Assembly (NCBI GenBank): GCA_017309275.1
Contig: JAFKLT010000073.1
Location: forward strand, 1 to 46,182
DNA from: Sphingomonadales bacterium
Lineage (GTDB): Bacteria > Pseudomonadota > Alphaproteobacteria > Sphingomonadales > Sphingomonadaceae
Direction: 5' to 3'
Length of the DNA: 46,182 nt
The first letter of the stretch is position 1. The number at the start of each line of letters is the position of its first letter. Below the pieces are notes generated by a model that saw nothing but the letters and a program-made list of their open reading frames with translations, had not been told where the DNA came from and ran no database searches. The translations under genes and the position numbers were made by a program. Of the stretch, positions 1 through 46,182 are shown in pieces.

Positions 1-71
1 AACATATAGTGGAGGATACATACAAAACCGATGTCCGCAATCGGCCGCAAGCCAACCTCGCTTCCCACACC

Positions 72-148
72 CTCGTCATCCCGGACTTGATCCGGGATCC
101 ACAGCAACGGCCGAAACATGGACCCCGGATCAAGTCCAGGGTGACGAG
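72..148. repeat. palindromic intergenic repeat, copy 1
   Basis: Two inverted arms of about 28 bp (left arm beginning TCGTCATCCCGGACTTGATC, right arm its near reverse complement ending GGGTGACGA) flank a short core. Each arm also contains its own small palindrome around CCCGGA/TCCGGG, so the RNA could fold as one long hairpin or as two. The same element recurs at 18107-18183 and 39823-39918. The core of this copy (cggccgaaacatgg) is nearly the reverse complement of the core of copy 2, so copies 1 and 2 lie in opposite orientation. It sits just beyond the 3' end of the gene at 221-997. Confidence 0.85.
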
Positions 149-220
149 GAAGAAACGTCGGACGTCAGTCGAAGCCCGCCTCCCGACTGCAAGCAGACTT
201 CATCTTGGCCATTCAGGCAT

Positions 221-997
221 TCAGTTTATGTAGAACAAATTGCCAAGCTTGGTCATTTCCCTATCCGAAAGACTGCGCTTTGGCGTTCCAATGACGGCGC
301 CGCCCAGCGGCCATATTTTCTGTAGTGCGAATTCATTCAGAATGCCGGAAACCGCAAAAGAAAACCCAGCGAAAGCCGCAGTTGGGAAACTAAATGTACT
401 AAATGCCATGCCTCCGAACGTCGAAACAAACTGATGACAGTTCGCTTTAGAATTTTCAAATCCGCTATCGAATTGAAAGCCTGTATACATAATTTCCTCG
501 GACCAATCTTGTCCTTTACATTCTCCAATACATACAATCCAATTAGAAGGCGGGACTCCTTTCTCCATAATATACTTACGCTCAGACGCGGTAGAAGCCA
601 TTGTTTCGCGATCCGCCAACTGCCACATCATCGAGACCAGAGCAAAATATGCTGCAACAGCAGTTCGTTCAGCGTCGTTGAGGGGCCACCACTCCGATTT
701 TGCGAGACGGAGAAGGATTGGAGCGGCCCGCTCGTGCAGTTCCCGCATCCACCCACCATTACAGACTCTACATGCCCCCCTAATTTGCTGATTTCTTAGC
801 GCCCCCTGCCGCGACATGGGTCCTTTACGCACGCTGTCAGACAAGACGCCGCCTGCCGAAGCAACGGGCCGTCGGACATCATGCCAAGTGCGATCCGCAG
901 ACCCAGGAAGATGCTTCTTCGCCCACTGGCCCCAATAGTGTTCTTTCGAATTTCCTGGCTCGCCGCAGAAGACACAGATGTTGGGAGGAGCAGACAT
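221..997 (-). CDS. HNH-like zinc-motif protein of unknown function
   Basis: A 258-residue protein whose N-terminal third carries two CxxC knuckles: Cys8/Cys11 followed by a KEH motif (His20), and Cys76/Cys79 followed directly by Asn80 and GWM. This spacing resembles treble-clef HNH-type nucleases, where the Cys pairs hold zinc and a His in the first knuckle is catalytic. The C-terminal half has no motif I recognise, and there is no signal peptide. The gene is clearly less GC-rich than its neighbours, and its flanks are AT-rich with no obvious partner gene, which points to horizontal acquisition. The nuclease activity is an inference from the Cys/His pattern only; it could equally be a structural zinc-binding protein. 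The start is the first ATG, with no good alternative seen. Confidence 0.75.
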   Translation of the reverse strand: MSAPPNICVFCGEPGNSKEHYWGQWAKKHLPGSADRTWHDVRRPVASAGGVLSDSVRKGPMSRQGALRNQQIRGACRVCNGGWMRELHERAAPILLRLAKSEWWPLNDAERTAVAAYFALVSMMWQLADRETMASTASERKYIMEKGVPPSNWIVCIGECKGQDWSEEIMYTGFQFDSGFENSKANCHQFVSTFGGMAFSTFSFPTAAFAGFSFAVSGILNEFALQKIWPLGGAVIGTPKRSLSDREMTKLGNLFYIN

Positions 998-1141
998 TAA
1001 TCGACCTTGATGGATGGCAAAGAAAAGATCAGACCACTATCGCCGTCCTAGAAAGCGGTCGATTTCATGAAATTGAATGCCGAGCACCATTTACGAGATA
1101 CGGGCGTCATAATGAAAGCTTTAACTGTCCATTTTACTGTA

Positions 1142-1158
1142 GTGTTTGATCCAAACAC
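1142..1158. repeat. 17-bp inverted repeat in AT-rich gap
   Basis: GTGTTTG-ATC-CAAACAC is a perfect 7-bp dyad in the 289-bp AT-rich stretch between the HNH-like gene and the S9 peptidase gene. It could be an operator for either gene or a small hairpin. No convincing -35/-10 pair was assigned around it, and nothing else recognisable was seen in this gap. Confidence 0.35.
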
Positions 1159-1286
1159 GACCTAATATCTAAATATTCTTCTAAACATTGCTCGCCCACA
1201 CCGCGTCGCCCACCACGCCGCGCGGTTGACGCTCCGCGAGGGATGGGTACATCTTCACCGATCCAAAGGAAAAGGGGCTTCACTCG

Positions 1287-3440
1287 ATGCGTAAACTCGC
1301 CTTCCTCGGCGCGAGCCTGGTCATTCTCGCCGCCCAGCCCGTCCGCGCGCAGGAAGCCCCGGCCGCCGAGCCCGCGGCGGCACAGACCGCCTCCCCCGCC
1401 CCCGCGCCCTCCCCCACCGGCAGCGCGCGGCTCGCGGCCGAGCGGCGGTTTACCGGCGACGACCTGTTCGACCTGTCGATCGCCGCCGATCCGCAGATCA
1501 GCGCCGACGGGCGCCGCATCGCCTATGTGCGCCGGTCGAACGACATCATGACCGATCGCGCGGTCAGCGCGATCTGGCTGATCGACACCACCACCGGCGA
1601 CGAAACCCCGCTGGGCGTCGCCGACGGCACCGCCGCCTTTTCGCCGCGCTGGTCGCCCGACGGCAAGCGGCTGGCCTATGTCTCGACCGCGGGCGGCAGC
1701 GCGCAGCTTTGGGTGCGCTGGATCGACGGCGGCCAGGCGGTGCGCCTGACCGGCCTGCCGACCGCGCCGTCGACCCTCGCCTGGTCGCCCGACGGCCGCT
1801 CGATCGCCTATACGATGCTCGTCAAGGATGACGGCCCCAGCTTTGGCAGCGCGCCGCGGAACAAGCCCGAGGGGGCGAAATGGGCCGAGCCGCTGGAGGT
1901 GCACGACCTGCTCGCCTATCGCGCCGACGGCGAGGGCTATCTGGAGCCCGGTTTCGAAAAGATCTTCACCGTCCCCGCGGCCGGCGGATCGCCGCGCCAG
2001 CTGACCTTCGGCCCCTATCACGACACCGGGCCGCTGTCCTGGTCGCGCGACGGGCGCACGCTCTATTTCGCCGCGAACCGCAAGCCCGACTGGCAGAACG
2101 ACCCCGTCGAAAGCGAGATTTTCGGGCTCGACGTCGCCAGCGGCGCGGTGACCGCGCTGACCGACCGCAACGGCCCCGACGCGAACCCGCTCGTCTCGCC
2201 CGACGGGTCGAAAATCGCCTATCTCGGTTTCGACGACAAGATGCGCGCGTATGAGAACACCCAGCTTTATGTCATGAACCGCGACGGGTCGGGCAAGCGC
2301 GGGCTGACCGCGAGCTGGGATTACAGCGTCGACGCGATCCAGTGGGCCGCCGACGGCAAGGCGCTCTATGCGCAATATGACGATCATGGCGAGACCAAGG
2401 TCGCGCGCATCGGCCTCGACGGGGCGGTGCGCACCGCGGCGACCGGGCTTTCGGGCGGCGGGCTCGACCGGCCGTACACCGGCGGCAGCTTCACCGTGTC
2501 CGACGGCGGCGCGATCGCCTTTACCGGCGGCACCGCGACGCGCCCGGCCGAGGTGCAGCTGGCGCGCGGGGGCAGCGCGCGCATCCTCACCGACCTCAAC
2601 CGCTCGCTGCGAGAGGTGAAGGCGCTGGGCGAGGTGCGCAAGATCACCGTCGCCTCCAGCCACGACGGCCAGACGATCGAGGGCTGGCTGACGCTGCCGC
2701 CCGGTTATCGCGAGGGGCAGCGCGTGCCGCTGATCCTCGAAATCCACGGCGGGCCGTTCGCGGCCTATGGCGGCCATTTCTCGACCGACAACCAGCTTTA
2801 TGCCGCCGCGGGCTATGCCGTCCTGTCGTCGAACCCGCGCGGGTCGACCAGCTATGGCGCCGCCTTCGCGAACGAGATCGACAAGGCATATCCGGGCAAC
2901 GACTATTTCGACCTGATCAGCATCGTCGACCGCGCGGTCGCGCTGGGCATCGCCGATCCCGATGCACTGTTCGTCACCGGCGGGTCGGGCGGCGGCGTGC
3001 TCACCAGCTGGATCGTCGGCAAGACCGACCGGTTCAAGGCCGCGGTCACGCAAAAGCCCGTGATCAACTGGACGACGCAGGCGCTGACCGCCGACGGGCC
3101 GGGTTTTTTCGGTCCCTATTGGCTGGGCGCCGAGCCGTGGGAAAAGCCCGAGCTGTTCTGGGCGCGCTCGCCGCTGTCGCTGGTCGGCAACGTCCGGACG
3201 CCGACGCTCGTCATCGTCGGGGCCGAGGATTATCGCACCCCGGTCAGCGAGTCCGAGCAATATTATACCGCGCTTCGCCTGCGCGGGGTGCCGACCGCGC
3301 TGATCAAGGTGCCCGGCGCCAGCCACGGCGGCATCGCCGCGCGCCCCTCGCAGTCGGCGGCGAAGGCGTCGGCGATCCTCGCCTGGTTCGAAAAGTACAG
3401 GAAGGGCTGGACGCCGCCGGCCGACGCTTCGGCGAAGTAG
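1287..3440 (+). CDS. secreted S9-family peptidase (acylaminoacyl/dipeptidyl peptidase-like)
   Basis: A 717-residue serine peptidase of the prolyl-oligopeptidase clan, expected in the periplasm. Residues 1-21 form a signal peptide ending AQA/RAQ, followed by an Ala/Pro-rich linker. Residues about 50-430 carry repeated SPDG blade motifs (for example SPRWSPDGKRLAY), typical of the beta-propeller that gates the active site. The C-terminal alpha/beta-hydrolase domain (about 455-705) has the nucleophile in GGSGGG (Ser567), Asp648 in GAEDYRTP and His680 in GASHGG, so the triad is complete. The family cleaves short peptides from the N terminus; exact specificity cannot be read. The start ATG has a purine-rich stretch (aaaggaaaaggggc) just upstream. 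It is monocistronic and convergent with pip. A 730-residue open frame on the opposite strand is a GC-bias shadow. Confidence 0.93.
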   Translation: MRKLAFLGASLVILAAQPVRAQEAPAAEPAAAQTASPAPAPSPTGSARLAAERRFTGDDLFDLSIAADPQISADGRRIAYVRRSNDIMTDRAVSAIWLIDTTTGDETPLGVADGTAAFSPRWSPDGKRLAYVSTAGGSAQLWVRWIDGGQAVRLTGLPTAPSTLAWSPDGRSIAYTMLVKDDGPSFGSAPRNKPEGAKWAEPLEVHDLLAYRADGEGYLEPGFEKIFTVPAAGGSPRQLTFGPYHDTGPLSWSRDGRTLYFAANRKPDWQNDPVESEIFGLDVASGAVTALTDRNGPDANPLVSPDGSKIAYLGFDDKMRAYENTQLYVMNRDGSGKRGLTASWDYSVDAIQWAADGKALYAQYDDHGETKVARIGLDGAVRTAATGLSGGGLDRPYTGGSFTVSDGGAIAFTGGTATRPAEVQLARGGSARILTDLNRSLREVKALGEVRKITVASSHDGQTIEGWLTLPPGYREGQRVPLILEIHGGPFAAYGGHFSTDNQLYAAAGYAVLSSNPRGSTSYGAAFANEIDKAYPGNDYFDLISIVDRAVALGIADPDALFVTGGSGGGVLTSWIVGKTDRFKAAVTQKPVINWTTQALTADGPGFFGPYWLGAEPWEKPELFWARSPLSLVGNVRTPTLVIVGAEDYRTPVSESEQYYTALRLRGVPTALIKVPGASHGGIAARPSQSAAKASAILAWFEKYRKGWTPPADASAK

Positions 3441-3465
3441 GGCCGGGCCGGGGGTCGGGGCGCGC

Positions 3466-4554
3466 TCAGGCCAGCTTCGGCAGGCCGTCCATGATCGCGG
3501 TCAGCGCCAGCGCATTGTCGCGCTCCATCGCGCTGTGCCCGGCGTTGGTGACGACATAGGTCGCGGGCTCGCCCCCCGCCGCGCGCAGCGCCGCGACCAG
3601 CCGCGACGCCTGGGTCAGCGGACAGACCTCGTCGAAGCGGCCGTGGACGATATGCGTGGGGATCGACGCGAGGGCCGCGATATTCTCAAAGAAATGCCCG
3701 GGCGCGATGAACAGGCCGTTGGCAAAATAATGCGCCTCAATCAAAGCAAAACACAACGCGAAATCGGCATCGCCGAACTTCCCTGTATCGGCGGTTTCGG
3801 GAATCATGTTTGAAATGACACCTTCCCAAAGCGACCATGTCAGCGCGGCGGTTAGCTGCCGTTCCTTCTCCTCCGGCGTCGTGGGCACCATGTCGAAAAT
3901 CGCCTTGTACGATTTCATCACGTCGCCGCGCTCTTCGGGGGTCAGCACGCCCAGCAATTCGGCCCATTCGTCCGGATATTTGATATAGGCGCCCGGCGCG
4001 GTCAGCCCATACGGGTCCGCGCCCCACGTCGCGGCATTCCCCTGATACAGATAGAGCAGGTCTTCCGCCGCGCCCAGAAAGATGCCGCGCAGGATCAGGC
4101 TCGCGCAATGCCCCGGATGCGCGATGGCATAGGCCATCGCCAACGTACTTCCCCAACTCCCCCCGAACACGTGCATCCTGCCCGAAATATCCAGCGCCTC
4201 GCGCAGCTTTTCAATGTCGCCGATCAAGTCCGCGGTCGTGTTGTGCCGCAGCGCCGCGGCCGCCCCTGCCGCCGCAACATTCGGCTCGCTCTTCCCGCAC
4301 CCGCGCTGGTCGAACAGGATGACCCGGTATCGCCTGGGATCGAAGAAGCGCGCCATGGCGGGCGCGCATGCCCCTCCCGGCCCGCCATGAAGGAACATCA
4401 CGGGCTCGCCCGCCGGATTCCCATATTCCTCCCAATATATGCGGTGCCCCGCCTCTATATCGACTTCCAGCCAGCCGAAATTCAGGCACGGCGGCTGCGG
4501 ATAGACCCACTCGTCGCCGATCTTGCTTGATGCCTGCAGCCGCGAAAAATCCAT
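3466..4554 (-). CDS. pip: proline iminopeptidase (S33)
   Basis: A cytoplasmic alpha/beta-hydrolase that removes N-terminal proline from peptides. The oxyanion motif HGGPGG is at residues 56-61 and DQRGCG at 82-87. The nucleophile is Ser133 in GGSWGS, Asp308 lies in HGRFDEVCP and His340 in NAGHSAME, all standard for the family. At 362 residues it is about 40 longer than the usual 315-325, owing to an extended N terminus that resembles that of plant and some bacterial homologues. I chose the ATG at 4554, which has an AAGGA-type ribosome site 8-9 bases upstream, over an in-frame TTG 15 bases further up. It is divergent from the M28 peptidase gene with a 112-bp shared upstream region, and convergent with the S9 peptidase gene. 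Confidence 0.93.
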   Translation of the reverse strand: MDFSRLQASSKIGDEWVYPQPPCLNFGWLEVDIEAGHRIYWEEYGNPAGEPVMFLHGGPGGACAPAMARFFDPRRYRVILFDQRGCGKSEPNVAAAGAAAALRHNTTADLIGDIEKLREALDISGRMHVFGGSWGSTLAMAYAIAHPGHCASLILRGIFLGAAEDLLYLYQGNAATWGADPYGLTAPGAYIKYPDEWAELLGVLTPEERGDVMKSYKAIFDMVPTTPEEKERQLTAALTWSLWEGVISNMIPETADTGKFGDADFALCFALIEAHYFANGLFIAPGHFFENIAALASIPTHIVHGRFDEVCPLTQASRLVAALRAAGGEPATYVVTNAGHSAMERDNALALTAIMDGLPKLA

Positions 4555-4666
4555 GCTTCCGTCCTTCAATCGATAATCCGTCCCTCGCTAGCGCATCGGC
4601 GGCGGTTCACAAAGCGGGTCGCGCTGGCTACGCTGATCCACACCCCCAAACAGGAAGCTTGCCCCA

Positions 4667-6325
4667 ATGACCCTGCGCCTCACCGTCGCCGCTGCCTCCC
4701 TGCTCTTCGCCGTGCCAGCCGCTGCGCAGGCGAAACCCGATATCAGCGCGGCGAACCTCACCGAAACCGTCCGCACGCTTGCATCCGACCAGTTTCAAGG
4801 CCGTGCGCCCGGCACGATCGGCGAGGAACGCACCATCGGCTATCTGATCGGGCGGCTGCAGGCGCTGGGTCTCGAACCCGCAGGCAAGGACGGCGGCTGG
4901 ACCCAGCCCGTCCCGCTCCTCCACACGCGTCTCGATGCCCCGACGACACTCGCATTCACGCGCAAGGGCGCCGCCACGCCGCTGACCCTCAACACCGACA
5001 TCTATCTCTCGACGCTCCGCCCTGCCGATGCGGCGACCGTCGCCGGGGCACCGCTCGTCTTCGTCGGCTATGGCGTCAGCGCGCCCGAGCGCGGGTGGGA
5101 CGACTTCAAAGGGCAGGATCTGAAAGGCAAGGTCGCCGTCTTCCTGATCAACGACCCCGATTTCGTTGCGACCAAGGGCGAGGACGCGTTCGGCAAGTTC
5201 GGCGGCCGGACCATGACATATTACGGCCGCTGGACCTATAAGTTCGAGGAGGCGTCGCGCCGCGGCGCGATTGCCGCGCTCATCGTGCACGACACCGATG
5301 GCGTCGGCTATGGCTGGAACGTGATCACCAGCCCCCGCGGCGAGAATTACGGCCTCGTCGTCCCGCCCGAGAAGCAGACCAGCCTCGCCTTGCAGGGCTG
5401 GATATCGGGCGAGGCCGCGACGAAGCTGTTCGCCGATGCCGGGCAGGATCTGGCAAAGCTCCGGGTTGCCGCGCGCCGCAAGACGTTCAAACCCGTCGAC
5501 CTGGGCACCACCTTCGATGCGACGATCCCCGTGACGCATCAGGTCGTGCAAAGCCAGAATGTCCTCGCGAAAATTCCCGGCACCACGCGTCCCGAAGAGG
5601 TCGTGATGTATGGCGCGCATTGGGACGCCTATGGCGAAGGCAAGGCGGACGAGAAGGGCCGCATTTATCGCGCAGGCGCCAATGACGACGCGCTCGGCGT
5701 CGCCGGGCTGTTCGAGATCGCACGCAATTTCAAGACGGCACGGCCGCCCGAGCGCACCCTGCTGTTCGGCTTTTGGACCGCCGAAGAGCGCGGCCTCCTC
5801 GGCTCCGAAGCCTATGCCCAAAGCCCGCTGTATCCGGTCGAGAAGACCGTCGCCAACCTCGGGCTCGACATCCTCCAGACCGCCGGCAAGGCCAAGGACG
5901 TCATCCTGGTGGGCAAGGGGCAGGGCTCGCTGGAGGACGATCTTGCGCGCGTGGCGGCGGGCCAGGGTCGCGTCGTGAGCATCGAAAGCCTGCCGGAGCG
6001 CGGCCTGTTCTATCGCGCCGACCATTTCAGCATGGCGAAACGAGGCGTCCCCGTCCTCCTGATGATGGGCATCGCCGGAGCATCCGACCTGGTGAACGGT
6101 GGCAAGGAAGCGGGCCAGAAGTGGGTCGATGACTATACCGGCAAATGCTATCATCAGGCCTGCGACGCCTGGGACGAAAGCTGGAATCTCGACGGCGCGA
6201 TTCAGGATATCGAGCTTTTCTATCAGATCGGCGACGAACTCGCCCGCTCTGCCAAATGGCCCGAGTGGAAGCCCGGCAGCGAGTTCAAGGTCCTCCGCGA
6301 TCAAAGCGCTGCGTCGCGGAAATAA
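4667..6325 (+). CDS. secreted M28-family zinc aminopeptidase with PA domain
   Basis: A 552-residue exported metallopeptidase. A signal peptide covers residues 1-22 (cleavage near AQA/KPD). A protease-associated (PA) insert spans about 125-245, and the M28 catalytic core about 295-535. The co-catalytic zinc ligands are visible as His318/Asp320 (GAHWD), Asp340 or Asp341 (AGANDDALG), Glu373/Glu374 (AEERG), Asp401 (GLDI) and His453 (ADHFSMAK). The family releases N-terminal amino acids from peptides. An AGGAAG ribosome site lies 9 bases upstream of the ATG. With the secreted S9 peptidases and the second M28 enzyme nearby it suggests periplasmic peptide scavenging. It is probably monocistronic: the gap of about 120 bp downstream holds a new promoter. 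Confidence 0.93.
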   Translation: MTLRLTVAAASLLFAVPAAAQAKPDISAANLTETVRTLASDQFQGRAPGTIGEERTIGYLIGRLQALGLEPAGKDGGWTQPVPLLHTRLDAPTTLAFTRKGAATPLTLNTDIYLSTLRPADAATVAGAPLVFVGYGVSAPERGWDDFKGQDLKGKVAVFLINDPDFVATKGEDAFGKFGGRTMTYYGRWTYKFEEASRRGAIAALIVHDTDGVGYGWNVITSPRGENYGLVVPPEKQTSLALQGWISGEAATKLFADAGQDLAKLRVAARRKTFKPVDLGTTFDATIPVTHQVVQSQNVLAKIPGTTRPEEVVMYGAHWDAYGEGKADEKGRIYRAGANDDALGVAGLFEIARNFKTARPPERTLLFGFWTAEERGLLGSEAYAQSPLYPVEKTVANLGLDILQTAGKAKDVILVGKGQGSLEDDLARVAAGQGRVVSIESLPERGLFYRADHFSMAKRGVPVLLMMGIAGASDLVNGGKEAGQKWVDDYTGKCYHQACDAWDESWNLDGAIQDIELFYQIGDELARSAKWPEWKPGSEFKVLRDQSAASRK

Positions 6326-6395
6326 TCGTCGGCGACAGGGCCCGCCGCATCAGACAGTCCGTCCGTCATTGCGGCGTCGCTGACGCCGGCAAGCG

Positions 6396-6411
6396 CCTCT
6401 TGCACAAGAGG
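6396..6411. promoter_or_regulatory. 16-bp inverted repeat abutting the -35 box
   Basis: CCTCTTG-CA-CAAGAGG is a perfect 7-bp dyad ending one base before the TTGACA hexamer of the next promoter. It has no T-tract, so it looks more like a protein-binding site than a terminator for the upstream peptidase gene, although a weak hairpin terminator is possible. Confidence 0.5.
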
Positions 6412-6440
6412 TTGACACTCATTCCTTTGTGTCAGATATT
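6412..6440 (+). promoter_or_regulatory. sigma70-type promoter, probably giving a leaderless mRNA
   Basis: A perfect -35 hexamer TTGACA (6412-6417) is separated by 17 bases from GATATT (6435-6440, 4 of 6 matches to TATAAT). The expected start point, 7 bases past the -10, is position 6447, which is the A of the ATG of the regulator gene. No Shine-Dalgarno sequence precedes that ATG, which agrees with a leaderless transcript. A dyad TGACAC (6413-6418) / GTGTCA (6429-6434) also spans the spacer. Confidence 0.6.
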
Positions 6441-6457
6441 TCTGTCATGACAGAAAT
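6438..6457. promoter_or_regulatory. perfect 20-bp palindrome, probable autoregulatory operator
   Basis: ATTTCTGTCATGACAGAAAT reads identically on both strands. It overlaps the end of the -10 box, the predicted transcription start and the first codons of the GbsR/MarR-type regulator, a position where a bound dimer would block transcription. That the regulator itself binds here is inferred from position and symmetry. Confidence 0.65.
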
Positions 6458-7022
6458 TATCGAATCGCCTTCGAGACTTTCTCCGTCCGCAACGGAATTC
6501 ATCCTTCATTGGGGCAATCTCGGCAGCCAATGGGGCGTCAACCGATCGGTCGCACAGATACATGCGCTGCTATTCATATCCGATCGCGCACTTCATGCGG
6601 AGGAAATCGCTGAAATGCTCGGGCTTGCGCGCTCGAATGTCTCCAATTCGATCAAGGAACTGCTCGGCTGGCGATTGATCGAGCGCGTTCCCATACTCGG
6701 CGACCGCCGGGACCATTTCACCGCCGAGACCGACATATGGGAGATGGTCACGCGCATCGCCGCAGGTCGCAAGGCACGCGAGATCGATCCTGCCGAGGCC
6801 GCGCTCAAGGCCTGCGTCGCGCACGCCGAAAACGACCCGGAACTCAGTGCAGGGGCGAAGGCGCGGCTCGGCGAGATGCTCGATTTCGTTACGGAGATGA
6901 GCCGGTGGCACGACGAGATGTTGCACGTGCCAAAGCCCGCGTTGATGCGGCTGATCAAACTCGGCGCCGGGGTCACGAAGCTGATCAACTGGCGGCCCGG
7001 CAAGGGTAAGGACGTTCGATAG
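6447..7022 (+). CDS. GbsR/MarR-family winged-helix transcriptional regulator
   Basis: A 191-residue regulator. Residues about 15-100 match the GbsR-type winged helix: FILHWGNLGSQWGVNRSVAQIHALLFIS, then a recognition-helix region LHAEEIAEMLGLARSNVSNSIKELLGWRLIERV and a wing with GDRRDHF. The rest is helical and probably dimerises. It is the first gene of an operon: nine bases separate its stop from the DUF4166 gene, and the stop codon merges with that gene's AGGAGG ribosome site. I chose the ATG at 6447 rather than the in-frame GTG at 6429 because the GTG lies inside the promoter spacer, upstream of the predicted start of transcription. The likely role is repressing its own operon through the overlapping palindrome; the inducer is unknown. 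Confidence 0.88.
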   Translation: MTEIIESPSRLSPSATEFILHWGNLGSQWGVNRSVAQIHALLFISDRALHAEEIAEMLGLARSNVSNSIKELLGWRLIERVPILGDRRDHFTAETDIWEMVTRIAAGRKAREIDPAEAALKACVAHAENDPELSAGAKARLGEMLDFVTEMSRWHDEMLHVPKPALMRLIKLGAGVTKLINWRPGKGKDVR

Positions 7023-7031
7023 GAGGCCGCT

Positions 7032-7700
7032 ATGCGGAGCGAGAGGACGTGCCAATTCGAAGCGCCTGCTCCTGCCTTGTCGGACGATGACGCCGCGTTC
7101 CACGACCATCGCTTTCGCCGCCTGATACCCGCCGACGATTGGGCCGCGCTTCCCGGCGACGTCCGCCGCCGTTTCTCCAAACATCTGTCCGGCCAACGGG
7201 TCGCAACCTACAGCGGAGAGATCGTCTGGACGCGCCTTTCCCGCATGGGCCGACTGCTCGCGCAGATATGCAGGCTTATCGGCGCACCGCTGCCGACGAA
7301 CGCCGGCGGCCCCGCACCCGCTGCCGTCGTGGTCAGCGAAGACAGGGTTTGCGGCGGACAGATATGGACGCGCATCTACGGCCGCGCGAAAGGGTATCCG
7401 CAGGTCATTCACAGCGCCAAGCGCTTTGCCGGAAGCACCGGGCTCGAGGAACATATCGGGGGAGGCTTCGGCACGGCGCTCACGGTGCGTGCCGAGGCCG
7501 ATGCGCTGATTTTCATCTCCGATCATTATTTCTGGCAAGGCCCGCACCTGCGCCTTCGCCTGCCCCGCTGGCTGGCTCCGGGCAGAACCGTCGTGACGCA
7601 TCAGCACCTCGGCGATCGCCGCTTTGCCTTCGACCTCAAGGTCACGCACCCGCTCTTCGGCGAAATATTGAACCAGCATGGCCTGTTCCGCGATGCCTGA
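7032..7700 (+). CDS. free-standing DUF4166 domain protein
   Basis: A 222-residue protein that is essentially one DUF4166 domain. It shares a run of features with the C-terminal part of the protein encoded at 8091-9776 from the same operon: LP..VR, a SG...V.R..G.LA.I...IG.P block, a W.R...K.F block, and a final LPRWLAPG ... Q..DRRFAFDLKV.HPL.G.I...G block. There is no signal peptide or clear membrane helix. DUF4166 is usually found fused behind saccharopine-dehydrogenase-like domains and has no known biochemical role. A strong ribosome site (AGGAGG, 5-base spacing) precedes the ATG. The last 8 bp overlap the next gene, so translation is probably coupled. Confidence 0.85.
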   Translation: MRSERTCQFEAPAPALSDDDAAFHDHRFRRLIPADDWAALPGDVRRRFSKHLSGQRVATYSGEIVWTRLSRMGRLLAQICRLIGAPLPTNAGGPAPAAVVVSEDRVCGGQIWTRIYGRAKGYPQVIHSAKRFAGSTGLEEHIGGGFGTALTVRAEADALIFISDHYFWQGPHLRLRLPRWLAPGRTVVTHQHLGDRRFAFDLKVTHPLFGEILNQHGLFRDA

Positions 7701-8094
7701 CGGTCCGGTCATCCTGTTCGACGCCGAATGCATACTCTGCTCGGCGAATGCCGGATTCGTGCTGAAACATGACAGGGCCGACTATTTCCTGCTCGCGTCG
7801 ATCCAGGGAGAGTCGGGGGCGACTCTCGCCCTTCGCCACGACCTCGATCCGCACGATCCGACCAGCCTGCTGGTCGTCGACGGGACGACGGTCCGCCGCG
7901 ACAGCGACGCCGTTCTCTTCATCTATGAAAAGCTCGGATGGCCGTGGCGGCTCGCCGGCTTGCTGCGCATCGTGCCATCCTTTCTGCGCGATCCGGCCTA
8001 TCGCTGGGTGGCGCGCAATCGCTATCGCCTGTTCGGCAAACGATCGACCTGCTGGATCGCGCCGCCCGAGTATCGCAGCAGGATTCTTCCATGA
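7693..8094 (+). CDS. DCC-family (DUF393) thiol-disulfide oxidoreductase-like protein
   Basis: A 133-residue protein with the family's defining start: a short beta strand (VILFDAECILCSAN) that places Asp10, Cys13 and Cys16 as DxxCxxC. It continues with the conserved SLLVVDG..V...SDAVLFIYEKLG..W, LLR.VP..LRD..Y.WVARNRYR.FGK segments. DCC proteins are predicted thioredoxin-fold oxidoreductases, but the substrate of almost none is known. I chose ATG 7693, which overlaps the DUF4166 stop, over an ATG 15 bases upstream. The 3' end overlaps the following gene in an ATGA junction (8091-8094). Embedded between the two DUF4166 genes, it probably works in the same pathway. Confidence 0.88.
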   Translation: MPDGPVILFDAECILCSANAGFVLKHDRADYFLLASIQGESGATLALRHDLDPHDPTSLLVVDGTTVRRDSDAVLFIYEKLGWPWRLAGLLRIVPSFLRDPAYRWVARNRYRLFGKRSTCWIAPPEYRSRILP

Positions 8095-9776
8095 GCGAGC
8101 AGTCCAACCCCATGAAGATATTGATCCTCGGCGGCTATGGCGTGTTCGGCGGCCGCCTTGCCGAACTCCTCTCCGACCGCCCCGACCTCGAGCTTCTCAT
8201 TTGCGGTCGCGACCGCCAGCGCGCCGAAGCCTTCTGCGCCGCCTGGCGCGGTGCCGCGCAGGTGTCGCCTGTCGCGCTCGACCGCCGCGCCATCGCCGAC
8301 GGCATCGCAGCGCATCAGCCCCACCTCGTCGTCGATGCCTCCGGTCCGTTCCAGGATTATGGCGCCGACCGCTATCGGGTGATCGAGGCCTGTATCGCGG
8401 CCAGGGTAGATTATCTCGACTTCGCCGACGCCGCCGATTTCGTGTTCGGCGTGGATGCGTTCGACGCGGATGCGAAAGCCGCGAACATCTTCGTCATCTC
8501 GGGCGTCAGCAGCTTTCCCGCACTGACCGCCGCGGTCTTGCGCGAAATGGCGACATCGATGGACATTCGCACGGTCGAGGGCGGGATAGCGCCGTCGCCC
8601 TTCGCCGGGATCGGCCTCAACGTGATGCGGGCGGTCGTCGGCTATGCCGGCGCGCCGGTGAAGCTGCGCCGCGGCGGCAAGGACGGCTTTGGCACCGGCC
8701 TTGCCGAGAGCCGGCGCTTCACCGTCGCGGTGCCCGGTCGCCTGCCGCTGCGCAGCATCCACTTCTCGCTCGTCGACGTCCCCGACCTGCAGGTGATTCC
8801 GCCGACCTATCCGGAACTCACCGATATCTGGATGGGCGCCGGCCCGGTGCCGGAAATCCTGCACCGCATCCTGAATCTGCTCGCAAGGGCCCGCGCGACC
8901 TTTCGCCTGCCCTCGCTCGAACCCTTCTCGCGTCTCTTTTACACCGTCCTCAACTGGATGAAGTTCGGCGAGCATCGCGGCGGCATGTATATTCGCGTGC
9001 ACGGGGTCGCGGAGGGCGCGCATGTCGAACGAAGCTGGCATTTGCTCGCCGAGGGCGACGACGGCCCTTACATTCCGTCGATGGCGGTCGAGGGAATCGT
9101 CAGAAAGCTGCTGGCCGGCGAACGGCCGCGCCCCGGCGCACGGTCGGCGACCGAGGCGCTGACCCTGAAGGATTATGACGCGCTCTTCGCAAATCGCTCG
9201 ATCCACACCGGCTTTCGCGAGGAGCGCCCGAACGCGCTGCTGTATGAAAGGATATTGGGATCGGCATTCGATCGCCTGCCTCCACGCGTTCGGGAATTGC
9301 ACGGCAGCGCTGACGATCGCCGATGGAGCGGGCAGGCGACCGTTACGCGCGGACGCGGGCTGCTTGCGCGCATCGCCGCCGCGATCGTCGGCTTTCCAAA
9401 GGCGGCCGATTCGACCCCCGTCACCGTCACCTTCACCCGCGAAGAGGGGGCGGAGCGCTGGACGCGGAACTTCGACGGCAAGCGCTTTTCGTCACTCCAA
9501 TATGCCGGCACCGGTCGCAGCGACCGGCTGCTCGTCGAACGCTTCGGTCCCGCCGCCTTCGCGATGGCCCTCGTCGTCGAGGACGGGCGCCTTCGTCTCG
9601 TACCGCGACGCTGGACGCTGTTCGCCATTCCGATGCCGCGCTTTCTGATGCCCGACGGCGCGAGCTTCGAAGCGGACGTCGACGGCAAATTTCATTTCAA
9701 CGTCGAGATTGCGGCCCCGGTAATCGGGCTGATCGTCGCCTATCGCGGCATCCTGGAACCTGAAAACACCGCCTGA
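8091..9776 (+). CDS. saccharopine dehydrogenase-like NAD(P)-binding protein fused to DUF4166
   Basis: A 561-residue two-domain protein. Residues about 8-140 form a Rossmann fold with the dinucleotide motif GGYGVFGG (14-21), CGRD after the second strand, and VVDASGPFQDYG, as in saccharopine dehydrogenase-like and trans-acting enoyl-reductase proteins. Residues 150-370 form the middle domain of that family (VSSFPALTAAVL, GGIAPSPFAGIGLNVMRA). Residues about 385-553 are a DUF4166 domain homologous to the separate protein at 7032-7700. There is no transmembrane segment in the Rossmann part. ATG 8091 overlaps the previous stop (ATGA); ATG 8112 is a possible internal alternative. The likely role is an NAD(P)H-dependent reduction of an unknown, possibly lipid-like, substrate; the substrate is a guess. 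It is the last gene of the operon. Confidence 0.88.
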   Translation: MSEQSNPMKILILGGYGVFGGRLAELLSDRPDLELLICGRDRQRAEAFCAAWRGAAQVSPVALDRRAIADGIAAHQPHLVVDASGPFQDYGADRYRVIEACIAARVDYLDFADAADFVFGVDAFDADAKAANIFVISGVSSFPALTAAVLREMATSMDIRTVEGGIAPSPFAGIGLNVMRAVVGYAGAPVKLRRGGKDGFGTGLAESRRFTVAVPGRLPLRSIHFSLVDVPDLQVIPPTYPELTDIWMGAGPVPEILHRILNLLARARATFRLPSLEPFSRLFYTVLNWMKFGEHRGGMYIRVHGVAEGAHVERSWHLLAEGDDGPYIPSMAVEGIVRKLLAGERPRPGARSATEALTLKDYDALFANRSIHTGFREERPNALLYERILGSAFDRLPPRVRELHGSADDRRWSGQATVTRGRGLLARIAAAIVGFPKAADSTPVTVTFTREEGAERWTRNFDGKRFSSLQYAGTGRSDRLLVERFGPAAFAMALVVEDGRLRLVPRRWTLFAIPMPRFLMPDGASFEADVDGKFHFNVEIAAPVIGLIVAYRGILEPENTA

Positions 9777-9865
9777 CGCCGGTCAAATCCGCTTGCCCGA
9801 TCCTTTTGCATCCTTACATTGGAGCGCACGAATATTTCTCCCCGGACGATGAGGATCGCCTTGCC

Positions 9866-12022
9866 ATGCCCCGTAAGAATTTCCGCGCGCCGCTCGCGCT
9901 GGTCGCGCTGATGATGACGCCCGCCGCCGCACAGGCCGCCGATGCCGCTTCCGCTCCGTCGCCGGCGCTTACCTATCCCGCGACCGAGCGCGGCAACACC
10001 GTCGACCCGCAGTTCGGCGTCGATGTCGCCGACCCCTATCGCTGGCTCGAAGACGATGTCCGCGTCAATCCGAAGGTCGCGGCCTGGGTCGCCGACCAGA
10101 ACAAGATCACCGACGCCTATCTCGCCACCCTCCCGGGCCGCGAGACGTTCAAGAAGCGGATGACCGAGCTCTATAACTACGAACGCTTCGGCCTGCCCAC
10201 CAAGGCCGGGCCCCGCTACTTCTATACGCGCAACGACGGGCTTCAGGCCCAGTCGGTGCTTTATGTCCGCGAGGGGCTGAAGGGCGAGGGACGCGTCCTG
10301 ATCGACCCGAACGCATGGGCCAAGGACGGCGCGACCGCGCTCGGCGAATGGAAGCCGTCGGAGGATGGCAAATTTCTGCTCTATTCGGTGCAGGACGGTG
10401 GCACCGACTGGCGTATCGTGCGCGTAAAGGACGTCGCGACCGGCCAGGACACGAGCGACGAGATCCGCTGGGTCAAATTCTCGGCGCTTGCCTGGGCGAA
10501 GGACGGCAGCGGCTTTTTCTATTCGCGCTTTCCGGAACCGAAGGAAGGCCAGGCCTTTCAGTCGCTCAACGAAAATCACGCCGTCTATTTCCATAAGCTC
10601 GGCACGCCGCAGAGCGCCGACATTCTGGTCCATGCAACGCCCGACAAGCCAAAGCTCAACAACAGCGCGGTCGTCACCGATGACGGCAAATATCTGCTCG
10701 TCGTCGGTTCCGAAGGCACCGACGAGCGCTATGGGCTGACGCTCTATCCGATCACCGCAAACGGCGTGGGCAAGCCGGTGACGCTGGTCGGCGATTTCGC
10801 GAACAACTGGGAATATGTGACCAACGAGGGCACGCGTTTCACCTTCGTCACCAACAAGGGCGCGCCGCGCCAGCGAATGGTGTCGATGGATATCAAAAAG
10901 CCCGCGACGCTGACGCAGCTCGTCGGCGAACAGGAGGCGACGCTGGTCGGCGCGTCGCGCGTCGGCAATCGCATCATCCTCTCCTACCTTGGCGACGCAA
11001 AGTCGGAGGCGCGCATGGTGGCGCTCGACGGCAAACCCGTCGCGAACATCAAGCTTGCCGACATCGGCTCGGCGTCGGGCTTCGGCGGCAAGTCGAGCGA
11101 TCCCGAAACCTTCTATGCCTTCTCCAGCTTTGCGCGGCCGACGACGATCTATCGCCTCGACACCGCGACCGGAAAGAGCGAGATTTTCGCGGAGCCCAAG
11201 CTGACCTTCAAACCCGACGAGTTCACGGTCGAACAGCGTTTCTTCAAATCGAAGGACGGCACCGAAGTGCCGATGTTCCTGGTGATGAAAAAGGGCATCG
11301 ACCGCAGCAAGGGCTCGCCGACGCTGCTCTATGGCTACGGCGGCTTCAACGTCTCGATGACCCCCGCCTTTTCGCCGACGCGCCTCGCATGGGTCGACAA
11401 GGGGGGCGTGCTCGCCATCGCCAATCTTCGTGGCGGCGGCGAATATGGCAAGGCGTGGCACGATGCCGGCCGGCTCGACAAGAAGCAGAATGTCTTCGAC
11501 GACTTCATCGGCGCGGGGGAATATCTGATCGCGCAGGGCATCACCGGAAAGGGCCAGCTCGCGATCGAGGGCGGGTCGAACGGCGGCCTGCTCGTCGGCG
11601 CGGTTACCAACCAGCGCCCCGACCTGTTCGCTGCAGCGCTCCCGGCGGTCGGCGTGATGGACATGCTGCGCTTCGACCGCTTCACCGCAGGACGCTATTG
11701 GGTCGACGACTATGGCTATCCGTCGAAGGAAGCCGACTTCCGGAACCTGCTCGCCTATTCGCCCTATCATAATATCAAGAGCGGCCGGGCCTATCCGGCG
11801 GTGCTGGTAACGACGGCCGACACCGACGACCGCGTCGTGCCGGGCCACAGCTTCAAATATACCGCCGAACTGCAGCACGCCGACGTCGGCAACAAGCCTC
11901 ACCTGATCCGCATCGAAACGCGCGCGGGTCACGGGTCGGGCAAGCCGACCGACAAGGTCATCGCCGAAGCGGCCGACAAATATGCCTTTGCGGCAAAATG
12001 GACCGGACTGAGCGTCGAATAG
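9866..12022 (+). CDS. secreted prolyl oligopeptidase (S9A)
   Basis: A 718-residue serine endopeptidase cleaving after proline in short peptides. A signal peptide occupies residues 1-24 (MPRKNFRAPLALVALMMTPA, ending AQA), so it is exported. The N-terminal segment contains the family signature DPYRWLEDD, followed by a seven-bladed propeller and the catalytic hydrolase domain. The catalytic residues are Ser571 (EGGSNGG), an Asp within TADTDDRV (652-656) and His689 (RAGHGSGK); GYGGF and the LRGGGEYG block are also present. ATG 9866 is chosen because GAGGAT lies 9 bases upstream and it gives a clean signal peptide; an in-frame ATG 60 bases upstream would bury the signal. The last 25 bp overlap the next gene. 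Confidence 0.95.
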   Translation: MPRKNFRAPLALVALMMTPAAAQAADAASAPSPALTYPATERGNTVDPQFGVDVADPYRWLEDDVRVNPKVAAWVADQNKITDAYLATLPGRETFKKRMTELYNYERFGLPTKAGPRYFYTRNDGLQAQSVLYVREGLKGEGRVLIDPNAWAKDGATALGEWKPSEDGKFLLYSVQDGGTDWRIVRVKDVATGQDTSDEIRWVKFSALAWAKDGSGFFYSRFPEPKEGQAFQSLNENHAVYFHKLGTPQSADILVHATPDKPKLNNSAVVTDDGKYLLVVGSEGTDERYGLTLYPITANGVGKPVTLVGDFANNWEYVTNEGTRFTFVTNKGAPRQRMVSMDIKKPATLTQLVGEQEATLVGASRVGNRIILSYLGDAKSEARMVALDGKPVANIKLADIGSASGFGGKSSDPETFYAFSSFARPTTIYRLDTATGKSEIFAEPKLTFKPDEFTVEQRFFKSKDGTEVPMFLVMKKGIDRSKGSPTLLYGYGGFNVSMTPAFSPTRLAWVDKGGVLAIANLRGGGEYGKAWHDAGRLDKKQNVFDDFIGAGEYLIAQGITGKGQLAIEGGSNGGLLVGAVTNQRPDLFAAALPAVGVMDMLRFDRFTAGRYWVDDYGYPSKEADFRNLLAYSPYHNIKSGRAYPAVLVTTADTDDRVVPGHSFKYTAELQHADVGNKPHLIRIETRAGHGSGKPTDKVIAEAADKYAFAAKWTGLSVE

Positions 12023-13116
12023 GGCGCTGGTCCGCCATCGCCGTCATCGCGCTGCTCTGCGCGGCGACGGCGGTCTGGTCGATTCTGCCCAACGGCAAGG
12101 CAGCCCGGATCGAACAGATCGCCGGCTGCTATGATCCCGCGGCGCTGCCGCCCGTCGAACATCTGGCCGACGGGCGCAGCGCGATGCGGCTCCGCGTCCT
12201 GCTATGGAATGTCGAAGGCCTGCCGTGGCCGGTCCGCAGCGGACGTCCGCAAAAGCTCGCGGCGATCGCCGACTGGATCGCCGCGCGTCGCAAGGCGGGA
12301 CAAGGCCCCGACATAGTGATCCTGCACAAGGCGTTCGTCCCCGAGGCGTCGCGGATCGCGACAGCGGCCGGCTTTCGATCGATCATCCCCGGGCCGAGAC
12401 TCGACCAGCGGCGAAGACTGGACGCCGCGCCTCCCCCGGCGCTCTATGCCGAAGACGCGCATTGGTGGAAGGGTGAGCGGGTCGGGAAGTGGCTCGACAG
12501 CGGCCTCTATATCGCGACCGATTTTCCGGTGACGAAGGCCGATTCCGAAGCCTTTGGCGCGGATAGCTGCGCCGGTTACGACTGCTTGTCGAACAAGGGC
12601 GCAATCCTCGCGACCCTCCGGATTCCCGGCACGCCCGCGCCGCTCTATCTCTTCAATACGCATCGCAATTCGCGCGAGCCCGCCAAGGTCGGCATCGCGC
12701 GCGCCGAAGCGTCGCATGTTTTGCAGACAAAAGAGAATGACGCCTTTCTGAAACTGCATGTGCCGGCAGGGTCGGCGATGATCGCGGCGGGCGACTTCAA
12801 CAATTATCGCGCCGGCGACCGCAGCGGCCGCTTCGCCGAAGATCCGGCGTTTCGGTTGGCGGGCAAGGGGACCGGCTTCGCAGCACGCGCGGCGCCAATG
12901 ACCGACGTCGCCGCCTGGCAGCAGGCCTATGATCTCGTCGGCTATCGCAGCGGCGACGCTCTGACCGTCGAGCCGCTGGCGGTCGCGACGCTTTTCGACG
13001 GCAAAAATGGCCCTCGTCTTTCGGACCATGACGCCCAATATATCATCTTCCGCATAAGCTGGCGCGGCGCGGCCGGATCGACGCCATCCGTTCCGCAGTG
13101 CCGCGCCCGACCCTGA
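11998..13116 (+). CDS. endonuclease/exonuclease/phosphatase-fold protein, catalytic Glu replaced by Lys
   Basis: A 372-residue protein with an N-terminal membrane anchor or signal (residues 11-31) and an EEP (DNase I / sphingomyelinase-like) domain. Family motifs seen: LLWNVEG (Asn71), NTHRNS (His222), GDFN (Asp266, Asn268) and SDHD (Asp343, His344). The second motif, normally LQE or LNE with a metal-binding Glu, reads DIVILHKAF, so Lys111 (codon AAG at 12328-12330) sits at the Glu position. Activity may be lost or altered. The start codon lies 25 bp inside the prolyl oligopeptidase gene, so translation is likely coupled; the next Met (residue 63) would remove the export signal. It ends 10 bp before msrC. 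The family includes sphingomyelinase-type phosphodiesterases; no substrate can be named. Confidence 0.85.
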   Translation: MDRTERRIGRWSAIAVIALLCAATAVWSILPNGKAARIEQIAGCYDPAALPPVEHLADGRSAMRLRVLLWNVEGLPWPVRSGRPQKLAAIADWIAARRKAGQGPDIVILHKAFVPEASRIATAAGFRSIIPGPRLDQRRRLDAAPPPALYAEDAHWWKGERVGKWLDSGLYIATDFPVTKADSEAFGADSCAGYDCLSNKGAILATLRIPGTPAPLYLFNTHRNSREPAKVGIARAEASHVLQTKENDAFLKLHVPAGSAMIAAGDFNNYRAGDRSGRFAEDPAFRLAGKGTGFAARAAPMTDVAAWQQAYDLVGYRSGDALTVEPLAVATLFDGKNGPRLSDHDAQYIIFRISWRGAAGSTPSVPQCRARP

Positions 13117-13126
13117 AAGAATCGCC

Positions 13127-13615
13127 ATGTCCTATACCCTCGCCTTTTCCGCTACCGATCCTGCCGAGCTGTGGAGCGAGGCCGCCGACGCCGCCGAGGC
13201 GCTCGTTGCGGGCGAAACGGACGGTATCGCCAATATGGCGAACCTCGCGGCGCTGATCTGGCAGGCGATCCCCGGCCTCAACTGGGCGGGCTTCTATCGC
13301 TTCGACGGCAAGGAACTCGTCCTTGGCCCGTTCCAGGGCAAGGCCGCGTGCATCCGCATCCCGCTCGACAAGGGCGTGTGCGGCGCGGCGGCGCGCCTTC
13401 GCGAAACGCAGCGCGTCGAGGATGTCCATTCCTTCCCCGGCCACATCGCGTGCGACGCCGACAGCCGCAGCGAACTGGTCGTCCCGATCCTCGCAGAAGG
13501 GCGCCTGATCGGCGTGCTCGACCTCGACAGCCCGCGCCCCGCGCGCTTCACGGCCGAGGACCAGCGCGGCGCCGAGGCACTGGTCGCGCGCGTCGCCGCT
13601 GCGCTGGCCGCCTGA
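13127..13615 (+). CDS. msrC: free methionine-(R)-sulfoxide reductase (GAF domain)
   Basis: A 162-residue single-GAF-domain enzyme that reduces free methionine-R-sulfoxide in the cytoplasm using thioredoxin. The three family cysteines are present: Cys75 (ACIRIP), Cys85 (KGVCGAA) and Cys109 (GHIACD). They lie within the signature GPFQGKAACIRIPLDKGVCG and the following HSFPGHIACDADSRSELVVP block. Length and motif spacing match E. coli YebR/MsrC. It follows the EEP gene by 10 bp and could be co-transcribed with it and with the prolyl oligopeptidase gene, though the three have no evident shared function. Confidence 0.93.
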   Translation: MSYTLAFSATDPAELWSEAADAAEALVAGETDGIANMANLAALIWQAIPGLNWAGFYRFDGKELVLGPFQGKAACIRIPLDKGVCGAAARLRETQRVEDVHSFPGHIACDADSRSELVVPILAEGRLIGVLDLDSPRPARFTAEDQRGAEALVARVAAALAA

Positions 13616-13672
13616 CCCAAATTGGGACGCAAATCTCAGGGTTAACGGATTCGCGGGAATCGGTTCAATTTG

Positions 13673-13687
13673 CTAACAGACTGTTAA
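13673..13687. promoter_or_regulatory. CtrA-like binding box (CTAA-N7-TTAA)
   Basis: CTAACAGACTGTTAA matches the CtrA consensus TTAA-N7-TTAA at 7 of 8 defined bases. It lies 55 bp upstream of the glycine-zipper protein gene, in a 126-bp gap that also contains a separate TTAACG half-site at 13642. Since ctrA itself is 5 kb away in this window, control of the envelope protein by CtrA is plausible but unproven. Confidence 0.5.
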
Positions 13688-13741
13688 CCAATCGCTAGCC
13701 GCCGTAACAGGCGCGCGGGCCGGGATAACAGGGAGTTAGTC

Positions 13742-14623
13742 ATGCGCACCATCTTGCTTCTTGGCGTTGCCGCGGGAGCCATCCTGCTGGCAGGCCGCGC
13801 GTCGAGCGCGGAAATGCCTGCGCCGAGCGCGCCGAAGCTCGAATATGGCACCCCCGCAGCGCCCGACGCTCGCGTCTATACCGGTTCGCCCGACCGCGTG
13901 CCGAGCGAAGTCGAATATCGCCAGGTGAACGGTTCCTATGACGCCGAGGGGCGCTGGACCGGCACCTGGGACGGTACCTATGAGGCGCCCGACGGCCGCC
14001 GTTACGAGGGCCGTTATGAAGGCACGGTCGAAGGCACCGGCGCGGGCTATCCGCCGCCGCCCGAATATGATCCCCGCTATGGCGGCCCCGATCCCCGCTA
14101 TGGCGGCCCCGATCCGCGCTATGGCGGCCCCGATCCGCGCGATGCGGACATGATGCGCCGTTGCGGTCATGACGGCCGGATCGGCGGCGCAGTGATCGGC
14201 GGCGTCGTGGGCGGTGTCGTCGGCAACCGCGTCGCGGGCCATGGCGACCGCACCGCGGGCACGCTGGTCGGCGGCGGCCTCGGCGCGCTCGCCGGATCGG
14301 CCATCGGCGGCGAAGCCGACAAGAAGAAATGCGAAGAATGGTGGGCCAGCCGTGGCGGTCATCACCAGGGCGGCGGCTATTATGGCTACGGCTACCCCGG
14401 CACGACGGTCTATCAGCAAGGCGGCTATGCCTATTCGGGTTACGGCTACGGCTGGTACACGCCGGGTGTCGTCGTGACCACGATCATCACCAACGGTGCC
14501 CCCGTCGTGACCGAGACGGTCGAGACGACCACCAAGACCTATTATGAAAATGTTCCGGTGCGGAAACGCTACGCTCCCAAGAAAAAGTGGAAGCCCAAGG
14601 CCAAGCCGCGCTGCGCCTGCTAA
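13742..14623 (+). CDS. exported glycine-zipper (2TM) envelope protein with tandem repeats
   Basis: A 293-residue exported protein. The signal peptide is residues 1-22 (AGRASSAE). Residues about 50-95 are rich in YEG/YRQ with G-R-Y-E-G-R-Y-E type repeats. Residues about 110-133 contain three copies of the heptad DPRYGGP. Residues about 144-190 form the glycine zipper (GAVIGGVVGGVVGN ... GTLVGGGLGALAGSAIGG), which in related proteins packs as two helices in or near the outer membrane. The tail is Tyr/Gly-rich then basic, ending KPKAKPRCAC. No enzymatic motif is present. The related family members are small envelope or surface-antigen-like proteins of unknown role. The gene has its own gap upstream with a CtrA-like box, and a hairpin terminator downstream. 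Confidence 0.85.
   Translation: MRTILLLGVAAGAILLAGRASSAEMPAPSAPKLEYGTPAAPDARVYTGSPDRVPSEVEYRQVNGSYDAEGRWTGTWDGTYEAPDGRRYEGRYEGTVEGTGAGYPPPPEYDPRYGGPDPRYGGPDPRYGGPDPRDADMMRRCGHDGRIGGAVIGGVVGGVVGNRVAGHGDRTAGTLVGGGLGALAGSAIGGEADKKKCEEWWASRGGHHQGGGYYGYGYPGTTVYQQGGYAYSGYGYGWYTPGVVVTTIITNGAPVVTETVETTTKTYYENVPVRKRYAPKKKWKPKAKPRCAC
14069..14140 (+). repeat. 21-bp tandem repeat inside the glycine-zipper gene
   Basis: Three complete 21-bp units (beginning gatccccgctatggcgg) and a 9-bp partial fourth encode DPRYGGP heptads. The units differ only at one or two third positions, so the array is recent and could expand or contract without a frameshift. Confidence 0.9.
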
Positions 14624-14659
14624 CACCCGGATAGGTCTGGTCACCTATATCTGGTCCCG

Positions 14660-14691
14660 AAGGCCCGTCATCCCAGCGGATGGCGGGTCTT
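14660..14691 (+). terminator. hairpin terminator after the glycine-zipper gene
   Basis: A stem of about 14 bp (AAGGCCCGTCATCC paired with GGATGGCGGGTCTT, two G-U pairs) with a CAGC loop lies 37 bp past the stop codon. The T run that follows is short (TTTC), so efficiency is uncertain. Confidence 0.6.
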
Positions 14692-14803
14692 TCGATTCAC
14701 CGCGCATCGATACCGGTTCAGCGGCGCGAAAGCATGGCAAGCCTAGGGAAAGCCTATTGCGGGTGGGACTGTCCTGTGCCCGCGCCCGGGGAGTATCCCT
14801 TCG

Positions 14804-15349
14804 ATGCGTAAATTCATGAGCTTCGCCACCGCGACCGCGATCGTCATGACCTCGCTGGCTTCGGTGCCCGCCGAGGCGCGAGGACGTCACGGCGGCTGGG
14901 GCCACCGCGACCGCGACAATATCAGCACCGGCGACGTGCTGGGCGGCCTGCTGATCATCGGCACGATCGCCGCCATCGCCAGCGCCGCGAGCAAGGACAA
15001 GTCCGATCGCCGCGACCGCGATGATCGTTACGATCCGCCCTATCGCGAGCCGCGGCAGGATACGCCCAATTACGAACCGCAGGCGGATGGCGCCGAACCC
15101 TATGGCGACGGTACGACCGAAGTGCGCCCCTATGGCACCGGCGAGGCGGAGGCCCGCGCCGCCGACGCCTGCAGCTGGGCGGTCGAGGGCGAAATGGGCG
15201 ACGACGCCCGCGTCGAAAGCATCACCGAAACCAGGCCTAATGACGGCGGCTGGTACGTCACCGGCACCGCCTCTCGCCTCAGCGGCGAGGTCCGCAGTTT
15301 CGGTTGCAGCTACAAGAGCGGCCGCGTCGTGGACGTCCGTTTCAACTGA
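14804..15349 (+). CDS. secreted protein of unknown function, paralogue A
   Basis: A 181-residue protein with a signal peptide (residues 1-25, ending AEARG). There is then a short Arg/His/Asp-rich stretch, a hydrophobic segment (about 40-61, STGDVLGGLLIIGTIAAIAS), a charged low-complexity linker (RRDRDDRYDPP...) and a C-terminal domain (about 120-181) with two Cys, in ADACSWAV and RSFGCSYKSGRVVDVRF. The same order of parts recurs in the next gene (15537-16106), so the two are tandem paralogues. The C-terminal Cys pair probably forms a disulfide in the periplasm; that is an inference. A GGGGAG ribosome site lies about 10 bases upstream of the ATG, and a strong terminator follows. I do not recognise a named family. 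Confidence 0.8.
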   Translation: MRKFMSFATATAIVMTSLASVPAEARGRHGGWGHRDRDNISTGDVLGGLLIIGTIAAIASAASKDKSDRRDRDDRYDPPYREPRQDTPNYEPQADGAEPYGDGTTEVRPYGTGEAEARAADACSWAVEGEMGDDARVESITETRPNDGGWYVTGTASRLSGEVRSFGCSYKSGRVVDVRFN

Positions 15350-15370
15350 CCCTTTCCTCGCATTTCCGGC

Positions 15371-15403
15371 AAAGGCCTCTCGCCCCGCGGCGAGGGGCCT
15401 TTT
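15371..15403 (+). terminator. rho-independent terminator after paralogue A
   Basis: AAAGGCCTCTCGCC and GGCGAGGGGCCTTT form a 14-bp stem (one T-G pair) around a CCGC loop, followed by TTTTCC. It is 22 bp past the stop codon and is the clearest terminator in this part of the window. Confidence 0.8.
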
Positions 15404-15536
15404 CCACATGAACGCCAGCAAAACCGAGGCTGAACCTCAGATAAGCGGGGAGTTCAGGACCGCGTCACCGCCGAATCGGTAAAAGACTCGCAACAGGCTG
15501 CAACGGGTGCCGCCTGCGCTATCTGGAGACCGAACC

Positions 15537-16106
15537 ATGGCTATGAAAGCTTCGTTTACCAAGGCCGCGATTGGTGCGGCCACCGCCGGCGCAATGCTGA
15601 TGAGCGCCGCCCCCGCCACCGCACGCGATCGCCACGATCGCGACGGCATCAGCGCGGGCGAGATCATCGCCGGCGCCGTCGTGATCGGCGGCCTGGCCGC
15701 CATCCTGTCCGCCGACAACGACCGCGATGGCCGTTATGACGATCGCTACGGCCGCTATGACGACCGTTATGGTCGTTACGATGATCGCTACAATCGCGGC
15801 CGCTACGACAATGATCCGCGTTATGGCTACGGCTATGACTATAATCGCTATGGCAACAGCCGCAGCGCCGTCAGCCAGTGTGTCAGCGCCGTCGAACGCG
15901 GCACGACGCGCTATGGCCGCACCGACGTTACCCAGGTGACCAGCATCGACCGCAAGCGCGACGGCTATCGCGTCAAGGGCCGCGTCGTCGTCCGCGACGG
16001 TTACGGCGGCCGCTGGGGCCGTGGCGGCTATTACGACCAGGGCAAGTTCAGCTGCGACGTGCGCTATGGCCGCGTGCAGGACATCGGCTACTCGGGCCTG
16101 CGCTAA
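15537..16106 (+). CDS. secreted protein of unknown function, paralogue B
   Basis: A 189-residue protein with a signal peptide (residues 1-29, ending ATARD). Next come RHDRDGISAGE and a hydrophobic segment (about 41-58, IIAGAVVIGGLAAILS). A Tyr/Arg/Asp-rich region (65-105) holds three near-copies of the heptad GRYDDRY. The C-terminal domain (110-189) has Cys115 in SQCVSAVE and Cys173 in FSCDVRYGRVQDI. Paralogue A at 14804-15349 has the same order and the same two Cys contexts. The function is unknown; the hydrophobic segment may anchor it in a membrane. ATG 15537 is chosen because GGAG lies 8 bases upstream; an in-frame ATG 30 bases earlier lacks a site. It is followed by a terminator-like hairpin. 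Confidence 0.82.
   Translation: MAMKASFTKAAIGAATAGAMLMSAAPATARDRHDRDGISAGEIIAGAVVIGGLAAILSADNDRDGRYDDRYGRYDDRYGRYDDRYNRGRYDNDPRYGYGYDYNRYGNSRSAVSQCVSAVERGTTRYGRTDVTQVTSIDRKRDGYRVKGRVVVRDGYGGRWGRGGYYDQGKFSCDVRYGRVQDIGYSGLR
15729..15794 (+). repeat. degenerate 21-bp tandem repeat encoding GRYDDRY
   Basis: Three heptapeptide units are encoded with several synonymous differences between copies. The repeat therefore looks old and maintained at the protein level, unlike the nearly identical units in the gene at 13742-14623. Confidence 0.75.
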
Positions 16107-16131
16107 ACCGCTGACCGCCTGAACCGAAAAG

Positions 16132-16170
16132 AGAGGCCCGCCCGTGGAGACCCCACGCGGCGGGCCTCTT
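16132..16170 (+). terminator. hairpin terminator after paralogue B
   Basis: AGAGGCCCGCC...CGTGG pairs with CCACG...GGCGGGCCTCT (one-base bulge) around an AGAC-centred loop, 25 bp past the stop codon and just upstream of the M28 gene. The T-tract is weak (CTTGC). Confidence 0.6.
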
Positions 16171-16202
16171 GCGTCGCGTCGCGCCGCACCGCATGAAGCG
16201 GC

Positions 16203-17522
16203 ATGCTTCGACACATGCTGGCAGCAACGCTGCTTCTCGCCGCCCCGACGACCGCCTTCGCAAAGGAGGAAACGCCCGCCGCCGATCCCGCGCGACTGAA
16301 GGCGCTGGTCGAAAAGCTGGTCTCGTTCGGCACGCGCCACACCCTGTCGTCGACCACCGATCCGAAGCGCGGCATCGGTGCCGCGCGCAACTGGGGCGCG
16401 GGCGAATTCGAACGCCTGTCAAAGGCGTGCGGCGGCTGCCTGACCGTCGAACGTATCAGCGACCGTTTCGAGGGGCCCCGCGCCCCCGCCGGCGTGATCG
16501 TCGAAAATGTCCTGGCGATCCAGAAGGGCAGCGATCCGAATCGCGTGATCATCATCGCCGGGCATATCGACAGCCGGGTGACCGATCCCATGAACTTCAC
16601 CGACGATGCGCCCGGCGCCAACGACGACGGATCGGGCACCGCGCTGGTGCTGGAGGCCGCGCGCCTTTTGTCGAAGGAAAAGCATCGCGCGACGATCGTC
16701 TATGCGCTGCTTTCCGGCGAAGAACAGGGGCTGTGGGGCGGCAAGCTGATCGCCCGCCATGCCAAGGACAAGGGCTGGCAAGTCGTCGCGATGCTCAACA
16801 ATGATATCGTCGGCGGCACCCATGGCACCGACGGCACCATCGTCGACAATCGCGTCCGCGTGTTCAGCGAGGGTATCCGCGCATCGGAAGACCTGGCGGC
16901 CCAGCTCGCGCGGCGCGGGATCGGCGGCGAGGACGACGGTCCGTCGCGCGCGCTTGCCAAGGCCGCCGTGCGCGCCGGCCAGCACAACCCCGCGATCGGG
17001 CTGGAAGTGCTTGCCGTCCGGCGTCCCGACCGCTTCCGTCGCGGCGGCGATCATCTGCCTTCGCTCGAACTCGGCTATCCGGCGATCCGCTTCACCGTCG
17101 GGGTTGAGGATTACGACCACCAGCATCAGGATCTGCGTGTCGAAGACGGACGCAAATATGGCGATACCGTCGACGAGATGGACTTCCCCTATCTGGCGCG
17201 CGTGACGGCACTCAACGTCGCGCTCGCGCGCGAACTCGCCGACGCGCCCGCGGCGCCCGCAAGCGTCAGCATCGATGGTGCGGTCAGCTCGAACACGACG
17301 GTCCGCTGGACGGCGGTCGAGGGGGCCGCGTCCTATCGCATCTACTGGCGCCGCGCCGACCGCAGCGACTGGACCGAGAGCCGGCTCGTCCCGTCCGATT
17401 CCGGAACGGCATTAATTTTGCCCGGTGTGATCGTCGACGATAATTTCTTTGGAGTTTCAGCCGTTTCCGCGAACGGCGAGGAAAGCATCGTGACGTTCGG
17501 CGGCCTTCCGTCCGTCTCATAA
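16203..17522 (+). CDS. secreted M28-family zinc peptidase with C-terminal FN3-like domain
   Basis: A 439-residue exported metallopeptidase. The signal peptide is residues 1-20 (AFA/KEE). The catalytic domain (about 30-345) shows His121/Asp123 (GHID), Asp141 (ANDDGSG), Glu173/Glu174 (SGEEQG), Asp201 (NNDIVGG) and a C-terminal His in GGDH (284) or DHQHQD (306-308). There is no PA insert, unlike the enzyme encoded at 4667-6325. Residues about 350-435 look like a fibronectin type III-type beta sandwich (VRWTAVEGAASYRIYWR), which often helps substrate or surface binding. The protein likely trims amino acids from peptides in the periplasm or outside the cell. It has no close downstream partner. Confidence 0.9.
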   Translation: MLRHMLAATLLLAAPTTAFAKEETPAADPARLKALVEKLVSFGTRHTLSSTTDPKRGIGAARNWGAGEFERLSKACGGCLTVERISDRFEGPRAPAGVIVENVLAIQKGSDPNRVIIIAGHIDSRVTDPMNFTDDAPGANDDGSGTALVLEAARLLSKEKHRATIVYALLSGEEQGLWGGKLIARHAKDKGWQVVAMLNNDIVGGTHGTDGTIVDNRVRVFSEGIRASEDLAAQLARRGIGGEDDGPSRALAKAAVRAGQHNPAIGLEVLAVRRPDRFRRGGDHLPSLELGYPAIRFTVGVEDYDHQHQDLRVEDGRKYGDTVDEMDFPYLARVTALNVALARELADAPAAPASVSIDGAVSSNTTVRWTAVEGAASYRIYWRRADRSDWTESRLVPSDSGTALILPGVIVDDNFFGVSAVSANGEESIVTFGGLPSVS

Positions 17523-17629
17523 TTATCAAGCATGATATACGAAAATTTACCTTCGCGCGTTAAGGCACCGATGGGACCACAATGACCGCCTGGCGTGGGT
17601 GACAGGCGGAGAAGAATATTGGGTCGCCC

Positions 17630-18064
17630 ATGCCGAATCCCGAGGCCACTACTGCCTCAACGGTCTCAGCCGAAAAGCGTCAGCCGCGACAGTCGCGGCT
17701 GGTAAAGGGTGCGCTCGGCTGCCAGCGGCTCGGTCGCTTCGATGTTACAATTCGCAATGTGTCCGAAACCGGCATCGGCGGGCAGGGCCCGCACTCGCTG
17801 AACCTTGGCGAGCGCATGACCGTCTTCCTGCCGGGACACGAACCGATGCTCGGCACGGTGCGCTGGGTATCGGGCAACCGCTTCGGCCTCGAAACCGACA
17901 AGCCGGTCGAAACGATGCGGCTGCGCGCCTCGCACGGCGACGACCTGCGCACCGCCGACGCGGTGGCCGATTTCCAGATCGTCCCCGCTCCCAAGATGGA
18001 CACCTGGCGACCCGGGCTGACGCGCGGAACCTCCATGCCAGGACATTTCGGCCGAAAACGCTGA
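17630..18064 (+). CDS. PilZ-domain protein (c-di-GMP receptor candidate)
   Basis: A 144-residue cytoplasmic protein with one PilZ domain at about residues 17-110. An Arg-rich switch region (KRQPRQSR) is followed by the second binding motif NVSETGIGG (N/DxSxxG), both expected for c-di-GMP contact, then beta strands including GTVRWVSGNRFGLE. The C-terminal 35 residues are polar and without a motif. Ribosome binding is unclear: GGAG at 17608-17611 lies too far from the ATG, so the true start may differ slightly. It is convergent with ctrA across a 471-bp gap that holds the palindromic repeat. A second PilZ gene lies at 24483. Confidence 0.85.
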   Translation: MPNPEATTASTVSAEKRQPRQSRLVKGALGCQRLGRFDVTIRNVSETGIGGQGPHSLNLGERMTVFLPGHEPMLGTVRWVSGNRFGLETDKPVETMRLRASHGDDLRTADAVADFQIVPAPKMDTWRPGLTRGTSMPGHFGRKR

Positions 18065-18106
18065 GCTTGCGGCCGTCCGCTCCCTACCGGAATCTGACAT
18101 TTCTTT

Positions 18107-18183
18107 TTCGTCACCCCGGACTTGATCCGGGGTCCATGCTTCGGCCGCTGTTATGGATCCCGGATCAAGTCCGGGATGACGAA
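18107..18183. repeat. palindromic intergenic repeat, copy 2
   Basis: Same element as at 72-148, in inverted orientation: arms start TTCGTCACCCCGGACTTGAT and end GTCCGGGATGACGAA, with the core tgcttcggccgctgtta. It begins 43 bp past the PilZ stop, between two convergent genes. Confidence 0.88.
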
Positions 18184-18471
18184 GACATAGGAAACCAGGC
18201 CAGTTTGCGACCGATTGCGGCCATTTAATCCTCCCTGTGCCGTAGCATGGGGAAAGGCCTTTCCTACAATATCCGGCTATGTCAGCGTCGATCCCGGCTC
18301 TTTCATTCAGTGAACAAACGCGGTCCCCGCCGGTCTTCTTACGACCACGCGCCCACCGCATCGCGTGGTGCAGACCGGGGAGCGCACAAGGCTGAACTTT
18401 CCTGAACTTTGGAAGGGAATAAAGTCCGCAATCGACCCGAAGCCAGCCGCTGCCTTGCGCCGTCTGCACAA
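18184..18471. other. non-coding gap between convergent genes
   Basis: About 290 bp between the repeat and the ctrA terminator. I see a 14-bp perfect palindrome, GGAAAGGCCTTTCC (18251-18264), and no convincing open frame, tRNA or promoter. A small RNA cannot be excluded. Confidence 0.5.
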
Positions 18472-18504
18472 AGAAAAACCGGCGCGGATCGCTCCGCGCC
18501 GGTT
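18472..18504 (-). terminator. rho-independent terminator of ctrA
   Basis: Read on the minus strand, a perfect 12-bp stem (AACCGGCGCGGA with TCCGCGCCGGTT, tetraloop GCGA) is followed by TTTTTCTTT, 32 bp past the ctrA stop. Confidence 0.9.
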
Positions 18505-18535
18505 CCCCCGTATAAACTCTGTCAGTTGAAGCGGC

Positions 18536-19243
18536 TCAGGCGACCCGGCGCACTTCATTCCCTTCTTCGTCGATGTCCCGCAGGACATATCCGCGGCCCC
18601 AGACCGTCTCGATGTAATTTTCGCCGCCGCAGGCCAGCGCGAGCTTCTTGCGCAGCTTGCAGATGAAGACGTCGATGATCTTCAGTTCGGGCTCGTCCAT
18701 GCCGCCGTACAGGTGGTTCAGGAACATTTCCTTGGTCAGCGTCGTGCCCTTGCGCAGGCTCAGCAGTTCCAGCATCTGATATTCCTTGCCGGTCAGATGC
18801 ACGCGAACGCTGTCGACCTCGACCGTCTTGGTGTCGAGATTGACCGCGAGCTTGCCCGTCTTGATCACGCTCTGGCTGTGGCCCTTCGACCGACGCACGA
18901 CGGCGTGGATGCGGGCGACCAGTTCGTCGCGATGGAACGGCTTGGTGACATAATCGTCGGCACCGAAGCCGAACGAACGCACCTTCGAATCCATTTCCGA
19001 AATGCCCGACAGGATCAGAACCGGCGTCTGCACCTTGGCAGTGCGCAGCTTCTTCAGCACGTCATAGCCGTGCATGTCGGGCAGATTCAGGTCGAGCAGA
19101 ATGATATCGTAATCATAGAGCTTGCCGAGATCCAAGCCCTCTTCCCCCAGGTCGGTGGTATAGACGTTGAAGCCCTCGGTGGTGAGCATCGTGTCGATCG
19201 CTTTCGCGGTCGTCGGCTCGTCCTCGATCAGCAGTACGCGCAT
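18536..19243 (-). CDS. ctrA: cell-cycle response regulator CtrA
   Basis: A 235-residue OmpR-type response regulator, the master cell-cycle and motility regulator of alphaproteobacteria. The receiver domain (1-118) has the acidic pocket (Glu7, Asp8, Glu9), phospho-acceptor Asp51 (LLLDLNLPD) and the VTKPF lysine. The winged helix (about 125-230) contains [20 protein letters not shown] and the recognition region [19 protein letters not shown], hallmarks of CtrA. The C terminus ends RRVA rather than the Ala-Ala used for ClpXP degradation in Caulobacter. AAGGGGTG lies just before the ATG at 19243. A full CtrA box lies 129 bp upstream, so autoregulation is likely, and a strong terminator follows. 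The phosphorelay partners are not in this window. Confidence 0.97.
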
Positions 19244-19371
19244 TGGGCACCCCTTGACTGTTTTCCACGATGATCCCGCGAACCCGATCGCATGACCCCC
19301 TGGCTGCGCCGACCGAACCCCCATTATGGGACTGCCGGAACATTAACCATGAAACAAATGAAGGGAAAAGG

Positions 19372-19386
19372 TTAATTTTGACTTAA
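19372..19386. promoter_or_regulatory. CtrA box upstream of ctrA
   Basis: TTAATTTTGACTTAA is an exact TTAA-N7-TTAA CtrA site, 129 bp upstream of the ctrA start codon. A TTAACC half-site follows closer to the gene at 19343. The position fits positive or negative autoregulation as known in Caulobacter. Confidence 0.8.
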
Positions 19387-19433
19387 CCCGCAGAAGTCCA
19401 CGAGTCGCGGCCAATTTGCAACAGCGGGCCGGC

Positions 19434-20375
19434 CTATGTTCGTGCCGATCCCAGCTCCGACAATCGCGCATGCGCACCGGTGCACGACAGCTTCAGATTG
19501 TCGACCAGGAAATCCGAAAGCGCGCGAACGCGGGCCGGTCGCAGGCGCGACGGCGGCGACAGCAGATGCAGATAGGATTGCGGCGGCGACCAGTCGTCGA
19601 GGATACGCACGAGTGCGCCCGAGGCGAGCTCCTCGGCGGCGATGAAGTCGGGCAGCATCGCGACCCCGCCTCCCGCGACGAGCAGCGGCACGGCGATATC
19701 GCCATTGTTCGCGAACAGCGGTCCGGTCGGCAGCACCGTCGCCTCTTCGCCCTTGCGCTGGAAATGCAGCGGCATTGCACGCTGGCGATGGCCGTACCCG
19801 ACCAGCCGATGGCCCGCGAGCTCGAGCGGATGTTTCGGCGTGCCGTGCTTTTCCAGATAGGCGGGGCTCGCCAGCACCGACGTCGCCACCGGCGCGATGG
19901 TCCGCGCGAGCAGGCTTGAATCGGCCAGCGGAGAAATACGCAGCGTCAGGTCGATCCCTTCGGCGATGGGATCGTTCCGCGCGTCGCTCAGCAGCACCTC
20001 GATCTCGACAGAGGGATGCTGATCGAGAAACGCGGCAAGCGGCGGCCCCAGCACCTTGATCCCAAAGCTCATCGGTGCGGCAAGGCGGATCGGTCCGACG
20101 AGGTCCAGACGGTCGCCGCGCGCCGCCTCGGTCGCGGCGGTCGCTGCCGCGACCATCGCGCGCGCTTCCTCGATCAGGCCGGCGCCTGCGGTCGACAGCG
20201 TCACCGATCGCGAACTGCGGTGCAGCAAGCTGATCCCCAGCGCGGTCTCGAGCCGCGTCACCGCCTTCGACACGCTCGCTTTCGACAATCCCAGCGCCGC
20301 GGCCGCCGCGGTGAAGCTGCCGCCGTCGGCGACGGCCACGAAACAGGCCCAGCCTTCATAATCGGGAAGCGCCAC
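19434..20375 (-). CDS. LysR-family transcriptional regulator
   Basis: A 313-residue LysR-type regulator. The N-terminal helix-turn-helix (about 5-65) shows FVAVADGGSFTAAAAALGLSKASVSKAVTRLE and LLHRSSRSVTLSTAG. The effector domain (about 90-300) has the typical two-lobe pattern with GPIRLAAPMSFG and AMLPDFIAAEELASG. The GTG start at 20375 has AGGGGG six bases upstream. It is divergent from the pirin gene with a 136-bp shared gap carrying a 7-7-7 dyad, the usual arrangement when a LysR protein controls the neighbouring operon. The inducer is probably an electrophile or aromatic compound, judged only from the operon content. Confidence 0.92.
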   Translation of the reverse strand: MALPDYEGWACFVAVADGGSFTAAAAALGLSKASVSKAVTRLETALGISLLHRSSRSVTLSTAGAGLIEEARAMVAAATAATEAARGDRLDLVGPIRLAAPMSFGIKVLGPPLAAFLDQHPSVEIEVLLSDARNDPIAEGIDLTLRISPLADSSLLARTIAPVATSVLASPAYLEKHGTPKHPLELAGHRLVGYGHRQRAMPLHFQRKGEEATVLPTGPLFANNGDIAVPLLVAGGGVAMLPDFIAAEELASGALVRILDDWSPPQSYLHLLSPPSRLRPARVRALSDFLVDNLKLSCTGAHARLSELGSART

Positions 20376-20388
20376 AAATACCCCCTGA

Positions 20389-20409
20389 ATGGAAACAATG
20401 GTTTTCCAT
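20389..20409. promoter_or_regulatory. probable LysR operator (7-bp arms, T-N11-A)
   Basis: ATGGAAA-N7-TTTCCAT is a perfect dyad with a T-N11-A core, 13 bp upstream of the LysR start and 102 bp upstream of the pirin gene. Geometry and position fit a LysR-type binding site. Confidence 0.65.
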
Positions 20410-20511
20410 CTACGCTATTTCAGAAACGATCCCAATGCCTATTTTGACCTCAACGCACCAAGCCGCGCCGGCACCGATGCCAGGCGGCGGCAGCGAAGAA
20501 AGGAATGCCCG

Positions 20512-21207
20512 ATGATCGATATCCGCAAGTTCGAAACGCTGGGCCACGCCAACCATGGCTGGCTCGACGCCCGTCATCACTTTTCGTTCGCCGACTATTA
20601 TGATCCCGATCGCATGAGCTGGGGCGCGCTGCGCGTCTGGAACGACGATGCCATCGCGGCGCAGGCCGGCTTCCCGCCGCACCCGCACCGCGACATGGAG
20701 ATCATCACCTATGTTCGCACCGGCGCGATCAGCCATCGCGACAGCATGGGCAACGCCGGCCGCACCGCCGCGGGCGACGTCCAGGTGATGAGCGCCGGCA
20801 CCGGCGTGACGCACAGCGAGTTCAACCTCGAGGATGAGGAAACGACGCTGTTCCAGATCTGGATCATGCCCGACCGTGACGGCGGCAATCCCGGCTGGGG
20901 CGCGCGCCAGTTTCCGAAGGCCGACCGCTCGGGCCAGTTCGTGACCGTGGCCAGCGGTATCGAGGGCGACGACGCCCTGCCGATCCGCGCCGACGCCCGG
21001 GTGGCCGCCGCGACGGTCGGTGCCGGCGAGACGGTGCGGTACGACCTCGGGGCCGGCCGCCACGCCTATCTGGTTGCCGCCAAGGGCCGCATCCGCGTCA
21101 ACGGTCAGGATGCCGATCCCCGCGACGGCATCGCGATCCGCGACGTCGGCACGATCGAGGTCGAAGCGCTCGACGACGCCGAACTGGTGCTGGTCGACAG
21201 CCTCTGA
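20512..21207 (+). CDS. pirin-family protein (YhaK/quercetinase-like)
   Basis: A 231-residue bicupin of the pirin family. The N-terminal cupin keeps all four metal ligands: His57 and His59 (PPHPHRDME), His101 and Glu103 (THSEFN). The C-terminal cupin (about 140-231) has no metal set, as in E. coli YhaK. Family members are redox-sensitive, and some show quercetin 2,3-dioxygenase activity; the physiological substrate is unknown. AGGA lies 7 bases upstream of the ATG at 20512; an in-frame ATG 123 bases earlier falls in the operator. It heads a likely operon with the azoreductase and dioxygenase-like genes. Confidence 0.92.
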   Translation: MIDIRKFETLGHANHGWLDARHHFSFADYYDPDRMSWGALRVWNDDAIAAQAGFPPHPHRDMEIITYVRTGAISHRDSMGNAGRTAAGDVQVMSAGTGVTHSEFNLEDEETTLFQIWIMPDRDGGNPGWGARQFPKADRSGQFVTVASGIEGDDALPIRADARVAAATVGAGETVRYDLGAGRHAYLVAAKGRIRVNGQDADPRDGIAIRDVGTIEVEALDDAELVLVDSL

Positions 21208-21294
21208 CGAGCCTCCCCCGGGCCGCCGCCCTGCCCCCCTCCCCGGGCGGCGGCCCACCCCTCTCCCCTCCGTTCAAGTCCAAGGAGCAATGCC

Positions 21295-21891
21295 ATGACC
21301 AATATTCTTCGTATCGACGCCAGCGCCCGCCATCAGGGCTCGACCACCCGCGGCCTGACCGACCGTCTGGTCGAACGCCTGCTCGGCCAGAGCTATGGCG
21401 CCAAGGTCGTTCACCGCGACCTCGCCGCGACCCCGCCCGCCCTGCTCGATGAAAGCTGGGTGTTCGCGAACTTCACCGACGAGGCCGATCGCAGCGCCGA
21501 CCAGAAGGCCGCGCTGGCCATCTCCGACGAGCTGATCGCCGAACTCGAAGCCGCCGACACGGTCGTCATCGGCGTCCCCGTCTACAACTTCGGCATCCCG
21601 GCTTCGCTGAAGGCGTGGATCGACCTGATCGCCCGCGCCCGCCGCACCTTCCGCTACACCGAAAGCGGCCCCGAAGGCCTGCTCACGGGCAAGAAGGCCT
21701 ATCTGGTCGTCGCCTCGGGCGGCGTGCCCGTCGGCAGCGACTATGACTTCGCCACCGGCTATCTGCGCCATGTGCTCGGTTTCGTCGGCATCACCGACGT
21801 CACCGTCATCGCCGCCGGCCAGCAGATGATGGACGAGGAAGCCGTCAACCGCGCGACCGCCGCGATCGACGAGCTGAAGCAGGCCGCATGA
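21295..21891 (+). CDS. azoR: FMN-dependent NADH:quinone oxidoreductase / azoreductase
   Basis: A 198-residue flavodoxin-fold enzyme that transfers two electrons from NADH to quinones or azo compounds. Seen: the phosphate-binding loop DASARHQGSTTR (8-19), the FMN-contact motif PVYNFGIPASLKAWID (about 95-110), and GGVPVGSDYDFATGYLRHVLGFVGI (about 140-165), all characteristic of AzoR. Length matches the E. coli enzyme (201). It sits 87 bp after the pirin gene behind a CAAGGAG ribosome site. The 3' end overlaps the next gene by 4 bp (ATGA). The likely role is detoxification of quinones together with its neighbours. Confidence 0.93.
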   Translation: MTNILRIDASARHQGSTTRGLTDRLVERLLGQSYGAKVVHRDLAATPPALLDESWVFANFTDEADRSADQKAALAISDELIAELEAADTVVIGVPVYNFGIPASLKAWIDLIARARRTFRYTESGPEGLLTGKKAYLVVASGGVPVGSDYDFATGYLRHVLGFVGITDVTVIAAGQQMMDEEAVNRATAAIDELKQAA

Positions 21892-22721
21892 TGTCGACGC
21901 GTCGTCTCCCGAGCCTGTTCCTTTCGCATGGCTCGCCGATGATGGCGCTCGAGCCCAGCCCGGCGCGAAGCTTTCTCGCCGGGCTGGGCGCCCGCCTGCC
22001 GCGTCCGCGTGCGATCCTGGTCGTGTCGGCGCACCATGACGCGTCGTTCGAGGGCGGCCGCGCGACGGTAACCGCCTCGCCCGCGCCGCCGACGATCCAC
22101 GACTTCGGCGGCTTCCCCGACGAACTCTTCGCCATGCGCTATCCCGCGCCCGGCGACCCCGCCTTGGCGCAGCGCATCGTCGAACTGCTCGCCGCCCACC
22201 AGCTGACCGTCACGGCCGATCCGACCCGCGGCCTCGATCATGGCGCATGGGTTCCGCTGTCGCTGATCTATCCCGATGCCGATATTCCCGTCGTCCAGCT
22301 CTCGATCGCATCGAGCGCGCCGCCGGAATGGCACTATGCCCTCGGCCAGGCGCTCGCCCCGCTTCGCGATGACGATGTGCTGATCATCGGTTCGGGCAGC
22401 ATCACCCATAACCTCCGCGCCTATTTCACCACCCGCCCGCCGATCGACGCGCCGGCGCCGGCGTGGGTCAGCGACTTTACCGCCTGGGTTGCCGGACGCC
22501 TGGACACCGACGCCGTCGACGACGTCCTCCACGCGGTCGACCGCGCGCCGCACGGGCATGACAATCATCCGACCCCCGACCATATCCTGCCGCTTTTCGT
22601 CGCGATGGGCGCGGGAGCCGATGGCCAGAGCCTTCGCGCCAGGCGGCTGCACGCCAGCACCACCTATGCCGTGCTCGCGATGGACGTTTACGCTTTCGGC
22701 GAGGAGACTGTCGCCGTATAG
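21888..22721 (+). CDS. class III extradiol dioxygenase-like protein (DODA/LigB, YgiD-like)
   Basis: A 277-residue protein of the LigB fold. Metal-site candidates are His14 (LFLSHGSP), His49/His50 (SAHHDAS) and a later His in DHGAWVPL, with SGSITHNL and a C-terminal DNHPTPDHILPLFVAMGA block typical of 4,5-DOPA dioxygenase-type proteins. These open catechol rings using a divalent metal and oxygen; the real substrate in bacteria is mostly unknown. Two adjacent ATG codons overlap the azoR stop. Its position after a pirin and an azoreductase gene, under one LysR regulator, suggests that catechols or hydroquinones are reduced and then cleaved. Confidence 0.88.
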   Translation: MMSTRRLPSLFLSHGSPMMALEPSPARSFLAGLGARLPRPRAILVVSAHHDASFEGGRATVTASPAPPTIHDFGGFPDELFAMRYPAPGDPALAQRIVELLAAHQLTVTADPTRGLDHGAWVPLSLIYPDADIPVVQLSIASSAPPEWHYALGQALAPLRDDDVLIIGSGSITHNLRAYFTTRPPIDAPAPAWVSDFTAWVAGRLDTDAVDDVLHAVDRAPHGHDNHPTPDHILPLFVAMGAGADGQSLRARRLHASTTYAVLAMDVYAFGEETVAV

Positions 22722-22727
22722 CGCGGC

Positions 22728-23411
22728 ATGCTTCTTTCAGACCGTGTTCTATTCCTCGATGGCGAGGCCCTCGTTATCGACAAGCCTGAAGGGCTGCCCG
22801 TCGACGCACCGCGCGACGGCAGCCTCAGCCTGGAAAACCATCTCGACAGCTTGCGCTTCGGATTCAAGCGCTGGCCGCTTCCCGTCCACCGGCTCGACCG
22901 CGACACCTCCGGCTGCCTCCTCCTCGCGCGCAACCCAAAGGCGCACGGCCGCTTCACCCGTGCCTTCGAAAGCCGCGAGGTCGACAAGCAATATCTGGCG
23001 ATCCTCGACGGCGAGCCCGTCGACGACCGCGGCATCATCGACCTGCCGCTCGGCAAGGTATCGACCGCCGAAGAGGGCTGGCGCATGGTCGTCGATCCAA
23101 AGGGCAAGCCGTCGGTCTCGCACTGGGAAAAGCTGGCGGTCGTCAACGGCCGCGCGCTGCTCCGTTTCCGCCCGGAGACCGGCCGCACGCATCAGCTTCG
23201 CGTCCATGCGCTCGACGGCCTGGGCTTTCCGATTGTCGGCGACCCCGTCTATGGCACCGGCCGCGCCAGGGATCGCACGATGCTCCACGCCGAAAGGCTG
23301 GTCGTAAAACGTGACGTCAAGCCGTCAATAATTGCCGAGGCTCCCTTCCCCGATCGCTTCGCGGCGCTCGGCTTCGCCGCACCCGAAGGCGCCGCGCCGA
23401 CCCGTGGCTGA
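22728..23411 (+). CDS. RluA-family RNA pseudouridine synthase
   Basis: A 227-residue enzyme that isomerises uridine to pseudouridine in rRNA or tRNA. The catalytic Asp57 lies in the family motif HRLDRDTSG (54-62). Also seen are VIDKPEGLPV (substrate loop), KQYLAILDGEP and RFRPETGRTHQLRVHA near residue 150-165. There is no S4 domain, as expected for the short RluA/TruC/RluE-like group. The specific site cannot be predicted. The gene starts 6 bp after the dioxygenase gene and its stop overlaps the GTG start of arfB, so the last two are probably coupled. Confidence 0.92.
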   Translation: MLLSDRVLFLDGEALVIDKPEGLPVDAPRDGSLSLENHLDSLRFGFKRWPLPVHRLDRDTSGCLLLARNPKAHGRFTRAFESREVDKQYLAILDGEPVDDRGIIDLPLGKVSTAEEGWRMVVDPKGKPSVSHWEKLAVVNGRALLRFRPETGRTHQLRVHALDGLGFPIVGDPVYGTGRARDRTMLHAERLVVKRDVKPSIIAEAPFPDRFAALGFAAPEGAAPTRG

Positions 23412-23802
23412 CATTCCCGAAACCGCGATCAGCGAAAAGTTTCTCGCGGGGACGGGCCCCGGCGGTCAGAATGTCAACAAGGTCGCGACCGCATGCCAGC
23501 TTCGCGTCGATGTTTTCGCGCTTGGGCTCGAGCCCGATGCCTATCGCCGCCTCAAGACGCTCGCCGGCAGCCGTATGACGACCGAGGGCGAACTCGTCAT
23601 CCTCGCGCGGCGATACCGGACACAGGAAGCGAACCGCACCGACGCACGGCAGCGGTTGAACGAACTCGTCGACGCCGCACTCGTCCGCCCCGAAAGGCGG
23701 ATCAAGACGAAGCCCAGCAAGGCGGCCAGGGCGAAGCGCGTCGACACCAAGAAAGCGCGCAGCTCGGTCAAGGCCGGCCGCGGCCGCGTGCGCGTCGACT
23801 GA
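23404..23802 (+). CDS. arfB: peptidyl-tRNA hydrolase ArfB (ribosome rescue)
   Basis: A 132-residue factor that frees ribosomes stalled on broken mRNA by hydrolysing peptidyl-tRNA. The catalytic GGQ is at residues 20-22 in GTGPGGQNVNK. The C-terminal tail (about 98-132) is strongly basic (KTKPSKAARAKRVDTKKARSSVKAGRGRVRVD), as needed to enter the empty mRNA channel. The GTG at 23404 is chosen because it gives the usual ArfB N terminus and overlaps the upstream stop (8 bp); longer frames only add shadow sequence. Length fits E. coli YaeJ (140). Confidence 0.93.
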   Translation: MADIPETAISEKFLAGTGPGGQNVNKVATACQLRVDVFALGLEPDAYRRLKTLAGSRMTTEGELVILARRYRTQEANRTDARQRLNELVDAALVRPERRIKTKPSKAARAKRVDTKKARSSVKAGRGRVRVD

Positions 23803-23805
23803 CCC

Positions 23806-24396
23806 ATGAACCTGTACCGGCTCGACGCCGCCGCGGCCCATATTTATGCCGCTTTCGGCATAGAGGCGGGCGACGATCCGTGGTCCGGCGACTATGTCAC
23901 GCCGGGCCGTCCCGCGCCGGTGATCGCGCCCGACAGCCGCGGCGGACCGCGCCGCTATCTGCGCCCGAAACTCTGGGGCGTCCCGCCACCGCCACAGGGG
24001 ACGCAGCCGGTCACCACCGTCCGCAACCTGACCAGCCCGTTCTGGATCGGCACGCTGCGCCACCCCGAACTCCGCTGCCTGATCCCGGCGACCAGCTTTG
24101 CCTTATGGTCGGGACCGACCGGCGCCAGGCGCCAGCTCTGGGCATCGCTTCCCGGCCGCCCGATCTTCGCCTTCGCGGGTATTCAGCGGCAGAACGAGGA
24201 TTGGCCCGGCTTTGCGGTGCTTACGACCGATCCGAACCGGATGATCGAGCGGCACAATCCGGCCGCGATGCCGGTCATCCTGCATCCCGAGGATCATGAG
24301 CGCTGGCTGACCGCCGAATGGCGCGAGGCGAGCGCGCTCGTCGCTCCCTATCCCGGCCATTTGATGGCGGTCACGGACGTCCCACCCTACTCGTAA
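23806..24396 (+). CDS. SRAP-like protein lacking catalytic residues
   Basis: A 196-residue member of the SOS-response-associated peptidase (SRAP/YedK/HMCES) fold. Active members start Met-Cys; the exposed Cys2 forms a crosslink with abasic sites in single-stranded DNA. Here the protein begins MNLYR, as if the Cys codon of the sphingomonad MCNLYR start had been removed. The Glu of the usual GFYEW/GWFEW motif is replaced (TSFALW), and the His of IHDRMP is not in place (HNPAAMP). The fold is otherwise recognisable: PGRPAPVIAPD, RNLTSPFW, RCLIPATSFALW, FAFAGI, FAVLTTDPN and MPVIL. No upstream in-frame start restores a Cys. It lies 3 bp after arfB and is likely in the same operon. It may bind DNA without crosslinking. 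Confidence 0.8.
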   Translation: MNLYRLDAAAAHIYAAFGIEAGDDPWSGDYVTPGRPAPVIAPDSRGGPRRYLRPKLWGVPPPPQGTQPVTTVRNLTSPFWIGTLRHPELRCLIPATSFALWSGPTGARRQLWASLPGRPIFAFAGIQRQNEDWPGFAVLTTDPNRMIERHNPAAMPVILHPEDHERWLTAEWREASALVAPYPGHLMAVTDVPPYS

Positions 24397-24482
24397 TTTC
24401 ACCATATTCCTTCACTTTGCGATAACCAGCGGCACGGTAAATCCCGCAGATCGACAGACCGCTGGGATTCGCAAAAGTGCTG

Positions 24483-24788
24483 ATGACGACAAAATCCGCC
24501 AAGCAAGGACGCGGTGCCGAGCGCGCAACGGTTCAGGCCCGCGCGCGTTTCCGCGAGCCCGGGCTCAATCCGTTCGATGTCGACCTGTTCGACCTGTCCT
24601 CGACCGGCTTTCGCATGGTCACCGCATTCCGGCCCGAGATCGGCAAGCATGTCTGGGTGAACCTGCCCGGCCTGCAGCCGCTCGAAGCGGTGGTCCGCCG
24701 CGCCGAAGGCAATAATTACGGCTGCGAGTTTGTCCATCCGCTCCACCCGTCGGTGGCGCAGCATCTTCAGATCAAGCTCGGCCGCTGA
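24483..24788 (+). CDS. small PilZ-domain protein
   Basis: About 101 residues, essentially one PilZ domain. An RARFRE segment stands at the Arg switch region, and DLSSTGFRM (D/NxSxxG) forms the second c-di-GMP contact, followed by strands VWVNLPGLQPLEAVVRRAEGNNYGCEF. The ATG at 24483 is preferred over a GTG six bases upstream; neither has a strong ribosome site. It is convergent with the EVE-domain gene, 12 bp apart. With the PilZ protein at 17630 and the GGDEF-EAL protein at 33944 it adds to c-di-GMP signalling in the window. Confidence 0.85.
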   Translation: MTTKSAKQGRGAERATVQARARFREPGLNPFDVDLFDLSSTGFRMVTAFRPEIGKHVWVNLPGLQPLEAVVRRAEGNNYGCEFVHPLHPSVAQHLQIKLGR

Positions 24789-24800
24789 TCGACCGCGCGA

Positions 24801-25226
24801 TCAGCCTTCGGGCTTTTCGGACTTCTTCAGGATATGCTTCCATTCGTCGGGCGTGACGCGTCCGACCGACAGGCGCGACAGACGGATCAGGTCCATGTCG
24901 GCAAGCTTGGGGTCGGCCTTGATCGCCGCGAGCGTCACCGGATGCTTCAGCGCACGCACCGGCGCGACGCGCACGACCACCCACGGCGAGCCTTCGTCGG
25001 CGGTCGGGTCCGGAAAGCTCTCCTCGGTGATCTTCATGATCCCGACGCATTCCTTGCCGATATTGCTGTGATAGAAGAGCGCCTCGTCGCCGACCTTCAT
25101 CGCTTTCAGGTTCAGCTTGGCGCTATGGTTGCGCACGCCGTCCCACATTCCGGTCCCATCGTGCACGAGTTGTTCCCACGCATAGGCGTCGGGTTCGGAT
25201 TTCATCAGCCAATATTGCTTGCCCAT
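24801..25226 (-). CDS. EVE-domain protein
   Basis: A 141-residue EVE (PUA-like) protein. The signature is near the start: YWLMKSEPDAYAWEQL, then MWDGVRNHSAKLNLKAMKVGDEALFYHS and the EES.P.P.....W.VV.V pattern. EVE proteins are thought to bind modified bases in DNA or RNA; eukaryotic THYN1 is a relative. The biological role here is unknown. ATG 25226 is chosen because it gives the canonical GKQYWLMKSEP start; the upstream frame has no family match. It is divergent from the 2OG oxygenase gene. Confidence 0.9.
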   Translation of the reverse strand: MGKQYWLMKSEPDAYAWEQLVHDGTGMWDGVRNHSAKLNLKAMKVGDEALFYHSNIGKECVGIMKITEESFPDPTADEGSPWVVVRVAPVRALKHPVTLAAIKADPKLADMDLIRLSRLSVGRVTPDEWKHILKKSEKPEG

Positions 25227-25344
25227 GCGCGCGGGCTTAGCCGAGCCATGCGCGGGACGGAACCGCCTTTTTCCCTTTGCCACGCACGCACCAGCGCCTA
25301 AATCGCGACTCATCCAGCGCCGCCGTGGCGCCGCCCCTTATCAT

Positions 25345-26289
25345 ATGGACTTTTTACGCATGACTGCTGCCGTTCCCGTCATTTCCATGTCGCTTCCCGC
25401 CGACCAGTTCGCGAAGGATTTCGGCGCCTCGTTCGAACGCTTCGGTTTCGCCATGATCACCGACCATGGCATCGATCCCGAACTGATCGACGAGGCATGG
25501 TCGAAAGCGAAGGAATTCTTCGCCCTGCCCGAAGAAACGAAGCGCGCCTATCACATCACGGGCGGCGGCGGGGCTCGCGGCTATACGCCCTTCGGCACCG
25601 AGATCGCCAAGGGCGCGAAGGAAGTCGACCTCAAGGAATTCTGGCACGTCGGCCGCGACCTGCCCGCGGGCCATCACCTCGCCGCACAGCAGCCGAACAA
25701 TGTGTGGCCGAAGGAAGTCGAAGGCTTCCGCGCCGCCTATGACAAGCTGTTCGCCGAATTCGACCGCGTCGGCGGCCGCCTGCTGTCGGGAATCGCCCGG
25801 TACCTGGGCCTTGCGTCCGACTTCTTCGACGACACGGTCAAGGACGGCAACAGCGTGATGCGCCTGCTCCACTATCCGCCCGTCGCCGCCCCCGCAAAGG
25901 GCATCCGCGCCGAGGCGCATGAGGACATCAACACGATCACGCTGCTGCTCGGCGCCGAGGAAGCGGGCCTCGAAATCCTCGACAAGGACGGAAGCTGGCT
26001 CCCCGTTTCGCCGCCGCCGGGCGCGATGGCGGTCAACGTCGGCGACATGCTGCAGCGGCTGACCAACAACAAATTGCCCTCGACGACGCATCGCGTCCGC
26101 AATCCCGACGAAGGCCGCGCCAGCGTCGCGCGCTATTCGATGCCCTTCTTCCTCCACTTCCGTTCGGACTATCCGATCGAGACGCTGGAAAATTGCATCA
26201 GCGCCTCGCATCCGAACCTCTATCCGACGCCGATCACGGCCGACGAATATCTGCAGGAACGGCTGCGCGAGATCGGGCTGAAGAAATAA
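25345..26289 (+). CDS. 2-oxoglutarate/Fe(II) oxygenase, isopenicillin-N-synthase-like
   Basis: A 314-residue non-haem iron dioxygenase. The N-terminal DIOX_N part (about 10-120) has the FERFGFAMITDHGI core. The catalytic jelly-roll shows the facial triad His192/Asp194 (AHEDINTITLL) and His249 (STTHRV), plus Arg263 of the RxS pair (ARYSMPFF) that grips 2-oxoglutarate. Members hydroxylate or desaturate small molecules; the substrate is unknown. Either ATG 25345 or ATG 25360 could be the start, since neither has a clear ribosome site. It is monocistronic and convergent, 4 bp apart, with the GNAT gene. Confidence 0.92.
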   Translation: MDFLRMTAAVPVISMSLPADQFAKDFGASFERFGFAMITDHGIDPELIDEAWSKAKEFFALPEETKRAYHITGGGGARGYTPFGTEIAKGAKEVDLKEFWHVGRDLPAGHHLAAQQPNNVWPKEVEGFRAAYDKLFAEFDRVGGRLLSGIARYLGLASDFFDDTVKDGNSVMRLLHYPPVAAPAKGIRAEAHEDINTITLLLGAEEAGLEILDKDGSWLPVSPPPGAMAVNVGDMLQRLTNNKLPSTTHRVRNPDEGRASVARYSMPFFLHFRSDYPIETLENCISASHPNLYPTPITADEYLQERLREIGLKK

Positions 26290-26293
26290 GGTC

Positions 26294-26800
26294 TCAGCGA
26301 TCGGGGAGCGCGTAGACGTCGCGCTCCAGCCCGTCGGGAAAGCGCGCGCGCGTCATCACGCTGCCGCCGAGCTTTTCGGCAAGCTGGCGCGCGGCGACGT
26401 TTGCGTCGTTCATGTGCGTCTCCACGACATCCCATCCGAGCGTCCGATAGCCGAAAGCGATCGCGGCGCGCGACGCTTCGACGGCATAGCCCATGCGGCG
26501 CGCGGCGGGGACAATCCACCAGGTAAGCTCGGATCGCGGCCAGCCTTCGGCCCACCAGAGGCCGCAACCGCCGATCATGCGCCCGCTTGCGCGCTCGACG
26601 ACCGCCCAGCGGCCATAACCGCGCAGCGCCCAATGGCCGAGATCGGCGGCGAGCACGCGCCACGCCGCACTGGGGTCCATCGGCCCGCCATAAAAGCGCG
26701 ACGCATCGGCATCGGCGAAAAAGTCGCGATAGACAGGGAAATCGTCCGCTTCCGGCGCACGCAGGATCAGGCGCTCGGTCTCGATCGTCGGGATACTCAC
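26294..26800 (-). CDS. GNAT-family acetyltransferase (RimJ/RimL-like)
   Basis: A 168-residue acetyltransferase of the Acetyltransf_3 type. It opens with the usual IETERLILRAPEADDFPVYRDF. Residues about 60-110 give the acetyl-CoA-binding region (GGCGLWW..., ELTWWIVPAARRMGYAVEASRAAIAFGYRTLG). NDANVAARQLAEKLGG follows, as in RimJ-like proteins. It may acetylate a protein N terminus or a small amine; the target is unknown. The GTG at 26800 is chosen as the canonical start. It is the last gene of a minus-strand operon, 4 bp after the gene at 26805-27209. Confidence 0.88.
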   Translation of the reverse strand: MSIPTIETERLILRAPEADDFPVYRDFFADADASRFYGGPMDPSAAWRVLAADLGHWALRGYGRWAVVERASGRMIGGCGLWWAEGWPRSELTWWIVPAARRMGYAVEASRAAIAFGYRTLGWDVVETHMNDANVAARQLAEKLGGSVMTRARFPDGLERDVYALPDR

Positions 26801-26804
26801 CGTC

Positions 26805-27209
26805 CTATCGCTCCGCCCAATAATCGAAAACCGCCTGCTGTTGTTCGCGAATGAAGCGCGCCGCCGCCGCGCCCTCCCACGGACCGTCATAGCCGAGCAG
26901 CAGCGCCGTGCCGCCGACCCACCAGCCTTGCCCCGGCAAGCGGTCGCTCTCACGCACCACCAGCACCGCCATGTCGGGCTCGCCATCGATCGCGCAAAGC
27001 CGGTCGACCTCCTCCAGCGTTCGGCATACGGCACGCATCTTTGGCCGCGTAAAGCGAAACCCCAGATCGCCGAGCAGTTCGGAATAGCTGACGCTGCGCC
27101 CTTCGCGCGCCGCTGCGGTCAGGATCGCGCGGATGCGCGGCGCATCGCCGAGCGCCGAAACATCGGCTGCGGTCTCTTCGCCGCCTAGCCCTTGGTCTTT
27201 GGCGGCCAT
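26805..27209 (-). CDS. conserved protein of unknown function, helix-turn-helix-like
   Basis: A 134-residue protein I cannot assign to a named family. Residues about 20-70 (RIRAILTAAAREGRSVSYSELLGDLGFRFTRPKMRAVCRTLEEVDRLC) look like a winged-helix fold, resembling the YSELLG..LG.....R.V.R.L pattern of alkyltransferase-like and restriction-associated proteins. The next part (DMAVLVVRESDRLPGQGWW) reads like a strand pair that in similar proteins packs against the helix-turn-helix. No catalytic Cys is evident. The 5' end overlaps the DUF1295 gene by 25 bp and the GNAT gene follows 4 bp downstream, so it belongs to the acyltransferase/DUF1295 operon. Confidence 0.75.
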   Translation of the reverse strand: MAAKDQGLGGEETAADVSALGDAPRIRAILTAAAREGRSVSYSELLGDLGFRFTRPKMRAVCRTLEEVDRLCAIDGEPDMAVLVVRESDRLPGQGWWVGGTALLLGYDGPWEGAAAARFIREQQQAVFDYWAER

Positions 27210-28003
27210 GGAACAAAGCCCGACGTGCGTTGAACATAGGCGGCATAGTCGGGACGCGTCTTGTGCAGCCCCTTTTCGAGCAGCGCCTTGCCCGACCATT
27301 TCGTCAGCGTGAAGGTAAGGAACAGCGGGCCGATCACGCTTGCGGCGGCGACCCAAGGCCCCAGGTCGGCGGCGATCAGCCACAATCCCCACCAGGTCAG
27401 CGCGTCACCGAAATAATTGGGATGCCGCGTATACCGCCACAGCCCGGTGTCGAGCACCTTGCCCTTGTTCGCGGGATCCTTGCGAAAGCGATCGAGTTGC
27501 GCATCTCCGATCGTCTCGAACGCGATACCGACCAGCGCCGCGACGACGCCGACGATCCCGATCATGCCGACGCCCGGCGCGGGCGCCGCGGCGCTTGCCC
27601 AGATGCCGATCTGCGCGGGCAGGCAGGTGAGGAACAACAGCGGCGCCTGCGTCAGGAAGACGGTCAGCAGGGCGACCTTCGCCCAGCTCCATTTCTTCGT
27701 CTCCATCGTGCGCGCCATGATCTTGGCATAGCGCGGATCCTCGCCGTGCGCGCGCCAACGGACAAGAAGATGAATCGCAAGCCGAAGCCCCCACAGCGTC
27801 GCAAGCCCCAGCAGCAGCCGGCCGTGCAGACCCTCGAGCCCCGCCTGCCACGCACTGCCCCATGCCAGCAACACCATGCCGAAAGACCAGAAGGCATCGA
27901 TGAACGACACGTCGCGGATCGCGACCGACAGGCCCCACAGGATCAGGATCACCGCGATCAGCCCGGCGAAATTGACCCCCAGCAACATCAGCGCTTCGCT
28001 CAT
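27185..28003 (-). CDS. DUF1295 integral membrane protein (steroid 5-alpha-reductase-like)
   Basis: A 272-residue inner-membrane protein with about six or seven hydrophobic helices. The C-terminal signature LDTGLWRYTRHPNYFGDALTWWGLWLI (about 185-212) and the late GKALLEKGLHKTRPDYAAYVQRTSGFVPWPP are typical of DUF1295, related to isoprenylcysteine methyltransferases and 5-alpha reductases that act on lipid or isoprenoid substrates. The 3-oxo reductase activity is not proven for bacterial members. The start overlaps the acyltransferase stop in an ATGA junction, which suggests a shared membrane-lipid role. Confidence 0.93.
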   Translation of the reverse strand: MSEALMLLGVNFAGLIAVILILWGLSVAIRDVSFIDAFWSFGMVLLAWGSAWQAGLEGLHGRLLLGLATLWGLRLAIHLLVRWRAHGEDPRYAKIMARTMETKKWSWAKVALLTVFLTQAPLLFLTCLPAQIGIWASAAAPAPGVGMIGIVGVVAALVGIAFETIGDAQLDRFRKDPANKGKVLDTGLWRYTRHPNYFGDALTWWGLWLIAADLGPWVAAASVIGPLFLTFTLTKWSGKALLEKGLHKTRPDYAAYVQRTSGFVPWPPKTKG

Positions 28004-28629
28004 CCGCGTGGCTCCTCTTCCTCCGTGCCGACGATATCGTCGATCGATCGTACCGCACGTTCCGGGAATTTGGGAATGCAGCCTTTATAGACGTCGAGCA
28101 CCTTCATCATGTCGGCGCGAAAGTCCCCGGTCGGCCAGATGAGCGGGCCAAGGCCGCCCGTCTTGGTGCCATAGTCCATCATGCCGACGACCAGCGGCAC
28201 CTTTGCCGCAAGGGCGATCTGATAAAAGCCGGTGCGCCATTTCTTCGCCTTGCCGCGCGTGCCCTCGGGCGCGACGGTCAGCATGAATTCGGCGCGGCGG
28301 GCGAACTCGCCGGCCATTTGCTGGACGACGTTCGTGGCATTTCTGCGGTCGACGGGCACGCCGCCCATCTGGCGCATGAAACCGCCGATCGGCCATTTGA
28401 ACAGCGAAAGCTTACCCATGAAATGCGGCCGCACGCCCAGGTCGGCCGTGAGCCCCAGATAGTTGACGAAATCCCAGTTGCTCGTGTGCGGCGCCGCGAT
28501 GATGATGAAACGCCTCGGTTCGGGAACCTCGCCGACCGCCTTCCAGCCGCGCGCCCGATAAAGCAGCAGCAAAAGCTGCCGCACGGCACGCGCCACCAAT
28601 CCCGGCCGGTCGTCTTCGATAGGCTTCAA
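28000..28629 (-). CDS. lysophospholipid acyltransferase-family protein (PlsC-like)
   Basis: A 209-residue membrane-associated acyltransferase. The catalytic HX4D motif is His48 to Asp53 (PHTSNWD), and the acceptor-binding motif PEGTRG is at 121-126. The G(L/V)P-type motif IV is KVPLVVGMMDYG. Family members acylate lysophosphatidic acid or related glycerol and ornithine lipids. No ATG lies close to the expected N terminus; TTG at 28629, with GGGGAGAG five bases upstream, is the best start, and the longer frame adds only basic shadow sequence. It is the first gene of a four-gene minus-strand operon, divergent from the M20 peptidase gene. Confidence 0.9.
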   Translation of the reverse strand: MKPIEDDRPGLVARAVRQLLLLLYRARGWKAVGEVPEPRRFIIIAAPHTSNWDFVNYLGLTADLGVRPHFMGKLSLFKWPIGGFMRQMGGVPVDRRNATNVVQQMAGEFARRAEFMLTVAPEGTRGKAKKWRTGFYQIALAAKVPLVVGMMDYGTKTGGLGPLIWPTGDFRADMMKVLDVYKGCIPKFPERAVRSIDDIVGTEEEEPRG

Positions 28630-28738
28630 AATGCTCTCCCCTGCCCAGCACTTGCGCGAAACTGTGGGGCCGCGCAAGCGACTGCTTGCGGGTCGCCGCC
28701 GTTTCTGCTCCCTTCGCATCTCGACAGGGGAGACGCTC

Positions 28739-30154
28739 ATGAAAAACTGGACCGCGCTGCTGACTTCCGCGCTGCTTGTCGTCGCCCCACCGGCCTTTGC
28801 GCAGCAGGCGCCGCGCGCCGACCAGCTTGCGTTCCGCGACCTCTACAAGGAACTCGTCGAAACCAATACGACGCTCTCGTCGGGCAGCTGCACGCTCGCC
28901 GCCGAGCGTATGGCGGCGCGGATGAAGGTCGCGGGCTTCCCCGACAGCCAGCTCACCCTCTTCGCGACCCCCGAACATCCGAAAGAAGGCGGCCTCGTCG
29001 CCGTCTATCCCGGCACGTCGAAAAGCGCGAAGCCGATCCTGCTCATCGCGCATATCGACGTCGTCGAGGCGAAGCGCGAGGATTGGGAGCGCGACCCGTT
29101 CAAGATGATCGAGGAAGACGGCTATTTCTATGGCCGCGGCACGCTCGACGACAAGGCGCAGGCCGCGATCTGGGTCGACACGCTGATCCGCTTCCAGCAA
29201 CAGGGATACAAGCCGAAGCGGACCGTCAAGCTGGCGCTGACCTGCGGCGAGGAAACCAACGGCGCGTTCAACGGTGCCGAGTGGCTCGCAGCAAACAAAC
29301 GCGACCTGATTGACGCCGAATTCGCGCTCAACGAGGGCGGCGGCGGCGACAGCAGTGGCCCGGGAGGCAAGGTTTTGGGCCAATCCGTCCAGGTCGGGGA
29401 AAAGACCTTCGCCAATTTCCGCCTGGAAACCCGAAACCCCGGCGGCCACAGCTCGGTCCCGGTGCGCGACAATGCGATCTATCAGCTTGCGCGCGCGCTG
29501 ACGAAAATCGACGAACATGAATTTCCCGTCGAAATGACCGAGACGACGCGGCGCTTCTTTACCGAATCCGGCGCGGCGCGCGGCGATGCGGTCGGCAATG
29601 CGATGGTCGCGCTGGCCAAGAACAATGGCGACAAGGCGGCCGAGGCAGTCGTCAACGGCGACCGCTTCCTGCACGGCAACATCCGCACGACCTGCGTCGC
29701 GACCCTGCTCGACGGCGGCCACGCGCCCAACGCGCTGCCGCAGCGCGCCGGCGCGAACGTCAACTGCCGCATCTTCCCCGGGCACAGCATCGAAAGCATT
29801 CGGGAAGAGCTTGCAAAGGTCATCGGCGACCCCGGCGTCACGGTAACCCAGCTTCCGCCCAAGCGCCCGGCACCGCCCCCACCGCCGCTCGACCCCAAGA
29901 TCATCGGCCCGATGCAAAAGCTCGTCGACAAATATTGGCCGGGGCTGAAGGTCATCCCGTCGATGGCGAACGGCTATACCGACGCGACCTTCCTCGGCGC
30001 GGCGGGCATTCCGACCTATGGCATTCCGGGCATCTGGGGCGACCCCGACGGGAACGGCGTCCACGGCCTCAACGAACGCGTCGAGGTCAAGGCCGTCTAT
30101 GTCGGCCGCGACTATATGTTCGATCTGGTGAAAGCCTACGCCGACAAGCCGTAG
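28739..30154 (+). CDS. secreted M20-family metallopeptidase
   Basis: A 471-residue dipeptidase/carboxypeptidase-like enzyme with a signal peptide (residues 1-22, AFAQQ). The two-zinc site shows His105/Asp107 (AHIDVVE), Asp137 (GRGTLDDK) and Glu171/Glu172 (CGEETNG); the C-terminal His lies in NGVHGLNER. The dimerisation insert (about 215-330) has GGHSSVPVRDNAIYQLA. It likely cleaves short peptides or acylated amino acids in the periplasm. The strong ribosome site AGGGGAG is 7 bases before ATG 28739. It ends 5 bp from the convergent fpr gene. Confidence 0.93.
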   Translation: MKNWTALLTSALLVVAPPAFAQQAPRADQLAFRDLYKELVETNTTLSSGSCTLAAERMAARMKVAGFPDSQLTLFATPEHPKEGGLVAVYPGTSKSAKPILLIAHIDVVEAKREDWERDPFKMIEEDGYFYGRGTLDDKAQAAIWVDTLIRFQQQGYKPKRTVKLALTCGEETNGAFNGAEWLAANKRDLIDAEFALNEGGGGDSSGPGGKVLGQSVQVGEKTFANFRLETRNPGGHSSVPVRDNAIYQLARALTKIDEHEFPVEMTETTRRFFTESGAARGDAVGNAMVALAKNNGDKAAEAVVNGDRFLHGNIRTTCVATLLDGGHAPNALPQRAGANVNCRIFPGHSIESIREELAKVIGDPGVTVTQLPPKRPAPPPPPLDPKIIGPMQKLVDKYWPGLKVIPSMANGYTDATFLGAAGIPTYGIPGIWGDPDGNGVHGLNERVEVKAVYVGRDYMFDLVKAYADKP

Positions 30155-30159
30155 CCGGG

Positions 30160-30978
30160 CTATCCGACGAAGGCGCGCTCGATCACGAAGTCGCCCGGCG
30201 CGGCGTTCGATCCTTCCTTGAACCCCATCGCTTCGAAGCGTTCCTGCAGGTCGCGGATCATGGCCATGCTGCCGCACATCATGATGCGGTCGGTCGCCGG
30301 ATCGAATGCCGCCGGCCCCGCCAGCGGATAGGCAAAGAGCCGCCCATCGTCGATCAGCGCGCCGATGCGGGCCTGGTTGCGGAAGGTCTCGCGCGTCACG
30401 GTCGGCAGATAATGAAGCTGCAACAACGCCTGATCCTGCACCAGCGGGTCGCCGGCAAGCTGCGCCTCCAGTTCGTCGCGATAGGCGAGGTCGCTGACCT
30501 GCCGGACGCAGTGAACGATCTGGATCTGGCTGAAGCGATCATAGATGTCGGGATCGCGCGCCAGGCTGAGGAACGGCGCCAGCCCCGTCCCGGTCGACAG
30601 CAGGAACAACCGCTTGCCGGGCAGCAGCGCGTCGGCGACGAGCGTGCCTGTCGGCTTGCGGCCAAGATAGATATGATCGCCGCGCTGCACCTTCTGCAGG
30701 CGCGACGTCAGCGGCCCGTCGGGGACCTTGATCGACAGAAACTCCAGCTCGTCGGCATAGGCGGGGCTGGCGATCGAATAGGCGCGCAGCAGCGGGCGCC
30801 CCTCGCCGCCCGGCAGGCCGATCATCACGAACTCGCCCGACCGAAAGCGAAAGCTTGGCGGCCGGGTGATCGAAAAGCTGAAGAGATGCTCGTTCCAGTG
30901 CCGGACGCGCAGCACCTCCTCGACGGTCAGCGAGGCCGAAGGGGCCAGCTTGGCGGTGGCGGCGATACGATCGCTCAT
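30160..30978 (-). CDS. fpr: ferredoxin--NADP(+) reductase
   Basis: A 272-residue bacterial FNR that passes electrons between NADPH and ferredoxin or flavodoxin. FAD-binding residues are in LLRAYSIASP (RxYS), the pyrophosphate region VQRGDHIYLGRKPTGTL, and the NADP motif STGTGLAPFLS. The C-terminal end (GDFVIERAFVG) is the extended tail of the bacterial subclass. The ATG at 30978 is preferred; AGGA lies about 9 bases upstream, inside the end of the previous gene. It is co-transcribed with the unknown gene at 30981-31430, and the pair is preceded by a Fur-box-like promoter, so iron limitation or oxidative stress may induce it. Confidence 0.95.
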   Translation of the reverse strand: MSDRIAATAKLAPSASLTVEEVLRVRHWNEHLFSFSITRPPSFRFRSGEFVMIGLPGGEGRPLLRAYSIASPAYADELEFLSIKVPDGPLTSRLQKVQRGDHIYLGRKPTGTLVADALLPGKRLFLLSTGTGLAPFLSLARDPDIYDRFSQIQIVHCVRQVSDLAYRDELEAQLAGDPLVQDQALLQLHYLPTVTRETFRNQARIGALIDDGRLFAYPLAGPAAFDPATDRIMMCGSMAMIRDLQERFEAMGFKEGSNAAPGDFVIERAFVG

Positions 30979-30980
30979 GG

Positions 30981-31430
30981 TCAATTATCCTGATGCTTCA
31001 TTTGGGGGGAGAGACTTGAAAGGTTGAAACCGGCCAGGGTCAGCCGCACGATCGCGGCCTCCATCGCGCGCGTGATCGGCGTTACACTGTCCGCCGAAGC
31101 CAGCATGGCGAGCGTCGCGCGTGCGCAGGCCTCCTGCCCCGATGCCAGATCGTGCCACAGGCCGAGCAGGATCGCCTCGCCCTCGGCGATCCGGCCGCAC
31201 GCTAGCGGGGCAAGCTCGATCGTATCGACCGCATCGCTTGCCAGAAGAGCCATCGCGACATGAAAGTCCGGCAGGGCGCCGAGCGCGCCGACACCGGCAA
31301 AACCGTACCGGATCGCCTGCGGTGGGCAGCGCCCCACGGTCGCCGCATGCGTCCAGCCGCGCATGGCCCACAACAGGAATCGCCCGTTGTTCGAGAGGCT
31401 TTCGACCGGTCGGTCGACATAGGCGTACAT
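30981..31430 (-). CDS. conserved protein of unknown function upstream of fpr
   Basis: A 149-residue soluble protein, probably all-helical, with Ala-rich helices and several Cys. I do not recognise a domain. Conserved-looking stretches are NGRFLLWAMRGWTHAATVGRCPPQAIRYGFAG and ITRAMEAAIVRLTLAGFNL. There is no signal peptide. GGGAAAT stands directly before ATG 31430. It is the first gene of a two-gene unit with fpr behind an iron-box-like promoter, so it may be an iron-responsive partner of the reductase. Confidence 0.75.
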   Translation of the reverse strand: MYAYVDRPVESLSNNGRFLLWAMRGWTHAATVGRCPPQAIRYGFAGVGALGALPDFHVAMALLASDAVDTIELAPLACGRIAEGEAILLGLWHDLASGQEACARATLAMLASADSVTPITRAMEAAIVRLTLAGFNLSSLSPQMKHQDN

Positions 31431-31466
31431 ATTTCCCTTTCCGATGGCCGGGGCGGTAACGGCGGG

Positions 31467-31495
31467 CTTATATGTTAATGCGAGTCATTTGCAAT
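31467..31495 (-). promoter_or_regulatory. promoter with Fur-box-like operator for the unknown gene and fpr
   Basis: On the minus strand, TTGCAA (31489-31494) and TATAAG (31467-31472) form a -35/-10 pair with a 16-base spacer. The 19-base site AATGCGAGTCATTTGCAAT (31477-31495, plus strand) covers the -35 and most of the spacer. It resembles alphaproteobacterial Fur sites (TGCGAnTCATTTGCA-like, imperfect dyad). Iron repression of the operon is inferred. Confidence 0.6.
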
Positions 31496-31587
31496 GATAG
31501 AAAATCTATGCGCGCATCTTCGGCAGCGACGGCAAACGACGCTAGGCTTTGCCTTGCGGCGCGAGGCTTGCTATCGCCGCCGCGACA

Positions 31588-33885
31588 ATGGCTAGCACGA
31601 CCGACGATCTTCCTCCTTCCGAGCCCGGCAACATCGACACCCCGTTCGACAGTGCGCTGTCCGAACGCTACCTCGTTTATGCGCTCTCGACGATTACCGC
31701 GCGCTCGCTGCCCGACCTGCGCGACGGGTTGAAACCCGTTCACCGCCGCCTGCTGTGGGCGATGCGCGCCATGCGGCTCGATCCGTCGCAAGGCTACAAG
31801 AAATCGGCCCGCGTCGTCGGCGACGTCATCGGTAAATTCCACCCGCACGGCGACACCGCGGTCTATGACGCGATGGTCCGTCTCGCGCAGGATTTCTCGC
31901 TCCGCTATCCGCTCGTCGACGGCCAGGGCAACTTCGGCAACATCGACGGCGATAACGCCGCCGCCTATCGCTATACCGAGGCGCGGCTGACGCGCGTCGC
32001 GATCGACCTGATGCAGGGCCTCGACGAAGGCACGGTCGATTTCAAGCCGACCTATAATGGCGAAGACGAAGAGCCCGAAATCATGCCGGGCCTCTTTCCC
32101 AATCTGCTCGCCAATGGCGCGAGCGGGATCGCGGTCGGCATGGCGACGAACATTCCGCCGCACAACGCCGCCGAAGTGATCGACGCGGCGCTGGTGCTGA
32201 TCGAAAATCCGAAGGCCGAGCTTGCCGAACTGCTCGACCATGTGAAGGGCCCCGACTTTCCGACCGGCGGCATCATCGTCGACAGCCCCGAAACGATCGT
32301 CCACGCCTATGAGACCGGACGCGGCGGCTTTCGCGTGCGCGCGCGCTTTTCGACGGGCAAGACCGCCGACGGGGCGTGGGAAGATACGGGAATCGAAAAA
32401 CAGGCGGGCGGCACGTGGCAGCTCGTCATCAGCGAAATCCCCTATGGCGTCGCCAAGGGCAAGCTGATCGAACAGATCGCGCAGCTTATCGCCGACAAGA
32501 AGCTGCCGATCCTCGAGGACGTCCGCGACGAAAGCGCGGAGGACATCCGCATCGTGCTGGTGCCCAAGAGCCGCAATGTCGACCCCGACATATTGAAGGA
32601 AAGCCTTTACCGGCTGACCGAACTCGAAAGCCGCTTCGCGCTCAACCTCAACGTCCTCGACGCGACGCGCACGCCAAAGGTGATGGGGCTGCACCAGCTC
32701 CTCACCGAATGGCTCGAGCATCAGATCGTCGTGCTGGTCCGCCGTTCGAAGCATCGCATTGCAAAGATCGACGACCGGCTGGAACTGGTCGCGGGCTATC
32801 TTGTCGCTTTCCTCAACCTCGACCGGATCATCGAGATCATCCGGACCGAAGACGAACCGAAGTCGGTGATGATGGTGGAATTCACGCTCACCGACCGCCA
32901 GGCCGAGGCGATCCTCAACATGCGCCTCCGCTCGCTGCGCAAGCTCGAGGAAATGGAGCTGAAGCGCGAACAGGACGAACTGACGGCCGAGCGCGAGGAG
33001 CTGGTCAAGCTGGTCGAAAGCCCGGCGCGGCAGCGCACGCGGCTAAAGCGCGACCTGGGCGCGCTGCGCGCCGTCTATGGCCCCGAGACCGCGCTCGGCG
33101 CGCGCCGCACCACGCTCGCCGAGGCGGCACCGGCGCGCGACATTCCGCTCGACGCGATGATCGAAAAGGAACCGGTGACGGTGATCCTGTCGAAGCGCGG
33201 CTGGATTCGCGCGCAGCGCGGCCATGTCGCGGCGGATCAATGGAGCGAATTCAAGTTCAAGGATGGCGACGAGCTGTCCTTTGCGGCGCACGCGCAGACG
33301 ACCGACAAGCTGCTGATCGCGGCGAGCGACGGGCGATTCTACACCGTCGGGGCCGACAAGCTGCCCGGCGGACGCGGCTTTGGCGAACCGCTGCGCCTGA
33401 TGGTCGATATCGATCCCGATGCGCGCATCGTCGCCATGCTGCCCGCGACCGCCGACGGGCGGCTCCTGCTCGCCTCGACCAGCGGTCACGGCTTCATCGC
33501 GCAGATGGGCGAAGTGATCGCCGAGACGCGCAAGGGCCGGAACGTCGTCAACCTGAAGCCCAAGGCCCAACTTTCGGTGGTTCGCACGATTGCGGCGGCG
33601 CACGACAGCATCGCGGTGATCGGCGAGAACCGCAAGCTGGTCGTCTTCCCGCTCGCCGAAGTGCCGGTGATGGCGCGCGGACAAGGCGTCATGTTGCAGA
33701 AGTATCGCGACGGCGGCCTTTCGGACGCGACGAGCTTCGTCTTTGCCGAGGGATTGAGCTGGACGATGGGCGGCGATACCGGCCGTACTCGTACAGAAAC
33801 CGACCTAGGGCCGTGGCGCGTCGCGCGCAGCGCTTCGGGTCGGATGCCGCCCACGGGCTTCCCGCGTAACAATCGTTTCGACTGA
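31588..33885 (+). CDS. parC: DNA topoisomerase IV subunit A
   Basis: A 765-residue subunit that cuts and rejoins DNA to decatenate daughter chromosomes. The catalytic Tyr129 lies in [11 protein letters not shown]. The breakage-reunion domain (about 20-500) begins [34 protein letters not shown]. The quinolone-determining loop reads [16 protein letters not shown], so Thr90 and Asp94 occupy the Ser80 and Glu84 positions of the E. coli enzyme. The C-terminal beta-propeller is degenerate, as usual for ParC, with no GyrA box. The short C-terminal tail after residue 730 is polar. ATG 31588 is chosen because homologues start near MASTT; a frame beginning 39 bases upstream looks unrelated. Confidence 0.96.
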
Positions 33886-33943
33886 TCGCATTCGGATGTT
33901 GCCGTAAATAGCTTATTTACTCCCCGGCCCTAGTCCAAGGGCA

Positions 33944-35653
33944 ATGGGGAAAGGTCGCACAAAACCCACTCTTATGCCTATTGATCGAACCGGCGAAGAC
34001 CGGCCATCTCTGTTTGTCGGCTGGATCGACGCCTTGCCGGTACCGGCGGCGCTGATCAGACCGCTTTCGCGTGGCAATTTCAGCCTCCATGCCAGCAACG
34101 CCGCCTTCGATCGGCTCGGCCTCTCGCCCGCAGGCGTCGACGCGCCCATCGAGCTGCGCCGCGCGATCGAACGCGCCGCCCAGCATGGTGACGGCAACCA
34201 GGAATTTTCGTGCCGCCTGGGCATCGGCGTCGCGGCGCGCGACCTGCGCGGGTCGATCGGCCCGTTGTCGGAGGAATGCGGCGACACCTCGCTGTTCCTG
34301 CTGACGCTGATCGACCGGACGCAGGAGATGATGACCGAGCGCAACCTGCGCCGCGAACTCGTCTCCGACAGCCTGACCGGCCTGCCCAATCGGGCCGGGT
34401 TCGAAGAGCTGGTCGAACAGCGCGGCGACCTGGAGGGCAGCGGCGACCATGCGATCCTGCTGCTCGACCTCGCGCGCTTCAGCCGCATCAACGAACATAT
34501 CGGCCCGATGGCGGGCGACGAGCTGATCATCACCGTCGCGCGCCGCCTGAAATCGAGCCTGCGCAGCGGCGACATCCTGGCCCGCACCGGGGGCGACGAG
34601 TTCGCCATCTCGTCGCGTGTCGCCGGCGGCAAGGCCGATGTCCGCGAAATGGCGCGGCGCATCCGCGGCTGTTTCGACCACCCGTTCCGCATCGGCGAAC
34701 TGAAAGTCAGCGTCGACTGCGCGCTCGGCTGTGCAATTCAGCCCGATATTGACACCGATATCGCCGACCAGATCCGCCACGCGCAGATCGCGCTGAAACG
34801 TGCCAAGCGCACCGACCGGATCGAAATCTACGAGCCCGAGGCCGCGCTGCTTTCGGACAATCGCTTCGGCCTCGAGACCGAGCTTCGCAATGCGATCGAG
34901 CAGGACCGCCTTCACCTCGATTTCCAGCCGCTGATCGAATTGTCGACGGGGACCGTCGCAGGGTTCGAGGCGCTGGCGCGCTGGAACACCAGCGGTGGCC
35001 AGTCGGTATCGCCGACCGAGTTCATCCCGGTCGCCGAGGATTCGGGCCTGATCGTCCCGCTGGGCCAGTGGGCGATCGGCAAGGCCGCGGCGACGCTCGC
35101 CGACTGGGACCGCAAGAATGCCGGCAAGCCGGTCGACTGTTATATCTCGGTCAATGTCTCGGCGATCCAGCTTGTCCGCGACGATGTCGCCGCCGTGGTC
35201 CGCGAGGCGCTTGCCGCGAACGAGATCGGCGGCGAACGGCTGATGATCGAACTGACCGAAAGCGCGATCATCGGCGACCCCGATCTGGCGCTGTCGGTGC
35301 TCAACGAGTTGAAGGCACTGGATGCCCGGGTCGCGATGGACGATTTCGGTACCGGCTATTCGAACCTCGCTTATCTTCAGCGCCTGCCGCTCGACGTGCT
35401 CAAGATCGACCGCAGCTTCGTCGATCATATGGTCGAGGACCGCGACAAGGCCGCGATCGTCCGCACGATCCAGAGCCTGGCCGAGGTGCTGGGCATGCGC
35501 ACCACCGCCGAAGGGGTCGAGACCGCCGACCAGGCGCGGCTGCTCTCGGCCCTCGGCTGCGATTTCGGACAGGGCTTCCTCTTCGCACGGCCGATGGATA
35601 CCGGCGCGGCGCTCGCCTATTGGCGTCAGTCGCTGCTGCGCCCGATCATCTGA
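33944..35653 (+). CDS. bifunctional GGDEF-EAL c-di-GMP protein
   Basis: A 569-residue cytoplasmic signalling protein. Residues about 20-130 form a PAS-like sensor region, followed by a short linker. The GGDEF domain (about 135-300) has the intact motif GGDEF (216-220) and an inhibitory-site RxxD (Arg207-Asp210) exactly five residues before it. The EAL domain (about 310-560) has EAL (342-344), NVSAIQL, ELTES, DDFGTGYSNLAYL, KIDRSF and AEGVET, all needed for metal-dependent phosphodiesterase activity. Both activities may be present and balanced by the sensor. There is no membrane helix. The 3' end overlaps the 3' end of the cca gene on the other strand by 28 bp. Two PilZ proteins in the window are possible readers. 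Confidence 0.95.
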   Translation: MGKGRTKPTLMPIDRTGEDRPSLFVGWIDALPVPAALIRPLSRGNFSLHASNAAFDRLGLSPAGVDAPIELRRAIERAAQHGDGNQEFSCRLGIGVAARDLRGSIGPLSEECGDTSLFLLTLIDRTQEMMTERNLRRELVSDSLTGLPNRAGFEELVEQRGDLEGSGDHAILLLDLARFSRINEHIGPMAGDELIITVARRLKSSLRSGDILARTGGDEFAISSRVAGGKADVREMARRIRGCFDHPFRIGELKVSVDCALGCAIQPDIDTDIADQIRHAQIALKRAKRTDRIEIYEPEAALLSDNRFGLETELRNAIEQDRLHLDFQPLIELSTGTVAGFEALARWNTSGGQSVSPTEFIPVAEDSGLIVPLGQWAIGKAAATLADWDRKNAGKPVDCYISVNVSAIQLVRDDVAAVVREALAANEIGGERLMIELTESAIIGDPDLALSVLNELKALDARVAMDDFGTGYSNLAYLQRLPLDVLKIDRSFVDHMVEDRDKAAIVRTIQSLAEVLGMRTTAEGVETADQARLLSALGCDFGQGFLFARPMDTGAALAYWRQSLLRPII

Positions 35654-36831
35654 TCGGCCAGCGCCGCGACGCGCGCCGTATCGGGATAATCCTCCGCCAC
35701 CCAGGCCGCCTCGACCGCGCGCAGGATACGCGCCACTTCGGGACCCGCGGTGATGCCGCGCGCGATGATGTCGCCGCCTTTCATCGGAAGCATCGGCACC
35801 TGCCAGTTCGCGAGCGCCGCCGTCGCGGCCTTTGCCGCGCCCGGCTCCGCCGTCAGCAGATAGGCGTCGCGCGCGCCGTCGACGCCGATGCCATGCGCCA
35901 GCTGCCGCACCGGTCGCAGCGCACCACGATGCGCGGCCAGCGCGGCGAGATGCTTGCGCTGCCGCGTCGACAGCCGCAGGCGGCTCGCCACCTGTTCCGC
36001 CGTCGCCGGGTCGGCGGGCAACAGGGCCGACAGCCGGCGAAGCGGTGACGCGGCGCTTTGCGAGGCAAGCTCGTTGGCCAACAGCCGGTCGAGCACCGCA
36101 CCGAAATCGGCGACCAGTTCGGGCAGGATCACCTGGAACATCCCGTCCGCCGCCATCTGGCGGACGATCGGCCGCGGATCGGGCAGCGCCAGTATCTTGA
36201 GCAGTTCGTCGGCGACACGCTCGCGCGACAGGCTTTTCAGCGATTGCCGCGCCGCGATCACCGCCGCATGGCTGGCAGGCTCCAGCTCGTCGTGCCCGAA
36301 CCGCGCGGCGAAGCGATAGAAGCGCAATATCCGCAGATGGTCCTCGGCAATCCGCGTCGCCGCATCGCCGATGAAGCGGACGCGGCCCGCCGCCAGATCG
36401 TCGGTTCCGCCGAAATAATCGGCGACCTCACCGCTTTCGGGGTCGGCGTAGAGCGCGTTGATCGTGAAGTCGCGCCGCGCCGCATCCTCGCGCCAGTCGT
36501 CGGCGAAGGCGATCGTCGCGCGGCGCCCGTCGGTTTCGACATCGCGGCGCAGCGTCGTGATTTCGTGATGGTTGCCGCTGGCGATCGCGGTGACCGTGCC
36601 ATGCGCGATGCCGGTCGGGATCACCTTGATATCGGCGGCGTCGAGTCGGCGGGTCACTTCCTGCGGCAACAGCGGCGTGGCAAGGTCGATATCGGTCACC
36701 GGCAGCCCGAGCAGCGTGTCGCGCACCGCGCCGCCGACGATCCGCACGGCGCCGCCGTCGGCCGAAAGCGCGGCGACGATCCGCCGCAGGCCGGGCGCGT
36801 TTCGCCAGGCGGCATCGGGCAGCGCCGTCAT
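35626..36831 (-). CDS. cca: CCA tRNA nucleotidyltransferase (class II)
   Basis: A 401-residue enzyme that adds or repairs the CCA end of tRNAs. The head domain has the nucleotidyl-transfer motif RIVGGAVRDTLLGLPVTDIDLAT (about 27-50) and the RRDFTINALYAD motif near 115-130. The RNA-binding part has HLRILRFYRFAARFG. The C-terminal segment is divergent, as usual in alphaproteobacteria. ATG 36831 overlaps the NUDIX stop (ATGA); ATG 36840 is the alternative. GGGATGG stands 8 bases before 36831. It is the last gene of the DUF1285-NUDIX-cca operon, all translationally coupled, and overlaps the end of the GGDEF-EAL gene. Confidence 0.94.
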   Translation of the reverse strand: MTALPDAAWRNAPGLRRIVAALSADGGAVRIVGGAVRDTLLGLPVTDIDLATPLLPQEVTRRLDAADIKVIPTGIAHGTVTAIASGNHHEITTLRRDVETDGRRATIAFADDWREDAARRDFTINALYADPESGEVADYFGGTDDLAAGRVRFIGDAATRIAEDHLRILRFYRFAARFGHDELEPASHAAVIAARQSLKSLSRERVADELLKILALPDPRPIVRQMAADGMFQVILPELVADFGAVLDRLLANELASQSAASPLRRLSALLPADPATAEQVASRLRLSTRQRKHLAALAAHRGALRPVRQLAHGIGVDGARDAYLLTAEPGAAKAATAALANWQVPMLPMKGGDIIARGITAGPEVARILRAVEAAWVAEDYPDTARVAALADQMIGRSSD

Positions 36832-37415
36832 CGATGCCATCCCGCGGGCAGGCGCCGCGCCAGATTCACGATGATATCGGCGGTCACGCCCCAGATCCGT
36901 CGCCCCTGCCACATCATGTCATAATAGCGGCGCTCCTGCCCCTGCCAATGCGCGCTGTGGCGTTCGTAATTGTCGGGGTCGAACAGATGGTCGAGCGGCA
37001 CCTCGAACCAATCCTCGACCTCGTCGGGATTGGGGTCGAGCGGCAGGTCGGGCGGGATGACCCCCAGGACCGGAGTGATGTGATAGCCGCTGCCCGAACG
37101 ATAGGGCGTCGTCGTCCCCGCGATGGCGACGTCGCGGCGGTGCAGCCCGATCTCTTCCTCCGCCTCGCGCAGCGCCGCGTCGATCGCGTCGCGGTCGCCC
37201 GGATCGATCTTGCCGCCGGGAAAGGCAACCTGGCCCGCATGGCTGCGCAGCCATTGCGGCCGCTGCGTCAGGATGACGCCGGGATCGGGCCGATCAGTGA
37301 AGGCGATGAGCACCGCGGCATCGCGCAGCCGCTCGCCATGCAGCAGATAGGATTCGTCCGATCCCGCGTCGGGCAGCAGATTGTCGAGCGCGTCGCGCAA
37401 CTTTTCCGACAGCAT
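36828..37415 (-). CDS. CoA pyrophosphatase, NUDIX family (NudL-like)
   Basis: A 195-residue NUDIX hydrolase related to those that cleave CoA and its derivatives. Seen: LTQRPQWLRSHAGQVAFPGGKIDPGDRDAIDAALREAEEEIGLH, covering the family-specific LRxHxGxVxFPGG segment and the NUDIX box ending REAEEEIG. The start ATG at 37415 shares its A with the DUF1285 stop (TGATG), and the 3' end shares 4 bp with cca. The other early Met (24 bases upstream) falls in the previous gene. Likely substrates are CoA or oxidised CoA; the context adds nothing specific. Confidence 0.92.
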   Translation of the reverse strand: MLSEKLRDALDNLLPDAGSDESYLLHGERLRDAAVLIAFTDRPDPGVILTQRPQWLRSHAGQVAFPGGKIDPGDRDAIDAALREAEEEIGLHRRDVAIAGTTTPYRSGSGYHITPVLGVIPPDLPLDPNPDEVEDWFEVPLDHLFDPDNYERHSAHWQGQERRYYDMMWQGRRIWGVTADIIVNLARRLPAGWHR

Positions 37416-37999
37416 CAGGCGTCCACCAGCGGAAAACACGCGCCGTCCGACCAGATCGCGGGCGGCTCCACCCCCTCGCCCAGCGCCAGCTCGACAAGCT
37501 CGTAGTACAGCGCGCGGTCGATCCGGGCCTCCAGACCGTTGCCGATCGCGCCGCGCACATGCAGGCGCGGGTCGGGATCGTCGGGATCGCCGCCAAAGCT
37601 GAGCGGATGATCGGGGCCCGCCATGACAAGGTCGTCGGTGTCGAGCCGGAATACCAGCTTGCGCGCTTCGCCCGAGCCTTCGCTCTTCATCTCGACCGCA
37701 CGAAACGCCGTGTCCTCGACCGCGATCGCCAGTTTCTCGGCCGGGGTGACCAGAACATGGCCGCCATCGGGTTCACGGCGCAGGATCGTCGAGAAGAGCT
37801 TGACCATCGCCGGGCGGTTGATGCGCCCGCCCTCGTGAAACCAGCTTCCGTCGGCGCGAATCTCCATCGCGCTGTCACCCTCGCGCTCGGGATGCCATTG
37901 CTCGACCGGCGGCAGCTTGCGCGCCGCGAGCAATTCGGCGGCCTCGGCCAGCGAGAGCTGCGAAAAATCCTTTGGAAGCGAGGGCGCGGGGCTGACCAT
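37415..37999 (-). CDS. DUF1285 family protein
   Basis: A 194-residue protein of the DUF1285 family. It is recognised by the LPPVEQWHPEREGDSAMEIRADGSWFHEGGRINRPAMVKLFSTILRRE block (about 30-75) and the following DGGHVLVTPAEKLAIAVEDTAF. The fold of solved members is a pleckstrin-like beta barrel; no function is established. The 3' end is coupled to the NUDIX gene (TGATG). The ATG at 37999 gives the family's usual N terminus but has only a weak ribosome site. It is the first gene of the operon with NUDIX and cca. Confidence 0.9.
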   Translation of the reverse strand: MVSPAPSLPKDFSQLSLAEAAELLAARKLPPVEQWHPEREGDSAMEIRADGSWFHEGGRINRPAMVKLFSTILRREPDGGHVLVTPAEKLAIAVEDTAFRAVEMKSEGSGEARKLVFRLDTDDLVMAGPDHPLSFGGDPDDPDPRLHVRGAIGNGLEARIDRALYYELVELALGEGVEPPAIWSDGACFPLVDA

Positions 38000-38084
38000 C
38001 CATCCGACATAGGAATGTGGGCGCTCAAGTAAAGGCGTGATACCGGCGCGAACCGGCACCGCCGAAAGAATGATCGGCGTCGCT

Positions 38085-38588
38085 CTAGCGCGGTCCGATC
38101 ATCCCCGTCGTCGTCGGCAGGACATGGCCGTTGACCGCGCGCGCCAGCAGGCGGCGCTTCTCATACGGCCCGGGCAGATCCCATGCGCCCGTCGCGTCGG
38201 CGGTGAAGCCAAAGAAGCGGCCGTAATATTCGGGATCGCCGATCATCATCAGCGCGCTGTCGGCCTTCGATTCGGCCGCCTCGAGCATCCGCGCCATCAG
38301 CGCGCGGCCGTGGCCGCCGCGCTGCACCTCGGGGCGCACCGCGACCGGGCCGACCATCACCAGCGGCGTCGCCGCGCCGTCCGCGGCATGATGCGCGACC
38401 GGCCAGCACTGGATCGTGCCGATCAGCACACCATCCTCGACCGCCGCAAAGCTGAGCGCGGGCACCGCATCCATCCCCAGACGGATGCGATAGGCGGTTC
38501 GTCCAAAGCGATCCGATCCGAAAGCGGCGTCGAGGAGAGCCTCGACCGCCTGCGGTTCGATATCGGACAATGGAAGTAACTCGACCAA
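38085..38588 (-). CDS. GNAT-family acetyltransferase (YhbS-like)
   Basis: A 167-residue acetyltransferase. The acetyl-CoA-binding stretch is VGPVAVRPEVQRGGHGRALMARMLEAAE (about 78-105), preceded by the LIGTIQCWPVAHHA strand. GDPEYYGRFFGF near 120-130 is the YhbS-type C-terminal motif. The target is unknown. There is no ATG at the expected place; TTG at 38588 with AAGGG six bases upstream is the likely start. The gene is 85 bp upstream of the DUF1285 operon on the same strand and is divergent from folB. Confidence 0.88.
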   Translation of the reverse strand: MVELLPLSDIEPQAVEALLDAAFGSDRFGRTAYRIRLGMDAVPALSFAAVEDGVLIGTIQCWPVAHHAADGAATPLVMVGPVAVRPEVQRGGHGRALMARMLEAAESKADSALMMIGDPEYYGRFFGFTADATGAWDLPGPYEKRRLLARAVNGHVLPTTTGMIGPR

Positions 38589-38667
38589 CGCGCACCCTTT
38601 CGCTAATGCGGCGGCGCTTTAGGGACCGGGGCCTTGCTTGCAAAGCCCCGACGGACAGGATTTTCTT

Positions 38668-39039
38668 GTGACCGATACATTGTGGCTGGAAGTGGACGGC
38701 CTGACCGTCGACGTGCTGACCGGCATATATTCCGAAGAAACGCACCTGCCGCAGCCGCTGCGCATATCGGTGCGGGCGAAGCTGGCGATGGCCGATCATT
38801 ATGATCCGACCACACCGCTCAGCCGGTCGAAAAACTATATGCACCTGAAATTCGCGGCGACCGATGGCATCCCCAAGGACGTGCATTTCGTGCTGATCGA
38901 AAGCGTCGCCGACCATATCATCGACACGCTGTTCCTGCAGGACGAAAAGGTCGAGCAGGTCGAGGTGAAGATCGTCAAGCTGGCGATCGCCGAGGACGGC
39001 GAACAGATCGGCATCACGATGCGGCGGTCGCGCAAATGA
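38668..39039 (+). CDS. folB: dihydroneopterin aldolase
   Basis: A 123-residue folate-pathway enzyme that converts dihydroneopterin to hydroxymethyl-dihydropterin and glycolaldehyde. The N-terminal LWLEVDGLTVDVLTGIYSEETHLPQPLRISV matches the family; Glu and Lys residues in ESVADHI and VEVKIVKLAI correspond to the substrate and catalytic positions. The start is GTG 38668 with AGGA eight bases upstream. The 3' end overlaps the SDR gene by 4 bp (ATGA), so the two products are probably made together; the SDR is a pteridine-reductase-like protein, which fits the folate context. Confidence 0.9.
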   Translation: MTDTLWLEVDGLTVDVLTGIYSEETHLPQPLRISVRAKLAMADHYDPTTPLSRSKNYMHLKFAATDGIPKDVHFVLIESVADHIIDTLFLQDEKVEQVEVKIVKLAIAEDGEQIGITMRRSRK

Positions 39040-39797
39040 CGCAGAAGCTGGCGCTGGTCACGGGCGGACTGCACCGGATCGGAGCCGCGATCGCAGCGCG
39101 GCTGGCGCGCGAGGGCTATGCGCTGGCGATCCACAAGCGCAGCCCCGGCGAGGCCGACGCGGTCTTGACCGAGGCGCTGGCGGAGACCGGCGCCGAGTGC
39201 CGCCGCTTTGCCGCCGACCTGTCCGATCCGGCCGCCGTCGACGCGCTGATCCCCGCGGTGATCGACCGCTTCGGCCGCGCGCCCGACCTGCTCGTCAACA
39301 ATGCCGCGCTGTTCGCCGAGGGCGAATGGCCCGACCTGTCGGCCACCGCGCTGACCGACATGATGCAGGTCAACCATCATGCGCCGGTGATGCTGGCAAA
39401 GGCGCTGGTCGCCGCGAGCGAGGGGCGGCGCCCCGCGATCGTCAACATCGTCGACCAGCGCGTCGCCCATCCGGTGCCCGACCAGATCGCGTACAGCCTG
39501 TCGAAATCGGCGCTGTGGCAGGCGACGCGGACGCTCGCCATCGCATTCGGCGAGCGGGCGCGGGTCAATGCCGTCGCGCCCGGGCTGACGATGGCGACCG
39601 AGGATTATTCGGCGGCGCAGGTCGACCGGCTGGGAAAGCGCATGCCGCTCGGCGCGCTGCCGACCCCGGCCCAGATCGCCGACGCCGTCGTCTATCTGGC
39701 ACGTGCCGAGGCGGTCACGGGCCAGACCATCTTCGTCGACGGCGGCGCGCATCTCGCGGCGCTGGACCGCGACTTCGTGGCGCTGGAACGCGACTGA
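39036..39797 (+). CDS. SDR-family oxidoreductase, pteridine-reductase-like
   Basis: A 253-residue short-chain dehydrogenase. The cofactor loop is TGGLHRIG (9-16); the Arg in TGxxxRIG is the mark of pteridine reductases and FolM. NNAA (about 88-91) and the catalytic YSLSK follow, and the C-terminal part has VAPGLTMATEDYS. It probably reduces dihydropterins or dihydrofolate with NADPH. Coupling to folB supports this. It is convergent with the aldehyde dehydrogenase gene, with the third copy of the palindromic repeat between them. Confidence 0.88.
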   Translation: MTQKLALVTGGLHRIGAAIAARLAREGYALAIHKRSPGEADAVLTEALAETGAECRRFAADLSDPAAVDALIPAVIDRFGRAPDLLVNNAALFAEGEWPDLSATALTDMMQVNHHAPVMLAKALVAASEGRRPAIVNIVDQRVAHPVPDQIAYSLSKSALWQATRTLAIAFGERARVNAVAPGLTMATEDYSAAQVDRLGKRMPLGALPTPAQIADAVVYLARAEAVTGQTIFVDGGAHLAALDRDFVALERD

Positions 39798-39822
39798 CCG
39801 CACGCTCTTTGTCGTCCCAGGC

Positions 39823-39918
39823 TTCGTCATCCCGGGCTTGACCCGGGATCCCGCTTTTCAGGGGCGCAGGCCGGCTTCGATTTCAAGCTGGACCCCGGAT
39901 CAAGTCCGGGGTGACGAA
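39823..39918. repeat. palindromic intergenic repeat, copy 3
   Basis: Arms TTCGTCATCCCGGGCTTGAC and GTCCGGGGTGACGAA, as in the copies at 72-148 and 18107-18183, but with a longer, unrelated core of about 40 bp. It lies 25 bp past the SDR stop and 22 bp before the end of the convergent aldehyde dehydrogenase gene, a position that would suit a bidirectional terminator. Confidence 0.88.
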
Positions 39919-39940
39919 GAAAAAGAAACGCCGGCGATCC

Positions 39941-41374
39941 TCAATAAATATGCACCGCCTTGGTGACGAGATAGCCGTCGAGCCCTTCGGGCCCGCTCTC
40001 GCTGCCGAAGCCCGATTCCTTGATTCCGCCGAACGGCATGTCGTTTGCCGAGATCACGAAGCTGTTGATCCCGACCATCCCGCTTTCGATGCCGTCGGCG
40101 ATGCGGTTGATGCGGCGGCCATTCTCGGTGAAGGCAAAGGCGGCGAGGCCATAGGGCAGCCGGTTCGCCTGTTCCAGCGCCTCGTCCTCCGTGCCGAAGG
40201 GGCTGATCAACGCCATCGGGCCAAAGGGTTCGTTGTTCATCGCATCGGCCTCGACCGGCACGTCGGCCAGCGCCGTCGGCTGGAAGAAATAGCCCTCGCC
40301 CGTCGGCGCGCCGCCGGCGATGACGCGCGCGCCCTTCGCGGTCGCGTCGGCGATCAACGCCTCCAGCGCCGGGGCGCGGCGGGCGTTGGCGAGCGGCCCC
40401 ATCTGCGTATCGGCGTCGAGCCCGCTACCGATCTTCACCTTCTTCGTCCGCTCGGCAAAGCCCGCGACGAACGCGTCATAGATGCCCTGCTGGACATAGA
40501 AACGCGTCGGCGAGACGCAGACCTGTCCCGCGTTGCGGAATTTCTGCATCACCACGCGGTCGAGCGTCGCCTCCAGGTCGCAATCGTCGAACACCAGCAC
40601 CGGGGCATGGCCGCCAAGCTCCATCGTGATCCGCTGCACGCGATCGGCGGCCAGCTTCATCAGATGCTTGCCGACCGCGGTCGAGCCGGTGAAGCTGACC
40701 TTGCGGATCACCTCGCTGCCCAGCAGGTGGCGGCTGATCATGTCGGGATTGCCATAGACGAGTTGGACGACGTCGCCCGGAATCCCCGCGTCGACGAGGC
40801 AGCGCATGATCGCGCTGGTACAGCCCGGCGTCTCCTCCGGCGCCTTGGCGATCACGACGCAGCCCGCCGCGAGCGCGGGCGCGATCTTCTTGACCATCAG
40901 GTTGACCGGGAAATTCCACGGGCTGAAGGCAGCGACCGGGCCGACCGGCTGGCGCAGCACCATCGCGCGCTGGCCCGCGGGACGCGGCGCGACGCGGCCG
41001 CCGATCCGCTTTCCTTCCTCGGCGAAATATTCGAGCAGCGACGACGCCGACAGCACCTCGCCGCGCGCCTCGGCGATCGGCTTGCCCTGTTCGAGCGTCA
41101 GCAGCGTCGCGATATGGTCGACGCGTTCGCGGATCAGGCCCGCGGCCTTGCGCATCAGCGCCGCGCGCTCGTCGGGGGTCTTCGCGCGCCACACGGGCCA
41201 GCCGCGCGCCGCGGCGCCCAGCGCCTCGTCCAGATCGGCGGCGGTCGCGACGGGCAGGTCGGCGATCGCGCCGGCGGTCGCGGGGTTGAACACCGGCCGC
41301 TCCTCGCGCCCCTCGCCGCTCCGCCAGGCGCCGTTGATGAAGAGCTGAAGGTCGGCGTCATAGGTCGCGGTCAT
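39941..41374 (-). CDS. NAD(P)-dependent aldehyde dehydrogenase (succinate-semialdehyde type)
   Basis: A 477-residue cytoplasmic aldehyde dehydrogenase. The catalytic Cys286 lies in NAGQVCVSPTRF and Glu252 in MELGGHAP. PWNFP, FTGSTAVG and the C-terminal EPFGPMALISPF are also seen. The closest recognisable subgroup is succinate-semialdehyde dehydrogenase/GabD-like (SASSLLEYFAEEGKRIGGRV, VNSFVISANDMPFGGIKESGFGSE). The substrate could be another semialdehyde. AAGGAT precedes the ATG at 41374. It is monocistronic or co-transcribed with the oxygenase gene 48 bp upstream. Confidence 0.93.
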   Translation of the reverse strand: MTATYDADLQLFINGAWRSGEGREERPVFNPATAGAIADLPVATAADLDEALGAAARGWPVWRAKTPDERAALMRKAAGLIRERVDHIATLLTLEQGKPIAEARGEVLSASSLLEYFAEEGKRIGGRVAPRPAGQRAMVLRQPVGPVAAFSPWNFPVNLMVKKIAPALAAGCVVIAKAPEETPGCTSAIMRCLVDAGIPGDVVQLVYGNPDMISRHLLGSEVIRKVSFTGSTAVGKHLMKLAADRVQRITMELGGHAPVLVFDDCDLEATLDRVVMQKFRNAGQVCVSPTRFYVQQGIYDAFVAGFAERTKKVKIGSGLDADTQMGPLANARRAPALEALIADATAKGARVIAGGAPTGEGYFFQPTALADVPVEADAMNNEPFGPMALISPFGTEDEALEQANRLPYGLAAFAFTENGRRINRIADGIESGMVGINSFVISANDMPFGGIKESGFGSESGPEGLDGYLVTKAVHIY

Positions 41375-41422
41375 GGGAAATCCTTGGTCGGGAAACGGGG
41401 GATGGCGGCGATATAGGGGGCG

Positions 41423-42022
41423 TCAGCGATAATTGAAGCTTATGCTGATGCGATCCTTCTTGCCGGCATTCGGCATCACCTCGTGCCGCAGCCAGCTTTC
41501 CCACAGAAAGACGCGGCCGACGGCGGGCTCGGCATAGATGAAGGGGTGCAGATGTTCGGGCGCATCGTCGGTGCGCCCCGGCGCCGCCATCAGCATCGGC
41601 AGGCGCGGATCCTCCAGCTTCAGCGCGCCCGACCCCGGCGGCACCGCGACATAGAAGGTACCCGACACGATGCTGTGCGGGTGAATATGGCCGCTGTGCG
41701 TGCCGCCCGGTTTCAGGACGTTGACCCACAGGCTGTCGAGCTTCAGCGGCTTGGCAAGGTCGAAGTGGCACGCCTTGGCAAAGGCCTTCACCTCCTTGTC
41801 GAGCAGGCGCTTCAGGTCGTGGAAGGCCGGGTCGCGCTCGGGCAGGTCGCCCAGGCTGGCGTAGCTGGTATAGCCCCTATAGCCATGCTCGCGGCTCCAG
41901 GCCCGGCCCGCGCCGTCTTCCTCGGCGAACAGGCGGCAGCTTTCCTCCAGCTCCTCCAGCAGATCGGGGGTGCCGATATCGGCCTCGTAAAAATGGGTGG
42001 CGAAGAGCGTACGAACGGGCAT
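41423..42022 (-). CDS. putative 2OG-Fe(II) oxygenase (TIGR02466-like)
   Basis: A 199-residue protein. The iron-binding candidates are the His cluster in HSGHIHPHSIVSGTFYV (residues 109-125), His180 in LRHEVMPN and Arg191 in the RISISFNYR end, where an Arg would bind 2-oxoglutarate. The N terminus LFATHFYEADI matches the family. No clear Asp of an HxD pair could be assigned in the cluster, so the exact triad is uncertain. The substrate is unknown. ATG 42022 is the only in-frame Met near the family N terminus. It is divergent from the SMP-30-like gene across 45 bp. Confidence 0.85.
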   Translation of the reverse strand: MPVRTLFATHFYEADIGTPDLLEELEESCRLFAEEDGAGRAWSREHGYRGYTSYASLGDLPERDPAFHDLKRLLDKEVKAFAKACHFDLAKPLKLDSLWVNVLKPGGTHSGHIHPHSIVSGTFYVAVPPGSGALKLEDPRLPMLMAAPGRTDDAPEHLHPFIYAEPAVGRVFLWESWLRHEVMPNAGKKDRISISFNYR

Positions 42023-42067
42023 GATGGCCGCAAAGCACAGCAAAGAGCCAAGAGCAAGGGAGAGGGT

Positions 42068-42988
42068 ATGGCCGAGTTTGAACTGATCGCCGACGGATTG
42101 CGGTTTCCCGAAGCGCCGGTCGTGATGGACGACGGCAGCGTCATCGTCGTCGAGATCGAGCAGGGGCGCATCACGCGCTGCTGGCCCGGCGGGCGGAAAC
42201 AGGTGATCGCGACCCCCGGCGGCGGCCCCAACGGGCTGGCGATCGGCCCCGACGGCAAGCTTTACTGCTGCAACAACGGCGGCTTTCACTATGTCGAGGC
42301 GAACGGCTATCTGGCCCCGCACGGCATCGCCCCCGACTATTCGGGCGGCCGTATCGAGCGCATCGATATCGCGACCGGCGCGGTCGAGACGCTGTACAAG
42401 TCGGGCGACAATGGCGTGATCCTGCGCGGCCCGAACGACATCATGTTCGACGCGCACGGCGGCTTCTGGTTCACCGATCATGGCAAGCTCGATTATGCCG
42501 CGCGCTGCCACGACATCGTCGGCATCTTTTACGCCAAGGCCGACGGCAGCTTCATCGAGGAAGTGATCTTCCCCAGCTATAATCCGAACGGCATCGGCAT
42601 CTCGCCCGACGGGACAAAGCTCTATGCGGCCGAAACCTACACCTGCCGCCTGACCCAGTTCAACATCACCGCGCCCGGCAAGGTCGATGACGCGGCGGGT
42701 CCGGGCGGCCCCGGCATTCCGCTCTATCGCCCCGCGGGTTATAAATTCTTCGACAGCCTGGCGATGGAGGCGAACGGCAACATCTGCGTCGCGACGATCG
42801 GCGAATGCGGAATCAGCGTCGTCTCGCCCGAGGGCGAGCTGGTCGAGTTCGTCGCGACCGACGATATCTTCACGACCAATATTGCCTTCGGCGGCGCCGA
42901 TATGCAGGATGCCTATCTGACCCTGTCGGGAAGCGGCCGGCTGGTGAAGATGCGCTGGGCGCGGCCGGGGCTGAAACTGCAACATTAG
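42068..42988 (+). CDS. SMP-30/gluconolactonase-like protein
   Basis: A 306-residue six-bladed beta-propeller of the SMP-30/gluconolactonase/LRE family. Metal-ligand positions fit Glu15 (FPEAPV), the Asn of GGPNGLAIGPDG, the Asn of RGPNDIMFDAHGG, and a later Asn/Asp pair in NPNGIGISPDG. Members hydrolyse sugar lactones or other lactones. There is no signal peptide. AGGGAGAGGG precedes the ATG, which lies 45 bp from the divergent oxygenase gene. The possible substrate is a lactone from carbohydrate or aromatic metabolism. Confidence 0.88.
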   Translation: MAEFELIADGLRFPEAPVVMDDGSVIVVEIEQGRITRCWPGGRKQVIATPGGGPNGLAIGPDGKLYCCNNGGFHYVEANGYLAPHGIAPDYSGGRIERIDIATGAVETLYKSGDNGVILRGPNDIMFDAHGGFWFTDHGKLDYAARCHDIVGIFYAKADGSFIEEVIFPSYNPNGIGISPDGTKLYAAETYTCRLTQFNITAPGKVDDAAGPGGPGIPLYRPAGYKFFDSLAMEANGNICVATIGECGISVVSPEGELVEFVATDDIFTTNIAFGGADMQDAYLTLSGSGRLVKMRWARPGLKLQH

Positions 42989-42995
42989 GGGGACC

Positions 42996-43682
42996 ATGCA
43001 CGAGGAGAATCACGCCGGAGGCCGGATCGGATGGCTGCGCGCGGCGATCCTCGGCGCGAATGACGGGATCGTCTCGACCGCCAGCCTGATCGCCGGGGTC
43101 GCGGCGGCGGGCGCCTCGCCATCGTCGATCCTCGTCACCGGCACCGCGGGGCTCGTCGCCGGCGCAATGTCGATGGCGGCGGGCGAATATGTGTCGGTCA
43201 GCTCGCAGGGCGACGCCGAAAAGGCCGACGTCGAACTGGAAAAGCGCCACCTGGCCGCCGATCCCGAGTTCGAGCTGGAGGAACTGACGCAGATCTACGA
43301 ACAGCGCGGGCTCGATCGCGCGCTGGCCGAACAGGTCGCGGTGCAGTTGACCGCGCACGATGCGCTCGACACCCATTTGCGCGACGAACTGGGGATGACC
43401 GACGCGATGGCGGCGCGGCCGATCCAGGCGGCGGCGGCCTCGGCCGCCAGTTTCGCGATCGGCGCCGCGCTGCCGCTCGCGACGGTGTTTTTCGATCGCG
43501 GCGGCTCGCTGCCATGGACCGTGTCGGGGGCCTCGCTGATCTTCCTCGCGGTGCTTGGCGCGCTGGGCGCCCGGGTCGGCAAGGCGCCGATGCTGCGCCC
43601 CGTCGTGCGCGTGACCTTCTGGGGTGCGATGGCGATGGTCGCGACGATCGCCATCGGATCGCTGTTCGGGGCCGTCGCCTAG
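42996..43682 (+). CDS. VIT1/CCC1-family metal transporter
   Basis: A 228-residue membrane protein of the VIT1/CCC1 family, which moves Fe(II) or Mn(II) out of the cytoplasm. The N-terminal helices have RAAILGANDGIVSTASLIAGVAAAGAS and GAMSMAAGEYVSVSSQGDAEKAD. The cytosolic Glu-rich loop has ELEKRHLAADPEFELEEL, and a final helix pair follows. The gene begins 7 bp after the SMP-30-like gene and is convergent with the DUF488 gene. Confidence 0.93.
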   Translation: MHEENHAGGRIGWLRAAILGANDGIVSTASLIAGVAAAGASPSSILVTGTAGLVAGAMSMAAGEYVSVSSQGDAEKADVELEKRHLAADPEFELEELTQIYEQRGLDRALAEQVAVQLTAHDALDTHLRDELGMTDAMAARPIQAAAASAASFAIGAALPLATVFFDRGGSLPWTVSGASLIFLAVLGALGARVGKAPMLRPVVRVTFWGAMAMVATIAIGSLFGAVA

Positions 43683-43707
43683 GACCGCCGATGACAGCCG
43701 CCGGACG

Positions 43708-44091
43708 CTAGCGGCGCGCCAGCCATTCGCTGAGCGCGATCGCATTGTTCCGCTCGGCGCTCTTCGCGGCATAGAGCAACGTCACCGGTCCGGCCGCCGC
43801 TGCCGCGTCGAGCACGAACAGCGCCGCTGCCCCCTCTTCGCCGCCCGCATCGAGTTCGGCGAAATAGTCGAGGCGGAACGCGTCCCACGCCTCGTCCGAA
43901 TCCGCCGTCTCGCCATGATAGCGTTTGCGAAGGCCGTCGCTGGGCGAAAGCGGCTTCAACCACGCCGCCAGCGCCGCCTTTTCCTTCGACACGCCGCGCG
44001 GCCACAGCCGATCGACCAGAAAACGCGCGCCGTCGTCTGCCTTGGGCGCGTCATGAATGCGCTTTACCGCGATTGTCAGTGCCTTCGCCAT
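43708..44091 (-). CDS. DUF488 family protein (YeaO-like)
   Basis: A 127-residue protein with the DUF488 signature: an early VKRIHDAPKADDGARFLVDRLWPRGVSKEKAALAAWLKPLSPSDGLRKRYH (about 9-57) and a late TLLYAAKSAERNNAIAL. These match YeaO-like proteins; no function is established. ATG 44091 is chosen because upstream sequence lacks family similarity. It is divergent from the DUF2855 gene across 112 bp. Confidence 0.9.
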   Translation of the reverse strand: MAKALTIAVKRIHDAPKADDGARFLVDRLWPRGVSKEKAALAAWLKPLSPSDGLRKRYHGETADSDEAWDAFRLDYFAELDAGGEEGAAALFVLDAAAAAGPVTLLYAAKSAERNNAIALSEWLARR

Positions 44092-44203
44092 CTGCAAGAC
44101 TATCGGCCATCGCCCGCGCGTCGGCAAGACGGTCGCGGGCAAGGCCAGCGCGAAAAGACATCGCCAAAGAACATTTGCCAGAGAACATTGGAGAGGTCCG
44201 GAC

Positions 44204-45301
44204 ATGAATTGGGCAATCGACATCGACCGCGACGACGTGACGGCGGCGGAGCTGGTCGACGACGCATCGACGCCGCTGGAGGCCGGGCAGGTCCGCGTTC
44301 GGCTCGACAGCTATGCGATGACCGCGAACAACATCACCTATGCGGTGTTCGGCAAGCCCGCGGGGCTGTTCGGCAACGACCAGGGCTATTGGGACTTTTT
44401 CGCCGAACGCGGCGATCCCGGCCGCCTTCCGGTCTGGGGCTTCGCCACCGTCACCGAAAGCGCGGCAGAGGGCATCGCGCCCGGCGACCGCTTCTACGGC
44501 TATTATCCGATGGCCGCGGGCACGGTGCTGACCGCGGGCAATGTCGGCCCCGCGGGTTTCACCGACGTCACCCCGCGCCGCACGACCCTGCCGCCGATCT
44601 ATAATAATTATCAGCGTATCGACGCGCTCCACGACTATCGCGCCGCCGACCATGATTATTGGCCGGTGTTTCGCCCGCTCTTCCTGACCGGCTGGCTGAT
44701 CGCCGACCAGTTCGAGGATGAGGGCGACTACGGCGCCGACCAGATCCTGATCGCCAGCGCGTCGAGCAAGACCGCGATCGGGCTGGGCTTCGCGCTCGCG
44801 CAGCGACAGGGCCCGCGCCCTCAGACCATCGGCCTGACCAGCAAGGCCAATGTCGCCGACCTGGCCGCGCAGGGCATCTATGACCGTGTCGTCGCCTATG
44901 ACGACATCATGACGCTGAACGCCGGCGCGCCCTCGGCGCTGGTCGACATGGCGGGCAACGGCGCGGTGACGCGCGCGGTGCACAGCCATTTCGGCAATAA
45001 TCTGAAAGCCTCGATCATCGTCGGCAAGTCGCACTGGGACGCCGATGCGGGCGAGGCCGCGCTTCCCGGCCCCGAACGCCAGGGCTTTTTCGCGCCGGGC
45101 CGCAGCCAGAAACGGATCGCCGACTGGGGCGGTGCCGCCTTCGGCCAAAAGATCGCCGAGGCGTGGCTCGGCTTCATGGACGTCGCGCCGCGCCTGGCGC
45201 GGATCGACAAGCGCAGCGGCGGAGAGGCCGCGCTCGCCGCCTATAAGGAAATGCTCTCGGGTCGCGCCGATCCCAAGGCAGGGATCATCGTCGAACCCTG
45301 A
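44204..45301 (+). CDS. DUF2855 family protein (MDR-like reductase fold)
   Basis: A 365-residue protein of the DUF2855 family, distantly related to zinc-free medium-chain dehydrogenases: an N-terminal VRVRLDSYAMTANNITYAVFG, a central ILIASASSKTAIGLGFALAQ (a dinucleotide-binding-like segment), and LVDMAGNGAVTRAVHSHFG. No catalytic residue is known for the family. GGAGAGG precedes the ATG at 44204. It ends 21 bp before a small secreted-protein gene. Confidence 0.9.
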   Translation: MNWAIDIDRDDVTAAELVDDASTPLEAGQVRVRLDSYAMTANNITYAVFGKPAGLFGNDQGYWDFFAERGDPGRLPVWGFATVTESAAEGIAPGDRFYGYYPMAAGTVLTAGNVGPAGFTDVTPRRTTLPPIYNNYQRIDALHDYRAADHDYWPVFRPLFLTGWLIADQFEDEGDYGADQILIASASSKTAIGLGFALAQRQGPRPQTIGLTSKANVADLAAQGIYDRVVAYDDIMTLNAGAPSALVDMAGNGAVTRAVHSHFGNNLKASIIVGKSHWDADAGEAALPGPERQGFFAPGRSQKRIADWGGAAFGQKIAEAWLGFMDVAPRLARIDKRSGGEAALAAYKEMLSGRADPKAGIIVEP

Positions 45302-45322
45302 CCAGCCCCGAAAGGACAGCCA

Positions 45323-45712
45323 ATGCCTCGTACGCTTTGCTTCGCCCTCGCCGCCGCCCTGTTGCTGCCGGTCACCGCACAGGCCGAAACCAAACCGGCC
45401 GCCGCGCCGCGCAAGCTCGACCTCGCCGACCAGGTCGCCGGCACCTACAAGGGGGCCGTCGCCTCCGACGCGCGCGGATCGTCAAAGAATAATGTGACGA
45501 TCACCGTCACCCGCGTCGGCCCGAACAAGGTCGAGGTCAAATCGGACTATGCCCGCATCCCGACCGTCACCATCCCGCTGGAAAAGGCGATGGATGCGAT
45601 CCTCGCCGCCAGCGGCCCCTATACCTTCCTGCTCGATACGGTGCGCTCGCCCGACCGGCTGGACCTCAGCATCGACGATGCGAGCTGGTACGGGACGCGC
45701 ATCGCCAAATAG
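45323..45712 (+). CDS. small secreted protein of unknown function
   Basis: A 129-residue protein with a signal peptide (residues 1-21, AQAE) and a compact beta-rich body (SSKNNVTITVTRVGPNKVEVKSDYARIPTVTIPLEKAMDAIL). No Cys pair and no named domain were recognised. AAGGACAG lies before the ATG. It is close behind the DUF2855 gene and might share its transcript. Confidence 0.75.
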   Translation: MPRTLCFALAAALLLPVTAQAETKPAAAPRKLDLADQVAGTYKGAVASDARGSSKNNVTITVTRVGPNKVEVKSDYARIPTVTIPLEKAMDAILAASGPYTFLLDTVRSPDRLDLSIDDASWYGTRIAK

Positions 45713-45793
45713 GGGATCGGGGCCGCACCGAACAGAAGGCGGCGCGGCCCTAGCGGATTTGACGCGCGGCGGAAAACCCGCTCTAGCCGCGCC

Positions 45794-46182
45794 ATGTCTC
45801 GCTTTACCCATGTCATCTTCGACTTCGGCGGCGTCATCACCGCCTCTCCCTTCGAAGCCTTCAATCGGCTGGAGGACGAACGCGGACTGCCGCGCGACTT
45901 CGTGCGCCGCGTCAACGCGACCGATCCCGACGACAATGCCTGGGCGAAGTTCGAACGGGCGGAGATCGACGCCGGCACCTTCGACGCGCTGTTCGCCGAA
46001 GAGGCGCGGGCGCTGGGGCACGAGCTGCAGGGCGCCGACGTGCTGGCGGTGATCGCGGGCGCGGTTCGCCCCGCCATGGTCGCCGCCCTCGACACGCTGA
46101 AGGCCAAGGGCTTCACCATCGGCTGCATCACCAACAACGTGCCGGGCGGCAAGATGGGCATTCAGGGCGCGGGCATGACGCG
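45794..46182 (+). CDS. HAD-family hydrolase, truncated by the window end
   Basis: The first 129 residues of a HAD-like phosphatase. Motif I is HVIFDFGGVIT (FDFGGV, DxG-type start as in the acyl-CoA-dehydrogenase/YihX group), followed by a helical cap with FNRLEDERG and an AEARALG stretch, and motif II near GFTIGCITNN. Motifs III and IV lie beyond the end. There is no upstream ATG alternative. The 81-bp gap before it holds a weak GC hairpin (about 45719-45751). Confidence 0.85.
   Translation, partial: MSRFTHVIFDFGGVITASPFEAFNRLEDERGLPRDFVRRVNATDPDDNAWAKFERAEIDAGTFDALFAEEARALGHELQGADVLAVIAGAVRPAMVAALDTLKAKGFTIGCITNNVPGGKMGIQGAGMT

Follow-up and report, generated by a model that had tools for sequence, protein, structure and literature searches.

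What do four tightly packed genes, two of which encode proteins of an uncharacterised family, do together, and do they form one system? The question is raised by a locus in a stretch of 46,182 nucleotides from a Sphingomonadales bacterium (contig JAFKLT010000073.1 of assembly GCA_017309275.1), referred to here as the window. The source genome has a size of 5.1 Mb in 121 contigs. The four genes lie on the + strand, flanked by genes for an M28 peptidase (4667-6325) and a prolyl oligopeptidase (from 9866), and the features of the locus are as follows.

6412 to 6440, + strand: sigma-70-type promoter, TTGACA (6412-6417), 17-bp spacer, GATATT (6435-6440)
6438 to 6457, no strand assigned: predicted operator ATTTCTGTCATGACAGAAAT, a perfect 20-bp palindrome over the -10 box and the regulator ATG
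6447 to 7022, + strand: GbsR/MarR-type regulator, 191 aa (ORF calls, Pfam, closest solved structure 1ku9/Mj223, regulator tree)
7032 to 7700, + strand: free DUF4166 protein, 222 aa, regulator-linked clade (Pfam, model, domain tree)
7693 to 8094, + strand: DCC thiol-disulfide-oxidoreductase-like protein, 133 aa, motif DAECILC (Pfam, motif count)
8091 to 9776, + strand: SDH-DUF4166 fusion, 561 aa, a saccharopine-dehydrogenase-like NADP(H) domain with a C-terminal DUF4166, DCC-linked clade
8112 to 9230, + strand: dehydrogenase domain of the fusion, residues about 8-380
9276 to 9761, + strand: C-terminal DUF4166 domain of the fusion, residues about 396-557 (Pfam, model)

An earlier note on this DNA had named these families and described a self-contained operon, and each of the four products scores above its Pfam cut-off. 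The regulator matches MarR_2 (PF12802) at 45 bits against a cut-off of 27, and its best solved relative is 1ku9/Mj223 (E 1.2e-8 over residues 22-104), which places it with the Mj223-like MarR-type winged-helix proteins. The two DUF4166 domains score 117.7 and 111.3 bits against PF13761 (cut-off 23), the DCC protein scores 92.9 bits against DCC1-like (PF04134, cut-off 27.8), and the fusion scores 41.1 bits against Sacchrp_dh_NADP (PF03435, cut-off 25.1). The spacing in the note was exact: a 9-bp gap between the regulator and free DUF4166 genes (7023-7031), an 8-bp overlap between the free DUF4166 and DCC genes (7693-7700) and a 4-bp overlap between the DCC and fusion genes (8091-8094), the overlap sizes recurring in relatives. 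Its start of 6396 needs a small correction: the promoter begins further downstream, with the -35 box from 6412 and the regulator ATG at 6447. The unit is self-contained in the source genome as far as the searches reach: a genome-wide search for DUF4166, with a Bacillus subtilis DUF4166 gene as the control match, returned these two genes only, the gene at 7693 to 8094 is the one DCC match, and the 18-bp core of the predicted operator has a single occurrence in the 5.1 Mb at up to three mismatches (control matches, 0). The closest named relative found for the fusion protein is from a Sphingopyxis MAG (82 percent identity).

The promoter hexamers match the consensus at 10 of 12 positions; two promoter-like sites were found in 6200-9950 against 0.7 expected, and the hexamers alone are not outstanding. 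Allowing up to three mismatches, the window has a single occurrence of the operator pattern, where 0.01 would be expected (one of 100 shuffles had a match). The regulator ATG sits inside the palindrome, 7 nt past the -10 box, and the mRNA is therefore probably leaderless.

Conservation of the predicted operator was determined in 120 loci (the window and 119 others), every one of which was picked for having DUF4166. These loci are not independent: they include near copies (L064/L065, L136/L137 and L154/L179) and, in family f14, six loci from a single genus. Genomes G093 and G106, which have partial DUF4166 matches, were left out of the counts. The search form was ATTTCTGT-N4-ACAGAAAT with up to two mismatches, in the regulator gene or within 150 bp of it. 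A regulator lies within 2.5 kb of DUF4166 in 48 of the 120 loci and the operator form is present at 47 of the 48, a figure that was obtained again when the count was confined to the start side of the regulator. A control with reversed halves gave no match in 1,912,094 bases. Elsewhere in the locus set there are only three sites, all in loci without a called regulator. Two of these (L049 and L071) lie roughly 170-240 bp upstream of the DUF4166 domain, and their genomes (G244 and G230) carry such a regulator at separate sites (L215 and L213, respectively); the third (L167) has two mismatches and is distant from DUF4166. The first in-frame start codon falls within the palindrome in 41 of the 47 loci and farther downstream in 6, and TTGAC stands 26 nt ahead of the operator in 40 of the 47, the same distance as in the window. 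These placement counts suggest that the palindrome is kept for binding and not for coding. Additionally, a Methylobacterium oryzae plasmid, which lies outside both the order and the set that defined the motif, carries MarR-DUF4166-SDH with the identical 20 bases at the same spacing, a further case of the regulator with SDH/DUF4166. The conserved predicted operator, its single site in the source genome and the recurring gene overlaps argue for the tight operon with a dedicated regulator that had been proposed.

Partner genes were counted on the same strand within 3 kb of DUF4166 in the 120 loci, with ORFs forced by HMM. An SDH partner is present in 75 loci, the regulator in 49 and DCC in 44, the last by an HMM that missed at least one DCC gene (L147, seen by eye). 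Further partners are a DUF2269-type membrane protein (15/120), a membrane TIGR01777-type reductase (13/120) and an SDR-DoxX type (3/120). Membership in the latter two classes was decided from sequence clusters or HMM matches, and L058, L073 and L077 were scanned against Pfam. One or more Rossmann partners occur in 91 loci; DUF4166 is found with DCC alone in 12, with the regulator alone in 8 and with none of these partners in 9.

A tree of 131 DUF4166 domains (3 of 134 ORFs, with short domain matches, were left out) is divided into two sides by one split at 100/100. The first side holds all 40 fused domains and all 14 free ones that have DCC and lack a nearby regulator or DUF2269, together with three DUF2269-linked domains, one regulator-linked domain and six others. 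The second side holds 47 of the 48 regulator-linked free domains, 13 DUF2269-linked ones and seven others, with no fused domain. The window locus holds one DUF4166 from each side. The view of the four genes as one conserved system is not supported: the partner of DCC is the SDH-DUF4166 fusion, and that of the regulator is free DUF4166. Five genomes (G534, G641, G750, G764 and G766) carry the regulator-linked free DUF4166 and the fusion at separate sites, and the fusion is accompanied by DCC in four of them. Unlinking of DUF4166 and DCC in relatives, which the earlier note had named as a sign against its proposal, was found for the regulator/free-DUF4166 half: by HMM no same-strand DCC ORF was found within 3 kb in 76 of the 120 loci, one of which has DCC on the opposite strand. 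Since the loci were chosen by DUF4166, the link between DCC and DUF4166 is silent on DCC genes elsewhere.

The window operon thus appears to be two older modules joined into one unit. Module A would comprise the GbsR-family repressor and the free DUF4166 barrel protein, and module B would pair the DCC thioredoxin-like thiol protein with a saccharopine-reductase-like, NADP(H)-dependent enzyme to which another DUF4166 barrel, distantly related to the first, is fused. Regulator, DCC and fusion are joined in 8 loci, and regulator and fusion in four more. Where an S9 peptidase gene (cluster c15) is adjacent, the slot that follows the regulator and free DUF4166 contains SDH alone in L056 and L069, DCC with the fusion in the window, L033 and L067, and a TIGR01777-type reductase in L058. 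Because the contents of this slot vary, the reductase looks exchangeable and the regulator with free DUF4166 constant. In L073 an Epimerase-DUF1731 reductase of the TIGR01777 cluster is fused directly to DCC. The overlap is 8 nt in 22 of 30 free DUF4166-SDH pairs and 8 of 18 free DUF4166-DCC pairs, and 4 nt in 17 of 27 DCC-fusion pairs and 14 of 14 DUF2269-DUF4166 pairs, counts that use the start nearest a 4-nt overlap and are biased toward 4 nt. The gap between the regulator and DUF4166 varies among loci. What the sequence itself shows is the genes and their overlaps, the conserved predicted operator that covers the -10 box and the start codon, and the division into two modules.

The operator is also found with regulators outside the DUF4166 loci. 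At up to one mismatch, sites are present in 110 of 396 genomes of the order (reversed control, at least 11 of 396 by hand count) and in 52 of 76 DUF4166-carrying genomes (reversed control, 2 of 76). Thirty sites outside DUF4166 loci (10 + 20 stretches), hand-picked among the matches listed, were inspected. The fetched stretch contains a regulator match at 25 of the 30, one of them a fragment (L217), and contains none at five (L211, L218, L219, L222 and L228), of which L218 and L222 look like chance sites within coding genes. In a tree of 73 regulators (midpoint root, main split support 93/86, the 71-aa fragment of L217 left out), 47 of the 49 DUF4166-linked regulators group together with two others, and the remaining two (L088 and L147) are on the other side. 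Those linked to m125, a membrane protein of about 120-140 aa, lie on the opposite side. The m125 protein, for which no Pfam or NCBIfam match was found at E 0.01, is encoded near 18 of the 24 such regulators placed in the tree. Others adjoin pairs of small membrane proteins (in L220 also a DCC-like gene, by eye) or TM proteins of 330-344 aa; among the latter, the match to Polyketide_cyc2 (SRPBCC, lipid transport) is above the cut-off in L233, just below it in L225 and absent in L234. In L211 a perfect operator site lies 21 bp upstream of a fatty acid desaturase-like gene. YhhN was not counted among the regulon members: in both L211 and L235 it is placed between a gyrA-like gene (read by eye) and the operator, and may therefore be a mere syntenic neighbour.

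DUF4166 is patchily distributed, occurring in 62 of 396 genomes of the order, in 7 of 19 sampled genomes of the window's own genus and in 50 of 398 genomes of a phylum sample that overlaps the order sample. No relative of the free DUF4166 protein was found in viral contigs. In the library searched, we found no paper naming DUF4166, PF13761, IPR025311 or pfam13761, and nothing on these genes at the level of titles and abstract openings. In the models of both DUF4166 proteins, a lid helix separates the first and second of ten main strands, and the free protein is predicted to be a ten-stranded beta-barrel with a helical lid. The top fold matches include nitrobindins and the nitrobindin-like Rv0813 and Rv2717c structures; polyketide spirocyclases match equally well, and FABP-type proteins are within about 1-2 Z units. 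All of these matches are weak, with an identity of about 5-12 percent. Conserved residues of DUF4166 include R, S and E. Histidine is absent from the columns in which one residue is present in more than 55 percent of the 131 domains.

The dehydrogenase domain of the fusion has its strongest fold matches to carboxyspermidine dehydrogenases and saccharopine/lysine dehydrogenases, with a sequence identity of only 13-17 percent in the seven best. No NCBIfam model matched the fusion above cut-off in a library that may lack saccharopine/carboxyspermidine dehydrogenase models, and the weak matches were to precorrin-6A reductase and ArgC-type models only (E up to 0.1). Residues G14, G17, G20 and R40 are invariant in 76 of 76 SDH segments. 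The DxxCxxC motif is kept in 44 of 45 DCC ORFs of the DUF4166 loci, the exception being a 77-aa fragment.

How these parts might work together can be put only tentatively. The reading we favour, held at somewhat less than even confidence, is an inducible two-module operon in which the barrels carry a lipophilic compound for NADPH-dependent reduction, with the DCC protein as thiol partner and a repressor that represses itself. Of this, the gene structure and the switch have good support; we infer the chemistry, the substrate and the inducer. A repressor dimer on the palindrome would block RNA polymerase and would thus repress its own gene and the operon until a small effector released it, and the leaderless mRNA would begin at or beside the ATG. 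The DUF4166 barrels would bind a lipophilic small molecule, which the fused barrel would present to the NADPH domain for reduction of an imine, carbonyl or enone on the ligand, and the DCC protein would supply or guard thiol redox chemistry. Overall, the operon, once induced, would clear or remodel by reduction a lipophilic compound, perhaps one that derives from membranes. The redox theme suggested earlier is borne out by the NADP(H)-type Rossmann domain and the DCC motif; the accompanying guess of a lipid-like substrate is weakly favoured by the predicted fatty-acid-binding-protein/nitrobindin-like barrel.

Three observations speak against reduction of a lipophilic compound: amines are the substrates of the enzyme's closest solved relatives, the barrel match is weak, and DUF4166 also occurs with DCC alone, with the regulator alone or with none of the partners. 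We consider it unlikely that the enzyme is instead a polyamine- or lysine-type amine/imine reductase like carboxyspermidine dehydrogenase or saccharopine reductase, with the barrels structural or regulatory. Its fold matches and PF03435 domain argue for this, whereas the low identity, the NCBIfam result and the other enzyme families near DUF4166 (TIGR01777-type and SDR-DoxX) argue against it, and no polyamine gene was recognised among the neighbours read or scanned, in a reading and not a targeted search. Singlet-oxygen regulons contain DCC, TIGR01777 and photolyase genes, and an oxidative-stress or light-damage operon, with the DCC and NADPH enzymes as a repair system for oxidised membrane components, would fit the conserved thiol motif, the TIGR01777-type and DCC partners and the direct reductase-DCC fusion. 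It is distinctly unlikely in our judgement, as the regulator is GbsR-type and not ChrR or LitR, and a reading of the neighbours, as opposed to a family search, noticed no photolyase, DUF1365 or cyclopropane synthase.

The nitrobindins, Rv0813 and Rv2717c among the top fold matches would allow the barrels to carry haem or nitric oxide, with the operon handling a haem-derived compound. This appears improbable given the equal match of the spirocyclases, the closeness of FABP-type proteins, the low identity and the lack of a conserved histidine. An osmolyte system, with choline or betaine sensed by the regulator and osmoprotection as the role of the operon, draws on Mj223, the template of the GbsR models (PMC6207618, seen in excerpt), and on a weak match to the CudC choline regulator model NF047500. 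That match reaches 41.3 bits against a cut-off of 218, and for this reason a choline/osmolyte system is not our first choice. It is highly improbable, since the operon genes are not choline-oxidation or Opu transport genes and, in the excerpts consulted, GbsR relatives outside the osmostress group answer to other effectors (PMC6207618), CydE to sulfate (PMC6096048).

The reading of a lipophilic compound that is carried and reduced can be extended, in a form that is possible but doubtful. DUF4166 may be an uncharacterised bacterial family of FABP-like carriers from which a lipophilic substrate passes directly to an NAD(P)H reductase, either fused or a separate partner, and DCC would be the thiol partner. 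In Sphingomonadales it would form one branch of a wider GbsR-type regulon with the same ATTTCTGT-N4-ACAGAAAT operator. Small membrane proteins and TM-SRPBCC proteins, plus a fatty acid desaturase in one genome, would be controlled by its other branches, and the whole would be a circuit dedicated to the quality control of membrane lipids. The occurrence of three different Rossmann reductases beside DUF4166 is a hint that the barrel, and not the enzyme, defines the substrate. The fusion of barrel and reductase makes the function biochemically approachable through ligand binding and then NADPH oxidation, and the conserved operator is a direct handle on when the system is on, and hence on what it handles.

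Several known systems resemble parts of this operon. The window protein shares PF04134 and DxxCxxC with the DCC (DUF393, YuxK-like) family, the proteins of which have, to our knowledge, no settled role. In the excerpt of PMC4602095 that was seen, YuxK is merely listed in a table of predicted structures. Carboxyspermidine dehydrogenase, saccharopine reductase and lysine-6-dehydrogenase share the 13-17 percent identity noted above with the fusion; since their alignments stop near residue 378, the C-terminal DUF4166 barrel is without counterpart in them. The ten strands and lid helix predicted in both DUF4166 models are like those of the barrels of fatty-acid-binding proteins, nitrobindins and the OssO/OlmO spirocyclases.

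The GbsR family (GbsR, OpcR, OpuAR and CydE) has the Mj223-type winged helix, like the regulator here, and the predicted operator is an AT-rich inverted repeat near the promoter, as in that family. The GbsR-family systems have other target genes, and they differ from most DUF4166 loci, in which the operator lies over the -10 box and start codon. The cydE gene is co-transcribed with the genes that CydE targets, and in PMC6096048 one of the two footprinted sites of this GbsR-type repressor shares the outer form of the predicted operator: the first site, TATTTCAGAAATTTCTGAAAGTTCA, fits at 11 of 16 positions and the second does not fit. The Bacillus GbsR operator, as described in the excerpt of PMC7396694, consists of an AT-rich inverted repeat and lies downstream of the transcription start; its 4-bp spacer is shared by the operator predicted here.

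At two loci the operator lies a short distance 5' of a DUF4166 gene that has no regulator alongside:
L049, 8698: operator
L071, 7713: operator
The genomes of these loci encode a GbsR-type regulator at another site (L215 and L213, respectively), and the two DUF4166 genes may possibly be controlled in trans.

The same operator type is shared by paralogous GbsR-type regulators at these loci:
L210, L212-L214, L216, L223, L224, L226, L227
L229-L232, L235-L239
A second operator site about 640 nt off, at the opposite end of the regulator gene, is frequent among these loci. Close to these regulators is encoded a membrane protein, about 120-140 aa long, that has no match in Pfam or NCBIfam.

Larger proteins of 330-344 aa, in which the membrane part is N-terminal, are linked to the regulator at three loci:
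L233, 3412-4410
L234, 5705-6736
L225, 5113-6108
The SRPBCC-type (Polyketide_cyc2) match is C-terminal and above the cut-off in the L233 protein, falls slightly under the cut-off in the L225 protein, and is absent from the L234 protein.

Upstream of the regulator in L056, the operator palindrome is lengthened to a perfect 42 bp, with 21-nt arms and no spacer. The window carries a further repeat directly 5' of the -35 box:
6396-6411: short inverted repeat, CCTCTTG/CAAGAGG
No terminator was called there; 6396, the start given in the earlier note, coincides with this repeat.

At one locus a DCC domain near DUF4166 is part of a fused protein:
L073, 8863-10725, minus strand: membrane Epimerase-DUF1731 (TIGR01777-type) reductase with C-terminal DCC domain
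DCC-DUF4166 pairs without a called reductase are found in L144, L155, L164, L165, L169, and L174, with dnaG and rpoD (identified by eye) nearby in L155, L164, L165, and L169.

One operator is placed beside a putative lipid-related gene:
L211, 6010-6029 (G019:C2:204509-204528): perfect GbsR-type operator
A fatty acid desaturase-like gene begins 21 bp downstream, and a YhhN-family gene is divergent from the operator. This placement, a single case, hints at a lipid regulon.
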